From NCBI GenBank assembly GCA_024697625.1, contig JAILFJ010000146.1, positions 45,074-109,073 of the forward strand: 64,000 bases of DNA. Direction: 5' to 3'. Numbering within the stretch: the first letter of the stretch is position 1; the number at the start of each line of letters is the position of its first letter. The notes beneath the pieces were generated by a model that saw nothing but the letters and a program-made list of their open reading frames with translations, made no database searches and had not been told where the DNA came from. This DNA is from Oscillospiraceae bacterium. Its GTDB lineage: Bacteria; Bacillota; Clostridia; Oscillospirales; Oscillospiraceae. A program made the position numbers and the translations under genes. This document shows positions 1-64,000 of the stretch, piece after piece.

Positions 1-87
1 GTTCTGCTGGCCGGGACAGGGTTTGCCCTGCTCCTGATGCAGCTGCAGAAAAACAGAAGGCTGAAATGGCTTCGATACCTGTGGTAA
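1..87 (+). CDS. C-terminal end of an acyltransferase-3-like membrane protein (truncated by window start)
   Basis: Frame 1 reads VLLAGTGFALLLMQLQKNRRLKWLRYLW*. The end resembles the C-termini of the next two paralogues (..GFRWLSCFW*, ..KLSWLSWLC*). Confidence 0.55.
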   Translation, partial: VLLAGTGFALLLMQLQKNRRLKWLRYLW

Positions 88-121
88 TGCAGGACTGTGT
101 TGGAGCGAGGAACGAGGTGTC

Positions 122-1177
122 ATGGCGAACGAGATGAAGAAGCAAAACCATGATGCACTGGATCTGCTGAAGTACATTTCGGCATTCCTGGTGGTTTTCA
201 CTCATGTCCATGCCTTTCATGAGAGCCTGCCGATTGGCGTTGCAGTTTCTCGTTTCACGATTCCGCAGTTCTATATGGTATCTGCTTATTTTTTCTTCCG
301 CAGAGTTAATCAGGACGCTGATAATCCCGGTTGGAGAAAACAATGCCTTTGGGGCTTCCTCAGGAGAGTTGCGAAGCTGTATTGCTGCTGGCTTCTGGTG
401 CAGGCACCTTTGATGTACGTCTTCGGCGGATGGTATGCCTTTGGCTATGAGGCGGCCGGAAGTGCCATGAGATCGGCATTCCTCCTCATCAAGAACGTTC
501 TGCTGAGCAACACATTCCCAGCCTCATGGTACCTGATGGCACTGATGATCGGGACAGCAATGGTAACTTATCTGGACCGGTGGATCGGGAATACAGGATT
601 GTTGATGACGGGGCTGTTTTTCTTCCTGATCTGCTGTGCTAACAGCGGGTATTTGAACCTGGTGAACCATCCGATCCATCTGTTTTATCCACCGACCAGT
701 TTTCTGTCTTCGGTTCTCTGGCTGACGGTTGGTAAGATGATTGCAGAAGAGCATCCGGTGACACAGCGCTTTCGAGAACTCCCACATCAAAAGAAGATTC
801 TGATCCTCTTGTCTGCGGTTGGCCTGTTCTTTGCTGAATACTTCCTCTGCCTCAGAAAGGAATGGGCTGGAAATACAGATGCGATGCTGAGCCTGATTCC
901 TGTGTGCCCAATGATCTTCATGACAGTGCTGGATGCTGGGAGGAGTATCCCATATGCCAGAGAGATGCGAGCGGCCAGCACGGTGATTTATTGTTCGCAC
1001 GGCATGATGCTGACCCTTCTCAGCCACCTGGGGGCGGCAGCTGGAATCCGACTTGAGGTGATGCCGATGGCTGCAGGCTGGTATCTTCTTGCTATCCTGC
1101 TTTGTAACCTTCTTGCCATTGGAATGATGTACTTCCAGAAGAAAGACGGATTTCGATGGCTTTCCTGTTTCTGGTGA
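122..1177 (+). CDS. Acyltransferase-3 family membrane protein
   Basis: ALDLLKYISAFLVVFTHVHAF..SRFTIPQFYMVSAYFFF; multiple TM segments. Confidence 0.85.
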   Translation: MANEMKKQNHDALDLLKYISAFLVVFTHVHAFHESLPIGVAVSRFTIPQFYMVSAYFFFRRVNQDADNPGWRKQCLWGFLRRVAKLYCCWLLVQAPLMYVFGGWYAFGYEAAGSAMRSAFLLIKNVLLSNTFPASWYLMALMIGTAMVTYLDRWIGNTGLLMTGLFFFLICCANSGYLNLVNHPIHLFYPPTSFLSSVLWLTVGKMIAEEHPVTQRFRELPHQKKILILLSAVGLFFAEYFLCLRKEWAGNTDAMLSLIPVCPMIFMTVLDAGRSIPYAREMRAASTVIYCSHGMMLTLLSHLGAAAGIRLEVMPMAAGWYLLAILLCNLLAIGMMYFQKKDGFRWLSCFW

Positions 1178-1195
1178 GATCAGAACAGCCTGATT

Positions 1196-2233
1196 TTGGA
1201 GGAAGATTTGCACGACCGAAATCTTGATGCGATAGACCTTATGAAGCTGATCCTCGCCTGTCTGATGGTTCCGACACACATGCAGGCGTTTCAGGATAAC
1301 GTACCTGTGATGGTTTTCCTGTCACGGTTTACCATTCCACTGTTTTTTATTACATCAGCGTATTTTTTCTTCCTGGGAGTGGAAAAAAAGCCGAATGATC
1401 TCCAGTGGAGGAGAACACGGTTGAAGAAATTTCTGCTCCGTGTACTGAAGCTGTACCTGGCCTGGGAACTGCTTCAGCTGCCGATCACGGTACGAAACTG
1501 GGGAGGCCCGAACATTACAGAGCCGGGGGGACTGAAGTACTTTCTGATCAGGCTCTTTCTGGGCAATACCTTTTTTGCATCCTGGTATCTGAAGGCACTG
1601 ATGCTTGGTATTGTGACGGTGACTCTTCTCGCTCGGAAACTCAGTAATGGGAGCCTTTTCGTTCTGGGACTTGCAGCTTATGTGCTGTGCTGTCTGAACA
1701 GCGGTTACAGGGGACTGGAGCTGCTTCAGATTAGAGGCCTTTCTGTATCCAATACTTTCCTTGCAGCGATCGTATGGCTCGTAACAGGGAAAATCATTGC
1801 GGAAAATAAGCCGGATCTGTCTGCTTTTCACGGATGGAAAGTGAAAAAAAAGCTTATTGCGCTGCTTATTACCCTCGCTCTGTATGTTCTGGAGTACTGC
1901 CTGTGCGTAAAAAAGGGATGGGCAGAACAGACAGACAATATGCTGTTTTTGATACCGGTCTGTACGCTGGTTTTCATGTTGGTGTTGGAGTGCGGGATCA
2001 AGCTTAAACATGCATCGGATATGAGAACAGCCAGCACTGTAATCTATTGTGCTCACGGCTCTGTGATGGCGCTCCTTTACAGTCTGGGCAACAGGATCGG
2101 AACAGATTTTGAATCTCCACCGATGGCATATCTGTGTTATATCATGATTCTGGTGCTGTGTCTGGCGGGAGGAATCTGTATCAACCGTTTAAAGGGAAGA
2201 AAGAAGCTGAGCTGGCTGAGCTGGCTCTGCTGA
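1196..2233 (+). CDS. Acyltransferase-3 family membrane protein (paralogue of preceding gene)
   Basis: AIDLMKLILACLMVPTHMQAF..SRFTIPLFFITSAYFFF aligns along its length with the 122..1177 product; TTG start. Confidence 0.85.
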   Translation: MEEDLHDRNLDAIDLMKLILACLMVPTHMQAFQDNVPVMVFLSRFTIPLFFITSAYFFFLGVEKKPNDLQWRRTRLKKFLLRVLKLYLAWELLQLPITVRNWGGPNITEPGGLKYFLIRLFLGNTFFASWYLKALMLGIVTVTLLARKLSNGSLFVLGLAAYVLCCLNSGYRGLELLQIRGLSVSNTFLAAIVWLVTGKIIAENKPDLSAFHGWKVKKKLIALLITLALYVLEYCLCVKKGWAEQTDNMLFLIPVCTLVFMLVLECGIKLKHASDMRTASTVIYCAHGSVMALLYSLGNRIGTDFESPPMAYLCYIMILVLCLAGGICINRLKGRKKLSWLSWLC

Positions 2234-2244
2234 AAGGATGGAAA

Positions 2245-3198
2245 ATGGAAGCAAAAGTACCCCTGTTTACCCTGAGCCGGGAAGACAGCAACCTGCTGAA
2301 AGGGCTTGCGGTTCTCCAGCTTCTTCTGACCCATACAGGTTATATGGGTGGAGAAGGCGGTTTGGTACTGTTTATGATTGTCAGTGGCTTCGGTGTGGAG
2401 CAATCTTATCGGAGCAGCGGTCTGAGACTGTACTGGAATAAGAGAATCCGCAAGGTCTGGTTGCCCTACGTCCCAATCGGACTGATGGGGATCCTTTTGT
2501 ATAACATCAACTACCCCGGCGGGATCATCTGTTCTCTGCTTGGCCTGGATTTCAACCGCATTGCGGACAAGACCATGTGGTATATCTCATATATTCTTGC
2601 CTGGTATGCTGCCTATTATCTGGTGACCGCTGCAACTGGGAAAATCGGAAAAGAACCGCTTTCTACAGTGCTGAAGCTTGCAGGGCTTCTGGTGTTTGGG
2701 TTTCTTTTCAGAAAGCTGTATCAGCTGGGAGTCTGGCACGAGAACTCCGGAGCGGACAACTATATATATGCCTTTCCATTTGGTGTTCTGCTGAATAGCC
2801 TCTCCCGGGTTGAAGTAAAAAACAGCATCAGGAACTGGCTCTGGGGAGTGATTCTTTTTGTCTGCCTTATCTATATGATGAAGTATTATCCGTGGCCTTT
2901 CCATGTACCGATGGCCATGATCATGGGAATCATACAGGTTGCCATGGTGGAATGCGTCAGCATACGGGGGAAAGCAGCAAATCTGATCATGTGGTTCGGA
3001 AAGTATACCTATCCGATTTATCTGATTGAAGGTCTGGTTCTTGGCAAGCGCAATCTCTGGTTTGGGGCGCTGGGAGCCCAACCGCTGATTGATCTCGGGT
3101 TTATTGCCATTACCGCAGGGATTGCAGTACTGTATTGGGACGGCATCTACTCAAAGCTGGAGAAATCAATTCCCTGGGACAGGATTATCCGTTTTTAG
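2245..3198 (+). CDS. Acyltransferase-3-like membrane protein
   Basis: MEAKVPLFTLSREDSNLLKGLAVLQLLLTHTGYMGGEGGLVLFMIVSGFGVEQSY; start chosen at internal ATG 2245 of ORF 2134..3198. Confidence 0.75.
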   Translation: MEAKVPLFTLSREDSNLLKGLAVLQLLLTHTGYMGGEGGLVLFMIVSGFGVEQSYRSSGLRLYWNKRIRKVWLPYVPIGLMGILLYNINYPGGIICSLLGLDFNRIADKTMWYISYILAWYAAYYLVTAATGKIGKEPLSTVLKLAGLLVFGFLFRKLYQLGVWHENSGADNYIYAFPFGVLLNSLSRVEVKNSIRNWLWGVILFVCLIYMMKYYPWPFHVPMAMIMGIIQVAMVECVSIRGKAANLIMWFGKYTYPIYLIEGLVLGKRNLWFGALGAQPLIDLGFIAITAGIAVLYWDGIYSKLEKSIPWDRIIRF

Positions 3199-3478
3199 TC
3201 GAAAAGAAGAAGCTACATGGAAGGGTAAAACACAGGTTTTCTGCTGACACCCAGGCCGCATATGCATGACAGTATATCAGCCATGGTTGAAACGCTGTGA
3301 TGGGAACGCAGAAGACATTGTCACGACTGAGGAGTTTTCGTAAATTTCTGTCAGTGAGCAGAATATGGAAAACGTGCAGATCCGGTTCTGTGGGAGGGCT
3401 GCAGGATGAAAACCTCTCACGAGAGAAGCATTGCGATATAGGGAGGAGGAAGTCGAGCAAGTCTACTCGACGTGCGAG

Positions 3479-4189
3479 ATGACTGTTCAGTGGCTGGGAC
3501 ACGCCTGCTTTCGGATTACACACAAAGACTACAGCATTGTAATTGACCCATATAACAGCGATTATATCAATGGCTATCCTAAGCTGTGCGTAATGGCTGA
3601 TCAGCTTCTGGTAAGTCATGAGCACTTTGGCCATAATTATCGTGAGGGTGTGATTCTCTCCGGAAAACCAGAGTCAGAATCACCGTTTGAGATCGAAACT
3701 CTGAAGGTTCCTCATGACTTCAAAATGGGGAATTGGCGGGGCTTTTGCCTGATCCACATTCTGAGGGCTGATGGACTGAAGATTGTCCACATGGGCGATC
3801 TGGGAACCCAGCTCTCCGGAGGTGAAATCAGCAGAATCTTCGGAGCCGATGTCATGATGGTCTGTGCAGGATCCTGTACAGCTCTTCCGGCCCAGGAGGC
3901 AAAGCGGGTGACAGACGAGTGCATGCCGACGGTGATCATCCCCATGCATTACAGAGATGTTAACCGTGGTGGGCACAGACTGGAGACAGTGAAGGATTTT
4001 GCCGGATATTTCGAGTCTCCCGAATTGGTACACCATTATGATTCTGATACGATTGAGATCACGCCGGGCATGGAGCCGCAGATCGCGGTACTGTCATTCC
4101 GAGGAGTAAATGAAGCGGTTATCGATCGTAGTGAAGGTGCGGAAAAGCCTGTGAGAGGACTGTTTTCGCTGCTCAGAAGAAAGCTGTGA
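3479..4189 (+). CDS. MBL-fold metallo-hydrolase (UlaG-like)
   Basis: MTVQWLGHACFRITHKDYSIVIDPYN..; H-bearing motifs SHEHFGHN and MHMGDLG-like; internal ATG chosen. Confidence 0.8.
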   Translation: MTVQWLGHACFRITHKDYSIVIDPYNSDYINGYPKLCVMADQLLVSHEHFGHNYREGVILSGKPESESPFEIETLKVPHDFKMGNWRGFCLIHILRADGLKIVHMGDLGTQLSGGEISRIFGADVMMVCAGSCTALPAQEAKRVTDECMPTVIIPMHYRDVNRGGHRLETVKDFAGYFESPELVHHYDSDTIEITPGMEPQIAVLSFRGVNEAVIDRSEGAEKPVRGLFSLLRRKL

Positions 4190-5688
4190 TAAAATTGAAG
4201 CGGAAGGAAGTTTGCAGGCTTACATTGCTACTGGCTTCGGTATTCGCTGTTGTCTATGTGCTGACGCAAATGACCCCATTTGTTGCGGATGATTTCAATT
4301 ACGCCTTCAAGTGGGGGGGAGGCGGCCGCGTAAGGAACTTCTGGGAGATGTTTTTTTCCATGGGGATGCATCGTTTTGCGACGAACGGACGGGTCTTTGC
4401 CCACGGCTGGGTGACTCTGTTTATGATGTGGCCGAGATGGGTATTCCCTGTTGTAAATGCTGCCGTCATCATGCTCTTTTCGTGGGGCACGTACAGAATC
4501 TGCAGGATGTGGGATGTCCCCTGCCCGGATTGCTTTGTGCTAACGGTCTTGTTTTTGCTGTGGATCTGTATGCCTGCATTTGGACAGGTTTTCCTTTGGC
4601 TGGACGGTGCTGTCAACTATTTCTGGGGCGCAGCACTGTCATGGACCGTTATATGTGGTACTCTGTACAAATCGAAAAGAAAAGGAATTGCAGCATTGGT
4701 AACTCTGTTGCTGCTGCCACTGAGTTTCGTTGCGGGAGCCTGGTCGGAGCATATCTCGTTTTCTATGCTTGTCATACTTCTGATGCTGGCGGTTTACGGA
4801 TGGGTGTCGGACCGAAGCTTTCCGTTCAGGCAGAGTCTTATGATCCTGTTCGGCGGCTTAGGCTATCTCTATCTGATGTCAGCGCCTTCTATGCTTCCTA
4901 AACAGCTTGCATCGATGGGATTGCCGAAGCCGAAAGGAATGCTTGAGACAGTCCGGGCTGTATTGGGTTATTTCTGGTGGGCTTTACTTGCTGCTGTGCT
5001 TGCACTGCTTGCCGGCGCTCTTCTTATTCGCTTACTTTACAGAAAAAAGCTGCTGAGGAAGACGTTGAATGTACTTGCACGTTGCGGCATTGTCGTTGGT
5101 ATCTGTGCAGTACTGCTCTTTGCCGTTACATCGGCTCGAGATGATGGTTTATACTCCATGGTTTCATCTACCGGGTTGGGGCTGGGAATCCTTATTACAG
5201 TCTTTTCATTTGGATTGATATGTGCCCTGAGGAGTCAGATCGAGCGAGAGCAGCTTGCTTTTTCAATCATCCTGTTTCTTGGGGGCATATCGGCAGTTCT
5301 GCCCTTCAGCGTTGCGGCTTACCGGCCTGCCCGGGGCCTGTGTGCTCCGGTGGTTTTCGGGGCGATCGCGACAGTTATTCTCATGAACAGCAGCAGTATA
5401 GAGAGAAGGAAGCCTCTCATGGGGACGTTGCTCGGTGTTTTTCTTTTTACCTTTGTGATTGGTACTGCAGATATCGTCAATGTTCATCACGCTGCGGATA
5501 TCAGAGAGGAAGAGATCGCGGAGGTCCTCTGTACAGACGGTATCCTTCGGACTGCACCATACCCCTGCCGGACAAAGTATAGCGCTCAGTTTGGACTGGA
5601 AGATCTGCAACCGGACAGCCTGTGGCCGAACGACATTGAAAAGGAATACTACGGACTGCAGGGGATCATTGTAGATACTGAAGAATAA
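4186..5688 (+). CDS. DUF6056-like / GT-C-type multi-TM membrane protein
   Basis: PFVADDFNYAFKWGG first-loop acidic motif, about 12 TM; GTG start overlaps upstream stop. Confidence 0.65.
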   Translation: MIKLKRKEVCRLTLLLASVFAVVYVLTQMTPFVADDFNYAFKWGGGGRVRNFWEMFFSMGMHRFATNGRVFAHGWVTLFMMWPRWVFPVVNAAVIMLFSWGTYRICRMWDVPCPDCFVLTVLFLLWICMPAFGQVFLWLDGAVNYFWGAALSWTVICGTLYKSKRKGIAALVTLLLLPLSFVAGAWSEHISFSMLVILLMLAVYGWVSDRSFPFRQSLMILFGGLGYLYLMSAPSMLPKQLASMGLPKPKGMLETVRAVLGYFWWALLAAVLALLAGALLIRLLYRKKLLRKTLNVLARCGIVVGICAVLLFAVTSARDDGLYSMVSSTGLGLGILITVFSFGLICALRSQIEREQLAFSIILFLGGISAVLPFSVAAYRPARGLCAPVVFGAIATVILMNSSSIERRKPLMGTLLGVFLFTFVIGTADIVNVHHAADIREEEIAEVLCTDGILRTAPYPCRTKYSAQFGLEDLQPDSLWPNDIEKEYYGLQGIIVDTEE

Positions 5689-5981
5689 AAAAATACCGAA
5701 ATGCTGAAACAATGCATCTGTTGAAGATTAAACAAGGCATGACTGATACGTGAGCCTTGTGCGCTTAACAGGAATACAACCGATCATGTGCCACAGAGTC
5801 CGGACAGCCGGGGCGCCCTTCGCGTTTTCCTACTTGATTTTTTATGGGATGTATGCTAAAAGAGTACAATATATCCTTAATTCGGGGCGTTATTATGGTG
5901 TTGTAATGGGGCAGGGTCAGGGGATGTTTCAGTTTGGAGAAGACAATGCTGGTTGACCGCGCGATAAGCTTTTGAAAAACA

Positions 5982-7499
5982 GTGGGAAGTGGTGTTTTTC
6001 TCGGGAAGGAGATTCCGAAAATGGAGATCGACAGAAATCGGTCTGCAAGAGATTGGGTAAAAGAGAAAAAGTATTTACTGCGCCCGGCGATAATCCTTTC
6101 TATTATTTATATCATCGCGATTTCAGCAATTATCCGGGCAGATGTTCTGTATCTTGATGATGTTTGGCGGGCTATGGAAGGAACGAAAGGGTGGGACTTT
6201 TTCAGCCGCTATCTTTCCAACTTCCTGTCTGTATTCATTCATGCCGAAAATTATCTGACAGATGTCTCACCAATGCCTCAGATCCTTGCGGCACTGATCA
6301 TGGGTATAACTTCGGCTTTGGCTTTGAGTATTCTGACCGGACGTGAAGAATTCTCCGTCTGGGATTATATTGCAGTGCTTCCGCTGGGGCTCTCACCTTA
6401 TTTTCTTGAGTGCTTTTCATACCGATATGATGCGCCTTATATGGCTGTGTCGGTGTTCTTTTCTGTTGCACCGCTGATATTTGCAAATACTTCCATATAT
6501 GCTTTCTGCCTCGCAACGGTATTAGGCACACTGGGAATGTGCACAACGTATCAGGCTTCTTCCGGGATCTTTCCCATGATGATGATCGCGCTGCTGTTTC
6601 GACAGTGGACTCAGGGAGAAGAGAAAGGCAGATTAATAAGACTTGCAGCGAGTTCCGCCGGCAGTTATGGAGCTGCTCTGCTGTTCTTTCGGATTTTCCT
6701 GATGCATTATGTGGACGACTATGTTTCGGTTGCAATCAGTCGGAACGGTTTTCTGTCGTATGTGTTACGGAACTATAAGGATTATTACACTGCAGTTGTG
6801 CTGGATTTTCGAAAAGAGTGGCTGGCCTTGATCTGCCTCATTCTGCTTCTGTTCGTGGTGTATGAAACAGTACGCAGTAGAAGAAATCGATTTGCAACTG
6901 CAATTATTGCGCTGCTTAGCCTGTTTTCACTTCTCTTGCTTGCTTTTGGAGTTTATCCCTTCCTGAAGGCGCCCCTGTTCGCACCGCGAGCGATGTACGG
7001 CATAGGAGCGCTTGTAGCGGTCGCCGCTGTGATTGCCTGTGACGGAAAACACCCGTGGCTGGCAAGGCTGTCGTGCCTCGCTTTGAGCTGGTCCTTTTTC
7101 GTGTTTGCATTCACCTATGGAAACGCATTGAGTGTTCAGGAAGAGTACTCCCGATTTCGGATGGAAAGTGTGATTTCGGATCTGACTGATATCCCGGAGT
7201 TTTCTGAAGCGGAAAGCGTATGTCTTCAGCTGGAGGGATCAATAGGATATGCCCCTCAGATCAGGCATTATCCGCAGAATTACAGGATGCTGAGAGATTT
7301 GGTACCGATCACATTTCAGGATTCCTGGCGCTGGGGAGAGTACACTTTTTATAATGTTTATGATTTGTGGAATGTGCACACGGATTCAGATACAGATCTG
7401 ACAAAAGAGAATCTGGTGCTGTTGAAAGAGAGCATATACCATACGATCTATGGAGATGAAAACAACTTTCTGGTTGTTCTGAAAGATCCGGAGAACTAG
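5982..7499 (+). CDS. GtrII-like glucosyltransferase domain membrane protein
   Basis: RADVLYLDDVWRAMEGTKGWDFFSRYLSNFLSVFIH..LTDVSPMPQILAALIM resembles the GtrII family; probable start at internal ATG 6021. Confidence 0.7.
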   Translation: MGSGVFLGKEIPKMEIDRNRSARDWVKEKKYLLRPAIILSIIYIIAISAIIRADVLYLDDVWRAMEGTKGWDFFSRYLSNFLSVFIHAENYLTDVSPMPQILAALIMGITSALALSILTGREEFSVWDYIAVLPLGLSPYFLECFSYRYDAPYMAVSVFFSVAPLIFANTSIYAFCLATVLGTLGMCTTYQASSGIFPMMMIALLFRQWTQGEEKGRLIRLAASSAGSYGAALLFFRIFLMHYVDDYVSVAISRNGFLSYVLRNYKDYYTAVVLDFRKEWLALICLILLLFVVYETVRSRRNRFATAIIALLSLFSLLLLAFGVYPFLKAPLFAPRAMYGIGALVAVAAVIACDGKHPWLARLSCLALSWSFFVFAFTYGNALSVQEEYSRFRMESVISDLTDIPEFSEAESVCLQLEGSIGYAPQIRHYPQNYRMLRDLVPITFQDSWRWGEYTFYNVYDLWNVHTDSDTDLTKENLVLLKESIYHTIYGDENNFLVVLKDPEN

Positions 7500-7763
7500 A
7501 GAATTGGGCTGAGGGTTCAGGCAATCTGTTGGACAGAAATGTTCTTTTTTGAACTGCTTAGAGAAATCACAGTTTCGTGATCGAATATTATGAAGCAACT
7601 GAGCCGTGGCGAACCTGAGCCTGCGGAAAAACAGATCAGGCTTTAGCGGTGTTGTTGTGGTATGCTTTTTTGTATAGAAAAACAGATTCTGCACGGTATT
7701 CTCTGCTGCTCTGCGAGCTGCTGTGAATTAAGCGGAATCGCTGGTTTCTGGAACGAAGGATAA

Positions 7764-9245
7764 GTGATGGATAGAATCCAAGATAATCGACAGCCCTACA
7801 GGAGACTGTGTTGGATATTGCTTGGCATCTTGCTGCTGAGCTTTATACCTCTGCTGTTCCTGGGGCGTTATGATGCACCTGCCGGGGATGATTTTTCCTA
7901 TGGTGCGGAAGCTCATCTGGCTTATGTACATTCCGGGAGCATTCTAGAAGCAGTAAAAGCAGCCTGGGGACAGGTTAAATCAAGCTTCTATGGATGGCAG
8001 GGAACCTGGTCGGCAATCCTGCTGATGTCCCTTCAACCGTCGGTCTTTGGCTTTGCATGGTATCAGATTACGCCCTTTCTGCTGATTGGCATGCTGGCAT
8101 TCGGCATCTTTATCCTCTGTATTCGTCTGTTTCGTGAGGTCTTCAAAACGGGACTGTATTTCGGACTCTGTGTTGGGGCAGTAGTCACCATGACCTGTGT
8201 TCAGCTGGTTCCATCACCGGTGCAGGCCTTTTACTGGTATAATGGTGCGATCTACTATACCTTTTTTCAGGGAATGGCATTTTTGAGCTTCGGAATCATG
8301 ATTCCCTTAGTATTGAAAGAGAGTCGAAAGCCGGTGGATCGTTCCGTACTTCTGATTTTTCTGGAACTTGTTTTGGGTGGAGGAAACTTTGCTACCGCGC
8401 TTTGCAGCGGTATTGTTCTGTTTGGGACGGCTTCAGTGCTGATTCTCCTGAAAAAGAAAACCTGGCGGAGACTTGTATTACCAGGGGGTGCTCTTCTGGC
8501 TTCCTTTCTCGCCAATGTTTTTGCACCGGGCAATGCATACAGAAAATGGACAGCACAGATTCTTGAAAAACCAATGGGAGCAGGGGAGGCAATTCTTGCA
8601 TCCTTCGGAGCGGGATTGAAGAGTGTTGCTGCCTGGATGAGTCTTCCTCTGCTTGGAGCACTTCTGTTCCTGGGAGTGCTGTTCTGGCAGCAGCTGAAAG
8701 AACACCGGGAGGATGCGGCCTTTCGCTTCCCGGTCCCGGGGCTGGTTTCTCTGTATTCATATTGCCTTCTTTCCGCCATGTTCTGTCCCTCTTATTATGC
8801 AATGGGAAACAGCGGCCCGCTTCGTATGACCAATATTATGTGGTATGTCTATGTGCTTCTGCTCGCCGTGAATCTTTATTACTGGATTGGTTGGATTATG
8901 ACAGGGAGACATGGCAGAGAGGGATCAAAAACACAATGGGTGCTTCCTGCCGCAGTATTGGTCAGTATCGTTTTGTGTGCAGCACATGTTGTAATCGGAA
9001 AGGGCTATACCTCCGCAGCAGCATTCGGCACGCTTCACTCAGGGGAGGCGCAGGCATATTATGCAGAAGCAAAAGCGCGGGATGAGGTTTTGAGGACAGA
9101 TGAAAGTGATCTGATAGAATTGGAGCCGTTTACATATCTGCCTTTTATGCTCTATACTGGTGATCTTTCTACGGACCCGGACTTCTATGCAAATCAGGAC
9201 GTGGCTTTGTTTTACGAAAAGAGCCGGGTTGTGATCAGAAGTTGA
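7764..9245 (+). CDS. DUF6056-like multi-TM membrane protein
   Basis: YDAPAGDDFSYGAEAHLAYVHSGSILEAVKAAW..SSFYGWQGTWSAILLMSLQP. Confidence 0.65.
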   Translation: MMDRIQDNRQPYRRLCWILLGILLLSFIPLLFLGRYDAPAGDDFSYGAEAHLAYVHSGSILEAVKAAWGQVKSSFYGWQGTWSAILLMSLQPSVFGFAWYQITPFLLIGMLAFGIFILCIRLFREVFKTGLYFGLCVGAVVTMTCVQLVPSPVQAFYWYNGAIYYTFFQGMAFLSFGIMIPLVLKESRKPVDRSVLLIFLELVLGGGNFATALCSGIVLFGTASVLILLKKKTWRRLVLPGGALLASFLANVFAPGNAYRKWTAQILEKPMGAGEAILASFGAGLKSVAAWMSLPLLGALLFLGVLFWQQLKEHREDAAFRFPVPGLVSLYSYCLLSAMFCPSYYAMGNSGPLRMTNIMWYVYVLLLAVNLYYWIGWIMTGRHGREGSKTQWVLPAAVLVSIVLCAAHVVIGKGYTSAAAFGTLHSGEAQAYYAEAKARDEVLRTDESDLIELEPFTYLPFMLYTGDLSTDPDFYANQDVALFYEKSRVVIRS

Positions 9246-10990
9246 GAGCCATGATTGTTCTGCGAACGGTTCTGTTTCTAGCCTCTCTGCTTGGGTATCT
9301 TGGCTGGCTGAGCCGTAGAATGCTTCCAGAGTTTGTACCGGCAGTTCTGTTCTCGTCAATCGGCTGCCTGATGCTTCTGGCAGCATTGTGCGGAGCTTCA
9401 GGTGCAGGAGCAGTGGCTGTATGCCTGACAGGGCTGCTGCTTTTGGGATTCGCACTGCGAAAACGAGAGTCTTTTCGAGGACTGCTCTGTTTCTCCAACG
9501 GGTTTCTTCTTGTCCTCTGTCTGTATTTTCTCTGGAACCTTTACGGTATACGTCTGACAGGATATGACGACTTCAGCCACTGGGGTGTGATAACCAGAAT
9601 CCTGATCACACAGGATCGGCTTCCAGATTCAGGGGATGTCCTGCTGTCATTTCAGTCCTATCCACCGGGGATGGCATTGCTGATCTATTGGGCAGTAAAG
9701 ATCGTAGGTATTAATGAGGAATGGTTCTGGCTGTATACTCAGGCTGTTCTTACCATGTCGATGTATATGGGCCTGTTTGCATTCACACAGACACGCCGTG
9801 AGCGCTGGTTTATGTGTGTCTGTATTCTGATTCTGCTCTGCAGTAATACTTTTTTCATCAACCTGCTTGTTGACGGTGTGGTGACTGCTGCTGCGCTGGG
9901 CAGTATGTGCTTTTGCCTGTGGTATACGCATACGTCTGAAGGCAACAGGGTGGGAGACAGAAAAGCAGTTCTCTTCTGGCTTATACCGCAGATGGCGTTT
10001 CTGCTTCTGGTGAAGAATAGCGGTGTTTTTTTTGCACTGATCCCGGCACTTTATCTGCTTTTTAAGAGTGAGAATACGGAGGACCGACGCAGAGGGATTG
10101 TCCTGATGTTACTCAGTCTTATGCCGGTTCTTCTGTGGAGATGGCATGTGAGATCGGTATTTCCGGAAGGAATGCTGTCGAAGCATGCTCTGTCATGGGG
10201 ATACCTCAGCAACACGATTACGGATAAAACCGTGCAGGGTATGAAATATATTCTAGCCAAACTGCTGAATCGACTTTTTTCACCAAAGACAGAACTTGTC
10301 TGGCTGCTGGCGTTCTCCGGACTTGCAGCATACTCAGGGCGCAGTCTTCTGAGAAGAAGAGACTCACTTCTTCGTGCGGTGCTTTCTGTGGATCTGCTCG
10401 CCGGACTGTTCTATGTCTTCTTTCTGTATCTGATGTATCTGTTTGCCATGCCCTGGTACGAAGCTTCCCTGCTTGCAGGGTTTGAACGATATCTCAGGAC
10501 TTTCACGGCATATGCCTGCGGCCTGATGAGCCTGGCGCTTCCGGAGATATGGAGAGACGGAGGGGGCTCTGCGCAGCGCCTGCACCTGCGCTCGGCATTG
10601 ATGGCTGGATGGGTTCTGCTGATTGCGCTTTCAATGGGAAGACGGTATGATTTTTATTTGAAATGGCCGATGGACGGAGAACCAAGGACAGCCTTGGAGG
10701 CCGTCATTGCGGAACACTCTGTCCTGCCTGGCAAGAATTATCTCATTGTTATCGGGGACGAGAACGAAGACCGGGAGTATCTTCAATACATGGCCCGTTA
10801 TGTTTTAAACTCTGAACAGGTCACCGTTCTTACGCCTGAAGAATTGCATGAGAAAACGGACTGCGAAGGAGAAGCGGACTATGTGATCGCATGGGATTGG
10901 AACGATGAAATCAGAAAACAGCTTTCGCCAGAATTCGGTTTACAACCGGATCGGGTGATTGCCTTAGAAAAGGTGACGGAGCAATTGTGA
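9242..10990 (+). CDS. GT-C-like multi-TM membrane protein
   Basis: 582 aa, many TM helices, loop motif LTGYDDFSHWGVITR; overlaps upstream stop. Start may be ATG 9251. Confidence 0.6.
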   Translation: MRAMIVLRTVLFLASLLGYLGWLSRRMLPEFVPAVLFSSIGCLMLLAALCGASGAGAVAVCLTGLLLLGFALRKRESFRGLLCFSNGFLLVLCLYFLWNLYGIRLTGYDDFSHWGVITRILITQDRLPDSGDVLLSFQSYPPGMALLIYWAVKIVGINEEWFWLYTQAVLTMSMYMGLFAFTQTRRERWFMCVCILILLCSNTFFINLLVDGVVTAAALGSMCFCLWYTHTSEGNRVGDRKAVLFWLIPQMAFLLLVKNSGVFFALIPALYLLFKSENTEDRRRGIVLMLLSLMPVLLWRWHVRSVFPEGMLSKHALSWGYLSNTITDKTVQGMKYILAKLLNRLFSPKTELVWLLAFSGLAAYSGRSLLRRRDSLLRAVLSVDLLAGLFYVFFLYLMYLFAMPWYEASLLAGFERYLRTFTAYACGLMSLALPEIWRDGGGSAQRLHLRSALMAGWVLLIALSMGRRYDFYLKWPMDGEPRTALEAVIAEHSVLPGKNYLIVIGDENEDREYLQYMARYVLNSEQVTVLTPEELHEKTDCEGEADYVIAWDWNDEIRKQLSPEFGLQPDRVIALEKVTEQL

Positions 10991-11004
10991 TGCCGTTATA
11001 AGGG

Positions 11005-12441
11005 GTGACAGAGATGAGCCAGATCAGGAATACGGCAGAAGAACACAGAAAGCTCGCATTAATGATTGCGGTTTTTTTGTTCTATCTGTTTTATCTGCTT
11101 TCCAATCTCAATATTTATCTCTATTACAGTTTGAGAGAGACTTGGTTCGTGCTCGCTGTTCCAGTCCTTGTTGCGGGTGTGCTGTACTTCGGCAGACACT
11201 GGGACAAGTGGGAATACCGCCTCATGGTCGCCTATTGCACATGGTTTCTGATTTCACGTATGCTGCATGACAACATTGCTCTGACGGAAGACTTCATGAA
11301 GACAGTGGATGTTTTCCTGCTGATTCCGTTCTTTGCACTGGGACTGTGCCTGAAAACAGAGGAGCGCAGGCGGTTCCTGGACGTTTTTTCTGCCGTGATC
11401 GGGGTATTTTACTTTCTGCTCGGTGTTTTATGCATTTTTTCCGCGCTCTACAGGATTGAATTCATTAATCCCATCTCACAGCAGTATCTGTGTAAAATGA
11501 GAACGGAGACGGGTTTCTCAAGACTGATCATCATGGATATCAATCCAGATACTACAAATTGCTGGTTTATGAACAGCTTTTTCCTGATGGTGTATCAGTT
11601 TTTTGCTTGCAGAAAAAAGTGGTGGCGGATTCCTGCTGTACTTTGTGCGGCTGTAGATTATGTTGTATTGTCGATATGTTATGTGAGAAGTGTCATGGTA
11701 GCTTTCTCTGTGGGGATGGGCTTGCTGAGCGCCCTGATGATTCTCAGACATTTCAAGGGGAAGACAGGCTTACGTGCTTTTGCAGGTATGAGTGTGGTGT
11801 TTTTGATTACTGCCTCCGTAGTTTTTCTTGGTTTTGGTGTGGTATTTCGGAGCTATGGACATCTTTCTGTCGAACTGCGATATCCAAACGCTTCACAGGA
11901 GGAAAAGCAGGAATACTATCTGAGAGATTTTACGAATCCCAAGAAGATAACGGGGAACAATCTGACAGAGATCTCTACAGGACGTGACTGGATCTACAGA
12001 TCTGCTTTTGTTACAATCAGGGAAAACCCCAGCATCCTTTTGACAGGTACCCTTACCAAAGATACGACGGAAATAGCCACAGATTATCTTCGGGAACACG
12101 GCAGATACAAGCCGGACAGAGAACTGGATCACTTTCAGAACTTTCTGCTTCAGGTGATGGTTCTGACAGGCCTCCCGGGGCTCCTGCTCGTGCTTGCAGT
12201 ATGTGTTCTGCTTGTACGCTCTGCACTGCGGCTGTTTTTCTGTGAGCCGGAGCGGGTACCGATCTTTGTCCAGACCCTGATGCTTCCGGTTCTTGGAGCC
12301 ATGATTTACGGCATGTTTGAGATTACATATTTTACCAATGCTGACCACTGCTCACTGATGTTCTATCTTATGGGCGGGATGATGACAGGCTGGTATTATG
12401 ACATTTTTCCTATAAATGATAAAGGAGCCGTAAGAGCATGA
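11005..12441 (+). CDS. O-antigen ligase/polymerase (Wzy-like) membrane protein
   Basis: Multi-TM protein with a large loop (GRDWIYRSAFVTIRENPSILLTG..HFQNFLLQVMVLTGLPGLLLVLA) typical of the O-antigen ligase/Wzy superfamily. Confidence 0.7.
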   Translation: MTEMSQIRNTAEEHRKLALMIAVFLFYLFYLLSNLNIYLYYSLRETWFVLAVPVLVAGVLYFGRHWDKWEYRLMVAYCTWFLISRMLHDNIALTEDFMKTVDVFLLIPFFALGLCLKTEERRRFLDVFSAVIGVFYFLLGVLCIFSALYRIEFINPISQQYLCKMRTETGFSRLIIMDINPDTTNCWFMNSFFLMVYQFFACRKKWWRIPAVLCAAVDYVVLSICYVRSVMVAFSVGMGLLSALMILRHFKGKTGLRAFAGMSVVFLITASVVFLGFGVVFRSYGHLSVELRYPNASQEEKQEYYLRDFTNPKKITGNNLTEISTGRDWIYRSAFVTIRENPSILLTGTLTKDTTEIATDYLREHGRYKPDRELDHFQNFLLQVMVLTGLPGLLLVLAVCVLLVRSALRLFFCEPERVPIFVQTLMLPVLGAMIYGMFEITYFTNADHCSLMFYLMGGMMTGWYYDIFPINDKGAVRA

Positions 12442-13109
12442 ATATTCTATTTGCTGTCGCACATCCGGATGATGAAGTGCTCGGTGCGGGAGGCACGATT
12501 CCCAGACTGATCCGGGAAGGCCATCACATTGCCGTCTGTACTCTGGTGAACCTTGCAGACGCCAGGGCAAACCGGTCCGCCACACTGGCGGAGGACCAGA
12601 AAAACGCCCATGCGATCCTTGGCATCGAAAAGGCATATAATGGAGATTTCCCCAATATCCGGATGAATACTGTTCCCCATCTGGAACTGGTACAGTTCAT
12701 CGAGAAGGCCATTGAGGACTGGCAGGCTGAAGTGATCTATACGCATCATCCAGCCGATACGAATATTGATCATGAGATGACGAGCGGCGCGGCACAGGCT
12801 GCGGCGAGACTCTTTCAGCGAAGAAGCGGGATTCCCCCTCTCAGACAGCTGAGCTTTATGGAGATCCCCTCCAGTACCGAGTGGGCCCTGAACAGCGCCA
12901 TGAATCGCTTTACACCGAATTGCTTTGCAGATATCGGTGAAGACGGAATGAAGACCAAGCTCCGTGCGCTCGCTGCCTACATCGGAGTGATGCGTCCACA
13001 GCCTCATCCTCGCTCAGAAGAGGCTCTGCGCGGTCTGGCTGCGTGGCGCGGTGCTCAGGCGGGCTGTGCGTTTGCGGAGGCGTTTGAAACCGTCTTCCAG
13101 AGAATGTGA
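12438..13109 (+). CDS. PIG-L family deacetylase
   Basis: NILFAVAHPDDEVLGAGGTIPRL (AHPDDE motif) and THHPADTNIDHEMT. Confidence 0.93.
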   Translation: MNILFAVAHPDDEVLGAGGTIPRLIREGHHIAVCTLVNLADARANRSATLAEDQKNAHAILGIEKAYNGDFPNIRMNTVPHLELVQFIEKAIEDWQAEVIYTHHPADTNIDHEMTSGAAQAAARLFQRRSGIPPLRQLSFMEIPSSTEWALNSAMNRFTPNCFADIGEDGMKTKLRALAAYIGVMRPQPHPRSEEALRGLAAWRGAQAGCAFAEAFETVFQRM

Positions 13110-13116
13110 GGCTCCC

Positions 13117-13815
13117 ATGCACAGCAGATTACTGTATCAATCCGGCAAACGGGCATTTGACATTGCAGCATCCGGTGCAGGGATCGTTCTGACCAGCCCG
13201 ATTCTTCTTGCCTCTGCTGTTGGAATTGAGCTTTCGGACCCGGGTCCGGTTTTTTATCTTGCAAAGCGTGCAGGCAGGGACAACAGACCGTTCCGTATGT
13301 TCAAGTTCCGCTCCATGAGAGTGGACCGTACAGCGGATGAGAAAAGCCTCCGGCCGGACCAGGATCGGATATTTCCATTCGGACGATTTATGCGGAGCAC
13401 GAAGATCGATGAGCTGCCGCAGCTTCTGAACGTGCTGCTCGGCTCCATGACGGTTGTCGGACCGCGTCCGGCGGCTATGGATCAGCTTGACATTACCCGC
13501 GGCGGAGAAAACGCAGCGGCTGCGGCTCTCAAACCGGGGCTTACGTCACCTTCGGCACTGTATGATTATATCTACGGTGACAGAATTGAGGACGAGGATG
13601 AGTACAACGAGAAGGTGCTCCCAACCAGACTCGCGCTGGACCGGTATTATCTGGAGAAGCAGAGTGCGGGCTACGACCTGAAGATGATTTTCTATACTGT
13701 CCGCTGTATTCTCGGGACTGTGACAGGAAAACCTGCACTGGGTATTCTGGAAGAACTGATCGATGCGGTGGACGGAGACCGACGGGCACTGAGTGAAGTG
13801 GGTGGAAGTTTATGA
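13117..13815 (+). CDS. Undecaprenyl-phosphate sugar phosphotransferase (bacterial sugar transferase)
   Basis: KRAFDIAASGAGIVLTSPILL..FRMFKFRSMRVD..RFMRSTKIDELPQLLNVLLGSMTVVGPRPA; start set at ATG 13117. Confidence 0.93.
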   Translation: MHSRLLYQSGKRAFDIAASGAGIVLTSPILLASAVGIELSDPGPVFYLAKRAGRDNRPFRMFKFRSMRVDRTADEKSLRPDQDRIFPFGRFMRSTKIDELPQLLNVLLGSMTVVGPRPAAMDQLDITRGGENAAAAALKPGLTSPSALYDYIYGDRIEDEDEYNEKVLPTRLALDRYYLEKQSAGYDLKMIFYTVRCILGTVTGKPALGILEELIDAVDGDRRALSEVGGSL

Positions 13816-14666
13816 CAGTTCTTGTAACCGGGGCCAGGGGAATGATCGGTTCCGCACTGGTAAAGGAGCTTCTGGCGGCAGGATATCGGGTTGTAGGCGT
13901 GGACCGTGGTCCTGATTCCTTTACGGATGACAATTACAGACATTATGAAATCGACCTCTCAGACAAAGAAAGGCTGATACAGATCCTCCATGAAGAGAGG
14001 GTTGACCGGGTGGTCCATCTGGCCGGTTTAGCGCATAAGAAAGAGCAGAAGAAGCTCTCCTGGGAGGACTATTACCACAGCAATGTGGAATGCTCCCGTA
14101 ATGTCTTCGAGGCAGCCGGAGACAGACCGCTCTTGTTTATCAGCACGGTGGATGTCTTCGGCTTTTATGACGGAAAGCAGCCGCTGACACCTGCATCACC
14201 GCTTCACCCTGTAACAGCCTATGGCATGAGTAAGGCAGCGGCCGAGACGGAATGCAGAAAGCTGAAGCATTACGATATTTTCCGATTCTCTCCGGTTTAC
14301 ACGGACAGTGAGAAAAGAGATATCCAGAAGCGCTATTATCTGGTCTATCCATGTGTTGCCTATCAGATTGGTTCCGGAAGTGCCTTCGAGATCCTGAATA
14401 TCAGGAAGGCGGCAGATGAAATGGTATGCTGGTGTACAAAGGATCCGACAAACAGGATCCGAATCGTCAAAGACGACAGACTGATGTGGACACCGGCATA
14501 TATTGGGAGAGAGAGGGAGAACGGAAGGGCGAAGATCCTGCTTTGGACGCCGAAATGGCTGGCAGAGGCAGGCTACAGCATTCTCAAAGGGCTTTTCGGT
14601 GAGAATCAGAAGACGTATCTTATGAATAAAGCCCTGTTTCCGATCAGAAGTACGGAGGACTTATGA
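13812..14666 (+). CDS. NAD-dependent epimerase/dehydratase
   Basis: TVLVTGARGMIGSALVKELL Rossmann motif; TAYGMSKAAAE YxxxK motif. Confidence 0.92.
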   Translation: MTVLVTGARGMIGSALVKELLAAGYRVVGVDRGPDSFTDDNYRHYEIDLSDKERLIQILHEERVDRVVHLAGLAHKKEQKKLSWEDYYHSNVECSRNVFEAAGDRPLLFISTVDVFGFYDGKQPLTPASPLHPVTAYGMSKAAAETECRKLKHYDIFRFSPVYTDSEKRDIQKRYYLVYPCVAYQIGSGSAFEILNIRKAADEMVCWCTKDPTNRIRIVKDDRLMWTPAYIGRERENGRAKILLWTPKWLAEAGYSILKGLFGENQKTYLMNKALFPIRSTEDL

Positions 14667-15520
14667 GAGATATTACCGCAATCATTCCCACGAAGGATGA
14701 AGAACTGAATATCCGCAGATGTATTGAATCCATCCGGGAGCTGGCCGCCCGTATTATTGTGGTGGATTCCGGAAGCAAGGACCGCACAGCAGAGATTGCA
14801 GAAGAAATGGGCGTGGAAGTGGTATTCCATGCCTTCGAGTATTCCGCTAAGCAGTGGAACTGGGCTTTTGACAACTGTGATCTGAGAACGGGATGGGTGC
14901 TGCGGATCGACGCGGACGAGGCCTTCACGCCGGAACTCTGCCTCGAGGTAGAGAAAGCGATCGATTGTCACGGGAAAGATGATGTCAACGGATTCTGGGT
15001 CAGTGCCGATTACTTCTTTCTGGGCAAAAAACTTCATGGGAGAAAGAAGAAGAAGCTGATTATCTTCAAGACGGGTATGGCCAGAATGGAGGACAGAAGA
15101 CGCGATGCGCACATGATCCTTTCGGAAGGCAGAGCGATCGAACTGAAAAATGCGTTTGAACATCATGATTTCAAGGATCTGGATACCTTTGTTAAACGCT
15201 ATAACTGGTATGCTACCCGTGAAGCACAGGATTATGTGGATTATGCTGTCAGGGGCAAGCAGGATGCGGCACTGTCGGATAAGAAAAACCAGAGTAAGAG
15301 AAACAAAAAGTTTGGCGTTTACTATAAAGCCAAACCGTTTCACAGAGCATTGCTCTTCTTCATCTACAATTACTATCTCAGGGGTGGATGGCGAGACGGC
15401 AAGGAGGGCATGATTTATCATGTTCTGTCGTCATTCTGGTACCGTTTTCTGGTCGATGCGAAGATCTATGAGTATATGGAAAAGGGAAAGGAATTCGATG
15501 AACTGAAGGCGATTGAATGA
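14663..15520 (+). CDS. Family 2 glycosyltransferase (WaaE-like)
   Basis: ITAIIPTKDEELNIRRCIESI..IIVVDSGSKDRTAEIAEEMG..WVLRIDADE. Confidence 0.92.
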   Translation: MRDITAIIPTKDEELNIRRCIESIRELAARIIVVDSGSKDRTAEIAEEMGVEVVFHAFEYSAKQWNWAFDNCDLRTGWVLRIDADEAFTPELCLEVEKAIDCHGKDDVNGFWVSADYFFLGKKLHGRKKKKLIIFKTGMARMEDRRRDAHMILSEGRAIELKNAFEHHDFKDLDTFVKRYNWYATREAQDYVDYAVRGKQDAALSDKKNQSKRNKKFGVYYKAKPFHRALLFFIYNYYLRGGWRDGKEGMIYHVLSSFWYRFLVDAKIYEYMEKGKEFDELKAIE

Positions 15521-15540
15521 GTTTGACGGGAGTGGCATAA

Positions 15541-17016
15541 ATGGCCAAAAACATCGCAAAGAACTCGTTTTATAACGTAACCTACAAATTCCTGAATGTA
15601 AGTTTCACAGTCATTGCTGCGGCATATGTCAGCCGTATTCTGATGCCGGAGGGCGTAGGAAAAATTAACTCTGCACAGAATATTGCACAGTATTTTGTTT
15701 TGCTGGCAAGCCTGGGAATACCCATGTACGGGATCAAGGCGATTGCAGTGGCAAGCGGAAATCAGGATGAGACGAACAGGGTTTATTCTGAACTGCTGAC
15801 GATCAACGCCGTTTCGACCCTGATCTGCTCGTTTGTTTACTACGGGATTATTCTGATTCATCCGTTTTTTGCGGAGAGAAGGGCGTTGTATTCGATATGC
15901 GGGCTGATGATCCCGTTCCGGTTGCTCCATAATGAATGGTACTATCAGGGACGGGAAGAATACCGCTATATCATGATGCGCAGCCTCATTATTAAGGCTG
16001 TGATGCTGGTGTTTGTATTCCTGACGGTCAGATCCGAAGCGGATTATTTAATATATGCCTTCCTGCTCGTTGCGGCAACGGAGGCAAACAATATGTTCAA
16101 CTTTATCCACGCAGGAAAGACGGTCAGAATACAGCTGAAAGGACTAAACCTGAAACGGCATCTGAGACCGATTCTGGCTCTGCTTGCCGTAGCTCTTTCC
16201 GTAGAAATCTATACCCTTGCAGACATTACGATGCTTACCTTTATGAAGGGAGATTCAGCGGTAGGACTCTACACACATGCAGAGAAAGGGATCGGCGTAA
16301 TCAAAATGCTGATTTCTGCTGTCTGCATGGTCTTCCTTCCCCGACTGAGCCGGCACTATTCGTCCGGAGAAAAAGAGGAGTTTGACGGGCTGGTACAGAA
16401 GGGATTTCGGACACTTTTTTATTTTGCAATTCCCGCAACAGTAGGCATTATCCTGATCTCTGAGGATCTGATTCGCTTCCTGTTCGGTACCGCCTTCCTT
16501 CCGGCTGCAGATACGATGCGGATTCTGGCACTGTCAATTCTTACTGTGGTGTTCAGCAACTTCATTGGCAATCAGGTGCTGATCGCACTGGGAAAAGAAA
16601 AGCAGGTGATGGTCTCGACGGCTGCAGGCGCCTGCCTGAATGTGATTGTGAACGCAGTGCTGATTCCAAGATGGTCTATCAACGGAGCAGCGGTTGCTTC
16701 AGTTCTGACACAGCTGGTCGTGGTAGGAGTACAGTATTATTATGTGCGAAAAGACGTCAGAATTCGGTTCAGTGCGCGATATATTCTGTCTTTGGCGCTG
16801 GGTACCATCCTGATGGTTTTTGGAGTCTGCCTGATTGGAAAAAGCATGTCACATTACATACCGCGCCTGCTGTGTATGTGTGTGACAGGAGTGGCAGTGT
16901 TCTGTGTCATAACGCTCAGCATGAAGAATGAAGTGGCATTGAGTTTCATGCAAGTGATAAAACGGGTCGGAAAGCGCATTGGCAGCGGGGCCCGGGGTCA
17001 GGAGGAAGAGCCTTGA
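15541..17016 (+). CDS. Wzx-like polysaccharide flippase (MOP superfamily)
   Basis: AKNSFYNVTYKFLNVSFTVIAAAYVSRILMPEGVGKINSAQNIAQYF; about 12-14 TM. Confidence 0.92.
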   Translation: MAKNIAKNSFYNVTYKFLNVSFTVIAAAYVSRILMPEGVGKINSAQNIAQYFVLLASLGIPMYGIKAIAVASGNQDETNRVYSELLTINAVSTLICSFVYYGIILIHPFFAERRALYSICGLMIPFRLLHNEWYYQGREEYRYIMMRSLIIKAVMLVFVFLTVRSEADYLIYAFLLVAATEANNMFNFIHAGKTVRIQLKGLNLKRHLRPILALLAVALSVEIYTLADITMLTFMKGDSAVGLYTHAEKGIGVIKMLISAVCMVFLPRLSRHYSSGEKEEFDGLVQKGFRTLFYFAIPATVGIILISEDLIRFLFGTAFLPAADTMRILALSILTVVFSNFIGNQVLIALGKEKQVMVSTAAGACLNVIVNAVLIPRWSINGAAVASVLTQLVVVGVQYYYVRKDVRIRFSARYILSLALGTILMVFGVCLIGKSMSHYIPRLLCMCVTGVAVFCVITLSMKNEVALSFMQVIKRVGKRIGSGARGQEEEP

Positions 17017-18233
17017 GAATAACAGTTGCGGGAGTAGGCTATGTGGGTCTGTCGCTGGCGACACTGCTGGCGGGGCGGCATCAGGTTACCGCGATTACAA
17101 CGACAGAGAGCAAAGCGAAAAAGCTGAACAGCTTAGTCAGCACAATACGGGATCCGGAGATCGAGCGGTTCTTTGCCGAGGCAAAGGCCGGCGAACGCTG
17201 CCTGCACATCTCTGTCACCACAGACAAAGAGACTGCCTATAAGGACGCAGATCTGGTAATTGTAGCGACCCCGACGAACTATGACGATGTGACAGATTCT
17301 TTTGATACCGGCGCAGTGGAGGATGCGATCGAGACAGCTCTTCGGGTTGCTCCGACGGCGCTCATTGTTATCAAAAGTACGATCCCGGTTGGCTACACGG
17401 AGACGGTAAGGGAACGGTTTCATACTGAGAATATCCTTTTCAGCCCGGAATTTCTGCGAGAGTCCAAAGCATTGTATGACAATCTCCATCCATCTCGCAT
17501 TGTGGTTGGCTGTGCCGAGAATCAGGTGAAAGAGGCACAGGGCTTTGCAGATCTTCTGCTGGAGGGATGCCGGGATGAGGAGCAGCGATCAGGACAGGCT
17601 CCTCAGAATATCCCTGTGCTGATCACACGGCTCACAGAAGCGGAGGCAGTGAAACTGTTTGCCAACAGCTATCTCGCCATGCGTGTAAGCTTTTTCAATG
17701 AGCTGGATACTTATGCTCAGCTCAAAGGCCTTGACACCAAGATGATTGTGGACGGCGTATGTCTGGACCCCCGTATCGGGGAGCACTACCGTAATCCCTC
17801 TTTTGGATACGGTGGGTACTGCCTCCCGAAAGACACCAGGCAGCTTCTGGCAAATTATCGGGATGTGCCGCAGACGATGATCGAGGCGGTTGTGCGCTCA
17901 AACGGAGTGAGGAAGAATTTTATTGCAGAGCAGGTAATTGCAAGAGCACCAAGGATGGTGGGGGTCTATCGGCTGACCATGAAATCCGCGAGTGATAATT
18001 TCCGCTCTTCCGCCATACAGGGGGTTATGGAGTACATCGCTGCTGCAAAGATCCCAATGATTCTCTATGAACCCGGGCTGGAAGATGGAAGTGAATACGG
18101 AGGTGCCGTGGTTACCCACGATCTGACCAGATTTAAAGAAGAGGCTGACCTGATTCTCGCAAACCGCTATGATGCATCTCTGGACGATGCAGCCGAGAAG
18201 GTCTATACCCGGGATCTTTATCGATGTGACTGA
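17013..18233 (+). CDS. ugd: UDP-glucose 6-dehydrogenase (nucleotide sugar dehydrogenase)
   Basis: RITVAGVGYVGLSLATLLA..VIKSTIPVGYT..FSPEFLRE..GYGGYCLPKDTRQL. Confidence 0.85.
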   Translation: MRITVAGVGYVGLSLATLLAGRHQVTAITTTESKAKKLNSLVSTIRDPEIERFFAEAKAGERCLHISVTTDKETAYKDADLVIVATPTNYDDVTDSFDTGAVEDAIETALRVAPTALIVIKSTIPVGYTETVRERFHTENILFSPEFLRESKALYDNLHPSRIVVGCAENQVKEAQGFADLLLEGCRDEEQRSGQAPQNIPVLITRLTEAEAVKLFANSYLAMRVSFFNELDTYAQLKGLDTKMIVDGVCLDPRIGEHYRNPSFGYGGYCLPKDTRQLLANYRDVPQTMIEAVVRSNGVRKNFIAEQVIARAPRMVGVYRLTMKSASDNFRSSAIQGVMEYIAAAKIPMILYEPGLEDGSEYGGAVVTHDLTRFKEEADLILANRYDASLDDAAEKVYTRDLYRCD

Positions 18234-18392
18234 GGAAAGCAGGAGCTGAAACGGAAAGCGCGGGACAGTGATGATACGGGACCGATTCTGGCAGCAGATT
18301 GGTTCGCTCAGCTGAAAACGGCAGGACAGATGCAGCTGAAGTTGACAAAAAAATAATCCCCTCCCCATGCTAATGAGACAGAGGAAAAGAGA

Positions 18393-19256
18393 ATGACAGA
18401 TACACAGAAAAAGAAACGACGACTGGCGGCCCTGACCCTTCTGGCATTAATGAGCTGTTTTGTAGCTGTTCTGGTTATGACACCGCACTTCGTTCCGGTT
18501 ACAGAATCAACAAAGATAATGCGTGACCGCATTCGTGAGGAAAGATTTGTTATTCATGCCGGCGGCTATCTGCCAAAAGCTGAAAGTGGTTATTATGCCT
18601 TTACAAACAGCCTTGATGCTGTCGAGAACATGTACGAAATGGGAAACCGAATCTGTGAGATTGATATTCGGGAGACTTCGGACGGGGTATTGGTCTGTGC
18701 TCATGGAGATGACCAGTATCTGGCTGATGGAATGACTGTCCAAGTTGGGGCAACGAGTGAGGCGTTTTTAAGTCAGAAGGTTTATGGCGAATTCCGACCG
18801 ATGACTTTTGATGATCTTGTGAGGTTTATGAAACGCCATGAGGATCTTTATATCATAACAGATGTGAAAGAGAATAATGTGGAGGTATGCAGAAGGATTG
18901 CGGAATCTTATCCTGAGATGAGAAACCGGTTCATCATACAGATCTATCATGCCTGTGAGTATGATTCCGTTGCGAGTTATGGATTTCCGTATATTGTCTA
19001 TACTCTGTATAGAGCTACAGAAGCAGAGACAAATATCTGGAAGCTCTCCGATTTTGCAGAACAGCATGAGATCGTAGCATTTACATTCCCTGATGTTTAT
19101 TTTTTAAACAGAAAGTATCGCACAGCGATGGCGAGAACGGGAACACCGTTTATGTTCCATACTATTAACCATTATGAGATGGCACAGGAATACCTGAAAG
19201 CATCTTTTGTAATTGGTGTTTATACGGATCGTACAGATTTCCGAATGATGGATTAG
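18393..19256 (+). CDS. Membrane-anchored glycerophosphodiester phosphodiesterase-like protein
   Basis: N-terminal TM; VIHAGGYLP..YAFTNSLDAVENMYEMGNRICEIDIRETSDGVLVCAHGDD. Confidence 0.75.
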   Translation: MTDTQKKKRRLAALTLLALMSCFVAVLVMTPHFVPVTESTKIMRDRIREERFVIHAGGYLPKAESGYYAFTNSLDAVENMYEMGNRICEIDIRETSDGVLVCAHGDDQYLADGMTVQVGATSEAFLSQKVYGEFRPMTFDDLVRFMKRHEDLYIITDVKENNVEVCRRIAESYPEMRNRFIIQIYHACEYDSVASYGFPYIVYTLYRATEAETNIWKLSDFAEQHEIVAFTFPDVYFLNRKYRTAMARTGTPFMFHTINHYEMAQEYLKASFVIGVYTDRTDFRMMD

Positions 19257-21127
19257 GCTGACGGTACGAGTTCCGGGTGTGTAGAGATATAGTACATCAG
19301 GTTATCATATTGCTGTAAGAGAAGACTGCCGTTTTCAGACAGCTGCGAAGTGAACTGTCCATCTTCATAATAAAAGCCGTCAGTGTTTATCACGGGCAAG
19401 GATGTGAGTACTCGATCAGTAAAGCGCATGACAGAATTGCCTTCCCATCCCAGTGCCTGAAACAGAACATTCATCAGATATCCTGAACTGATGAGCGGAC
19501 CGGAACCTGAAAACTCTGTTTCAAGCATTGTTTGAGCGGCGGGGTTTGCCCAGATGACGTAAGGAGTTGAAAAACGATTGAGCAAGGTTTCAGCATCGTG
19601 TACATTGAGATCGATACCAAGCTCTTTGTATACTGAGTTGCCATCACCCAGCCAGGGTTTATGATCTCCGTAGAACATCAGGACGGTCGGGACATCCAGG
19701 CTGCGCAGTTCATTTGAAACCTGAAGGAGCAGGTCGGAGGTTTCTTTTACAGAGCCAAGATAATTATTCAAGATATATTGCGTTTCGGCCGAATATGAAT
19801 CGCCGTTCCAGTATTGCTGATCATACTCATATTGATCTGAAGAATAGGGACTGTGCCCCTGTATGGTCACATTGAAAGAAAAAACAGAATTGCCGTCCCT
19901 GCATTTGCTGATAAAGTCCTGTGTTGCCTCTGGTATCAGTATATGGTCACAGAGCCATGGATTTGTGAGATCTGCAAGCTGGGTTTGATAGCGGTTCTCC
20001 GTAAACCAGTACTCCTGAAAGCCCATATAGGACATTACGTTTCCGCGGTTGTAGAAAGCCTGGTGATTAGGGTGACTCCCTGTTGTCATATAGCCCTGGT
20101 TTCTTAAAAACCAGACATAGGTCAAGGCAGGCTTGCGGTATTCCGGCATTTTGTAATTGCCGGAGAGAAAACACCTTTCTGTGAATACGGTACCGCCGGC
20201 GAACACACTTGTGATCTGCTGCCCACTGATTCCTTCTTTCTGCAATTGATGGAAGCCCTCATAGACGTCATCGCGTATGCCGCTTATGCCCAGCTCGGTA
20301 AGATCGCAGAACGCTTCCAGCTGGAATGCCAGAATATTAACTCTTTTGTTGTCCGGTATACGGCTGTCGCCGGTATCCTCTGATTCAAGAAGCACTGCGG
20401 CCTCAGCTTCATTATAGCTCTCTCCGGAATAGGTATCTTTGATGCTGTATATGAATTGATAAATAAAGCCTTTGGAGACTTGCTGTTGCTGCGTCCATCC
20501 GGGTATTACCTGACTGGATCCCGTAAGGCCGCTGTTGTATAATTCTTCATTTGAGTATACGTTTCTCCACAGGGGATAAAGAGAGAGGGCTATCAGGAAC
20601 AGCAGAATACCGCGAGCCCTCAGATTCATTCTCTGATGGATAAAAAAACCGAGAAACAGAGACCCCAGTATGATGAGTAAAACAGCGAGAATGAGCCTGA
20701 GATTCGGGGTCATATCATAATGGTTGGCGACTCTTAAAGCGGTGCCGACCGAAGAAAGGTCAGAAAAAAGAAAGGGCTCATTTCTGAATTTGAGCTTAAA
20801 GAAATCACCCACTGAAGCCGCAATAAAGATTACGGAAGTGCATAGAAAGGATACCCACTGCCTGTTAAAGACGCACAGAAAAGCTGTTTGAATAATCAGA
20901 ACAGGAAGCCAGTTCAATAAAAACAGAACAGGATGCTCGAAATAATTATAGAAGAAGGAAATATCCATCATACCGAGACCGAGAAGAAGGCAGGAGCAGC
21001 AGATGGCGGCAGATGAAAAAACTGTGACTGCAAAAATGGAAAGATATGTTGCTGCTGGGCCAGACCGCTCAGCCCTGTTCATGTGGGTCTGCGCAGCAGA
21101 TCTGTTTTTATTGGAAGAACGAAACAT
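19253..21127 (-). CDS. LTA synthase-like sulfatase-domain membrane protein
   Basis: NKRVNILAFQLEAFCDLTELG..GTVFTERCFLSGNY..TMFYGDHKPWLGDGNSVY; five N-terminal TM; start at ATG 21127 preceded by GGAGG. Confidence 0.88.
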   Translation of the reverse strand: MFRSSNKNRSAAQTHMNRAERSGPAATYLSIFAVTVFSSAAICCSCLLLGLGMMDISFFYNYFEHPVLFLLNWLPVLIIQTAFLCVFNRQWVSFLCTSVIFIAASVGDFFKLKFRNEPFLFSDLSSVGTALRVANHYDMTPNLRLILAVLLIILGSLFLGFFIHQRMNLRARGILLFLIALSLYPLWRNVYSNEELYNSGLTGSSQVIPGWTQQQQVSKGFIYQFIYSIKDTYSGESYNEAEAAVLLESEDTGDSRIPDNKRVNILAFQLEAFCDLTELGISGIRDDVYEGFHQLQKEGISGQQITSVFAGGTVFTERCFLSGNYKMPEYRKPALTYVWFLRNQGYMTTGSHPNHQAFYNRGNVMSYMGFQEYWFTENRYQTQLADLTNPWLCDHILIPEATQDFISKCRDGNSVFSFNVTIQGHSPYSSDQYEYDQQYWNGDSYSAETQYILNNYLGSVKETSDLLLQVSNELRSLDVPTVLMFYGDHKPWLGDGNSVYKELGIDLNVHDAETLLNRFSTPYVIWANPAAQTMLETEFSGSGPLISSGYLMNVLFQALGWEGNSVMRFTDRVLTSLPVINTDGFYYEDGQFTSQLSENGSLLLQQYDNLMYYISTHPELVPSA

Positions 21128-21269
21128 GACAGATAAGCCTCCGAAATAGTATGTTGCCGTCTGCTGCGCACAGTCTAACACACGGAAGTGAATAATTCAA
21201 GTTTTGCGGAATGCGGATGGGGAGCAGTGTGAATAAAGAAATGGGATTAAAACCTGAAAGGAATCAGGA

Positions 21270-22733
21270 ATGGATGTTAACCTGAATAACCGTAAAAAGC
21301 CGGATTATCGCAGTCTGCTGTGCTCTGCTGTGCTGACATTGTTTTCATTCCTGATGATTCTCGGCGTGGCGCTCGGGACCTTCGGCAACTTCCGGCACAG
21401 GTCGTATACACTGGCACTGATGATTTCGGCTGCTTTGACGGGATGCCTGTTTCTGTGCCGAAGAGGCTTGGAAAAAGCATGCAGACGGCTGGAAGAAATC
21501 CCGGCCTGGAAGACTGCGCTGGTCCTTGCCGGGCTGTGCCTGCTGCTTAACGGCGCGTGGGTGCTGCTGTTTCGACCCGAACAGGCTCCGGACTATCAGA
21601 CCTTCTATCAGGCGGCGGTTGATCTGTCAGAAGGGCAGCATCCCCAGAACAGAGCCTATATCGCGATGTTTCCGCACATTCTTGGCTACGCTTCCTTTCT
21701 CAGTGTTTTTCTCAGACTGTTCGGCCGAAGCCTTATGACGGCCGCCGCAGTTAATGTGGCGCTGACGACGCTTTCCGGACTGATCCTGTTTACCCTGTGC
21801 CTGAAATGGAGAGGACGGGCCGCAGCCTGCTTTGGCTTTGCATTCTGGATCCTTTGTCCGTCCAAAACTCTGTACAATACCATGACGCTGTCCGAGCCTT
21901 ACTATACTTTTCTCATTCTGTTATGGTTCCTCTGTGTCGTCAGCGAGCAACGGACGCTTGTATCGAGGGCTTTTTTGGGTATGATGTCCGGAGTGCTTCT
22001 TCGACTAGTCAACACGGCAAGACCGATCGGTGTCATTCCAATCATTGCCCTTGCTGTCTGGCTGTTGTTTCTCTCAGCTCCGGCAGAGAGAAAGGAAAAT
22101 GGCTTTAAGTGGTTTGTTTTTCTTTCGGGGCTCCTGTGCGTTTACCTGATTACAGGCCCGATCTGGGAAAAATATATGACGGAACAGCTGGAACAGAGAC
22201 CGGCTTCCGTTCCGGGATACAGCGTTTATGTCGGCTTTAATCCGGATACACAGGGAACCTATTCAGATGCAGATATGGATCTGTTGCAGAGCCGCTATTT
22301 CGGGGAATATGATGAAGACGCTGATTCTGCGCAGAAAAGCATGCTGGAGGCTGCCAGACTGAGGATAGCAGAGAATAAAAACAGAATTCCCGGAATAATT
22401 CTCCATAAGCTGGGTGTGCTGCTGGGACATGACGAGGGAGGAGCATATTACTCTAAAGAGAGTCTATCCCCGCGCTGCTATTCCGTTCTGTGTGTGCTCA
22501 GCAATATCTGGTATTATTTCATAAGCCTGCTGGCTGTATGCGGAAGTCTTGATTTCATGAGGCGCAGAGAGAACTCGATCTGGATTGTTCTGCCGCTTTT
22601 TGGAGTTGGGCTGATTCTGGCTCAGCTTCTGGTGGAGGTAGCGGCAAGATATCATTATGCTCTGATTCCGGTACTGGCTGTGCTTGCGGCTTCCGGGACA
22701 GACAGATTATGGAAACGGGGAGAAACAGAATGA
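21270..22733 (+). CDS. GT39-like multi-TM glycosyltransferase
   Basis: RPEQAPDYQTFYQAAVDLSEGQ..MFPHILGYASFLSVFLRLFG; about 11 TM. Confidence 0.65.
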   Translation: MDVNLNNRKKPDYRSLLCSAVLTLFSFLMILGVALGTFGNFRHRSYTLALMISAALTGCLFLCRRGLEKACRRLEEIPAWKTALVLAGLCLLLNGAWVLLFRPEQAPDYQTFYQAAVDLSEGQHPQNRAYIAMFPHILGYASFLSVFLRLFGRSLMTAAAVNVALTTLSGLILFTLCLKWRGRAAACFGFAFWILCPSKTLYNTMTLSEPYYTFLILLWFLCVVSEQRTLVSRAFLGMMSGVLLRLVNTARPIGVIPIIALAVWLLFLSAPAERKENGFKWFVFLSGLLCVYLITGPIWEKYMTEQLEQRPASVPGYSVYVGFNPDTQGTYSDADMDLLQSRYFGEYDEDADSAQKSMLEAARLRIAENKNRIPGIILHKLGVLLGHDEGGAYYSKESLSPRCYSVLCVLSNIWYYFISLLAVCGSLDFMRRRENSIWIVLPLFGVGLILAQLLVEVAARYHYALIPVLAVLAASGTDRLWKRGETE

Positions 22734-23890
22734 ATTTTCGGGGAGTCAGGATACTGCTGTTGGATGGTTACGGTCGGCAGATTCCCTCTGTCCTGAGACA
22801 GCTGCATGACCTGGGCTGCGTAGTGACAACTGTAAACAGTTCACGACTGGATGTGGGCTACACCTCCAGATATCCTTCACGCCGGCTGCTCTGCAAGGAT
22901 TCTAAGAACAACCTGGAAGCGCTGAAGCGCCTGCTGGATGAAGAAATCCCTTCCGGCAGATACGACGCAGTATTTCCGATGCTGGAGCCTTCTACAGAGC
23001 TCTGCCTGCAGTATGAGGAAGTATATGGAAAACATGTCCGGATTATTGCTGCACCTAGGGAAGCTTTTGAGATTGCCTACGACAAGCAGAAGACGATGAT
23101 GGCATGCATGAACAATGGGATTCAATGTCCGCGGACGAAAGCGGATGGGGAAGCGTTTGATGACTTTCTGTCAAAGGTCGGTTTCCCGCTCGCGGTGAAG
23201 CCGCGGAAAGGCACGGGATCGATCGGATTTCATCGCATAAACAATATGCACGAATGGAAGGCTCTCCTGGGCACTGGTTTTCAGCCCGAAGAGAATGTGA
23301 TCCAGGAGTATATCCCGCAGACAGATACCCAGTATATCGGGATATTCATGCTGGACCAGAATCAGGAACTGAAGTCTGCGGTGATCTGCGATAAGCATCG
23401 GTGGTATCCGATTGACGGCGGAGCAGCTTCGTATGTCCAGACCGTTGACAAGCCGGAACTCATAGAGAGTGGATACAGGCTGCTGAAGGCAATAGGCTGG
23501 AAGGGAGAAGCCCATCTGGATTTTATCGGGGATCCAAGGGAAAACGGCAGGGCGAAGCTGATGGAGATCAACGGGAGAATCCCGGCCAGCATCAAAATCT
23601 GCTGGTGTGTCGGAATCCCGATTATCCAGCAGGATTTGCAGTACGCCTTTGATCAGCCGGTAGAAAATCATCTGAAGAGTACAAAAAAGGGATACGGCCT
23701 TCGCTATCTGCAGACAGATTTCCTGTGGCTGCTGAAGTCTCCGAATCGTTTTCATACCAGTCCGTCGTGGTTTGATTTCCGAAACAGTCAGGACTTTATC
23801 TGGAGCTGGCAGGATCCCGTCCCTTTCCTGTCCTATTCCGTTTCTCATCTGCTGTCTTTCCGCAGGGATATGAAAAAAAGAAAACGATAG
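22730..23890 (+). CDS. ATP-grasp domain ligase
   Basis: ILLLDGYGRQIPSVLRQLHDLG..FPLAVKPRKGTGSIGFHRI..EAHLDFIGD..KLMEINGRIPASI. Confidence 0.85.
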   Translation: MNFRGVRILLLDGYGRQIPSVLRQLHDLGCVVTTVNSSRLDVGYTSRYPSRRLLCKDSKNNLEALKRLLDEEIPSGRYDAVFPMLEPSTELCLQYEEVYGKHVRIIAAPREAFEIAYDKQKTMMACMNNGIQCPRTKADGEAFDDFLSKVGFPLAVKPRKGTGSIGFHRINNMHEWKALLGTGFQPEENVIQEYIPQTDTQYIGIFMLDQNQELKSAVICDKHRWYPIDGGAASYVQTVDKPELIESGYRLLKAIGWKGEAHLDFIGDPRENGRAKLMEINGRIPASIKICWCVGIPIIQQDLQYAFDQPVENHLKSTKKGYGLRYLQTDFLWLLKSPNRFHTSPSWFDFRNSQDFIWSWQDPVPFLSYSVSHLLSFRRDMKKRKR

Positions 23891-23899
23891 AAAAAAGAC

Positions 23900-23928
23900 T
23901 TGACAGAAGAGAGATTAGACTGTATTAT
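23900..23928 (+). promoter_or_regulatory. Sigma-A-type promoter
   Basis: TTGACA (23900-23905), 17-nt spacer, TATTAT (23923-23928), upstream of the LysR gene. Confidence 0.7.
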
Positions 23929-23964
23929 AAGCACACGCTTAAGAGGTATATGCGTGTGCTTATA
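23926..23964. repeat. Perfect 13-bp inverted repeat overlapping -10/+1 (putative operator or 5'UTR hairpin)
   Basis: TATAAGCACACGC (23926-23938) / GCGTGTGCTTATA (23952-23964). Confidence 0.75.
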
Positions 23965-23984
23965 TTTATGCTGATGGAGAAACG

Positions 23985-24914
23985 ATGAATCCAAGAAACT
24001 ATGACAGCTATGTCTTTCAGATTCAGAAGCAGGGCAGCATGACGAAGGCTGCGGCCGCTCTGGGAATCTCTCAGCCGGCGCTCAGTTCCGGGTTGACAAA
24101 TCTTGAGAAAGAGCTGGGGTTTCAGATCTTCAACCGGCGTACTGTACCGATCTCCCTTACGCCGGAAGGGCGCTTATATATGTCATATATTGACAGGCTC
24201 CAGGTGCTGGAAGAGGATTTTGAGAGAAGACTTGACAGCCTGAAGAAAGAAGCTGGACAAAGTGTGACAATCGGAGGAGCGGTAGCCTATATCGAATCTC
24301 TGGTTGCCGAGGCGATGACAGCCCTTTTGACAGAGCATCCGGAGTACCGTGTGGAGATCAAGGTGGCACCGATCTCTGAGCTTATCGAAATGGCAGAAAG
24401 AGGTACTCTGCAATGCTTTATCTCCACAAGCGGAGAGCTACCCGAAGAGTTTGAACGTGTTATGGTCAAGCGTGAAAAGCTGTATTTATGCATTCCGGCT
24501 TCCGATATCCTGAACCGTCAGCTTGCGGAATATCAGACATCACCCGGCAGGGAAGGAAAACGTTTTGATTACAGTGTTCTTTCGGGAAGACGATTTATCC
24601 TGATGGAAGATGGGCAGCCGATGCAAGACCAGATGAATCGTTTTCTGAAGGAATATGGGCTGCCGGATAACAGCCGAATCCGGGTGAATCAGACGTCTAC
24701 GGCGGTCAATCTTGCCGCCCGGGGTGAGGGACTCTGCATCGCATCGGAAGACGCCCTGAAACGGGGTGTTGATCTTTCCAATCTGCGGATCTATTCTCTG
24801 CCGGAGACGATATCTGCCAGGGAGATCTATATAGCCTATCTGAAAGGACTGTACCTTCCGGAGGCATGTAAGAAACTGATCAATAAAATCATTTTAACAG
24901 GAGGAACAAAATGA
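23985..24914 (+). CDS. LysR-family transcriptional regulator
   Basis: FQIQKQGSMTKAAAALGISQPALSSGLTNLEKELGFQIFNRRTVPISLTPEGRLY. Confidence 0.93.
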   Translation: MNPRNYDSYVFQIQKQGSMTKAAAALGISQPALSSGLTNLEKELGFQIFNRRTVPISLTPEGRLYMSYIDRLQVLEEDFERRLDSLKKEAGQSVTIGGAVAYIESLVAEAMTALLTEHPEYRVEIKVAPISELIEMAERGTLQCFISTSGELPEEFERVMVKREKLYLCIPASDILNRQLAEYQTSPGREGKRFDYSVLSGRRFILMEDGQPMQDQMNRFLKEYGLPDNSRIRVNQTSTAVNLAARGEGLCIASEDALKRGVDLSNLRIYSLPETISAREIYIAYLKGLYLPEACKKLINKIILTGGTK

Positions 24915-25894
24915 AAATGCTGAGAAACAGGATACTGTCGGTTCTGTGCGTAATCGCAATTATGCTTCTTGCTGGATGCGGCGCGCAGAATACAACTGCA
25001 AAGAACGGAGAAACGACGGCAGCGGAGGCGAAACCGACCAAGACGATCAACATAGCATACCAGGGTGGGATCGGATATGCGCCGATTCATGTGATGGAGA
25101 CAAAGAATCTCATTGAAAAGAATTATCCCGGTGAGATTAAGGTAACTTTTCAGAAACTGGATTCGGGTGCAGCCATCAATGAGGGAATCATCGGCGGGAG
25201 TATCCAGATCGGATGCATGGGTGTGGCACCGGCCGTGTCTGGTGCTGCAGCAGGAATTCCCTATAAAATCGTATCCGGTCTCTGTGCCCAATCCCATGGC
25301 CTGATGTCCAACAATCCTGAGATCAGAACATTGGCGGACATCAAGGATACTGATAAGATTGCACTTGTCAACACCGGTTCCATTCAGCATATCCTCCTCG
25401 CCATGACTGCCGAGAAGGTACTGGGAGATGCGCATGCATTGGATAACAACATCCAGAAAATGTCACATGCCGAGGGTATGGCAGCTTTGGAATCTGGTAC
25501 GGTACAGCTTCATCTGACATCCTCTCCTTTTATCTATCAGGAACGGGCCAATGAGAGATACAATGAGCTTACGGAGCTGAACGAGGTCTGGCCGGTCGGA
25601 AATACATTTCTGGTTGCGATGGCTTCAGAGTCAATCAGTGAAGATCAAGAGCTGTTCCAAGCTGTAAAGAAAGCCTTTGATGAAGCGATTCGTTTCATCA
25701 ATGAAGACCGGAAAGGAATTGTCGAGATTGAGTCGAGATATCTCGGGCTGGAGCCGGAAGAAGTGGAAGCCGATCTGAATCAGCCGGAGTGCCAGTTTTC
25801 CGCGGAACTCAAAGGGGTACAGGATATGGCAGATTTTATGTATCGTGCCGGATTTATCGAGAAAGAGATGAAAGCGGAAGATCTGATGTTCTGA
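24911..25894 (+). CDS. ABC transporter substrate-binding lipoprotein (SsuA/TauA/NMT1-like)
   Basis: Lipobox LLAGCG; TINIAYQGGIGYAPIHVMETKNLIEKNYP..INEGIIGGSIQIGCMGVAPAVSG. Confidence 0.88.
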   Translation: MKMLRNRILSVLCVIAIMLLAGCGAQNTTAKNGETTAAEAKPTKTINIAYQGGIGYAPIHVMETKNLIEKNYPGEIKVTFQKLDSGAAINEGIIGGSIQIGCMGVAPAVSGAAAGIPYKIVSGLCAQSHGLMSNNPEIRTLADIKDTDKIALVNTGSIQHILLAMTAEKVLGDAHALDNNIQKMSHAEGMAALESGTVQLHLTSSPFIYQERANERYNELTELNEVWPVGNTFLVAMASESISEDQELFQAVKKAFDEAIRFINEDRKGIVEIESRYLGLEPEEVEADLNQPECQFSAELKGVQDMADFMYRAGFIEKEMKAEDLMF

Positions 25895-25895
25895 G

Positions 25896-26672
25896 ATGAA
25901 GAAGAAACAAGACATTCTGATTCAACTTGCTTTTATAGTCTTCTGCGGAATCTGCTGGCAGCTCTATGCAAAAAGCCGAAATGTGATGGGCTTTCCGCCT
26001 CTGGATGTGATTTTCGCAAAGCTGATAGACTGCTTTACCAATGAGCGCAGACCGATTCTTCTTTATCTGCTGCGTTCGATTGTAGCGATTGTCAAAGGCC
26101 TTGGAGCGGGGGCGATCCTCGCGCTGCTTTTTTCAAGTCTGTCCATCATCAGCAGGGTTTTTGGGTTGCTCTATAATCTTCTGGTCTCCGTCTTTGACCT
26201 GCTGCCCGGTGTTGCGCTTCTGCCGATCCTGATGATCACGGTTGGAGCGAACGATACGTCTATTCTGATTCTTGTGATCCATTCTGTGCTGTGGCCAATG
26301 TCCAGGAGCCTGATCGATGGGTTCAGGACTACTCCGAAGATCTATCTGGAATCGGGGCAGAACATCGGTCTGACAGCAGCCGGCCTGATCTTCGGCGTGT
26401 ATATTCCGGCTTCTTTCGCCAGCATTCTGTCCGGGATTAAGGTTGGCTGGGCAAGAGCCTGGCGAGGGCTGATCAGCGCAGAGATGATTTTTGGTGCAGC
26501 CCAGTCGGCGGGAATCGGCGTGTTTATCAACAATGCCCGTACGGTTTGGATCGATTACCCGGCGGTTTATGCGGCGCTCATCCTTGTGATTCTGGTCGGG
26601 GTGATTGTTGAGTATGGGATATTCCAACAGATCGAAAAGCGTACGGTGAAAAAATGGGGTATGGTCCGATGA
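25896..26672 (+). CDS. ABC transporter permease (SsuC/TauC-like)
   Basis: IYLESGQNIGLTAAGLIFGVYIPASFASILSGIKVGWARAWRGLISAEMI. Confidence 0.9.
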   Translation: MKKKQDILIQLAFIVFCGICWQLYAKSRNVMGFPPLDVIFAKLIDCFTNERRPILLYLLRSIVAIVKGLGAGAILALLFSSLSIISRVFGLLYNLLVSVFDLLPGVALLPILMITVGANDTSILILVIHSVLWPMSRSLIDGFRTTPKIYLESGQNIGLTAAGLIFGVYIPASFASILSGIKVGWARAWRGLISAEMIFGAAQSAGIGVFINNARTVWIDYPAVYAALILVILVGVIVEYGIFQQIEKRTVKKWGMVR

Positions 26673-27430
26673 AGGAAGTCCTGAAGATTGAACACCTGAG
26701 CAAGGCGTATCTCACCCAGGGAAACCGGATGAGAATTCTGGAGGATCTGAACCTGACGGTTGTAGAACGGGAGTTTCTGTGTATACTGGGGCCTTCCGGT
26801 TGTGGAAAATCAACGCTTCTGCGATGCATTGCTGGATTTGAAGACTTTGAAGGAACGATGATCTGCAACGGGAAGACTGTGAAAGGCCCGTCCACAGAGC
26901 GTATTATGGTGTTCCAGGATTACAATCAGCTGTTTCCCTGGAAAAGTGTGGCTGAAAATCTGGAATATCCTCTGAAGATCAAAGGCATGCGGGATAAACA
27001 TGAGAGGAGAGCTGTGACGGAGGAATATCTTTCCAAAGTTGGACTCGCTGAATATCGTGATTTTTATCCACATGAGCTGTCGGGAGGAATGAAGCAGCGA
27101 GTTGCCATTGCAAAGGCTCTTGCGCTGAAGCCGGAGATCATTCTTATGGACGAGCCGTTTGCGGCACTGGATGCAATCACAAGGAACAGACTGCAGGCGG
27201 AGCTGCAGAGAATATTTACAGAAGAAAAGATTACGGTAATCTTTGTCACGCACAATATTCAGGAAGCACTGACACTTGGAACCAGGGTAATACTGATGGA
27301 CAGTGACGGCGCGGTGAGAATCGACAAAATCAATCCGTTGGAAAAACCGGTAAAACCGTCTTCACCAGGCTATGGAGAACTTTGGGATTTATATTCACAG
27401 GGGTTGGAAGGGCGATTCCCAGCAGATTAG
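26669..27430 (+). CDS. ABC transporter ATP-binding protein (SsuB/TauB-like)
   Basis: LGPSGCGKSTLL Walker A, LSGGMKQR signature, ILMDEPFAALD Walker B; ATGA overlap with permease. Confidence 0.95.
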   Translation: MKEVLKIEHLSKAYLTQGNRMRILEDLNLTVVEREFLCILGPSGCGKSTLLRCIAGFEDFEGTMICNGKTVKGPSTERIMVFQDYNQLFPWKSVAENLEYPLKIKGMRDKHERRAVTEEYLSKVGLAEYRDFYPHELSGGMKQRVAIAKALALKPEIILMDEPFAALDAITRNRLQAELQRIFTEEKITVIFVTHNIQEALTLGTRVILMDSDGAVRIDKINPLEKPVKPSSPGYGELWDLYSQGLEGRFPAD

Positions 27431-27502
27431 AAAGGGCCTGCGTGGAAAACGAAAACTAATGCAGCTACAAGAAAAGTACGATACAGTGTCATGTATAAAA
27501 CC

Positions 27503-27530
27503 AACCCGGCTCAGAGAGCCGGGTTGAAAA
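27503..27530. terminator. Bidirectional rho-independent terminator
   Basis: AACCCGGCT-cagag-AGCCGGGTT, flanked by A-rich and T/A-rich tracts between convergent genes. Confidence 0.8.
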
Positions 27531-27547
27531 AATTATGTTGGCTTGTT

Positions 27548-29629
27548 TCAGGTCCTCTCGTATTCCGAGGCGCCCATTCGGTTCCAGTCTCCGTCAAAGC
27601 GCTCAAAGGTGAGATGCCCGATGGCGTTGATGCAGACCCTGTAGTTCCCGGTCATGAGTTCCCGGTTGACAAAGCGGATCTCGCCCCTGTCGCCGTATTC
27701 GACAGGCAGGTCGAGCGTCAGGGAATTGTTGTCGCCGAAGCTGAGACGCATGGTGAGATTTTCATCCTTCGTCAGGAGCACGCGGGACATCACATACATG
27801 CATTCAAAGTCTCCGCCATAGGTCTTGGACAGAAGATTCGGATCGCCGCTGGAGAGGACCCAGATTCCGCAGTAGGGCATATACGTGGTCAGAAGCTGCT
27901 GCCATTTTTCGCGCTCGGGGAAGACCCCGCCGTAACCCAGCAGCCACTGCTGCGCTCCGTAGAGGTCGCCCGCCTCGCACAGCATGAAGAACTCTTTGGT
28001 ATAGTCGGTCTTCTCCTCAATCTGGGCCGGATAGTCCTCGCTGTCGGCATATCCGTCCAGTGATACAAAGAATTCCGTCAGAGCGTCCTTCAGGCTGACC
28101 AGATTGCCGGAGGGCTCATCCTCCATCCGGATGTCGACCGGGTCACCGCCGCAGGCTGCTCTCAGTTCGTCAATACAGCCGCTGCCCAGGCGCAGGGCTT
28201 CGCTGTTAGGCATGGAAAAGATGCTGTAATCGTCCGTGCCCACGCCAATTTTTGCGGAGATGCGGCTGACGTCATAGGCGCTGAGAAAACGGAACAGAGA
28301 GAGCGCCTTCTGGTACTGACACTCGGTGATCATCTCCGCACTGTCCGAAAAATCACCCAGCTGCTCGAATGCGGCAGCGGCCTCACCGTAGAAGCCGGTT
28401 TCCAGAAGCTCAGCCGCACGGTCATATTCCGCCTGTTTAAGCGCCAGTTCTTCTGCTCTCTTTTTTGCAGCCTCCGCTTCCAGCCTTTCGACCTCCGCCT
28501 CTACAGCGGAGCGGCAGGCAGCAGCTCTTGCGGCGCTGTCCTCATAGTCTCCGAGTGCCTGAAACGCATCCCCGGCCGCGGTGTAGAGGAGCATCTGCAC
28601 GGTGTTTTCCTCATTGATGTCTCCCTTGGAATAGCCGGCATCCGCGAGTGCCGATTCATCTCCCGCCTTTGCCGCATCCATAAGCTCGCACGCTCGAAGG
28701 TACGGGAGCTGGAGATTCATGAGACGGTTGCTGTCCCGATAGGACGGGATCTCCTGCAGCATCTCTTCTGCAGCGTCCAGTTCTCCGGCCTTCATCGCTT
28801 CCACTGCCTTGCGGTATTTCTGCTCGCGCTGCACAGCGCCCGGGATCGCCGCGATGGCCAGAATCAGGACAAATACGACCGGAATCAGAAAAATCAGCAG
28901 GCGGGACCTACGTGGCTTCTTCCCGCTCTCTGTTTCAGGCTCCTCCGGGTCCTGTTCTTTCTCCTGCTCCAGCTCTGAATCCTGTCTGGTGCTTCGCACA
29001 TAAGCCGCGACCTCGGCGCGGAGTGAATCCACATTCACACCGGACATGGCCTTCTTCAGGCGGCTGCAGCGATGACAGGATTTTTCACTCTCGTGGTTGA
29101 CGGCCCCGCAGGCGCAGAACCAGAGATCGGCTTCCGACTCACAGGCATACCTGCAGTCGTCGCCGTAGCGGACCCGGAACTGTTCGGCCAGCTCCGCATC
29201 CTCATAGGCCTCTTCCAGCGTCCTCGGCCCGGAGAGGGGGAGCATGTCGGCCTCGCCGAAAACGCTCTCGCCGCCATCCGGGTCAGTGACGGCAGTGACG
29301 CATGCGCTGAAGGATACGGCGTCGGGAGTGGGAACCGGAATCTCGTCCCTGTCTCCGAAACGACCGTCCCGCTGCATCTCGGGAACAGAATAAGTATAGG
29401 TGAACTGATCCCCGTTCTGACAGCCTTCAACATCATAGAAGGAGAGGAGAACCGTGACCTCCTTCGGACCCTGATCTGCCAGAACCTGGAAATCAAGTGT
29501 GCAGTAAAGACTGCCGCTTTTCCTGTCTCGGGATAACTGCCCGGAACGGATCAGAAGATCTGTTCCCGGGGTGTATGCCATATCTGGAAGATTGTAGAGA
29601 AGCTCCTGCTTTTTTTTCAAGTTCCTCAC
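27548..29629 (-). CDS. Zinc-ribbon, single-TM protein with TPR-like repeats
   Basis: LWFCACGAVNHESEKSCHRCSRLKK zinc ribbon; TM LLIFLIPVVFVLILAIAAIPG; repeated A(G/L)xFxxLGDYxDSA-type segments. Confidence 0.7.
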   Translation of the reverse strand: MRNLKKKQELLYNLPDMAYTPGTDLLIRSGQLSRDRKSGSLYCTLDFQVLADQGPKEVTVLLSFYDVEGCQNGDQFTYTYSVPEMQRDGRFGDRDEIPVPTPDAVSFSACVTAVTDPDGGESVFGEADMLPLSGPRTLEEAYEDAELAEQFRVRYGDDCRYACESEADLWFCACGAVNHESEKSCHRCSRLKKAMSGVNVDSLRAEVAAYVRSTRQDSELEQEKEQDPEEPETESGKKPRRSRLLIFLIPVVFVLILAIAAIPGAVQREQKYRKAVEAMKAGELDAAEEMLQEIPSYRDSNRLMNLQLPYLRACELMDAAKAGDESALADAGYSKGDINEENTVQMLLYTAAGDAFQALGDYEDSAARAAACRSAVEAEVERLEAEAAKKRAEELALKQAEYDRAAELLETGFYGEAAAAFEQLGDFSDSAEMITECQYQKALSLFRFLSAYDVSRISAKIGVGTDDYSIFSMPNSEALRLGSGCIDELRAACGGDPVDIRMEDEPSGNLVSLKDALTEFFVSLDGYADSEDYPAQIEEKTDYTKEFFMLCEAGDLYGAQQWLLGYGGVFPEREKWQQLLTTYMPYCGIWVLSSGDPNLLSKTYGGDFECMYVMSRVLLTKDENLTMRLSFGDNNSLTLDLPVEYGDRGEIRFVNRELMTGNYRVCINAIGHLTFERFDGDWNRMGASEYERT

Positions 29630-29920
29630 CGCCTGACCATAATATTGTTAATTATGCATAAAATACCAACTTCCACTTTGCCTTCAGTATAACACGCTTT
29701 ACCCGCGGATTCAATCTTCTTTCAGTAACAAGTATGTAACAAAATATATCTATAGAGGTATGGTAAATACAGAACAGTGATGTTATAATAAGAACTCAGC
29801 AGGTTGCAGCTGCGCATCAGCTGTCCCTTGTATGATTATGCATTATGGCCCGATGGCCCGCTGCACGCTTCCGCGAAGGAGTGCATGACGAAGACGTGCA
29901 GGACAGAATGTAACAGGAGA

Positions 29921-30226
29921 ATGGTGAATATGGAAATCAAAAAAACTGCCGAAGGGACCCGCCTTACCGTCGCTCTGGAAGGCCGGCTGGATACACTCTC
30001 GTCCCGGGATCTGGAAAAGGAACTGCGCGCCACGGTGCCCGGACTGACAGAACTGGTGTTCGATTTTGAAAAACTGACTTTTATCACCTCTGCGGGGCTT
30101 CGTGTCATTTCCTTGGCCAAAAAACTGATGAACAAACAGGGGCACATGGTCATCCGCAATACGCAGTCGGATGTCATGGAGGTCTTTGACGCGACAGGGC
30201 TTTCGGCTTTTCTGGAGTTCGAGTAA
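29921..30226 (+). CDS. STAS-domain anti-sigma-factor antagonist
   Basis: MEIKKTAEGTRLTVALEGRLDTLSSRDLEKEL..LVFDFEKLTFITSAGLRVISLAKK; start 29921 or 29930. Confidence 0.92.
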   Translation: MVNMEIKKTAEGTRLTVALEGRLDTLSSRDLEKELRATVPGLTELVFDFEKLTFITSAGLRVISLAKKLMNKQGHMVIRNTQSDVMEVFDATGLSAFLEFE

Positions 30227-30250
30227 ACAGACCGGTGCCATGCATGACCG

Positions 30251-32572
30251 ATGAAACCGAATGAACCGAAAGACATGCCCCGCAGGACGACCATCTCGCA
30301 CACATTCCTCCTTTGGCTGCTGCTGATTGTGACTGCAGCCTTCCTGGTATCAATGGTATTTACCTGGACCCATCAGACGGCGATGTCCAGGAACAATGCG
30401 GAGATGCTTCTGCGGACCAACGTCAGTGATGTGAGGCAGGATGTCATCGATGCGTCGGACGAAAACCTTCTGGACCTGTGCAGGAGAATTGCCCGTGACT
30501 TCGATGAAGGCGCTGCGACAGACAGCTCCGCGCTGCTTGAGATGATGGACGTTTTCGATGTGGCGGAGATCAATATCATCGATGAGAATGGAATCATCAC
30601 CTCGACAACCTTTCCGGACTTTCTGGGCTATTACATGGGAGACGGCGAGCAGTCTGCGGAGTTTCTCTGTCTGTTGGACGGGTCGGAGACCGAGTATGTC
30701 CAGAGCTATCAGCCGACTTCGCACAACGCTTCTCTCCTGAGAAAATATGCCGGGACCGTCCTGAAGAACGGCGGTTTTGTCCAGGTGGGATATGACGGAA
30801 GCCGCTTCCGGAGGGACATCGACAGGTATGTGATCAACGCCGCAAAGAACCGCCATGTCGGACAGAGCGGCTGCGTGATCATCGCCAATGAGGAATGGAA
30901 CATCGTCAGCGATCTTTACGGAAACGAGGGAGAGAACCTGTATGCCACCGGCATCTGGATCAACCGGGACACCATGCCGGAGAACGAAGTGTTCCGTGCG
31001 CAGGTCTACGGCCAGCCGTGCTCCTGCGTCTATATCTTTTCCGAAGGATACTATATTGTGACTGTCCTTCCGGAGAACGAGATCATCCTTCAGCGGGAGA
31101 CCTCCGTCAGAACCGTCGGCATGGTTGAAATTCTTCTGTTCCTGGTGCTTTTCTGTGTGATCTTTACTCTGGTCAGGAGGCTGGTGGTCGACAATCTGGA
31201 GAAGGTCAACCATTCTCTGGCGAAGATCACGGACGGAGACCTGGACGAAGTGGTGGACGTGCGCTCCAATGCGGAGTTCTCTGACCTCTCGGACGACATC
31301 AATTCCACGGTCAGCACGCTGAAACAGTATATCGCGGCTGCGGCCTCCCGGATCGATGAAGAACTGGCTCTCGCAAAGAACATCCAGCTGTCCGCACTGC
31401 CCTCCGTTTTCCCGCCCTATCCGGACCAGACTGCGTTTTCTGTTTTTGCCGCGATGGATACGGCAAAGGAGGTCGGCGGGGACTTTTATGATTTCTATCT
31501 CCTGGATGAAAACCGGCTGGCTTTCCTGATTGCGGACGTCTCGGGCAAGGGCATCCCTGCGGCCATGTTCATGATGACCGCCAAGACCGTCCTGAGGGAC
31601 TATGCCGAGCGCGGCGATCCGCCGGAGGAGATCTTTGACAACGCAAACGGCAAGCTCTGTGAGGGGAACGAGTCGGAGATGTTTCTGACAGCCTGGATGG
31701 GCTTTCTCGAAACGGAAACCGGACTGGTCCGTTACATCAACGCGGGTCACAGCCGGCCTGTCCTGATCCGGAACGGCACGGCATCCTTCGTCGAGCAGAA
31801 GGTCAATCTGATGCTGGCAATGATGGAGGACTTCCCCTATGCGGAGCAGACTCTTCAGCTGCTGCCCGGAGATATTCTCTACCTCTATACGGACGGCGTG
31901 ACGGAGGCGTCAAAAGCGGACGAGAGCAGATTCGGAAATGACAGACTTCTGAGCATCCTCTCGGATGATTTCGGAACCGGAGAAGCCGCCTGCCGGAGCA
32001 TCTGCCGTGCCGTGCGAGAGAGCATTGATGCATTTGCGGAGGGAGAGCCGCAGTTCGATGATATCACCCAGGTGTGCCTGTATTATGCAGGGCAGGCCCC
32101 GGGGAAAGCCTGCCTGCCCGAAGAGGACAGCGGGAAGGCCCACCGTCTGACGGGAGAGCTGACCGTGGCGGCGGAAGAGGCCGGTCTCTCTCCGGTGCTC
32201 GACATGATCGACGGACTTCTGGAGGAAGCCTCCTGCGCATCGAAGGCAAGGGAGCAGATCGAGATGGCGGTGGAAGAGATCTTCGTCAACATCGCAGATT
32301 ATGCCTATCCGGAAGGGCTTGGGGAATGCACCGTTCTTGCGGACATCGACAGAGACTTGAAGACAGCCGAAATCACCGTCATCGACACGGGGAAACCCTA
32401 TGACCCCCTGGCAAAGCCGGATCCGGACCTGAACATGGACCTTGAACAGCGGGAGTTTGGCGGCTTTGGAATCTTTATGGTCAAGGAAGCGATGGATACC
32501 GTGGAATACAGGCGGGAAGAGGGGAAGAATATTCTGACCATCCGGAAAAGCTGGATGCAGACGGAAGTGTGA
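30251..32572 (+). CDS. Membrane sensor with HAMP, SpoIIE/RsbU-type PP2C phosphatase and C-terminal RsbW-like ATPase domain
   Basis: TM, ~250-aa extracytoplasmic region, TM, HAMP; PP2C motifs AKEVGGDFYDFY, FLIADVSGKGIPAAMFM, LYLYTDGVTEA, FDDITQVCL; ATPase boxes EEIFVNIADYAY, VIDTGKPYDP, REFGGFGIFMVK. Confidence 0.92.
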   Translation: MKPNEPKDMPRRTTISHTFLLWLLLIVTAAFLVSMVFTWTHQTAMSRNNAEMLLRTNVSDVRQDVIDASDENLLDLCRRIARDFDEGAATDSSALLEMMDVFDVAEINIIDENGIITSTTFPDFLGYYMGDGEQSAEFLCLLDGSETEYVQSYQPTSHNASLLRKYAGTVLKNGGFVQVGYDGSRFRRDIDRYVINAAKNRHVGQSGCVIIANEEWNIVSDLYGNEGENLYATGIWINRDTMPENEVFRAQVYGQPCSCVYIFSEGYYIVTVLPENEIILQRETSVRTVGMVEILLFLVLFCVIFTLVRRLVVDNLEKVNHSLAKITDGDLDEVVDVRSNAEFSDLSDDINSTVSTLKQYIAAAASRIDEELALAKNIQLSALPSVFPPYPDQTAFSVFAAMDTAKEVGGDFYDFYLLDENRLAFLIADVSGKGIPAAMFMMTAKTVLRDYAERGDPPEEIFDNANGKLCEGNESEMFLTAWMGFLETETGLVRYINAGHSRPVLIRNGTASFVEQKVNLMLAMMEDFPYAEQTLQLLPGDILYLYTDGVTEASKADESRFGNDRLLSILSDDFGTGEAACRSICRAVRESIDAFAEGEPQFDDITQVCLYYAGQAPGKACLPEEDSGKAHRLTGELTVAAEEAGLSPVLDMIDGLLEEASCASKAREQIEMAVEEIFVNIADYAYPEGLGECTVLADIDRDLKTAEITVIDTGKPYDPLAKPDPDLNMDLEQREFGGFGIFMVKEAMDTVEYRREEGKNILTIRKSWMQTEV

Positions 32573-34302
32573 ACAAGATGTCCTTCATGTCAAAGAAGTA
32601 TTATTCCATGCTGCTCAGCGGAACACTGAGTACGATTGTCGTTACCGTTCTGCTGATGTCCGATTCGATCATAGCCGGCTCGGTCATCGGTGAAACGGCT
32701 GTGGCAGGGATCACGCTTGTCTCGCCCCTGTATTCACTGGCGGTTTTTTTCAGTTCTGTTTTCTCCCTGGGCATTCCGATTGCCTATTCCGAAGAGATGG
32801 GAAAGTTCAGGCAGAAAGAGGCTGACAGGGTATTTGGTTTCGGCTTTCTGATGTCATTGGCGACAGGCGTGTTTCTCCTGCTCTCGATCCTTCTGTTCGG
32901 AGAAATCTATCTGAAGAGCAGCCACCAGCTTCCGACCGTCGTGGAGGAAGCCCGGAGATATCTCTCCTTTATGCGGTTTACGATGCTCTGCCTGCCTTTG
33001 AATAATCTTCTGTCGAGTGCGGTTTATTCCGACGGAGATGACACGATCCCCATGGTATCCAGTCTGGTTCAGTGTGTCGGCAATCTGACAGCCTCCTTCC
33101 TTCTCAGCCGGACGATGGGGATTCGGGGGATCAGCCTCGCGTCGTTTGTGTTTACATTGATTGCGACAGCAATTCTCTTTCTGCACTTTCTGAAGAAGAA
33201 CAATTCTCTGAGACTCAACCTGTATTTCTCCTTCCCGCTTATGAAGAAGGTCGTCCGTTACAGCTTTATTGATGCAAGCGTCTACCTGTTTTCAGCTGCG
33301 TTCACGACCGTTCTGAACACTTTTGTCACCCTGTATTTCGGTGGAGAATACCTGGTTCTGGTGTCCGTTGTCCTGCTTTGCAGCGAGTTCCAGATGCTGT
33401 ATGACGGGATCGGAGAGGCGATTACGCCCATACTCAGCGTTTATCTGGGTGAGGACTGCTTCCCGGGAATCAGGAAGATTTACAGACTGGCGGAGAAGAC
33501 CTCCGTTGCTGAGGGAATCTTCGTTTTTGCGGTGCTGTTTTTTGCCGCTCCCCATATTCCCGGTCTGCTGGGCATTTCCGACCCGGAGATGGTTCGGATT
33601 GCGGCTGCGGGGGTACGCTTCATTTCGGTCAGCGGCCCGTTTGTGAGTCTGCTCTCTCTGACTGCAGCCTATGCCCTCGTGGTCGACAGAATTTTGCTCG
33701 GGATGGCGACCATCGGACTGCGGGATTTTCTGCTCCCCGGGCTCTTCTCCGTGCTGTTCGGAATGCTCTTCGGACTGAAAGGCTTCTTTTTCGGCGTGAT
33801 GTTCGGCCTGGTACTGGCCTGGGTCGGGATGATGGTTTTCATGCGTCTGAGATATGGGGACGACGCCCCGCTGCTGCTCAGGAAGCTTGAAGAAAACAGG
33901 GAGACGCTGCTCTACGATCTGACGGTTGAACCGTATTCGGTTCGGCGCATCCGGGACGAAATCGGGGAGGCGCTGAAGTCGCGCTCCTATGACCATTCGA
34001 CGGTGTTCCGGGTAGAGCTCCTTTTCGAAGAACTCTTTATGCTGATCAATGAGAAGAATGGAGACCGTGTCATACAGGGGGAGTGCACGCTGCTCCTTGG
34101 GGACAGTGCAATACGGATGATCACCAGAGATACGGGGATCATATTCGATCCGACGGATGATGACATGGCGATTACCAATATCGGCAGTCATGTCCTTCTC
34201 AGCGTTGCGGAGAGGATCTCTGATCAGAAACGTTATCTCATGACAATGAGCTTCAACCGCACCTCGTTCGAGATTAAGGCCCGGAAGGAGATCCCGGCGT
34301 AG
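32569..34302 (+). CDS. MATE-family transporter fused to a C-terminal RsbW-like (HATPase) domain
   Basis: About 12 TM MOP/MATE protein (LLSGTLSTIVVTVLLMSDSIIAGSVIGETAVAGITLVSP), then VEPYSVRRIRDEIGEALKS..VELLFEELFMLINEKNG..IRMITRDTGIIFDPTDDD; GTGA overlap with upstream stop. Confidence 0.85.
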   Translation: MNKMSFMSKKYYSMLLSGTLSTIVVTVLLMSDSIIAGSVIGETAVAGITLVSPLYSLAVFFSSVFSLGIPIAYSEEMGKFRQKEADRVFGFGFLMSLATGVFLLLSILLFGEIYLKSSHQLPTVVEEARRYLSFMRFTMLCLPLNNLLSSAVYSDGDDTIPMVSSLVQCVGNLTASFLLSRTMGIRGISLASFVFTLIATAILFLHFLKKNNSLRLNLYFSFPLMKKVVRYSFIDASVYLFSAAFTTVLNTFVTLYFGGEYLVLVSVVLLCSEFQMLYDGIGEAITPILSVYLGEDCFPGIRKIYRLAEKTSVAEGIFVFAVLFFAAPHIPGLLGISDPEMVRIAAAGVRFISVSGPFVSLLSLTAAYALVVDRILLGMATIGLRDFLLPGLFSVLFGMLFGLKGFFFGVMFGLVLAWVGMMVFMRLRYGDDAPLLLRKLEENRETLLYDLTVEPYSVRRIRDEIGEALKSRSYDHSTVFRVELLFEELFMLINEKNGDRVIQGECTLLLGDSAIRMITRDTGIIFDPTDDDMAITNIGSHVLLSVAERISDQKRYLMTMSFNRTSFEIKARKEIPA

Positions 34303-34389
34303 CTTTGTACAGCCGTGATAGCCGGCGACGGAGGATACGGCTGCGGCGCTGTTTCAGAATGCTGGTTTCAGCCTTTACCGCTGCGCCAA

Positions 34390-34415
34390 AAAAGCCGGGC
34401 GTTTTGCTCGGCTTT
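34390..34415 (+). terminator. Rho-independent terminator
   Basis: AAAAGCCGGGC-gtttt-GCTCGGCTTT following the MATE gene. Confidence 0.75.
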
Positions 34416-34536
34416 ATCCATAGGAATTGAAAAATGTTGAATAATGCTTTTAATCTTGGTAATATAATACGTTAGCATCGGCTCCGTGCGGTAAAACGCA
34501 TGATCGGTTTAGATTGATAACAGGGTGTGATCTCTT

Positions 34537-35287
34537 GTGGCAGGAAAAATGTTGAAAAGGTTCTTTTTATATTGCACGCTGACCGCGGATGAGTTCCATA
34601 TGATCAGGCCGCTGATCTGGATCAGAAACCGGCGTACGCTTCAGATCACATCCCTGCTTGCGACCGCGATGGGCCTGCTGTTCTACCTGATCAACAGGCT
34701 GACGAACTCCGGGGTTCTGTTTCCGTATCTGTTCCTGTTCTGCAGCAGCTTCCTGATCTATCTGTGCATCCGGCTGACGAAGCGCGTGAACAAGCGGGAA
34801 CTGATCAACATGGTCCTGTGCTATACCCAGATGCTGATGGTCTGCGCCTATGCGGGGATTCTCAGCACCCAGAGCAGCAACTATGCCGTCCCGGCCACCA
34901 GCATCATCGTGTTCATCGCCATCCTCCCTCTGTCCATTGATGACCGCCCCGTCCGGATGTACAGCTTCATGCTGATGGAATCGGCGATCTATCTGTTCCT
35001 CTCCTTCCGCATGAAGGCGGAACATGCCTTTTCTCTGGATGTTCTGAACACCCTGACTTTCTGTGCTGTGGGGATGGTGCTCTACGCCGTGATCTGCGTG
35101 CGGAATGTCCGCGAGATCTACCAGAGCGTCAAGGTGGAACGGATCCAGCAGAGCATCATTTCGTCGCTTGCAGCCGTCGTGGAAGAGCGGGATGAAAACA
35201 CGGGAGATCCTGAAAGAGGGGACAGGCACACAGTTTGACCCGGATCTGGTTCCCATCTTTCTGGAGGCGGTTGAGCGGCTGTGCTGA
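34537..35287 (+). pseudogene. Membrane HD-GYP phosphodiesterase with internal deletion (intact frame ends at 35238)
   Basis: Six-TM N-terminus, then SSLAAVVEERDENTGD (HD-GYP entry) followed at once, in another frame, by EILKEGTGTQFDPDLVPIFLEAVE (HD-GYP exit). Confidence 0.7.
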
Positions 35288-35288
35288 G

Positions 35289-35320
35289 AAGAGGGGGTGG
35301 CATTCTGCCACCCCCCTCTT
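35289..35320. terminator. Strong hairpin, probable terminator
   Basis: AAGAGGGGGTGGCA-ttc-TGCCACCCCCCTCTT; short T-run only. Confidence 0.55.
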
Positions 35321-35473
35321 GACGAAAGCCAGAAATACCGGGATAATATATAATTGTGAGACTGTGTGGTATTTCAGACTCTCGCCCGCCCGAAGTAGGC
35401 TCTCGTGATGCAGCACGGTCACCGGCCTGCTTTCCGTGAAGTTTTTCCTGGAATTCTGCGTGGGGTAGATCAT

Positions 35474-36568
35474 ATGCTCAGAAGATTAAAGACCATCTTT
35501 TTGTATGAAAATTCCATCATAAACAGCCCGAGAGACGTTAAGGCCCAGATTATGGAGGAAAACCGGAGATTCGCCATCATCTGGTCGATTGTCCAGATCC
35601 TCTACTGGGGTTACTGCCTATTCATGTCCACAAGGCAGACTGATTTTCTGGTCTGCCGCTCCATCTATGCCGTCTCTCTGGTAGTCTGTATCTATACCCT
35701 TCTTATGTCTCTTTTCGTCGTGCCCAGGTTCCCTTGGATGATCCAGTTCGTCTCCATTGCGGTGGACGCTGCATTCCTTGGCGCCGGCGTCGCGATTGCG
35801 TGGCATCTCGCCCCGAAGACGATCATCATTTTTGGTTCGGTTCTGATTGTGCCGGTGCTTTTCATCTGCGATCTGCTGTCGTCGGTGATTATGCTGCTGG
35901 CAACCGTCACGGCGTTTGCGATTGTCGGAAGGCACGGCATGGAGCCCTCTGCCTACAGCTGGGCCCTGAGCAATGCGATCCTGTTTTCTTCACTTGGGCT
36001 GATCCTTGGCTTTTTTGTCAACAGGACCCGTTACGAGCGCTATCTTTTTGCGGATTCCGTTCTGAAACTGGCGGAACTGCAGACCCAGTATGCGTATAAC
36101 GATCCGCTGACAGGGCTGCATAACCGCAGGGCGTATTCTGAGAATATGGATCGCTTCGCCCTGAAGATGCCTCCGTACTGCTGTGTGATTATGGCGGATA
36201 TCAACGGCCTGAAAGAGATCAACGACAGGCTCGGCCATGAGGCGGGGGATGAGCTGATCATCGGTTCGGCGGAGTGCCTGCGCCAGGGCTTCATGGAGAT
36301 CGATACAATCTACCGGATCGGCGGCGATGAATTCTGCGTGATCTTTACAGATTCGGATACCGATGCCGGACAGTCCATGAAGCGGACGGAGGAATACTGC
36401 GCCGGCTGGAAGGGAAAGTATGTGAACGGCATCTCTCTCTCCTACGGCTGGGCGGATTCCAACGATTTCTCCGATCTGGAATCCATCCGGAAGGCGGCGG
36501 ACCAGCGGATGTATCAGTTCAAGAGGCAGTACTATATCAGCAAAGGGGCGGACCGGCGCAGAAGATGA
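35474..36568 (+). CDS. Membrane diguanylate cyclase (GGDEF)
   Basis: NDPLTGLHNRRAYSE..MADINGLKEINDRLGHEAGDELI..RIGGDEFCVIF; start at ATG 35474. Confidence 0.95.
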   Translation: MLRRLKTIFLYENSIINSPRDVKAQIMEENRRFAIIWSIVQILYWGYCLFMSTRQTDFLVCRSIYAVSLVVCIYTLLMSLFVVPRFPWMIQFVSIAVDAAFLGAGVAIAWHLAPKTIIIFGSVLIVPVLFICDLLSSVIMLLATVTAFAIVGRHGMEPSAYSWALSNAILFSSLGLILGFFVNRTRYERYLFADSVLKLAELQTQYAYNDPLTGLHNRRAYSENMDRFALKMPPYCCVIMADINGLKEINDRLGHEAGDELIIGSAECLRQGFMEIDTIYRIGGDEFCVIFTDSDTDAGQSMKRTEEYCAGWKGKYVNGISLSYGWADSNDFSDLESIRKAADQRMYQFKRQYYISKGADRRRR

Positions 36569-36675
36569 CCGCGGAGCAGGCGTTCTCCGGACTGGGCTTC
36601 CGGAAACCGGCTCCTGAGCATGGTCTCCCGAAAATGGGTCTCTGGAAATGGGACCTTATAAAAACACAAAGAGAT

Positions 36676-36700
36676 ACCCGGTGCCGCGGCACCGGGTTTT
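36676..36700. terminator. Rho-independent terminator between convergent genes
   Basis: ACCCGGTGCC-gc-GGCACCGGGTTTT. Confidence 0.8.
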
Positions 36701-36709
36701 CTGCACGGT

Positions 36710-38050
36710 TTATGTGATTTCCGCTGGAGCGTGAAGGGGAGCCGGTGAAGAGAGCAGGATCGACAGCACAAATTCGTTTCCCTCTGTGCGGCAGTTGAGA
36801 GTACCGCCGTAGCTTTCAGCGATGTACCGCATATTCCGGAGCCCGTATCCGTGGTTTTCCGGATCACCCTTGGTGGAGACCGGGAGCCCGTTTTTCCAGG
36901 AAATTACGTCGGCACAGGTGTTGCGGACGGTAAGAACAACGGCGTTCCCTTTGGCCGTTGTGTAGAGGCGGATGAATCGGTTCTCCTCTTCCGGGATCTT
37001 TCGGCAGTTTTCTATGGAGTTATCGAAAGCGTTTCCGAACAGGGTGCACAGATCCAGCGGCTTGACAAAATGAAACAGTTGTCCGTCTACACAGGGAATA
37101 CAGGTGATATGCTCCTCAGTACAGCGGTTCAGCTTTTCACTGAGAATCACGTCAATCACGTCATTGCCGGTGGAAACCGTGTTTCCGTAGGGGTCAATGC
37201 TTTCAATCAGCTGCTCGAGCTCCTGCCCGGAGCCGGGATGCCGGCTTTCGCTGCGCAGATATAGCAGCAGATTCTTCATGTCATGGTATTTGCGATTGAT
37301 GGTGTCGGCGTTATGCAGCTGCTGTCGGAACATCTCCTGCTGGCTCTCGAGGATGCTGCGCATCTGCGCTTCCTGCATCTTCTCGTATTCATTGGAGCTG
37401 TGGCCGACCTCGGCCGCCAGTGTGATCACTCCGGTCAGACAGCAGAGCGTCATGATGATCTGAGCAGTCTTGTCGCTTTGGTCGACACTCTGACCCGCAA
37501 GCAGGCGGAAGTATAAAAAGGGGAGTACAAGCGCCGCCGAGAGGATGCCGTCATAGATGTTCAGCCGGATCTTCCCGGGCTCCGGCAGCATGCGGCGAAC
37601 CATGCGCGCCATGAGGCATTCCAGAGCCGAGAGCGTGAGAATAAAGGGAATCCGAAGAAGAAAGGCTCCGTCGTAGAGATAATTTCTGTTCCAGACCGCT
37701 CTGGAAATGCCGCTCACCAGCGGCCAGATGCAGCTGTCGATCAGCAGCAGCACAAAGGCTGCAAAACAGCAGACCTCCCACTTCGCCCGGGACCAGAGAA
37801 ACACGAAAATCGCATAGAGGACCCAGTTGGCCGCCAGAAACGGCAGTGTCGGCAGGCTCCCCATTCCGCTTTCTGAAACATATCTGTGCAGCTGCGTCTG
37901 CAGCAGAACCAGCAGGAGATAGAAACAGACCGTGCAGGGGATGCGGGTGCGGTCCCGCTGAAAAGCATCCGGCTCGTCATATAAAAAGAAGCAGAGCAGC
38001 GCCGCTGTCTGTCCGATCCCGATCAGCGCGGGAGAAAAAAGCCAGTCCAT
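36710..38050 (-). CDS. GHKL-domain sensor histidine kinase (AgrC/CitA-like)
   Basis: NRKYHDMKNLLLYLRSE (H-box), CTLFGNAFDNSIENC (N-box), HGYGLRNMRYIAESYGG; start at MDWLF, 38050. Confidence 0.9.
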   Translation of the reverse strand: MDWLFSPALIGIGQTAALLCFFLYDEPDAFQRDRTRIPCTVCFYLLLVLLQTQLHRYVSESGMGSLPTLPFLAANWVLYAIFVFLWSRAKWEVCCFAAFVLLLIDSCIWPLVSGISRAVWNRNYLYDGAFLLRIPFILTLSALECLMARMVRRMLPEPGKIRLNIYDGILSAALVLPFLYFRLLAGQSVDQSDKTAQIIMTLCCLTGVITLAAEVGHSSNEYEKMQEAQMRSILESQQEMFRQQLHNADTINRKYHDMKNLLLYLRSESRHPGSGQELEQLIESIDPYGNTVSTGNDVIDVILSEKLNRCTEEHITCIPCVDGQLFHFVKPLDLCTLFGNAFDNSIENCRKIPEEENRFIRLYTTAKGNAVVLTVRNTCADVISWKNGLPVSTKGDPENHGYGLRNMRYIAESYGGTLNCRTEGNEFVLSILLSSPAPLHAPAEIT

Positions 38051-38060
38051 CTTTGCTGCC

Positions 38061-38759
38061 TCAGCCCAGCCACTGAGACCAGGCATCAAGGAACTCTTTC
38101 CTGCGATAGCGGCTGATCGACAGACGGTCGCCGTGTACCCATACATCGTTCCCCTTGACCTGATCCACATACTGGAGATTGACAAGAAACGAGACGTGAC
38201 ACCGGAAAAACGGGCAGGAAGAGACCAGCTTTTCCGCTTCTGCCAGGGAGAAATCCACAGGGATTGTTTCCTCCGTCGTGTGAATCATCACCCTATGATT
38301 CAGCAACTCAAAATAACAGATCTCTGATGTGGAGAGAGAATGAATCCCATCCCGGTTGGAAACCGAGATCTTTTGAGAACCGTCACGCTCAAGGCGCTTC
38401 CTTACACGGTCCATGCAGAGTCTGACGCCCATGTAGTTCACCGGCTTCACAAGGAAATCCATCGCATCCACGCTGTATCCCTGAACGGCGTACTGGACCA
38501 TGCTTGTAACAAAAACCAGCAGAACCTTGGTGTCTCTCCTCCTCAGCCTCCGGGCCGCGGTGAGCCCGTCCATTTCATCCATCATGATATCCATGAATAC
38601 GAGATCCAGCTGCTCAGGATAATCGGACAGAAGATGAGCCCCGTCTGTAAATTCGGTGATCCGGAGCTCTTCTTTGTTCTTCCTGGCATATTCTGTCAGG
38701 CAGTCCCTTAATACTTTGCGGTCAAAAGCCATATCTTCCACAATCGCAATATGTATCAT
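38061..38759 (-). CDS. LytTR-family response regulator
   Basis: IAIVEDMAFDRKVLRDCL..LDLVFMDIMMDEMDGLTAARRLR..ISVSNRDGIHSLSTSEICYFEL. Confidence 0.93.
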   Translation of the reverse strand: MIHIAIVEDMAFDRKVLRDCLTEYARKNKEELRITEFTDGAHLLSDYPEQLDLVFMDIMMDEMDGLTAARRLRRRDTKVLLVFVTSMVQYAVQGYSVDAMDFLVKPVNYMGVRLCMDRVRKRLERDGSQKISVSNRDGIHSLSTSEICYFELLNHRVMIHTTEETIPVDFSLAEAEKLVSSCPFFRCHVSFLVNLQYVDQVKGNDVWVHGDRLSISRYRRKEFLDAWSQWLG

Positions 38760-38980
38760 TTTTTCACCACCTCGGTCATACTGCCATTTTACAGAGATTT
38801 TCCCGGTTTTTCAATTCCCGGATGGCAAAAAAATGACCCTCTTTGGCAAGTTCGACAGACCGAACCGACTGATTGGGAGGACTGTTCTGACAATCAGCGG
38901 AATCGGTTTTTTTCTTCTCCCGAAAATGATAGAATCAGCCTGCAACCAACAAATTCTGTCTCGAGGAGGAGAGAAATACT

Positions 38981-40948
38981 ATGGCTAGAACGATCAGCCG
39001 CCGGGACTTTCTCAGGGGAGTTGCGGGTCTCAGTGCGGCAACTGCTGTCACCGCCGTCGCGGGAATCCCTGCGGCAAATGCGGAGACTGAACCCGAGCTC
39101 GTGGAGCGGGTCACCACCGAACTGCCGATTCCGGAAGCGGCAGCGCCTGCGAAAACCGAATATGAATGTGATGTGCTGGTCATTGGCGGCGGCTTTGCCG
39201 GCCTGAACGCCGCTGCAGCGGTTGCGGATCAGGGCAGTCGTGTCGTCATGATCGACAAGGGACACCCCGGTTATTCAGGGTTGAGCCCCTGGCCGAGTTC
39301 TCACCGCTGGGCGGATAAGGATATGGGAGACGATTATGATGCGCTCCGCAGCTGCATCCGTCACGGCAGTGAATATCTGGGAAACATGGATCTTTATGAG
39401 GTCTGGCTGGAAGAATCCAAGGGTACGTATGAGCGCCTGAAGGGCTGGGGAATCCTTGATCAGTACGAGACTGCGGCTGAGAGCGGCTATTATAACCAGA
39501 GCGGTGACCCGACAGACTGCTCCGGTGATTACCAGGGGTACCATGAGAAGTTTATTCAGCATGATCGGAGAACGAAATTTACGGCCGTCCTGAAGGAAAA
39601 GGGAATTGAATATGCCGACTACACCATGATCACCAACGTCATTGTGGAGAACAACAAGGTGTGCGGCGCGGTTGGTTTCCATGTTCCGAGCGGAACGATC
39701 ATCACCTGCCATGCCAAAGCGGTTGTTATGGCCATGGGCGGAGGCTGCTACAAGCCGACAGGTTTCCCGACCGGAGGCGTGACCTTTGACGGCGAATACA
39801 TTGCCTACAATCTGGGGCTTCCCATTGCGGGCAAGGAATTTGACGATTTTCACATGACGCTGTCATGGGCCCCCGGAAATGCGTTTCTTAACAACAACTG
39901 GACCTATCTGGATCCGCTGTGGCTCTGCGGCGGGGATATTACCCCCGAGACAGCGGTTTCTTACGCCACTACGAAGGGAAAGGTCATGGTCCTGGACCGC
40001 GTGACCAAGTCCATGAGCGGACTTGCCAGATCGGACGGCACTGCAGTCGAGGATATGAGCAAGCAGGATGTGACCCGCCGCGGCGGCTCCTCCTCCGAGA
40101 ATCCGGAAGAAGTTCGGTTCGGAAAACGCAATGACACCATGTACAAGGGCGATATCTACGGCGCCGCTGTCGGTTTCGGTGCCCATCTGTCCAACGGCGT
40201 CTTCTGCGGGCTCGATGACCTGGAAGGCAGGACGTCCATTGAAGGCCTCTGGGTTTCCGGAGACGGAATGCAGGCCTGCGGACCTACAGGCGCGGCGTAT
40301 CCGACCGGTGTCGGCTTTACCTCAAACTATGTCTCCACAATGGGAAACCGTGCCGGCAGAGCCGCGGCAGAATACGCCGCCAGCGCGGTGCTCACTCCGG
40401 TTTCCTCCGACCGGATTGCGGAAGAGACAGAGAAAATCCAGGCTCCGCTGAACGTTGAGAAGGGTTTTGACCCGACCTGGGCACGGGATCAGCTGCAAAA
40501 CATCATGTCTCCCTACTGGGTCTATATCGCAAAGAATGAGACCACGCTGAAATCCGCTCTGACGCAGGTTGAATATCTCCGCGACAGAGTGGTTCCGAAG
40601 CTTCAGGCGGCCGACTACCACGATGTCCGCATGTGTCTCGAGATGCAGCATAAGGTTCTGAACGCGGAGCTCCGGCTCCGGGCCAGCCTCGCCCGTGAAG
40701 AGACGCGCGGTCTGCATTTCCGCACGGACTTCCCCTATCGTGACGATGAGAACTTCCTCTGCTACATCACGCTGACCAAAAACGCGGACGGAGGCATCGA
40801 TATTGACAAGGTCCCCGTCAAGGACGAGTGGAAGGGCGACCTGAGCGAAGACTACAAGACCAGATATACCTATTATTTCCCCAAAGAGTTGGAGACGCTC
40901 GGACTGCCTGCCGAGGAAGAAACCGGCGGCTGGGGCGGCAAGAAATAA
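38981..40948 (+). CDS. TAT-signal FAD-binding oxidoreductase (fumarate reductase/AprA-like flavoprotein)
   Basis: TISRRDFLRGVAGLSAATAVTAVAG TAT signal; CDVLVIGGGFAGLNAAAAVADQG FAD site. Confidence 0.9.
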   Translation: MARTISRRDFLRGVAGLSAATAVTAVAGIPAANAETEPELVERVTTELPIPEAAAPAKTEYECDVLVIGGGFAGLNAAAAVADQGSRVVMIDKGHPGYSGLSPWPSSHRWADKDMGDDYDALRSCIRHGSEYLGNMDLYEVWLEESKGTYERLKGWGILDQYETAAESGYYNQSGDPTDCSGDYQGYHEKFIQHDRRTKFTAVLKEKGIEYADYTMITNVIVENNKVCGAVGFHVPSGTIITCHAKAVVMAMGGGCYKPTGFPTGGVTFDGEYIAYNLGLPIAGKEFDDFHMTLSWAPGNAFLNNNWTYLDPLWLCGGDITPETAVSYATTKGKVMVLDRVTKSMSGLARSDGTAVEDMSKQDVTRRGGSSSENPEEVRFGKRNDTMYKGDIYGAAVGFGAHLSNGVFCGLDDLEGRTSIEGLWVSGDGMQACGPTGAAYPTGVGFTSNYVSTMGNRAGRAAAEYAASAVLTPVSSDRIAEETEKIQAPLNVEKGFDPTWARDQLQNIMSPYWVYIAKNETTLKSALTQVEYLRDRVVPKLQAADYHDVRMCLEMQHKVLNAELRLRASLAREETRGLHFRTDFPYRDDENFLCYITLTKNADGGIDIDKVPVKDEWKGDLSEDYKTRYTYYFPKELETLGLPAEEETGGWGGKK

Positions 40949-40964
40949 GGGAAGGAGAATCGTC

Positions 40965-41237
40965 ATGAGTGTTGCAAGATATGATCTCAACAAATGCATC
41001 GGCTGCAAATCCTGCATAACGGTATGTCCCATGGATGTCTTCCGCTTTGATGAAAAAGCGAGAAAGTCTGTCATCGCCTATCCCGAGAACTGTCAGAGCT
41101 GCGGTCAATGCTTTGTGAACTGCCTGGGAAGGTCTCTGACCATCGTGAACGATATGTACGGCTATGCACAGACCAGCTATCGGGCGGCAACAACTGTCGC
41201 CATGAACCGTACTGCCCAGAAGGTCATTGATCGATAA
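40965..41237 (+). CDS. 2[4Fe-4S] ferredoxin-type protein
   Basis: CIGCKSCITVCP and CQSCGQCFVNC motifs. Confidence 0.93.
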   Translation: MSVARYDLNKCIGCKSCITVCPMDVFRFDEKARKSVIAYPENCQSCGQCFVNCLGRSLTIVNDMYGYAQTSYRAATTVAMNRTAQKVIDR

Positions 41238-41277
41238 GCCCACCCTGCGCTAAGAGTAATACACACCTGAACTGTCT

Positions 41278-41309
41278 GGCGGCACGCTGCGGAAATGCAT
41301 CGTGCCGCC
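41278..41309 (+). terminator. Probable terminator hairpin
   Basis: GGCGGCACG (41278-41286) / CGTGCCGCC (41301-41309), followed by TCGTTTCGTT. Confidence 0.55.
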
Positions 41310-41451
41310 TCGTTTCGTTGGAGGCAGGGGCGGCCCCGGGCGTGCTTTCACCGGACCTGCCCTTTCAGGTTGCCTTGAAGGGCTGTCTGTGTTATAATCA
41401 GGAGACAGCAGGGCCCGTACAGAGCCTGTATGATTTGGGAGGATTTTTCGT

Positions 41452-42864
41452 GTGAAAGAGACAAAAAAGAGCGGAGCAGCGCTGCTGCCATTCCTTGTTT
41501 TCATCGTCATCTATCTGGGCGCGGGGCTGATCTATCAGGCAATGGGCGAGAAGATGGCGTTTTACATGTTCCCGTCCGTGACGGCAATGTTTTTTGCGGT
41601 CCTCGTTGCGTTCTGCATGGGGAAGGGCTCCATCAACGAGAAATTTGTAACCTTCGCTGAAGGGGCGGCCAACGTGGACGTCCTTACCATGCTCGTCATC
41701 TACATTCTGGCGGGTGCTTTTGCCAATGTGGCCGGCACAATGGGGGCCAAGGACGCGACCGTCAACCTCGGCCTGTCTCTCGTCCCTCCGTCTCTGCTGG
41801 CTGCCGGCCTGTTTGTCATCGCCGCATTCTTCGGCACTGCCACAGGCTCCTCCATGGGCACCATCTCAGCCCTTGTCCCCATCGCCATCGGCGTCGCTGA
41901 GAAGGGCAGTCTCTCCACGACCGTAGTCATCGCCGCTGTGGTCGGCGGCGGTATGTTCGGTGACAACCTCTCCATGATCTCGGATACCACCATTGCGGCC
42001 ACCCGCTCCCAGCGTGTTGAGATGCGTGACAAATTTCGCGTGAACTTCCTCATCGCGCTGCCCGCCGCGATCATTACGCTGGTCCTGCTGCTGGCCTTTG
42101 GCCGACCCGAGACAGCCACGCCTCTTGGCGATCTGTCCTTCAGCATCATCAAGGTCCTGCCCTATGTTACGGTCCTGGTTCTCGCCCTGTGCGGTATGAA
42201 CGTGTTCCTTGTCCTGGTGATCGGCATTTTTCTGGCGGGCATCATCGGGATGCTTACCGGCAGCATGAACATCGCCGGCTTTGCCCAGGCAATCTATGAC
42301 GGGTTCTGCGGAATGAACGAGGTTTTCTTCCTGACCCTTTTCTGCGGCGGCATGTCCAGGCTCATTGCCAGAAACGGAGGCATCAACTGGATCATGGATA
42401 AGCTGCGCGGCATCATGAAGGGAAACAGATCTGCTCAGATTGGGATCTCGGCTCTGGTCTCTGCCTGCGACTGCGCGACCGCCAACAACACGGTGGCCAT
42501 CATTGTTGCCGGTGACATGGCCCGCGAGGTCTCCCACACCTACAGGGTGGACCCCCGCCGCACAGCCTCCCTGCTGGATGTCTTCTCCTGTGTGTTCCAG
42601 GGCATCATCCCCTATGGCGCCCAGCTTGTGGTAGCGGCCAGCCTTGCCACCCAGGCCTCTACGACAGGACAGACCTTCTCGGCCGTGACCTTCGTCGGCA
42701 GTATGTGGTACTGCTGGCTCCTTGCCGTCATGGGTATTCTGTCTGTCTTTGTGCCCTTCGCCGACAGCGTGATACGGAAAAATCCTTGGAACTGGGAATA
42801 TGACTGCCCGGAATCTGAAGTCGCCGCAAAGAAGGCGCAGCCAGCGGCCGGCGCAGAGGCGTGA
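41452..42864 (+). CDS. NhaC-type Na+/H+ antiporter family protein
   Basis: GTATGSSMGTISALVPIAIGVAEKG..GGGMFGDNLSMISDTTIAATRSQ; GTG start. Confidence 0.85.
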   Translation: MKETKKSGAALLPFLVFIVIYLGAGLIYQAMGEKMAFYMFPSVTAMFFAVLVAFCMGKGSINEKFVTFAEGAANVDVLTMLVIYILAGAFANVAGTMGAKDATVNLGLSLVPPSLLAAGLFVIAAFFGTATGSSMGTISALVPIAIGVAEKGSLSTTVVIAAVVGGGMFGDNLSMISDTTIAATRSQRVEMRDKFRVNFLIALPAAIITLVLLLAFGRPETATPLGDLSFSIIKVLPYVTVLVLALCGMNVFLVLVIGIFLAGIIGMLTGSMNIAGFAQAIYDGFCGMNEVFFLTLFCGGMSRLIARNGGINWIMDKLRGIMKGNRSAQIGISALVSACDCATANNTVAIIVAGDMAREVSHTYRVDPRRTASLLDVFSCVFQGIIPYGAQLVVAASLATQASTTGQTFSAVTFVGSMWYCWLLAVMGILSVFVPFADSVIRKNPWNWEYDCPESEVAAKKAQPAAGAEA

Positions 42865-43039
42865 ACACCGCAAACATGCGGGAAGCATTTTCTGTCTTCC
42901 GAGACGCCTTTATTCTTCTTTTGTGAGTACCTTCTTTTGCCAACTCCACTGCCCGCATTCCGGACACTTTATGTATATAGCTGATTTATGGCAGCCTCCG
43001 ATCATGGCGATAAACGGGAAGCTGTCAGCGCACCGACTT

Positions 43040-43591
43040 TCATAATTCTTTTTTAACCGAACCGATTATGGTATCAACATCGGCTCCGATCATGTCAAGC
43101 CCCGTAGCTTTGATCAGCCTGAATTTCGAGATACCGTAAAAACTCTGGGCCAGCGCTTTGACGTATCCGGCTCCGTATTCTTCAGGAAAGATATTTCCGC
43201 CGACAGTTGTGACATATGTCAGGCATTTTGCCTTGCACAAACCGGTGGGTATTCCTTCCAGAGTATAGTAAAACGTGATTCCCCGGACATTGATCTGCTC
43301 GAAATACTGCTTTAATACGGCGGGAAAAGACAGATCCCAAAAAGGAGCGGCAATGATAATGTTATCCGCTTCGGCGAATTGTTTTGCCAGATCAAACATG
43401 GGATCGCTGAAATCCCGATCAGCAATCAGCCGGTCACGCCTGCTGAGAAAGTCTTCATCGACAATCGGGAAGTTGATCGAATTCAGATAGATTTCCTCAT
43501 ACGGTTCGTTCAATTTCGACAACAGATGATCTGCCAAATCTTTTGTTCTGGATTCTTTTCTGACACACGCGTTGATAAATAATACCATCAA
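43040..43591 (-). CDS. Flavodoxin-fold NAD(P)H-dependent oxidoreductase / FMN-dependent azoreductase-like
   Basis: VLFINACVRKESRTKDLADHLLSKL..IIIAAPFWDLSFPAVLKQYFEQINVRGITFYYT. Confidence 0.88.
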   Translation of the reverse strand: MMVLFINACVRKESRTKDLADHLLSKLNEPYEEIYLNSINFPIVDEDFLSRRDRLIADRDFSDPMFDLAKQFAEADNIIIAAPFWDLSFPAVLKQYFEQINVRGITFYYTLEGIPTGLCKAKCLTYVTTVGGNIFPEEYGAGYVKALAQSFYGISKFRLIKATGLDMIGADVDTIIGSVKKEL

Positions 43592-43868
43592 AGTTCTTCT
43601 TTCAACAAATCACGGTTTATATCTGCGCAGTAATATAGTCGGGCTGCCACTTGACTTCAACTTCTTTCTGTTAACCTTTTTGCCCGAAAAATGAGCCCTC
43701 GATTCAGGCTGCCCTCCAGCCGCCGCTGTCTATGACGAGCGCGGTATTATGTTTCTCTGAGGTTTTGTAGATTTTGTAGTATTGTGAATTTATCTTTCCT
43801 CACTATACTTTGCGCCGTGTGCATGATATTATGCAATCGTCCGGACGAGAGAATGACAGCGAGGAGCG

Positions 43869-44558
43869 ATGATCATGAAGAACAGTCGAAGAATATTCAC
43901 TGAAAATAACACTCGGTACATTTTCAATGATAAGGCCTTCAAATCCTGTGTCGTCAATACAGCCAGGAAACGAGGCATTACGCAGGGTAAATTAATGGAT
44001 GAGCTTTCTGATACACTCGGTGTAACGAAAGACGCTGTGAACAATTGGCTGTACGGAAGAAATGGTGTTTCAGATCCGGAAATGATCAGGAAGGCTGCTG
44101 CGTATCTTCAGGTCGACTGGGCGCTTCTTGTCAGGAAATTGGACGGAGGGATTACGATGTTTCAGTTAACAGACAGACAGAAAGATGCTGCCAAGCGTAT
44201 TTATGATGTCCTGATCTGGTTCCTTGAGGAATACAGCAATACTGATGGCTTTCATGATTGGTGGATGGATTTCAAAAATCAAGGTGTCCGCGACCCGGAA
44301 GACGCTGTTTATGAGCGTATAGCACGTATGGAGGAAAAAGTGCGGCTTGTCCTCAGTCAGGAATACTTCGATCTTCATGATCAGGATATTTACGACGAAT
44401 TCTGCGAGTTTGCCAGCGAAGATCTGCCCAATGTTTATAATGGTAAAGTCAGCTGCGCCTGCAGGTTTGAAGCGGACGGCGAAAACGAGCCAACCGTGTG
44501 GCAGGATTACGAGAAGGCTATGCAGCGTGTGAATGAAATCATTGAAAGGATTGTCTGA
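43869..44558 (+). CDS. XRE-like HTH protein
   Basis: ARKRGITQGKLMDELSDTLGVTKDAVNNWLYGRNGVSDPEMIRKAAAYLQV. Confidence 0.65.
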   Translation: MIMKNSRRIFTENNTRYIFNDKAFKSCVVNTARKRGITQGKLMDELSDTLGVTKDAVNNWLYGRNGVSDPEMIRKAAAYLQVDWALLVRKLDGGITMFQLTDRQKDAAKRIYDVLIWFLEEYSNTDGFHDWWMDFKNQGVRDPEDAVYERIARMEEKVRLVLSQEYFDLHDQDIYDEFCEFASEDLPNVYNGKVSCACRFEADGENEPTVWQDYEKAMQRVNEIIERIV

Positions 44559-44559
44559 C

Positions 44560-44682
44560 ATGAACATTCCATTTGCAGACTGGAACGGGAATGGCAGAAT
44601 TGATCCTGAAGACATCGCCATTTCCATTGCAATAGCTGAGGAACAGGAAGAAACGGAGGATGACGATGATGACGTACAATGA
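44560..44682 (+). CDS. 40-aa acidic EF-hand/dockerin-loop-like small protein
   Basis: MNIPFADWNGNGRIDPEDIAISIAIAEEQEETEDDDDDVQ; loop DWNGNGRIDPED; AAGGA RBS; absent from the supplied ORF list. Confidence 0.65.
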   Translation: MNIPFADWNGNGRIDPEDIAISIAIAEEQEETEDDDDDVQ

Positions 44683-44980
44683 TCTCGTGAATGAATTCCG
44701 CGCTGATCCGCGAGAAGTTTCCACTGCGCCAATCAACGGCAGCGCTCCGAAATGGTTCTCTGTGTATGAACAGCAGAATGAGGTGTATGTTGCCTCCGGC
44801 CGCGATCACCGTGATGCCTGCAGTGTTCATCCGGATCGCAGATTGAAACCGTCAGAGTTTCCCGTCATGCTGGAGCTTTACCACAGGCGAAAAAAAGGTG
44901 AGCCGGTATCACAGGAAGCCGGGAGAAAGTCGATCAACCAGTCATACTGGTTTGGCATTTTCAAAGAATTATCAGTGTAA
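44669..44980 (+). CDS. Conserved-type hypothetical protein
   Basis: MTYNDLVNEFRADPREVSTAPINGSAPKWFSVYEQQNEVYVASGRDH..; overlaps upstream small ORF; ORF track start 44660. Confidence 0.6.
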   Translation: MTYNDLVNEFRADPREVSTAPINGSAPKWFSVYEQQNEVYVASGRDHRDACSVHPDRRLKPSEFPVMLELYHRRKKGEPVSQEAGRKSINQSYWFGIFKELSV

Positions 44981-45009
44981 ACTGAACTGCTTACCTTTCA
45001 TTATAGGAG

Positions 45010-45038
45010 AGCGTTTATCTTCGGATGGGCGCTTTTCT
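45010..45038 (+). terminator. Rho-independent terminator with UUCG tetraloop
   Basis: AGCGTTTATC-TTCG-GATGGGCGCT-TTTCTT. Confidence 0.75.
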
Positions 45039-45325
45039 TATGCCCAGTGTGATGATCTCGTCCTGGACGTGCCCGACGATTCGGCAGCCATACAGCCGGT
45101 CCCGTTTTTCACCGCACCGGTCATGCAGAAAGAGTCTGCCCGGAGACTTGACCGCAGGGTATGTGTCCCCTGCAGAATACTCGAAAGGAAAGTCGATAAA
45201 ACATGCTGACGATCAGCCGTTTTTGGAGTGCGGTCTTGTCCTCTCACAGTCTTTGTGCTATGATTCAGCTGTACATCAGCGGACCTTTCCGCATTTGCAT
45301 CTGATCGCAGAAAAGGAGGGGACAG

Positions 45326-46282
45326 ATGAAACCAAGATTCTTTTCCTTGTTCTTGCTGCTTCTGCTTCTCTTCAGCTTTTCCGGAACTGTCGGATCAGCG
45401 GACGCGTCTTTTCCACATTCTTCCCTGAAAGCGGAAGCGCTTCCGGCCTGGTACCCGGATTCCGATTACTACGTCGAGATCAACGACGATGTCCCCGATT
45501 TTGAAGTCTGGCAGCGCACAGCGTTTCCCTTTGTCCTGTTCAGTGACCTGGACGAGCTGGGCAGACCCGGTCCCGCCTATGCCTGTCTCGGCCCTGAGAC
45601 GCTGCCCACCGATGTACGCGGCCAGATCGGAAGCGTCTATCCTGTGGGCTGGCAGAGCACAAAGTACGAAGACCTCATCGATGGCGGATACCTCTTCAAC
45701 CGCTCCCACCTGATTGCCTGCCAGCTCTGCGGAGACAACGGCACGCGGGAGAATCTGTTCACCGGTACACGCAATCTGAATGCCGGCAGTATGCTCTTCG
45801 TGGAATCTGCTGTGGAGATGTACATTCAGGAGACAGGCCATCATGTGCTCTACCGTGTCACCCCATTCTATCACGGGGACGACCTCGTCCCTTTCGGGAT
45901 CCAGATAGAAGCGCAAAGCATGGAAACCGATGTCGACGGGATCTGCTGCAATCTGTTTCTCTATAACGTCCAGCCCGGGATTGAAATTGACTACGCAACA
46001 GGAGAGAGCCGAAGAACGGGAGAACTGCTCACGCTGGAGGTTCCGGCTGTTTCAGCGGGAGATACGCTCAGAACGGTCCCGGCAGAGAACCCGACACCTG
46101 CCCCGGAACAGTCGTCTCCGGCGTCAGTCACCTATGTCCTGAACAAAAATACGAAGAAGTTTCATTATCCGGACTGCTCCTCCGTGGATGACATGAAAGC
46201 CAAAAACCGCCAGGACGTGGACTGGACCCGTGATGAGGTCGTGGCTGCAGGCTATGTACCCTGCGGCAGATGCAAACCTTGA
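45326..46282 (+). CDS. Secreted DNA/RNA non-specific endonuclease
   Basis: Signal peptide; GGYLFNRSHLIACQLCGDNGTRENLFTGTRNLN; C-terminal KKFHYPDCSSV..AAGYVPCGRCKP module. Confidence 0.85.
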   Translation: MKPRFFSLFLLLLLLFSFSGTVGSADASFPHSSLKAEALPAWYPDSDYYVEINDDVPDFEVWQRTAFPFVLFSDLDELGRPGPAYACLGPETLPTDVRGQIGSVYPVGWQSTKYEDLIDGGYLFNRSHLIACQLCGDNGTRENLFTGTRNLNAGSMLFVESAVEMYIQETGHHVLYRVTPFYHGDDLVPFGIQIEAQSMETDVDGICCNLFLYNVQPGIEIDYATGESRRTGELLTLEVPAVSAGDTLRTVPAENPTPAPEQSSPASVTYVLNKNTKKFHYPDCSSVDDMKAKNRQDVDWTRDEVVAAGYVPCGRCKP

Positions 46283-46430
46283 ACCTGCGGACTCCGAGCT
46301 TACACGACATACCGGAGAGATGTCAAAGATTAAACAGAACCCCGCGGCAGAACCTGTGATGCACTTTGTGCAGGGCAGGTCATGCCGCGGGGCTTACTAT
46401 GTCCTGTCCGATCAGCCCTGGACCTGACGG

Positions 46431-47465
46431 TCAGTACTCGAATCGGATGCTTTGCTTTTCCGTATCAACGACAGCGTCAACCCCGAAAGGGATGATGCAT
46501 CGGGGCAGAGCGTGCCCGATGTTCAGGTTGAATACAACAGGCAGCTCCGGCCGGCCGATGACTTTGACCAGCAGCTTCCGGTATTCCTCCGCATAGGTAT
46601 TATCCATCGGCTTCCCGACCAGCACACCGGAGACGGCGTCAAAAACGCCCGCCCCCCTGAGATACTCCAGTGCACGCCGGTATTTTGCGGGGGCCGGCTT
46701 TTCCTCGCTGGATTCCAGCAGCAGGATCCGTCCCTTCCAGTCCTCCGCATCAGGGAACAGCCGATACTTCCGGCAGAGCGCCGGCATATCGGCATAGAGT
46801 TCGCCGTCGAAGATATCATAGAGGGTGTCGATGCAGCCGCCGAGGATCTTCCCGGAGAACACCGGCGGTCCCTGCAGCAGCTCATATCCGTGATCCGGGT
46901 GGACGGGCAGCGGCCTGCCGGCCTGGTCCGGGGTAAAGCACGCTCTCTGCTCGTACCAGACGTCGCTGGGCGTGATCTCCCGGATACGCCCGGTGCGGAT
47001 CAGCTCCTCAAAGTATTTACGGGTATATGGGAGCATCTCCGGGCCGAGCTCTCCGACATCGGGTAGAAATGCCTGCCCGTAGAAGCTGCGCAGTCCAACC
47101 TTGTGAAGCATCAGATGGTTGACCGTGGTATCCGAGAAACCGAGAAACACCTTGTCTGTGACCGCATCCGCCAGTTCGCTGTGATCGAACAGCCAGGGCA
47201 GCAGGCGGTAGGTATCGTCTCCGCCGATTGCGCACAGGATCATGTCGATATCCGGGTCACGGAATGCCTGCAGCAGATCCTCGGCCCGCTTCTCCGGATG
47301 GGCCTTTACGTACTCCAGCCCCTTCAGCGCATGCGGCATGAACCTGACGTTCAGACCATAGTCTTCCAGTCTGCGCAGCGCGATATCCACCTCGAAGCGG
47401 ACATAGGGCTCTCCGATGATCCCGCGCGAAAGGCTTACGACGGCAATGTTCCTGATCCTTCTCAT
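46431..47465 (-). CDS. S66-family peptidase (LD-carboxypeptidase/MccF-like)
   Basis: NIAVVSLSRGIIGE..DIDMILCAIGGDDTYRLLPWL..KVFLGFSDTTVNHLMLHKVGLRSFYGQAF. Confidence 0.9.
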   Translation of the reverse strand: MRRIRNIAVVSLSRGIIGEPYVRFEVDIALRRLEDYGLNVRFMPHALKGLEYVKAHPEKRAEDLLQAFRDPDIDMILCAIGGDDTYRLLPWLFDHSELADAVTDKVFLGFSDTTVNHLMLHKVGLRSFYGQAFLPDVGELGPEMLPYTRKYFEELIRTGRIREITPSDVWYEQRACFTPDQAGRPLPVHPDHGYELLQGPPVFSGKILGGCIDTLYDIFDGELYADMPALCRKYRLFPDAEDWKGRILLLESSEEKPAPAKYRRALEYLRGAGVFDAVSGVLVGKPMDNTYAEEYRKLLVKVIGRPELPVVFNLNIGHALPRCIIPFGVDAVVDTEKQSIRFEY

Positions 47466-47585
47466 AGCTTCGTTCCTCCGCCTGCTCCGTGTTGTGAAGT
47501 CTCCCGGCTCTCATGCCGGGCCACTTCGGCTGTATGGACGCCCTCATGGACTCCTCAGCCGGGACAGCGTCCCCTCAACAAGGTT

Positions 47586-47777
47586 TTATCGGATTTGTAC
47601 CGTGCTGTCAAGAGGAAAGTCATCGTCCGTCCGCTCATGCATTGCCTTTTCGACGGCTGCCTTCCAATAGATCTGTCCGCATACCGGGCAGAGCATGGAC
47701 CCGTCGCGGCGAAGATGTTTCTTCTCGAGCCTTGTGTTGCAGAGCCTGCAGGTGATCATAATATCCTCCCTTTCCAT
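47586..47777 (-). CDS. Small zinc-ribbon protein
   Basis: MITCRLCNTRLEKKHLRRDGSMLCPVCGQIYWKAAV; two CxxC pairs. Start may be at MITC. Confidence 0.6.
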   Translation of the reverse strand: MEREDIMITCRLCNTRLEKKHLRRDGSMLCPVCGQIYWKAAVEKAMHERTDDDFPLDSTVQIR

Positions 47778-47783
47778 GGTCTG

Positions 47784-47954
47784 TCAGTAAACTCTGCCGC
47801 TGGCATCGACGATCGTCAGGATCCCGTGCCGGACAATGTAGGTGTTTCCTTCCTCGTCCTCAAAATAGCTGCAGTGAGAATCCCGGCCCTCCGCGGGGAT
47901 CAGGTCCCCCTTGACGGTGAAACCAAGGCGCTGAGCCTGAAGGTAAAGCGACAT
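47784..47954 (-). CDS. 56-aa small hypothetical protein
   Basis: MSLYLQAQRLGFTVKGDLIPAEGRDSHCSYFEDEEGNTYIVRHGILTIVDASGRVY. Confidence 0.55.
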   Translation of the reverse strand: MSLYLQAQRLGFTVKGDLIPAEGRDSHCSYFEDEEGNTYIVRHGILTIVDASGRVY

Positions 47955-47955
47955 G

Positions 47956-48063
47956 TCAGTCCTCCTCTCTGAGATAGTCATAGTATTCTGATTCATCGGA
48001 GAACAGCAAATACTTACCGTCTACCATTCCGTAAAAGCCACCCGCTGTAAAATAACCACGCAT
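47956..48063 (-). CDS. 35-aa small hypothetical protein
   Basis: MRGYFTAGGFYGMVDGKYLLFSDESEYYDYLREED; preceded by GGAGGG-type RBS on the minus strand. Confidence 0.5.
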   Translation of the reverse strand: MRGYFTAGGFYGMVDGKYLLFSDESEYYDYLREED

Positions 48064-48320
48064 TGCGATGCCCTCCTTTGCTCTTGATGAGCGGATTATC
48101 TCACTTTTGCTGTCCTTTTGTCCGTACAGCGGGAACATTTTTTCCGCAGCCTTCCGAGAGGATTGTTCTGCCGGGATAATTGTGATAGAATACAGAAAAA
48201 TCATACAGAAAAGCAGAACAGAAAAAAGGAATGTCGGGAAGCGAGGAACCTGTGGCGGAAGGCCAAACGGAAAAACAGCTTAAACGTAATCGGAGATCAC
48301 AGAGGAGGAGAGACAGCAGT

Positions 48321-49517
48321 ATGCCGGACTTTGCAAAGCGTATGGACTGCATGGCGGGTTCCGCCGCCATTATTCGGGGCCTTTTTGGCGCCATGAACGA
48401 CCCGGAGACGATTTCGTTCGGAGGCGGCGCTCCGGCCTCGGAGGCGCTGCCGGTGGAGCAGCTGCGCGAGATCGCCGCTGATGTGCTGCGGCGTGATTCG
48501 CGGGGGGTGGAAGCCCTGCAGTACGGTCCGGTACAGGGTCTGAAGCAGCTGCGGGAGATCGTCGCCGGAACCCTGCTGGCCCCCAGGGGCATCGCGGTCG
48601 ACCCCGATGACGTCCTCATTGTCAACGGAGGTCTGGAGACCATGAACCTGCTCTGCCAGGTGTTCATCAATCCCGGTGACGTCATCCTGTGCGAGTCTCC
48701 GACCTTTGTCCACTGCGTGGAGATCTTCGAGATGTTCGAGGCAAAGTGCATCGGCTGCAGGACGGATGACCTGGGGCTGGACCCGGAGGACGTGGAACAG
48801 AAGATCCTGCAGTACCGCCCGAAGATGGTCTATGTCATCCCCACCTTTCAGAATCCCACCGGCAGAACGCTGCCGGCGGACCGACGGGAGCGGCTGGCGG
48901 AGCTCGGCAGCAGGTACGACGTGATCATTCTGGAGGACGATCCCTACAGAGATCTGCGCTACAGCGGTGAAGAACTCAGGCCTATCAGGTCCTTTGACCG
49001 GACCGGGCACACCGTTCTGGCCAACAGCTTCTCCAAGATCTTTTCTCCCGGCAGCCGCCTGGGCTATGTGTATGCAGACCACGGCATCATCGAAAAGCTG
49101 GTGGACGTCAAGACGGCCACGAACTCTCACACCTCCATGCTGCCGCAGATCCTCTGCGCCGAGTTCTTTGCCCGAGGTTTTTATGAAGAGCATCTGAAGA
49201 AGCTCTGCGCCATACATCGGGAACGCCGTGACGCCATGATGGCCGCCCTCGAAAAGAATATGCCCGAGGGGACCAGGTGGGTGTTTCCGGATGGCGGCCT
49301 GTTCAGCTGGGTAGAGCTCCCCGGTGACATCGACACGACGGAGCTTCTGAAGGAAGCTGCCGCTTACAGGGTGGCCTTCATCGCGGGCGCGGGTTTCTTT
49401 GTCGGCAACACCGGCGAGGGGAAAAACTGCATGCGGATCAGTTACGGCAACGTGACACCAGAGAAGATCGAGATCGGGATGAAGCGCCTGGGTGATCTGA
49501 TCCGATCGAAGCTGTAA
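48321..49517 (+). CDS. PLP-dependent class I/II aminotransferase
   Basis: ETISFGGGAPASEALPVEQL..YVIPTFQNPTGRTLP..ILEDDPYRDLRY..NSFSKIFSPGSRLGYVYA; start at ATG 48321. Confidence 0.93.
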   Translation: MPDFAKRMDCMAGSAAIIRGLFGAMNDPETISFGGGAPASEALPVEQLREIAADVLRRDSRGVEALQYGPVQGLKQLREIVAGTLLAPRGIAVDPDDVLIVNGGLETMNLLCQVFINPGDVILCESPTFVHCVEIFEMFEAKCIGCRTDDLGLDPEDVEQKILQYRPKMVYVIPTFQNPTGRTLPADRRERLAELGSRYDVIILEDDPYRDLRYSGEELRPIRSFDRTGHTVLANSFSKIFSPGSRLGYVYADHGIIEKLVDVKTATNSHTSMLPQILCAEFFARGFYEEHLKKLCAIHRERRDAMMAALEKNMPEGTRWVFPDGGLFSWVELPGDIDTTELLKEAAAYRVAFIAGAGFFVGNTGEGKNCMRISYGNVTPEKIEIGMKRLGDLIRSKL

Positions 49518-49612
49518 GCGGAGAAACGCTTCTCAGACAGAGACAGGTCTCCGATGCGAGGCCGTGGCCGATGTGCTCCGGCAGAGGATGCCGACAGTCT
49601 GGGGAGATCGGG

Positions 49613-49655
49613 CCCCCTGCGGTTCCGGTTCGTTCCGGTCCCGCAGGGGGTTCCT
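49613..49655 (+). terminator. Probable rho-independent terminator
   Basis: CCCCCTGCGG (49613-49622) / CCGCAGGGGG (49641-49650), then TTCCTT. Confidence 0.6.
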
Positions 49656-49807
49656 TCCTGCGTTCTCCGGCTTTGAGTTTCCGTTGACATCCGGGGCGGA
49701 ATTGGATATAATAACCTTGTATGCCCGAGAGGCGGCCGACGGAAATGCCGGGCCTCTCATAACGAAGCATGAAGCCGGTTACCCGGGCTTCAGGGAGGAT
49801 TGAACAA

Positions 49808-50239
49808 ATGATTGCAATCGGCTGTGACCACGGTGGTTTCGAGATGAAGCAGGCTGTCATGAAGCATCTGGAGGCGCGCGGGGAAGAGTACCGGGATTTT
49901 GGCACCTTCTCTCCGGCGAGCTGTGACTATCCGGACTTTGCCAAACCCGTCGCCCATGCTGTGGCGGACGGAAGCTGCGACAGGGGCATCCTGATCTGCG
50001 GGACGGGGATCGGCGTCTCCATCACCGCAAACAAGGTCCCGGGCATCCGCGCGGCGCTCTGCGGGGACTGCTTCTCGGCGGAGGCGACGAGGCTGCACAA
50101 CGACGCCAATGTCCTGGCCCTCGGCGCCCGCGTCGTGGGGGAGGGGCTCGCACTGAAGATCGTCGACACCTTCCTGGATACGCCCTTCTCCAACGATGAG
50201 CGGCATATGCGCCGTATCTCGAAGATCGAGGGAGACTGA
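49808..50239 (+). CDS. rpiB: Ribose-5-phosphate isomerase B
   Basis: MIAIGCDHGGFEMKQAVMKHLEARG..DYPDFAKPVAHAVADG..GILICGTGIGVSITANKVPGIRAALC. Confidence 0.95.
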   Translation: MIAIGCDHGGFEMKQAVMKHLEARGEEYRDFGTFSPASCDYPDFAKPVAHAVADGSCDRGILICGTGIGVSITANKVPGIRAALCGDCFSAEATRLHNDANVLALGARVVGEGLALKIVDTFLDTPFSNDERHMRRISKIEGD

Positions 50240-50241
50240 TC

Positions 50242-51411
50242 TTGGCCAGAACACCGGAATTCTATCAGGGCCGGAAGCAGAGACGCAACTACTGGCTGAT
50301 TCCCTTTGTGGTTCTCCTGGGCCTGATCACGATGCTGGTGGTCCTGTTCTACGGTGTGCAGAAATACGCGGTGATCTCCGACGACGGGGTGAAGGTCGTG
50401 CTGCCCGGCATGGAAGACACGGGCGGGACTGTAGCACAGAATACGGTAGAGCAGGTGGAGATCTTTGACAAGATCGTGCCCGAGATCGTCTTCGAGGCGC
50501 CGGACTACTCCCGCATTGTCGCAAAGGCCGGCCGGCGGGTGAAGCCCATGCGGGCGATGTTCATCGACGCCTGGGACATCAGCGAGGAGCGGCTGGAGCA
50601 GGCTGCCGCGAGCCTCGTGGAGGGCAATGCCCTGCTGCTGGAGATGAAGCCCAGGAGCGGTCAGCTGGTCTGGAATTCCAAGGCACCGCTGGCTGTGAGC
50701 TACGGGCTCTCGACGGATACGGAGTTTTCCAACAGTCTCCCGTCGCTGCTGGCTTCGCTGAAGACCAGGGAGGACGGGAAGGAGATCTGGCTCGCGGCGC
50801 AGATCAGCTGCTTTATCGACGACCTGCTCGCCACCCGCAGCACCCAGTATGCCCTGCGTACCGAGTACGGGATGAACTACTCGGATGAGGCGGGGACCTG
50901 GCTGGATCCCTACAACGCCGATGTCCGCAACTACATCATCGATCTGGCCCGAGAGCTCTACGCCATGGGCTTTGACGAGGTCGTGCTGGCGGACGTGATG
51001 CATCCGACGGTGGAGACCGTACAGAACAACCTGGGCGAGGAAGTAAAGGCTTCCTTCCTCTATTCGCGCGAGATGTCCACCGAGCCGAACCCGATCACGG
51101 CCATCTGCGGCTTCGCGGTCTATGCGGAGGAGGAGCTGGAGGGGCGGACGGGCCTGCTGTCCATCTACACCGACAGTCCGCGCTCGCTGGTCCGGGACGA
51201 CGAGGGCAGCGGGCAGAACGCGGTCCTGTTCATGAAGCTCTACGACCGGGTGTACTACCGCACCGACCGCTATACCTACACCTACAACCTGCAGGACATG
51301 GAGGGCAGCGTGAGGTACGGGGATGTCCATGACCGCTTTGTCCCGGTCGTCGTCAACCTGATTCCCCACGACAACAGCTCCTGGGTGTATATCGAACGTC
51401 TGGAGGAGTGA
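50242..51411 (+). CDS. DUF4015-like putative glycoside hydrolase, membrane anchored
   Basis: N-terminal TM; VRAMFIDAWDIS-type segment..NYSDEAGTWLDPYNADVRNYIIDLARELYAMGFDEVVLADVMHP; TTG start. Confidence 0.75.
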   Translation: MARTPEFYQGRKQRRNYWLIPFVVLLGLITMLVVLFYGVQKYAVISDDGVKVVLPGMEDTGGTVAQNTVEQVEIFDKIVPEIVFEAPDYSRIVAKAGRRVKPMRAMFIDAWDISEERLEQAAASLVEGNALLLEMKPRSGQLVWNSKAPLAVSYGLSTDTEFSNSLPSLLASLKTREDGKEIWLAAQISCFIDDLLATRSTQYALRTEYGMNYSDEAGTWLDPYNADVRNYIIDLARELYAMGFDEVVLADVMHPTVETVQNNLGEEVKASFLYSREMSTEPNPITAICGFAVYAEEELEGRTGLLSIYTDSPRSLVRDDEGSGQNAVLFMKLYDRVYYRTDRYTYTYNLQDMEGSVRYGDVHDRFVPVVVNLIPHDNSSWVYIERLEE

Positions 51412-52124
51412 CCGAGGCCATGTTTGAGAAGGAGATCCTTGTTCCTGTCGGGACCTGGAGGGCTGCGGCGCTGCTGCACGAGCTTCAGGAGCTCTCCGGT
51501 GACGCGGTTGCGGCGGCGCATGCCACCGGCGCCGAGCTGAAGCCGCTGGGCCTCATGTGGGTGGTCGTGCGCTATGACCTGAGCCTGGCGCGGCCGCTCC
51601 GCCCCGGCGAGGCGCTGCACTGCGTGACCTGGGCCAATCCCTTCCGCCACCGTATGAGCCAGCGCAACTACGTGATTCTGGACGCCGCCGGCGACACCGT
51701 CCTCCAAGGCGCCGGGATCTGGGCGGTTGCGGACCGGGAGAGCCGGACCATGATCGACCCCGCCGAGCGCGGTGTCCGCTTCGAGACCGAGCTGAACGGG
51801 CGGGAGTCCCCCCGACCCGGCACACCGGAGAAGTTCCCCCTGACGGACGAGTGCCGCTACCGGGTCTCGGATGCGGACCTGGACATGAACGGGCACATGA
51901 ACAACACCCGTTACTTCGCACTGGCGGAGAGCTGTATCGGTGAGGCCGCTGCCCGGGCGGCGCTGAGGCGCACCCGCGTGGTCTTCCTCAACGAGGCGGT
52001 TCCGGACGAGGAGCTCACCGTCCGCTGGGGCGCGGACCCGGAGGGAGAGGGCGCCCGCTGGTACGTCACCGGCACCGGCCGGGGGAGAGACTGTTTCCAG
52101 ATGGGCCTGGAATACTTTGCCTGA
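51408..52124 (+). CDS. Acyl-ACP thioesterase family protein
   Basis: GLMWVVVRYDLSLARPLRPGEALHCVTW..YRVSDADLDMNGHMNNTRYFALAE. Confidence 0.85.
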   Translation: MTEAMFEKEILVPVGTWRAAALLHELQELSGDAVAAAHATGAELKPLGLMWVVVRYDLSLARPLRPGEALHCVTWANPFRHRMSQRNYVILDAAGDTVLQGAGIWAVADRESRTMIDPAERGVRFETELNGRESPRPGTPEKFPLTDECRYRVSDADLDMNGHMNNTRYFALAESCIGEAAARAALRRTRVVFLNEAVPDEELTVRWGADPEGEGARWYVTGTGRGRDCFQMGLEYFA

Positions 52125-52138
52125 GAGGGACAGTCCTG

Positions 52139-52178
52139 TATCGTTATCCATACCGTAATATCGTTATTCATACCGTAA
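52139..52178. repeat. 20-bp tandem direct repeat, two copies
   Basis: TATCGTTATCCATACCGTAA (52139-52158) and TATCGTTATTCATACCGTAA (52159-52178), one mismatch. Confidence 0.85.
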
Positions 52179-52207
52179 CATAAAATATCATCATAAGGAG
52201 TACAGAC

Positions 52208-53074
52208 ATGTACAAGGTTGTCACCAAGCGATTCCTGAACGACTCGAAGTCGATCTGCCTCTTCGAGATCGAAGCCCCGCTGGTAGCCCGTCACGCACAG
52301 GCGGGGCAGTTTGTGGTTTTCCGCCTGGACGAGCAGGGCGAGCGCGTACCGGTCTCTGTGGCCGGATATGACCGCGAGAAGGGGACCGTCACCGTGATGG
52401 TGCAGGCGGCGGGCAAGACGACGAAGATGCTCCATACCGTGGAGGAGGGAGACTATATCTCCGACCTCGTGGGTCCGCTTGGCAAAGCCACGGAGATGGA
52501 CGATCTCCGGAAGGTCTGCGTCGTGGGCGGCGGCGTCGGCTGCGCGATTGCCTACCCCATCGCGAAGGAGATGCACGAGAGAGGCATCAACGTGACCTTC
52601 ATCGCCGGCTTCCGTTCGGCGGACATCGTGATTCTGAAGGAGGAGCTGAAGGCGGTCTCCGACAAGCTCATCATGTGCACCGACGACGGCAGCTACGGCA
52701 AAAAGGGCTTCACCACGGTGTTTCTCAAGGAAGAGATCGAGGCCAACATCCGGGACAACGAGATGCAGTTTGACCGCGTCATCGCGATCGGACCGGACAT
52801 CATGATGAAGTTCCTCGCCGATGTCACAAGGCCCTACGGCATCAAGACCATCATCTCCCTCGACCCGATCATGGTCGACGGCACCGGCATGTGCGGCTGC
52901 TGCCGCGTGATTGTCGGGGGCGAGACGAAGTTTGCCTGTGTGGACGGCCCGGACTTCGACGCCCACGAGGTGGACTTTGACAGCCTGCTGAAGCGGGCGG
53001 CCTTCTATGAGGATGAGCAGAAGGCGGCGGACCAGCATATCTGCAGAATTACGGGAGGGAAGCGCAATGGCTAA
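52208..53074 (+). CDS. Sulfide/dihydroorotate dehydrogenase-like FAD/NAD-binding protein (NfnA-like)
   Basis: MYKVVTKRFLNDSKSICLFEIEAPLVARHAQAGQFVVFRLDEQGERVPVSVAG..GMCGCCRVIVGGETKFACVDGPDFDAHEVDF. Confidence 0.9.
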   Translation: MYKVVTKRFLNDSKSICLFEIEAPLVARHAQAGQFVVFRLDEQGERVPVSVAGYDREKGTVTVMVQAAGKTTKMLHTVEEGDYISDLVGPLGKATEMDDLRKVCVVGGGVGCAIAYPIAKEMHERGINVTFIAGFRSADIVILKEELKAVSDKLIMCTDDGSYGKKGFTTVFLKEEIEANIRDNEMQFDRVIAIGPDIMMKFLADVTRPYGIKTIISLDPIMVDGTGMCGCCRVIVGGETKFACVDGPDFDAHEVDFDSLLKRAAFYEDEQKAADQHICRITGGKRNG

Positions 53075-54470
53075 TCTGAAGGTCAACATGAGCATGACGA
53101 AGGGTGCGATGCCTGAGCAGGACCCGATCGTCAGAGCCGGCAATTTCGACGAGGTCGCCCTGGGCTATGACGCCGAGACCGCCATGCAGGAGGCGGCGCG
53201 CTGCCTGGACTGCAAGAGCAGCCCCTGCCGCACGGGCTGTCCCGTCAGCGTCAAGATCCCCCGCTTCCTTGAGAAGGTCCGGGAGGGCGACTTTGACGCC
53301 GCCTACGACATCATCACCAGCACCAACTCTCTGCCCGCCGTCTGCGGCCGCGTCTGCCCCCAGGAGAAGCAGTGCGAGTCCAAGTGCGCCCGCGGCATCA
53401 AGGGCGAGTCGGTCGGCATCGGCCGGCTGGAGCGCTTTGTGGCGGACTATCACATGGCGAAGGAGAACCGGCCCGATCCGGTGGCTCCCCCCTCCAACGG
53501 TCACAGGATCGCGGTGATCGGCTCCGGACCTGCCGGGCTGACCTGCGCCGGGGACCTGCGCAAGCGGGGCTATGACGTGACCATCTACGAGGCCTTCCAC
53601 AAGTCCGGCGGCGTCCTGGTCTACGGCATCCCCCAGTTCCGTCTCCCGAAGGAGATCGTGGCGGCCGAGATCGAGAACCTGACCAAAATGGGCGTCAAGA
53701 TCGTGAACAACGCTATCATCGGCAAGTCCATCACCGTGGACGAGCTCTTTGCAGACGGCTACGAGGCGGTGTTTATCGGCTCCGGCGCCGGCCTGCCGCA
53801 GTTCCTGCATATCCCGGGCGAGAACCTGCTGGGCGTGTATTCGGCCAACGAACTGCTCACCCGCACCAACCTGATGAAGGCCTACCGCGACGACTATGAC
53901 ACCCCGATCAAGCGCTTCCACCGCGTCGCCGTCGTCGGTGCCGGCAACGTGGCGATGGACGCGGCCCGTGTCGCCAAGCGGCTCGGGGCCGAGCATGTCT
54001 ACATCACCTACCGCCGCGGCCGGGACGAGCTCCCCGCCCGCAAGGAGGAGGTCGAGCACGCGGAGGCGGAGGGGATCGAGTTTGAACTCCTCAACAATCC
54101 CTGCGCCATCCACGGCGACGAGAGTGGCCACGTGACCGGCATCGAGCTGATCCGCCAGGAGCTGGGCGAGCCGGACGAGAAGGGCCGCCGGAAACCGGTG
54201 GCCGTGAAGGGATCGAACTGGATCCTGGACGTGGATACGGTCATCATCGCCATCGGCACCAGCCCGAATCCGCTGATCCGCAACACCACCAAGGGCCTCG
54301 CCTTTACCAAGAAGGGCGGCATCGAGGCGGACGAGGGCGGCGTGACCTCGCGCCCCGGCGTCTTCGCGGGCGGCGATGCGGTCACGGGCTCTGCGACGGT
54401 CATTCTGGCCATGGGCGCGGGCAAGGCCGGTGCAAAGAGCATCGACGAGTATATCCGGAATAAGAAATGA
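53067..54470 (+). CDS. gltA: NADPH-dependent glutamate synthase small-subunit family (GltA/NfnB-like)
   Basis: CLDCKSSPCRTGCPVSVKIPRFL..AVCGRVCPQEKQCESKCARG..IAVIGSGPAGLTCAGDLRKRGYDVTIYEA; 8-nt overlap with upstream gene. Confidence 0.9.
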   Translation: MANLKVNMSMTKGAMPEQDPIVRAGNFDEVALGYDAETAMQEAARCLDCKSSPCRTGCPVSVKIPRFLEKVREGDFDAAYDIITSTNSLPAVCGRVCPQEKQCESKCARGIKGESVGIGRLERFVADYHMAKENRPDPVAPPSNGHRIAVIGSGPAGLTCAGDLRKRGYDVTIYEAFHKSGGVLVYGIPQFRLPKEIVAAEIENLTKMGVKIVNNAIIGKSITVDELFADGYEAVFIGSGAGLPQFLHIPGENLLGVYSANELLTRTNLMKAYRDDYDTPIKRFHRVAVVGAGNVAMDAARVAKRLGAEHVYITYRRGRDELPARKEEVEHAEAEGIEFELLNNPCAIHGDESGHVTGIELIRQELGEPDEKGRRKPVAVKGSNWILDVDTVIIAIGTSPNPLIRNTTKGLAFTKKGGIEADEGGVTSRPGVFAGGDAVTGSATVILAMGAGKAGAKSIDEYIRNKK

Positions 54471-54757
54471 AACCGCAGGTCTCGGATTTTGAGCGCGGCC
54501 GCCGGATCGTGATCGCCCTGATCGCCCTGGCCGTCGCCTTCGGGCTCGCGGCGCTGATGTTCACGAAGGAGGGCACGACCGAGAATATGGTCCTGGCCCT
54601 GGCCTCCCTGGCCTGCATCATCGCCGTGATCGCCGCTGCCATGCGCTACTGCCGCTGCCCCCACTGCGGGAAGCGGATCGTCAACGGCGTCCTGGTGCTG
54701 AAGGTCTGCCCCAGCTGCAAGCGCAGTCTCATCACCGGACAGAAGATTAAAAAATAA
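54467..54757 (+). CDS. Small two-TM protein with C-terminal zinc ribbon
   Basis: [29 protein letters not shown]; two TM segments. Confidence 0.65.
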
Positions 54758-54768
54758 GGGGGATTGTC

Positions 54769-56259
54769 ATGAAGTATATCATGGCGCTGGATCAGGGGAC
54801 CACGAGCTCCCGCTGCATCCTCTTTGACCAGAACGGCAACATCTGCAGCACGGTCCAGAAAGAATTCAAGCAGATTTTCCCGCAGCCCGGCTGGGTCGAG
54901 CATGACGCCGACGAGATCTGGGACGTGACGCTGGAAGTCTCCCGGGCCGCCCTGGACAAGCTGGGCGTGAGCGCCTCGGACATCGCGGCCATCGGCATCA
55001 CCAACCAGCGCGAGACCACCGTGGTCTGGGACAGGGAGACCGGCGAGCCCATCGCCAACGCCATCGTCTGGCAGTGCCGCCGCACGGCGGGCACCGTGGA
55101 CGAGCTGGTGGCCTCCGGCTGCGGCGAGACGATCCGCAAAAAGACCGGGCTGGTCCCGGACGCGTACTTTTCGGGCACCAAGATCAAGTGGCTGCTGGAC
55201 CACGTCCCCGGGGCGAGACGGCGGGCCGAGGCGGGCAAGCTTCTTTTTGGCACCATCGACACCTGGCTGATCTGGAAGCTCACCGGCGGCCGCGTCCACG
55301 TGACCGACGTGACCAACGCCAGCCGCACCATGATCTACAACATCCATGAGCTCAAATGGGACGAGGAGCTTCTGAAGCTGCTGGACATCCCGGCCTGCAT
55401 GCTGCCCGAGGTGAAGCCCTCGAGCTGCATCTACGGCAAGACAGACTTCGAGATCTACGGCGGCGAGATCACCATCGCCGGTGCCGCGGGCGACCAGCAG
55501 TGTGCCCTCTTCGGGCAGTGCTGCTTCGAGCCCGGCAGCATGAAGAACACCTACGGCACGGGCTGCTTCCTGCTGATGAATACCGGACGCGAGATCGTCG
55601 AGAGCCGCAACGGCCTCGTCACCAGCATCGCCGTCGGCTTCGAGGACCATGTGGAATATGCTCTGGAGGGCTCGGTCTTTGTGGCCGGCGCCGCGATCCA
55701 GTGGCTGCGCGACGAGCTCAGCGTCATCTCCAGCGCCTCCGAGAGCTCCGAGTACGCCGAGAAGGTCCCGGACTCCGCCGGCGGCTACGTGGTGCCGGCC
55801 TTCACCGGGCTCGGCGCCCCCTACTGGAACCAGCGCGCCCGGGGGGCCATCGTCGGCCTGACCCGCGGCTTCAACCGCGCCCATCTGGTGCGGGCCACGC
55901 TGGAGTCTCTGGCCTACCAGACCTATGACGTGGTGCGGGCCATGGAGCGCGACGCCGGGATACGGATCGGCGAGCTGAAGGTGGACGGCGGCGCCTGCGC
56001 CAACAACTTCCTGATGCAGTTCCAGTCCGACCTGATCGGCAGCGACGTCGTACGTCCGCGCTGCATCGAGACCACGGCCCTGGGCGCGGCCTACCTCGCC
56101 GGGCTCGCGGTGGGATTCTGGAAGAGCCTGGACGACGTGAAGAACAACTGGTCCGTCGACCGGGTCTTTACCTCGTCGATGGAGGAAGAGCGCAGAAAGA
56201 AGCTGCTGCACGGCTGGCACAAGGCCGTGGACTGCGCACTGCTGTGGTCGGAGGACTGA
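54769..56259 (+). CDS. glpK: Glycerol kinase
   Basis: [80 protein letters not shown]. Confidence 0.97.
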
Positions 56260-56263
56260 AACC

Positions 56264-57121
56264 ATGACGGTGGAGAATGAGATGAATACAGCCATGCATA
56301 CCGATCCGGACTTCACCAGGCTCCGGGACTGCGAGCTCTTCCTCTTTGACATGGACGGCACGCTCTACCTGGGCGACGACGTCTACCCCGGCGCCGTCGA
56401 GCTCATGGAGACCCTGCCGGCCCTGGGCAAGAAGTATATCTATCTGACCAACAACTCCTCCCGCGCCGGCACGGACTACATCACCCGGCTGCGCAGGCTG
56501 GGCTTCCCCTGCGAGGCCGAGAACGTCTTCACCTCCGGGATGGCGACGGGCCTCTACCTGAACCAGAACCACCCCGGCGCCTCGGTGTACCTGGCCGGCA
56601 CGAAGGCCTTCTACCGCGAGCTGACGAGCTACGGCATCCGCCTGGTCAATGACGAGAACGGCCATACCGACGCCGACACCGTCGACGTGGTGGTGCAGGG
56701 CTTCGACACCGAGCTGGTGTACGAGAAGCTGAACCTCGCCTGCCACTACCTGCGCCGCGGCTCCGTCTTCATCGCGGCCAACCCCGACTGGGTCTGCCCG
56801 ATGCCCCAGGACGAGGTGCTGCCCGACTGCGGGAGCATCTGCGCCCTCCTGACGGCCTCCAGCGGTGTGAAGCCCAACTTCATCGGCAAGCCGAACCGCA
56901 ACATGATCGACGTGATCGCGAAGCAGACCGGCATCCCGAACGAAAAGATCTGCGCCGTGGGCGACCGGCTCTACACCGACATCGCCGTGGCCCAGAATGC
57001 CGGCTCCGTCTCGGTGCTGGTGCTCTCCGGCGAGACGAGCCCGGAGATGGCCGCCGCGGCCGAGCGCCAGCCGGACTACATCCTCCCCTCGGTAAAGGAG
57101 CTTCTTGACGCGCTATGCTGA
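56264..57121 (+). CDS. HAD-IIA family hydrolase (NagD-like)
   Basis: ELFLFDMDGTLYLGDDVYPGAVELMETL..YLTNNSSRAGTDY..AVGDRLYTDIAVAQNAG. Confidence 0.93.
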   Translation: MTVENEMNTAMHTDPDFTRLRDCELFLFDMDGTLYLGDDVYPGAVELMETLPALGKKYIYLTNNSSRAGTDYITRLRRLGFPCEAENVFTSGMATGLYLNQNHPGASVYLAGTKAFYRELTSYGIRLVNDENGHTDADTVDVVVQGFDTELVYEKLNLACHYLRRGSVFIAANPDWVCPMPQDEVLPDCGSICALLTASSGVKPNFIGKPNRNMIDVIAKQTGIPNEKICAVGDRLYTDIAVAQNAGSVSVLVLSGETSPEMAAAAERQPDYILPSVKELLDALC

Positions 57122-58872
57122 AGCCGTCCTTTGTCTTCGCGGTCCTGATCTTCCTGATGATCCTGCTCTTTTTTACAAATCTCCCCGATCTGAAGACCTG
57201 CCGGCTGCCCCAGCGGAAGCCGGCAGGCTTCCGAGCGGAATGGGGTCTTCTCGCGGTGACTCTGGTCTATACCGCGGCCGCCTTCTGGCACCTCGGCAAT
57301 ACCCAATCGCCGCAGACCTTTGTGCCCATGAGCGGACAGAGCGCCGTATTCAGCTTCCCGGAGCCCTCCAAGCCGGCCACGGTGGTGCTGTTTCCGGGCG
57401 TCGGGGAGGGGAGCTACAGCATCGAGGTCTCCGATGACACCGAGGGCTGGTACCCCGTCAAGACCTTCACGCAGGACCACGGCTCGGTCTTTAAGTGGCA
57501 GCTCGTCACCCTGGGCCTCACCGACTCGCGGTATTTCATGCGGATCCACTGCACCTCCGGCACACCCTGGCTGGGCGAGGTGCTGCTGCTGGACATCTAC
57601 AACCAGACCGTGCCCGGAATCTGCAGTTTCCCGGCGCTCACGGACGAGGCCGACACGGTGCCTCCGTTTATGGACAGTATGAACTCCAGCATCTTTGACG
57701 AGGTCTACCACGTCCGCACGGCCTGGGAGCATCTCAACGGCATCTGGCCCTACGAGGTCTCCCACCCGCCCCTGGGCAAGCTCCTGATCTCCCTGGGCAT
57801 CCTGCTCTTCGGGATGACGCCTTTCGGCTGGCGCTTCTGCGGCACCGTGACCGGGATCCTGATGCTGCCGGCGATGTATGCCTTTCTGCGCCGCCTCTTC
57901 GGCGGAAGCCGGATCCCGCTGCTGGGTACCGTCCTGCTGGCGACCGGCTTCATGCACTATACCCAGACCCGCATCGCCACCCTCGACAGCTTCGCGGTCC
58001 TGTTTATCCTTCTGATGTATTACTTCATGCTGGGCTGGCGGCAGACCGGCCGGAAGCTCGACCTCCTGCTCTGCGGGATCTGCTTCGGCCTCGGCGCCGC
58101 GACGAAGTGGATCTGCATCTATGCCGTCATGGGCCTGCTGTTCCTCTGGTTCGGCCACTGGATCGGCGTTTTCCGGGACCCGGAAGCCCGCAGCCGTGCT
58201 GCGGTCAGGGCCTTTCTAGGCCACTGCTGCTTCTGCGTGCTCTGCTTTATCCTCGTCCCCGTCCTGATCTACTATCTCTCGTACATCCCCTACGGTCTCG
58301 CCCAGGGGAAGGCCCCCTTCAGTGCGGGCTACACCAGGCTGGTGCTGGATAACCAGAGCTTCATGCTCTCCTACCATTCCAACGTCCGGGCCTCGCACCC
58401 CTATGCCTCACGGTGGTGGACGTGGATCCTGGACGTCCGGCCCATCCTGTACTTCAATCAGCACTACACGGACGGTGGCCGGGAGACCATCGCCTGCTTT
58501 GTAAACCCGGTGATCGCCTGGGCCGGGCTGGTCAGCCTGCTGGTGCTCTTGTACTGCGCCCTGTGGCGGCATGACGGGAGAGCGGCCTTCCTGCTGGTCT
58601 GCTGGGCGGCGGGCCTGGTCCCCTGGTTCTTCATCGTCCGCCCGACCTTCATCTACCACTACTTCGCCTCGGCGCTGTTCCTCATCCCGGCGATCTGCTA
58701 CGTCTTCGCCCTCATGGAGGACGGGACCCCCTACGGCCGGTTCTTCACGGGCTGCTTCACGGTCCTGGCGGTGGTGCTGTTCCTCTGGTTCTTCCCGGTG
58801 CTGAGCGGCCTGCGCATCAACCACGTCATCGGTACCAAACTTCACGGCTGGCTGCCCAGCTGGCCGATCTGA
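57115..58872 (+). CDS. PMT/GT39-type phospholipid-carrier-dependent glycosyltransferase
   Basis: FDEVYHVRTAWEHLNGIWPYEVSHPPLGKLLISLGILLFGMTPFGWR; multi-TM. Confidence 0.88.
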   Translation: MLKPSFVFAVLIFLMILLFFTNLPDLKTCRLPQRKPAGFRAEWGLLAVTLVYTAAAFWHLGNTQSPQTFVPMSGQSAVFSFPEPSKPATVVLFPGVGEGSYSIEVSDDTEGWYPVKTFTQDHGSVFKWQLVTLGLTDSRYFMRIHCTSGTPWLGEVLLLDIYNQTVPGICSFPALTDEADTVPPFMDSMNSSIFDEVYHVRTAWEHLNGIWPYEVSHPPLGKLLISLGILLFGMTPFGWRFCGTVTGILMLPAMYAFLRRLFGGSRIPLLGTVLLATGFMHYTQTRIATLDSFAVLFILLMYYFMLGWRQTGRKLDLLLCGICFGLGAATKWICIYAVMGLLFLWFGHWIGVFRDPEARSRAAVRAFLGHCCFCVLCFILVPVLIYYLSYIPYGLAQGKAPFSAGYTRLVLDNQSFMLSYHSNVRASHPYASRWWTWILDVRPILYFNQHYTDGGRETIACFVNPVIAWAGLVSLLVLLYCALWRHDGRAAFLLVCWAAGLVPWFFIVRPTFIYHYFASALFLIPAICYVFALMEDGTPYGRFFTGCFTVLAVVLFLWFFPVLSGLRINHVIGTKLHGWLPSWPI

Positions 58873-58882
58873 GGGGTTTTTC

Positions 58883-59149
58883 ATGACAATGCTTTATACG
58901 GTCGGCCTCGCCGCCTTCGCGGTCCTGTCCGTCTATCTTCTCATCAAGCTTCTCGCCGCCCCGATCAAAGGCCTTGTGAAGTTCCTGCTCCATGCGGGCT
59001 CGGGCCTCCTGTTCCTCGTGATCTTGGACTTTGTCGGCGGCTTCTTCGACTTTTATATCCCCCTTGCCTGGCCGTCCCTGCTGGCTGCCTGCATCGGCGG
59101 GCCCCCCGGCGTGGCGCTGCTGGCGCTGTACCATCTGCTCTGGGGCTGA
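58883..59149 (+). CDS. Pro-sigma-K processing inhibitor BofA family protein
   Basis: 88-aa two-TM protein: LIKLLAAPIKGLVKFLLHAGSGLLFLVILDFVGGFFDFYIPLAWPSLLAACIGGPPGVALLALYH. Confidence 0.8.
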   Translation: MTMLYTVGLAAFAVLSVYLLIKLLAAPIKGLVKFLLHAGSGLLFLVILDFVGGFFDFYIPLAWPSLLAACIGGPPGVALLALYHLLWG

Positions 59150-59365
59150 CCGACCCTCAGGACCCTCGGAATGAGGCGCATCCTCCTGCAGTCTGCCCCC
59201 CAACCCGCTTACGGCGTCTGCCGCCGCTGCGGCGCACCGGGCTGCGTTCCCGGTTCCGGCTTTTGCAGGTCCCGGCCTCTTTCCCAACCCGCCGGGTTTC
59301 CGCCAGCGCCCTTCGGCGCCTGCGCCTCACTCATCCCCCCATATTTCTCATACAAAGGTGAATGC

Positions 59366-61360
59366 ATGTCTAAAACTTACGGCAACGAAAGTATATCCCA
59401 GCTCACCGGCCCGGACCGCGTACGGCTCCGCCCGGCCGTGATCTTTGGCTCCGACGGCCTGGACGGCTGCGAGCACGCCATCTTCGAGATCCTCTCTAAC
59501 GCCATCGACGAAGCCCGGGAGGGCTACGGCGACCTGATCACCGTGACCTGCTTCCTCGACCACTCCATCGAGGTGGAGGACTACGGCCGGGGCTGCCCCC
59601 TGGACTGGAACGCCCGGGAGGAGCGCTGGAACTGGGAGCTGGTCTTCTGCGAACTCTACGCCGGCGGCAAGTACAACAACAACACCGAAGGCGGCGACTA
59701 CGGCTTCGCTCTCGGCCTCAACGGCCTGGGCTCCTGCGCGACGCAGTACGCGTCGCGGTGGATGGAGGTGACGGTGCGGCGGGACGGGTACCGCTACGAC
59801 CTGCGCTTCGAGCGGGGCTATGCGGTGGGCGAGCCGGGGCAGGAGCTCCGGAAGGCCCCCGCGGACCGGAAGAAGACGGGCACGGTGATCCGCTGGCTTC
59901 CGGACCTGGACGTGTTCACGGACATCGCGGTCCCGGAGGAGTACTTTGACGACGTGCTGCGCCGCCAGTCGGTGGCCAACGCGGGGCTGCGCTTCCGGCT
60001 GCGGCTGCAGAGGCCCGACGGCGGCTTCGAGTCCCGGGAGTACCAGTACCCCAACGGCATCGTGGACTACGTGGCGGAGCTGGCGGGCGAGAACCCGCTG
60101 ACCCTCCCGCACTACATCGAGACCGAGCGCCGGGGCCGGGACCGGGAGGACCGGGACGAGTACCGGGTGAAGATCACGGCGGCCTTCTGCTTCTCCAACC
60201 GGGTCTCCGCGCTGGAGTACTACCACAACTCCTCCTGGCTCGAGAACGGCGGGGCCCCGGACAAGGCGGCCCGCAGCGCCTTCCTCTCGGCCATCGACGG
60301 CTGGCTGCGCGCAAACTCGAAGTACCAGAAGTCCGAGTCCTCCGTCCGCTTCCAGGACATCCAGGACTGCCTCGTGCTGGTGACCAACTGCTTCTCGACC
60401 CAGACCTCCTACGAGAACCAGACCAAGAAGGCGATCACCAACCGCTTCATCCAGACGGCGATGACCGAGTTCTTCCGCGAGCAGCTGGAGGTGTACTTCA
60501 TCGAGTCGCCGGCGGACGCGGAGCGGATCGCGGCGCAGGTCCTCATCAACAAGCGGAGCCGGGAGACGGCCGAGCGTGCGCGGCAGGGGATGAAGAAGAA
60601 GCTGTCGGGCAGCCTGGACATCTCGAACCGGGTCCAGAAGTTCGTGGACTGCCGGAGCCGGGACCCGGAGAAGCGGGAAATCTACATCGTGGAGGGCGAC
60701 TCGGCCCTGGGCGCCTGCAAGCTGTCCCGGGACGCGGAGTTCCAGGGGATCATGCCGGTGCGCGGGAAGATCCTGAACTGCCTGAAGGCGGACTACGTGC
60801 GGATCTTCAAGAGCGAGATCATCACGGACCTGATGAAGGTGCTGGGCTGCGGCGTGGAGGTGAAGGACCGGCACACGAAGGACCTGAGCTCCTTCGACTT
60901 GGGCTCGCTGCGCTGGAACAAGGTGGTGATCTGCACCGACGCGGACGTGGACGGCTACCAGATCCGGACCCTGATCCTGACGATGCTCTACCGCCTGACG
61001 CCGACGCTGATCCGGGAGGGCTACGTGTACATCGCCGAGTCCCCCCTGTATGAGATCAGCGCGAAAGGGAAGACCTGGTTTGCCTACACCGAGCGCGAGA
61101 AGGCGGACATCCTCTCGAAGCTGCCCGCGACCGCGAAGCCGGCCATCAGCCGGTCGAAGGGCCTGGGCGAGAACGACCCGGACATGATGTGGCTGACGAC
61201 GATGAACCCGGAGACCCGGCGGCTGATCCGGGTCATGCCCGAGGACGCGGAGAAGATGTCGCGGATGTTCGACCTGCTCCTGGGGGACAACCTGGAGGGC
61301 CGCAAGGCCCATATCGCGGAGCACGGCTCGGAGTTCCTGGACTCCGCGGACCTCTCCTGA
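59366..61360 (+). CDS. Divergent type IIA topoisomerase subunit B (GyrB/ParE-like, toprim)
   Basis: LSNAIDEAREGYGD, GLNGLGSCATQY, IVEGDSALGACK, MPVRGKILN, ICTDADVDGYQIRTL; start at ATG 59366. Confidence 0.9.
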   Translation: MSKTYGNESISQLTGPDRVRLRPAVIFGSDGLDGCEHAIFEILSNAIDEAREGYGDLITVTCFLDHSIEVEDYGRGCPLDWNAREERWNWELVFCELYAGGKYNNNTEGGDYGFALGLNGLGSCATQYASRWMEVTVRRDGYRYDLRFERGYAVGEPGQELRKAPADRKKTGTVIRWLPDLDVFTDIAVPEEYFDDVLRRQSVANAGLRFRLRLQRPDGGFESREYQYPNGIVDYVAELAGENPLTLPHYIETERRGRDREDRDEYRVKITAAFCFSNRVSALEYYHNSSWLENGGAPDKAARSAFLSAIDGWLRANSKYQKSESSVRFQDIQDCLVLVTNCFSTQTSYENQTKKAITNRFIQTAMTEFFREQLEVYFIESPADAERIAAQVLINKRSRETAERARQGMKKKLSGSLDISNRVQKFVDCRSRDPEKREIYIVEGDSALGACKLSRDAEFQGIMPVRGKILNCLKADYVRIFKSEIITDLMKVLGCGVEVKDRHTKDLSSFDLGSLRWNKVVICTDADVDGYQIRTLILTMLYRLTPTLIREGYVYIAESPLYEISAKGKTWFAYTEREKADILSKLPATAKPAISRSKGLGENDPDMMWLTTMNPETRRLIRVMPEDAEKMSRMFDLLLGDNLEGRKAHIAEHGSEFLDSADLS

Positions 61361-61373
61361 GGGAAGGAGCAGC

Positions 61374-63725
61374 ATGAAGAAGAAAGAAGTCAGGACAGAC
61401 AACCCGAACGTGCTGGGCCTCCGGGGCGAAACCACCGAACAGCCCATCACCGACACCCTGGAACAGAACTACATGCCCTACGCCATGAGCGTGATCGTCT
61501 CCCGCGCGATCCCGGAGATCGACGGCTTCAAGCCCTCCCACCGGAAGCTCCTGTACACGATGTATCGGATGGGCCTGCTGACGGGGGCCCGCACGAAGAG
61601 CGCCAACATCGTGGGGCAGACGATGCGGCTCAACCCCCACGGCGACGCGGCGATCTACGAGACGATGGTGCGGCTCTCGGCGGGGAACCAGGCGCTGCTG
61701 ACGCCCTTCGTGGACTCGAAGGGGAACTTCGGCAAGGTCTACTCCCGGGACATGTCCTACGCGGCCTCCCGCTACACCGAGGCGAAGCTGTCGAAGATCT
61801 GCACGGCGGTCTTCGGGGACATCGACCGGGACGCGGTGGACTTCACGGACAACTACGACGGCAGCATGAAGGAGCCGACGCTGCTCCCCACGGCCTTCCC
61901 GAACGTCCTGGTCTCGGCCAACACGGGCATCGCGGTGGGCATGGCGAGCCAGATCTGCGGCTTCAACTTCGGCGAGGTCTGCGAGGCGGCGGCGGCGATC
62001 CTGCGCGACGGGGACGCGGACCTGCTGAGCCTGATGCCGGCGCCGGACTTCCCGACGGGCGGCGAGATCGTGTACGACCGGGCGGCGATGGAGCAGGTGT
62101 ACCGCACGGGCCGCGGCAGCATCACGGTCCGGTCGAAGTGGCGCTACCTCCCGAAGGAGAACATCATCGAGATCACCGAGATCCCCTACACCGCCACCTG
62201 CGAGGCGATCCTGGACAAGGTGGCGGAGCTCGTGAAGGCGGGCCGGCTGAAGGAGATCAACGACATGAGAGACGAGACGGACCTCCAGGGCCTCCGCCTC
62301 GCCATCGACCTGAAGCGGGGGACGGACCCGGACCGGCTGATGCAGAAGCTGTTCAAAAGCACCCCGCTCCAGGACGCCTTCCCCTGCAACTTCAACATCC
62401 TGGTGGCGGGGAACCCGCGAGTCATGGGCGTGCGGGAGATCCTGGACGAGTGGATCGCCTGGCGCACCGAGTGTGTCCGCCGCCGCATCTACCACGAGCT
62501 GTCGGGCAAAAAGGACAAGCTCCACCTCCTGCGTGGCCTGGAGCAGATCCTCCTGGACATCGACCGGGCCATCGAGATCATCCGGAACACGGAGCTGGAA
62601 TCCGACGTGGTGCCCAACCTCATGCGGGGCTTCGGCATCGATGAGACGCAGGCCGAGTTCGTCGCGGAGATCCGCCTCCGGAACATCAACCGGGAGTATA
62701 TCCTGAAGCGAACCCGCGAAACCGCCGACCTGGAGCGCGACATCGCCCGCCTGGAGTCGATCCTGAACTCCCGGCGGAAGCTGCGGAACGTCATCGTGGA
62801 CGAGCTGGAGAAGCTCCGGAAGGAATTCCCGAGCCCCCGCCGCACCGCGATCGTGTACGCGGACGAGCTCCCCGAGTTCACCGGGCCCGAGCCCGTCAGC
62901 GCCGACCCCTTCACGGTGTTCATCAGCCGCGAAGGCTACTTCAAGAAGATCTCGCCCCAGTCCCTCCGCATGAGCTCCGACCAGAAGCTGAAGGAGGGGG
63001 ACAGCCTGGCCTGCAGCTTCGAAACCCGGAACGACCGGGAGCTCCTGGTCTTCACGGACCGCTGCCAGGCCTACTTCCTGCGCCTGCAGGATGTGGAGCC
63101 CTGCAAGGCCTCTGTCCTGGGCAGCTACCTGCCTACCCTGCTCTCGATGGATGAGGGGGAGAGGGTGGTGTCCGTGGTGGATGCCGGGGATTACAGCGGC
63201 ACGCTGCTCTACGCCTACGCCAGCGGAAAGCTCGCCCGGGTGCCCCTGGAGGGCTTCCGCACCAAGACGAGGCGGAAGAAACTGACGGGCGCTGCCTCGG
63301 ACCGTTCAGAGCTGGTCAGCGTCATGCTCCAGCCGGAGGAGGTCCTCTGCTTCACGGACGACAACCGGGCCCTGCTGGTCAACACCAGCCTGATCCCGAT
63401 CTACCAGAGCCGCAGCACCCAGGGCCTGACCTGCCTCAGCCTCCGGGGAAAGCACCGCCTGACCTCCGCCGTCCCCATCACCCCCGAAGCTTCGTCCGTT
63501 AAGCCCGACCCCGCCGCCAGACCCTCTTCTGAAGATTCCAAACCCGCCGCCTCTTCAGGCGAAACCGGCACTGAAGCTTCCAAACCCACCGCCGGTAAAC
63601 CCGACCCCGAATCCTCCGCGGCGCCGCTGCAGAATCTGAGCCGCTACCGCGCACGGACGCTTCCCAAGGCGCCGGTTGCCATCCGGCCCGAAGACCGCGG
63701 AGAGGTTCAGTACACCCTGCTGTAA
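61374..63725 (+). CDS. Divergent type IIA topoisomerase subunit A (GyrA/ParC-like)
   Basis: YAMSVIVSRAIPEIDGFKPSHRKLLYTMYRMG..NPHGDAAIYETMVRLS..AASRYTEAKLSKI (catalytic Tyr) plus low-complexity C-terminal tail. Confidence 0.92.
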   Translation: MKKKEVRTDNPNVLGLRGETTEQPITDTLEQNYMPYAMSVIVSRAIPEIDGFKPSHRKLLYTMYRMGLLTGARTKSANIVGQTMRLNPHGDAAIYETMVRLSAGNQALLTPFVDSKGNFGKVYSRDMSYAASRYTEAKLSKICTAVFGDIDRDAVDFTDNYDGSMKEPTLLPTAFPNVLVSANTGIAVGMASQICGFNFGEVCEAAAAILRDGDADLLSLMPAPDFPTGGEIVYDRAAMEQVYRTGRGSITVRSKWRYLPKENIIEITEIPYTATCEAILDKVAELVKAGRLKEINDMRDETDLQGLRLAIDLKRGTDPDRLMQKLFKSTPLQDAFPCNFNILVAGNPRVMGVREILDEWIAWRTECVRRRIYHELSGKKDKLHLLRGLEQILLDIDRAIEIIRNTELESDVVPNLMRGFGIDETQAEFVAEIRLRNINREYILKRTRETADLERDIARLESILNSRRKLRNVIVDELEKLRKEFPSPRRTAIVYADELPEFTGPEPVSADPFTVFISREGYFKKISPQSLRMSSDQKLKEGDSLACSFETRNDRELLVFTDRCQAYFLRLQDVEPCKASVLGSYLPTLLSMDEGERVVSVVDAGDYSGTLLYAYASGKLARVPLEGFRTKTRRKKLTGAASDRSELVSVMLQPEEVLCFTDDNRALLVNTSLIPIYQSRSTQGLTCLSLRGKHRLTSAVPITPEASSVKPDPAARPSSEDSKPAASSGETGTEASKPTAGKPDPESSAAPLQNLSRYRARTLPKAPVAIRPEDRGEVQYTLL

Positions 63726-63956
63726 AGAGGATATCATCCGTCTGCTGAAGCTTGCGGAGAGCGATAACCCCATGATGAGGGATTATATCCGTGCAGTTAT
63801 GCGTGTGAGTTTTTCGGTTGTTCGGGCCCGGCTGAAACAGCCATAAAGTGACCGGCAGAAATCGCCAAAAACGGCTCAAAAGAAAAAGCCATTACCTAAA
63901 CCTTTCAAATCCTTTATACTGAATAGCGACCAAACAACCCAGTAGAAAGGAATAAA

Positions 63957-64000
63957 ATGAAAGGATTAGACGGCAATGGCTTCGTGCCCATTATAGCACA
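63957..64000 (+). CDS. Start of an unidentified CDS, truncated by window end
   Basis: AGAAAGGAATAAA-ATG: MKGLDGNGFVPIIA.. Confidence 0.35.
   Translation, partial: MKGLDGNGFVPIIA

Follow-up and report, generated by a model that had tools for sequence, protein, structure and literature searches.

Partner switching is best known for releasing sigma factors, and few other outputs have been worked out. A locus within a 64,000-nt stretch of a gut Clostridia genome (the whole stretch analyzed here, hereafter the window) raised the question of what such a switch might control when its genes end in a transporter. Open reading frames placed three genes on the + strand between positions 29930 and 34302, encoding a STAS protein (29930–30226), a membrane PP2C-kinase (30251–32572) and a MATE protein with a C-terminal extension (32569–34302), with the 4-nt overlap GTGA (32569–32572, + strand) holding both the stop codon of the PP2C gene and the start codon of the MATE gene. 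The tight packing and shared 4 nt described in the initial annotation were therefore borne out, as was its observation that no sigma-factor gene adjoins the trio. Promoter and terminator scans yielded little beyond chance, and inspection of the ORFs together with domain searches showed the operon to be free of ABC and MCE genes. Further downstream, positions 34537–35238 encode a 233-aa membrane protein that is possibly truncated or frameshifted and that, judged by eye, ends in the apparent beginning of an HD-GYP domain.

The first gene encodes a 98-aa STAS-domain protein of the RsbV/SpoIIAA type (+ strand; Pfam STAS, 4.1e-11; TIGR00377 ant_ant_sig, above cut-off). An alternative in-frame ATG at 29921 stands too near the GGAG at 29916, which makes 29930 the likelier start. 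The protein carries the phospho-acceptor motif FITSAGLR, of which TSAGLR is kept in the orthologues from three other genomes (L030, L031 and L036), and so possesses the conserved phospho-acceptor Ser/Thr of a partner-switching STAS protein. The 773-aa product of the second gene (+ strand) was read by Pfam and hydropathy as a membrane sensor followed by HAMP, SpoIIE-type PP2C and RsbW-type kinase domains. Two hydrophobic, presumptive TM segments near residues 13–41 and 284–316 enclose an extracytoplasmic sensor region (30374–31099, + strand) that appears Cache-like by eye and for which a PDB sequence search found no relative; these are followed by a HAMP-like region (residues 308–358), a SpoIIE match (PF07228, 7.2e-50, residues 419–610) and a HATPase_c_2 match (2.8e-23, residues 640–766). 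The kinase domain (32168–32548, + strand) retains the N-box Asn, DxG and GGFG boxes according to Pfam and our residue table. A single protein thus supplies two components expected of partner switching, the SpoIIE-type PP2C and an RsbW-type serine kinase whose N, G1 and G2 boxes are intact; it also resembles SiaA (2e-16, below cut-off). The STAS, SpoIIE and HATPase_c_2 matches confirmed the earlier identification of a STAS protein and a membrane PP2C with its own RsbW-like domain. A paralogous STAS and sensor-PP2C-kinase pair (sensor ~51% identical) is present on contig C49 of the same genome (L027:220–4100), where the place of the transporter is taken by a protein of 269 aa whose match to an HPr-kinase C-domain is weak.

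The third gene (577 aa, + strand) encodes a MATE transporter domain in residues 1–430 (32569–33858), which matched MatE in two stretches (PF01554, 6.1e-20) and TIGR00797 (2e-22), and which Foldseek aligned to MATE crystal structures (3vvo, E 1e-12). It is followed by a domain of ~130 aa (residues ~443–570; 33895–34278, + strand) that Pfam and NCBIfam do not call, the best HATPase_c_2 match having an E-value of 0.2, below cut-off. A profile of this domain nevertheless aligned by hhalign with a profile of RsbW-type kinases from this genome and its relatives (E 2.9e-6), and a broader profile of the domain gave a probability of 99 (E 2.7e-18, 126 columns). AlphaFold2 modeled the whole MATE protein with a pLDDT of 75.5 and the core of the C-terminal domain at ~80–97, and the fold order was strand-helix-helix-strand-strand-helix-strand both in the whole protein and in the domain alone. 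Since Foldseek searches with the full-length model are dominated by MATE-type folds and returned these alone, the C-terminal domain was modeled by itself, and its top 13 PDB matches were all UsfX, RsbW or SpoIIAB chains (E 5e-4 to 4e-3, probability 1.0), the best of them from structures determined together with STAS or sigma partners; TM-scores were ~0.5, with the C-terminal third of the model poorly defined. On a different MATE protein (L141), a related domain passes the Pfam cut-off for HATPase_c_2 (43.8 bits versus 27.4). A match to LIP1 (0.005), seen in one family member only, was set aside, and weak matches to myosin kinases in a PDB sequence search with the domain profile were judged to be chance. 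The HATPase-type fold anticipated for MATE residues ~445–577 was thus predicted by AlphaFold2 and Foldseek, with hhalign in support, and we assign the domain a predicted RsbW/SpoIIAB (GHKL) fold.

We compared the catalytic boxes of 101 domains aligned together. The N-box Asn, G1 DxG and G2 GGxG were all kept in 26 of 28 kinase domains (free RsbW, 7/7; STAS-fused, 4/4; PP2C-fused, 15/17, the window's included). Among the transporter-fused domains (50 MATE, 9 ABC and 12 SDF), the residue table contained no GGxG box, and the N-box Asn was kept in a minority (14/50, 1/9 and 1/12, respectively). What these domains do retain is the Glu four residues before the N-box Asn (MATE, 47/50; ABC, 9/9; SDF, 10/12) and the glycine of the DxG region, the latter across all three transporter classes. 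In the window's MATE domain, Glu488 and D521-T-G523 are present, the N-box Asn is replaced by Leu492, a Leu that is invariant in the orthologues, and the ATP lid with its G2 box (GGxG) is lost. In GHKL kinases, losing the N-box Asn and the lid boxes should abolish use of Mg-ATP. From these losses we predict that the MATE C-terminal domain is a pseudokinase, and we rejected the reading of it as a second kinase; this would leave the PP2C-fused domain as the only expected kinase for the STAS protein. The operon would accordingly pair an apparently functional kinase in the phosphatase protein with one RsbW-fold domain on the MATE protein that probably can only bind. The initial annotation had described the latter as another RsbW-like ATPase domain, a description that stood with respect to fold and failed with respect to catalysis. 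Two further proteins considered as possible transporter fusions (L091:5195–6856 and L092:5066–6802) proved to be degenerate phosphatase-pseudokinase fusions and were rejected as such, each combining a weak match to SpoIIE with an RsbW-fold domain, itself degenerate, at the C-terminus; a second, normal PP2C and a STAS gene lie nearby.

Relatives of the MATE protein were found on eight public MAG contigs, and the conservation of the trio that had been sought in other genomes was evident in three MAGs (L030, L031 and L036), where the identical genes occur in the same order, with MATE proteins 63–74% identical and with flanking genes that differ among the three and the window. More distant MATE-pseudokinase relatives occur in other Clostridia and Bacillota genomes in many gene arrangements, including PP2C-MATE (L071, L078), STAS-RsbW-MATE-x-PP2C (L088), STAS-MATE-PP2C/kinase (L093, L156, L160) and MATE-PP2C/kinase-STAS (L087), as well as two loci in which a STAS domain is fused to an NRPS-type condensation domain and the gene for this fusion overlaps the MATE-pseudokinase gene (L079:8244–9845 and L080:3752–5341). 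In the window's own genome, contig C24 carries a solitary MATE-pseudokinase paralogue facing a convergent gene for an AMP-binding/carrier/condensation protein (L026:7526–9250 and 9260–12244).

The lid-less domain is also found beyond MATE proteins. Across Clostridia and Bacillota, we found it fused to 50 MATE proteins, 12 SDF (Na+/dicarboxylate-type) symporters, in which it is N-terminal, and 9 amino-acid-type, GlnQ-like ABC ATPases, in which it is C-terminal, one of these being a fusion of substrate-binding protein, permease and ATPase. With a three-sequence profile, domains like those on SDF symporters were detected in 13 of 396 genomes of the order, nearly all in reading frames of 528–605 aa. 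A maximum-likelihood tree separated the MATE, SDF and ABC domains from all kinases (support 94/95), with the SDF domains forming a single group (100/97) and the ABC domains grouping at 94/35. This suggests a single origin of the transporter-fused pseudokinase domains, a suggestion rather than a proof given the midpoint rooting and long branches of this sequence-based tree. In a single case, an AMP-binding enzyme was seen to end in an RsbW-fold pseudokinase (L154:4606–6594), and partner-switching domains may thus also occur on biosynthetic enzymes. On the contig of the relative that encodes this enzyme (G351:C27; L154, L072/L153), its gene is clustered with those for a PP2C, MATE and SDF fusions, a STAS protein and a free kinase. 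Elsewhere, four loci (L074:5244–6842, L143:6590–8137, L159 and L162) encode single proteins that combine a STAS domain, an aminoglycoside-phosphotransferase-like kinase (APH by Pfam in L074) and an intact RsbW kinase.

We then asked how often these fusions lie near switch genes, counting any STAS, PP2C or active-kinase gene within 6 kb of fusions with enough flanking sequence. Such genes were present at 32 of 65 fusions (MATE, 25/46; SDF, 5/10; ABC, 2/9), 19 times directly adjacent on the same strand, versus none of 40 loci of ordinary MATEs in the same genomes. Fisher's test gave 6e-9, a value to be read loosely because the sequences are related and hence not independent, and because the controls were drawn from the best-scoring MATEs and were not clade-matched. 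The co-occurrence of MATE-RsbW fusions with STAS and SpoIIE-type neighbors, which the initial annotation had named as a check on its proposal, was therefore seen. At five loci (L079, L080, L085, L173 and L077), it is the STAS gene that abuts or overlaps the fusion where a kinase is not directly adjacent. Half of the fusions have no STAS, PP2C or kinase gene within 6 kb and, together with the solitary C24 paralogue, this means that some would have to act in trans or by another route.

These observations led us to consider it reasonably probable that the operon is a complete partner-switching module with a transporter output, in which the sensor phosphatase/kinase sets the state of the STAS protein and docking of the latter on the MATE pseudokinase changes transport. 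An extracellular signal would reach the membrane protein via its extracytoplasmic domain and HAMP region, and the protein would thereby set the balance between dephosphorylation of the STAS protein by its PP2C and phosphorylation by its own RsbW-type kinase. The unphosphorylated STAS protein would bind the catalytically dead RsbW-fold domain at the MATE C-terminus and alter transport activity, and its phosphorylation would release it. We infer the steps from sensor to STAS protein from homology, and docking and gating from domain logic, gene adjacency and the interaction of MlaB with MlaF, a precedent for STAS control of transporters (PMC7367683). In this model the STAS protein would be phosphorylated, would bind the MATE domain and would gate transport, with either activation or inhibition as the result. 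That the output may be transport instead of transcription, as first proposed from the sequence, was strengthened when SDF and ABC transporters with STAS genes nearby proved to carry this domain too, binding and gating being putative steps. The shuttling of the STAS protein between the PP2C-fused kinase and the MATE-fused domain, part of that first proposal, is likewise putative.

Other explanations of the locus were weighed against this model. One is an ordinary switch of a sigma factor encoded elsewhere, with the transporter gene in the same operon by chance; a STAS protein and an RsbW-type kinase are indeed the canonical pair of such switches. A search with the SigBFG model, however, recognized no SigB, SigF or SigG in the assembly, which is ~89% complete and could therefore be missing one; apart from a weak partial match, the one strong match was RpoD (599 bits versus the RpoD equivalog cut-off of 572), whose gene adjoins an apparent primase gene. 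A sigma-factor target was thus found neither adjacent to the trio nor among these matches, in keeping with the earlier expectation that no sigma factor would be the sole partner. As the kinase is also membrane-bound through its fusion to the phosphatase, and the MATE protein carries an RsbW-fold domain of its own, we regard this explanation as highly improbable. The MATE extension might instead be a structural or oligomerization domain of shared ancestry with no signaling role, its proximity to STAS genes reflecting old linkage; RsbW folds dimerize, the catalytic boxes are lost, and half of the fusions stand apart from switch genes. Against it stand the recurrent, rearranged adjacency to STAS, PP2C and kinase genes, compared with 0/40 control MATEs, and the Glu and DxG-region glycine retained across three transporter classes, making this explanation quite doubtful in our estimation.

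A somewhat more credible, though still unlikely, alternative reverses the direction of control: the MATE protein would be a sensor in which substrate binding or transport changes the pseudokinase domain, sequestering or releasing a STAS protein that acts elsewhere, with the free RsbW-like kinases or, by analogy with SiaC-SiaD, a diguanylate cyclase as examples of its targets. Membrane proteins are the inputs of most partner-switching systems, the genome has other STAS/RsbW pairs (contigs C45 and C171), and a GGDEF protein is encoded at 35405–36568, ~1.1 kb downstream of the trio with one gene between. ORF inspection of L031 and L036, however, revealed no comparable gene directly after the trio, and we rejected the GGDEF protein as a STAS target because it is not conserved. 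Furthermore, the operon already has a dedicated TM-sensor-HAMP-PP2C protein, there was no SigB, SigF or SigG found on which to act, and the occurrence of the domain on ABC ATPases and SDF symporters that have only a STAS gene beside them is easier to reconcile with a target than with three different sensors.

The proposed transporter-output module shares with RsbU/RsbV/RsbW and SpoIIE/SpoIIAA/SpoIIAB a phospho-serine STAS protein, a SpoIIE-type PP2C, an RsbW-type kinase and an RsbW fold as STAS partner, but differs from them in that the kinase is fused to a membrane phosphatase, a second, catalytically dead RsbW-fold domain lies on a transporter, and no SigB/F/G target was found. With SiaABCD of Pseudomonas aeruginosa, in which SiaC switches on a diguanylate cyclase, a non-sigma output, it shares a SiaA-like membrane sensor-HAMP-PP2C, a kinase and a STAS-type protein (PMC7647112, PMC8457831); in the window, kinase and phosphatase are instead one protein, the proposed output is transport by a protein that carries an RsbW-fold domain for docking, and the GGDEF gene lies beyond an intervening gene, outside the operon. 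In MlaFEDB, the STAS protein MlaB binds the ABC ATPase MlaF and so controls the transporter via its cytoplasmic part, and binding is weaker when the STAS Thr is replaced by a phosphomimetic residue, but MlaB binds the ATPase directly, with no RsbW-fold domain, kinase or PP2C attached there (PMC7367683); the window operon has neither MCE/Mla genes nor such a direct STAS-ABC ATPase pair. SLC26/SulP transporters likewise bear a partner-switching fold as a regulatory domain on a secondary transporter, theirs being the STAS half and that of the window MATE the RsbW half. STAS proteins whose outputs cannot clearly be called sigma factors are known from SypE/SypA of V. fischeri (SypE being a dual kinase/phosphatase), BtrUVW of Bordetella and RbaVW of Rhodobacter, with targets that are unknown or secretion-related and no transporter-fused RsbW domain described; the same review of STAS-only proteins lists sigma, diguanylate cyclase and unknown outputs, and no transporters with an RsbW-fold domain (PMC8256260). 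We found no description of MATE- or transporter-RsbW fusions, or of STAS-gated MATE proteins, in the open-access papers searched.

The system described here exemplifies a wider class, and the wider transporter-fused family is of more interest than this operon alone. The recurrence of the same pseudokinase domain on three unrelated transporter types beside switch genes suggests that some bacteria toggle transporters by partner switching. We lean slightly towards a general form of this idea, a class of post-translational transporter control in which an RsbW-derived pseudokinase on MATE, SDF and ABC proteins (and some biosynthetic enzymes) would serve as the docking site for a phospho-controlled STAS protein, gating transport in Clostridia, including those without a recognizable partner-switched sigma factor. 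If true, this would partly explain the STAS, PP2C and RsbW genes of genomes lacking SigB/F/G, would provide a phosphorylation-controlled counterpart to regulation by MlaB and the SulP STAS domain, and would make a portable STAS-docking pseudokinase a general, fast and reversible means of controlling transport.

Follow-up and report, generated by a model that had tools for sequence, protein, structure and literature searches.

The stretch of DNA analysed here, called the window in what follows, comprises 64,000 nucleotides from the genome of an Oscillospiraceae bacterium, and on its forward (+) strand three adjoining genes are found. The first of these (29930..30226) encodes a STAS-domain protein of the anti-anti-sigma type of 98 aa (Pfam STAS 9e-11, TIGR00377 7.6e-15). 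Its reading frame is open from 29804, and the start at 29930 is deduced from the orthologues of 98-127 aa that occupy the same place in three related loci (L001, L002 and L006). The protein carries a phosphosite-like serine in the motif FITSAGL, a residue that is retained across the STAS proteins listed. The second gene (30251..32572) encodes a membrane sensor with a HAMP region, a SpoIIE/PP2C phosphatase domain (31505-32080; Pfam SpoIIE 7.2e-50) and an RsbW-like kinase domain (32168-32548; HATPase_c_2 2.8e-23) in which N-box, D-box and lid are all intact. Its stop codon is overlapped by the GTG start of the third gene in a GTGA junction, an ATG at 32578 being an alternative start. This third gene (32569..34302) is an uninterrupted open reading frame of 577 aa, consisting of a MATE core (32581..33864, residues 5-432) and a separate C-terminal domain of about 130 residues that resembles a degenerate RsbW/SpoIIAB (33901..34278, residues 445-570); the initial annotation had placed both the reading frame and the fused domain correctly. 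The components of a partner switch are encoded together here: a STAS protein with a serine that by its motif is phosphorylatable, a PP2C phosphatase and a kinase domain. The order STAS, PP2C-kinase, MATE-tail is kept in L001, L002 and L006.

The transporter part is recognized by Pfam (MatE, E 6.1e-20), and the AlphaFold model of the full-length protein (pLDDT 88) agrees with experimentally determined MATE structures, among them PfMATE and DinF. MATE transporters use an aspartate in the first transmembrane helix (TM1) for ion coupling. This residue is kept as Asp32 (LMSDSIIAG, 32662-32664) and is invariant among 19 orthologues. On the basis of sequence and model, the MATE part is a putative transporter of the drug-efflux type. 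It shares the core fold and the TM1 aspartate with the MATE multidrug transporters PfMATE, DinF and NorM, from which the window protein differs by its additional RsbW-like domain.

Single-sequence searches of Pfam and NCBIfam were too weak to classify this tail, which reaches HATPase_c_2 with an E-value of 0.2 and 12.1 bits, below the gathering score of 27.4; they were therefore replaced by profile and fold searches. HATPase_c_2 is matched in a Pfam search by 10 of the 19 orthologous tails (best E 1.9e-5), and the best PDB sequence match of a profile of the 19 tails is RsbW of B. subtilis (6m36, E 0.023). SpoIIAB appears in the same profile search with E-values of 0.25-0.29, ranked after a chance-level match to an unrelated kinase. 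The AlphaFold model of the tail domain (pLDDT 83.4, pTM 0.79) was compared with the PDB by Foldseek, and the first 13 matches are all anti-sigma kinases of the RsbW/SpoIIAB/UsfX type (E from 7.7e-7, TM about 0.55-0.8). The model, the fold matches and the family profile all bear out the RsbW-like fold that had been assigned by eye, and the tail, as modelled, has the Bergerat-type fold of SpoIIAB/RsbW. A Pfam match to LIP1 (E 0.0045) and PDB matches to myosin heavy chain kinase (E 0.09-0.3) each cover only part of the domain, find no support in the fold search and were dismissed as chance.

In kinases of this type the Asp-x-Gly of the D-box contacts adenine, while the N-box Asn binds Mg2+. For a comparison of these motifs, 90 HATPase domains of the collected loci were brought into one profile alignment. 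The N-box EEIFVNIADYAY of the PP2C protein's kinase domain aligns with EELFMLINEKNG of the MATE tail, in which the stretch EELFMLINEKN (34027..34059) has Leu492 (34042-34044) at the Mg2+-Asn position. The D-box IDTGKPYDP of the intact domain aligns with RDTGIIFDP of the tail (TRDTGIIFDP, 34123..34152), and the lid FGGFGIFMVK with TNIGSHVLLS, within a former ATP lid AITNIGSHVLLSVAE (34168..34212) from which the glycine-rich motif is absent. All three comparisons made by eye in the initial annotation, namely an Asn replaced by Leu, an aligned D-box and a lost glycine lid, were reproduced in this way. An intact Asn or glycine lid, by which the annotation would have been contradicted, does not occur elsewhere in the tail domain. 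Nor is a glycine motif present in the lid of the relatives, and even close relatives (SLRAY, SLRSY) do not share the one glycine that the former lid of the window protein still has (NIGSH). On the other hand, Glu488 is kept at the catalytic, general-base position, and Glu487, Glu505, Asp521, Gly523, Leu557 and Asn563 are invariant over the 19 tails. The last two lie in the C-terminal strands YLMTMSFNRTSFEIK (34234..34278), where Asn563 aligns with GKNILTIRK of the intact domains. From the distribution of the invariant positions, the frame of the fold and the D-box are conserved and the phosphate-binding side is not. The description of the domain as catalytically degenerate therefore stands for the Mg2+ Asn and the lid but not for Glu488 and Asp521-x-Gly523, and the site has degenerated only in part. 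With Glu488 and the D-box aspartate in place, the tail may still bind a nucleotide.

A search of relatives with the tail profile yielded numerous MATE proteins, about 600 residues in length, that carry a tail of this kind. Since the queries were of the Asn-less type, the counts of Asn-less and Asn-intact members given here are not frequencies. A tree was built for 66 fusions from Clostridia and relatives; as it is based on the MATE part alone, the columns of the kinase motifs do not enter it. A first tree with plain MATE proteins as outgroup was replaced by one without them, because these long branches fell inside the family. Two further long branches (L103 and L126) and one incomplete member (L123) were left out of this final, unrooted tree. 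It separates a clade of 34 Asn-intact fusions (support 100/99) from 32 others, 31 of which lack the Asn; L036 is the single Asn-bearing member among these, and two changes suffice to explain the state of the Asn on the whole tree. The Asn-less members span several genera, and two of them (L037 and L038) lie outside the class of the window. The absence of the Asn, judged from this tree, is thus an old, clade-wide feature and not the private decay of one gene. What had been described as a feature of one protein is indeed present there, but about half of the MATE-HATPase fusions in the collection share it. Although the root is unset, the Asn was probably lost rather than gained, because intact RsbW and PP2C-kinase domains carry it. 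The residue that replaces it varies (Leu, Thr, Phe, Ala, Ser or His), which fits a dropped function. Many of the fusions have an intact site, with the N-box EEMAGNIVEHGF and the lid KNIGIRMV. The window's genome encodes a second Asn-less MATE-tail protein (G000:C24:49546-51231; L008, L030), which is 34% identical to the first and has no STAS or PP2C neighbours.

The tail domain is under purifying selection. Within the window group, the tail domain has a dN/dS of 0.085-0.19 and the MATE part one of 0.18-0.28. When the window is compared with L001, L006 and L002, which are closest to it, the tail gives 0.085-0.15 and the transporter 0.18-0.22. The pair L003-L004 was not used, its synonymous sites being saturated. 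A frameshift or pseudogene was ruled out by the low dN/dS and the open frames of the relatives, one of which (L134) has a single internal stop. The ratio of tail to MATE divergence is 0.62 (95% 0.47-0.77) for the four STAS-PP2C-MATE loci that include the window, and 1.24 (1.00-1.52) for four sister loci without STAS and PP2C-kinase genes. Based on few loci, this pattern fits a tail on which a protein partner from an adjacent gene imposes constraint. Among the other groups the ratio is 0.77 for MATE-PP2C-STAS, 1.04 for MATE-PP2C and 1.21 for STAS-Condensation loci. The last two values do not fit a constraint that always tracks STAS or PP2C neighbours, and this generalization was rejected.

For 14 of the 33 Asn-less fusions, a STAS or PP2C gene is found on their own strand at a distance of no more than 1 kb; these fusions belong to about six lineages, namely the window type, L035, L037/L038, L079/L086, L081/L093/L100/L110 and L141. 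The same applies to 8 of the 36 Asn-bearing fusions, including L036. In the genome of the window, family searches gave a background density of about 2.2% of the sequence within 3 kb of a STAS or SpoIIE domain, which the association greatly exceeds. This also holds when lineages are counted (6 of about 12 with neighbours); the corresponding P of about 1e-7 is approximate because the lineages were told apart manually. The majority of the Asn-less fusions lack such a gene in their vicinity, so that their partners may be encoded elsewhere or the domain may have another role. The genomes are largely metagenome-assembled and contig ends cut several of the loci; an absent neighbour is therefore not always a real absence.

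Taken together, the fold comparison, the conservation throughout a deep clade and the low dN/dS all support the loss of Asn and lid from a retained fold, as the initial annotation had proposed, and the tail is well supported as a predicted pseudokinase. The docking function and the role of a regulatory receptor, which had been proposed along with it, are plausible on circumstantial evidence, namely the adjoining STAS and PP2C-kinase genes and the stronger constraint where these are present. On balance, we consider it probable that the tail is a kinase-dead docking, or receptor, module of the RsbW type on the MATE transporter and constitutes the output of a partner-switching operon. In such a system, the PP2C-HATPase membrane protein would phosphorylate the STAS protein at the serine of FITSAGL by means of its intact kinase domain, and would also dephosphorylate it by means of its SpoIIE domain, according to the state of the sensor region. 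The STAS protein in one of its phosphorylation states, presumably the unphosphorylated one by analogy with SpoIIAA and RsbV, would then dock on the MATE tail and might change or gate transport. The tail is the obvious candidate target because it has a STAS-binding fold, apparently without the means to phosphorylate. Having lost the Mg2+ Asn and the lid, and with them presumably ATP turnover, it could read the state of the STAS protein without resetting it. It could further be imagined, with a chance somewhat short of even, that the STAS/PP2C switch acts directly on the transporter through this dedicated kinase-dead domain, with the two roles that RsbW unites, kinase and binding, divided between two proteins, and that in one fusion family transporter clades with an active kinase and with a pseudokinase have long existed side by side.

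The same anatomy and the same operon would be expected if signalling ran in the reverse direction. The MATE protein would then be a transceptor that senses a substrate and sets the switch: either the STAS protein or the PP2C-borne kinase domain would bind to its tail or dissociate from it, and the true output would lie elsewhere, for example in a sigma factor or a cyclase. One Asn-intact group without the TM1 aspartate suggests that some fusions are sensors rather than transporters. However, this aspartate is present in 32 of the 33 Asn-less fusions and the MATE fold of the window protein is complete, as in a working transporter, and we regard the reverse direction as unlikely here. Rather improbable is a role as a sensor of adenine nucleotides, in which the tail would bind ATP or ADP through the D-box aspartate, without Mg2+ or hydrolysis, and would gate the transporter by energy state. 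The invariance of Asp521-x-Gly523 and Glu487 in the 19 orthologues would be in line with this, but the conserved Asp and Gly may merely serve the fold, and with the phosphate-holding lid and the Mg2+ ligand gone the affinity should be low.

A kinase-dead reading has to reckon with the fact that some unusual kinases work with replaced metal ligands. The tail could accordingly be a divergent but active kinase that still phosphorylates STAS proteins, another residue having taken the place of the Asn; the general-base position is Glu or Asp throughout, and L036 shows a relative with Asn at the Mg2+ position. A new chemistry should settle on one replacement, but the residue is inconstant and the lid is lost in most members, and an active kinase seems very unlikely. 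Finally, the lack of STAS and PP2C neighbours at more than half of the loci might point to a vestige or a purely structural tail without any signalling role, which is hard to reconcile with a dN/dS of about 0.1 and with a tail that in the window group changes more slowly than the transporter. To this last explanation we give hardly any weight.

To our knowledge, most partner switches described so far control sigma factors, and a few control cyclases. With the SpoIIAB/RsbW kinases (HATPase_c_2; PDB 1th8, 1til, 6m36) the tail shares the fold, the N-box helix and the Asp-x-Gly of the D-box, and STAS and SpoIIE-type PP2C genes adjoin it as they do those kinases. Unlike them, it lacks the Mg2+ Asn and the ATP lid and is fused to a MATE transporter, and no sigma factor is found among the adjoining genes of the window operon. 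SulP/SLC26 transporters carry a C-terminal STAS domain, one half of a partner-switching pair; the MATE protein of the window is fused to the other, kinase-like half. Targets other than sigma factors are found in Pseudomonas, where HsbR, a protein with PP2C and kinase domains, phosphorylates and dephosphorylates the STAS-type protein HsbA, which then binds FlgM or the diguanylate cyclase HsbD (PMC6482189). The PP2C protein of the window likewise combines phosphatase and kinase domains with a STAS partner, but it has a membrane sensor where HsbR has a receiver domain, and its candidate target is a transporter tail, whereas no pseudokinase is involved in the HsbR-HsbA system with its targets FlgM and the diguanylate cyclase. 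No description of MATE-HATPase fusions was found in the open-access literature. If the preferred reading of a kinase-dead docking module is true, a pseudokinase borne by a transporter would allow the STAS switch to gate membrane export directly, at the post-translational level.

The closest comparison is offered by the Asn-intact MATE-HATPase fusions (for example L083, L085 and L105), which have the same architecture and in some cases also lie beside STAS or PP2C genes. With the N-box and lid intact and the D-box aspartate kept, they are predicted to be active kinases. The two sister clades, on the same transporter scaffold, would then provide a natural comparison for the role of a binding-only RsbW domain. 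A clade of Asn-intact fusions (L083, L085, L090, L105 and relatives) has lost the TM1 aspartate, mostly to Ser, and of the 16 fusions without an aligned aspartate at this position, 15 carry the kinase Asn, one of these 15 being truncated there. These members with a predicted active kinase may be sensors rather than transporters.

Several further gene arrangements occur around the fusions. Directly upstream of the Asn-intact MATE-HATPase gene in L105 (5024-6574) and L087 (7813-9405) is a gene for a protein combining STAS, an APH-type phosphotransferase and an intact HATPase_c_2 domain (Pfam on L105); proteins of this type, 517-531 aa long, are also encoded in L106, L120 and L131. In L036:8544-10145, L037:5252-6841 and L038:5102-6694, one gene joins STAS to a Condensation domain of the NRPS type (Pfam 7.8e-40 in L036, 5.9e-43 in L037), and in all three this gene overlaps the start of the MATE-tail gene. 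In L028:4537-7691, L140:631-3851 and L141:5938-9101 it is a plain MATE gene that overlaps this start, which suggests a pair of two MATE proteins; in L141 a STAS gene follows the pair. A gene for an FGGY-type carbohydrate kinase lies close to or beside the MATE-tail gene in L031:26-2251 and L032:8608-10200. Just upstream of the MATE-tail gene in L005, a sodium:dicarboxylate symporter (4263-5921; SDF 3.4e-54) has an N-terminal stretch that, searched alone against Pfam, has no match but matches the local HATPase profile in a degenerate form (ALEEVLLDYQEHF ... GTNSVTMKF), and this symporter may represent another type of transporter that carries a dead RsbW domain.
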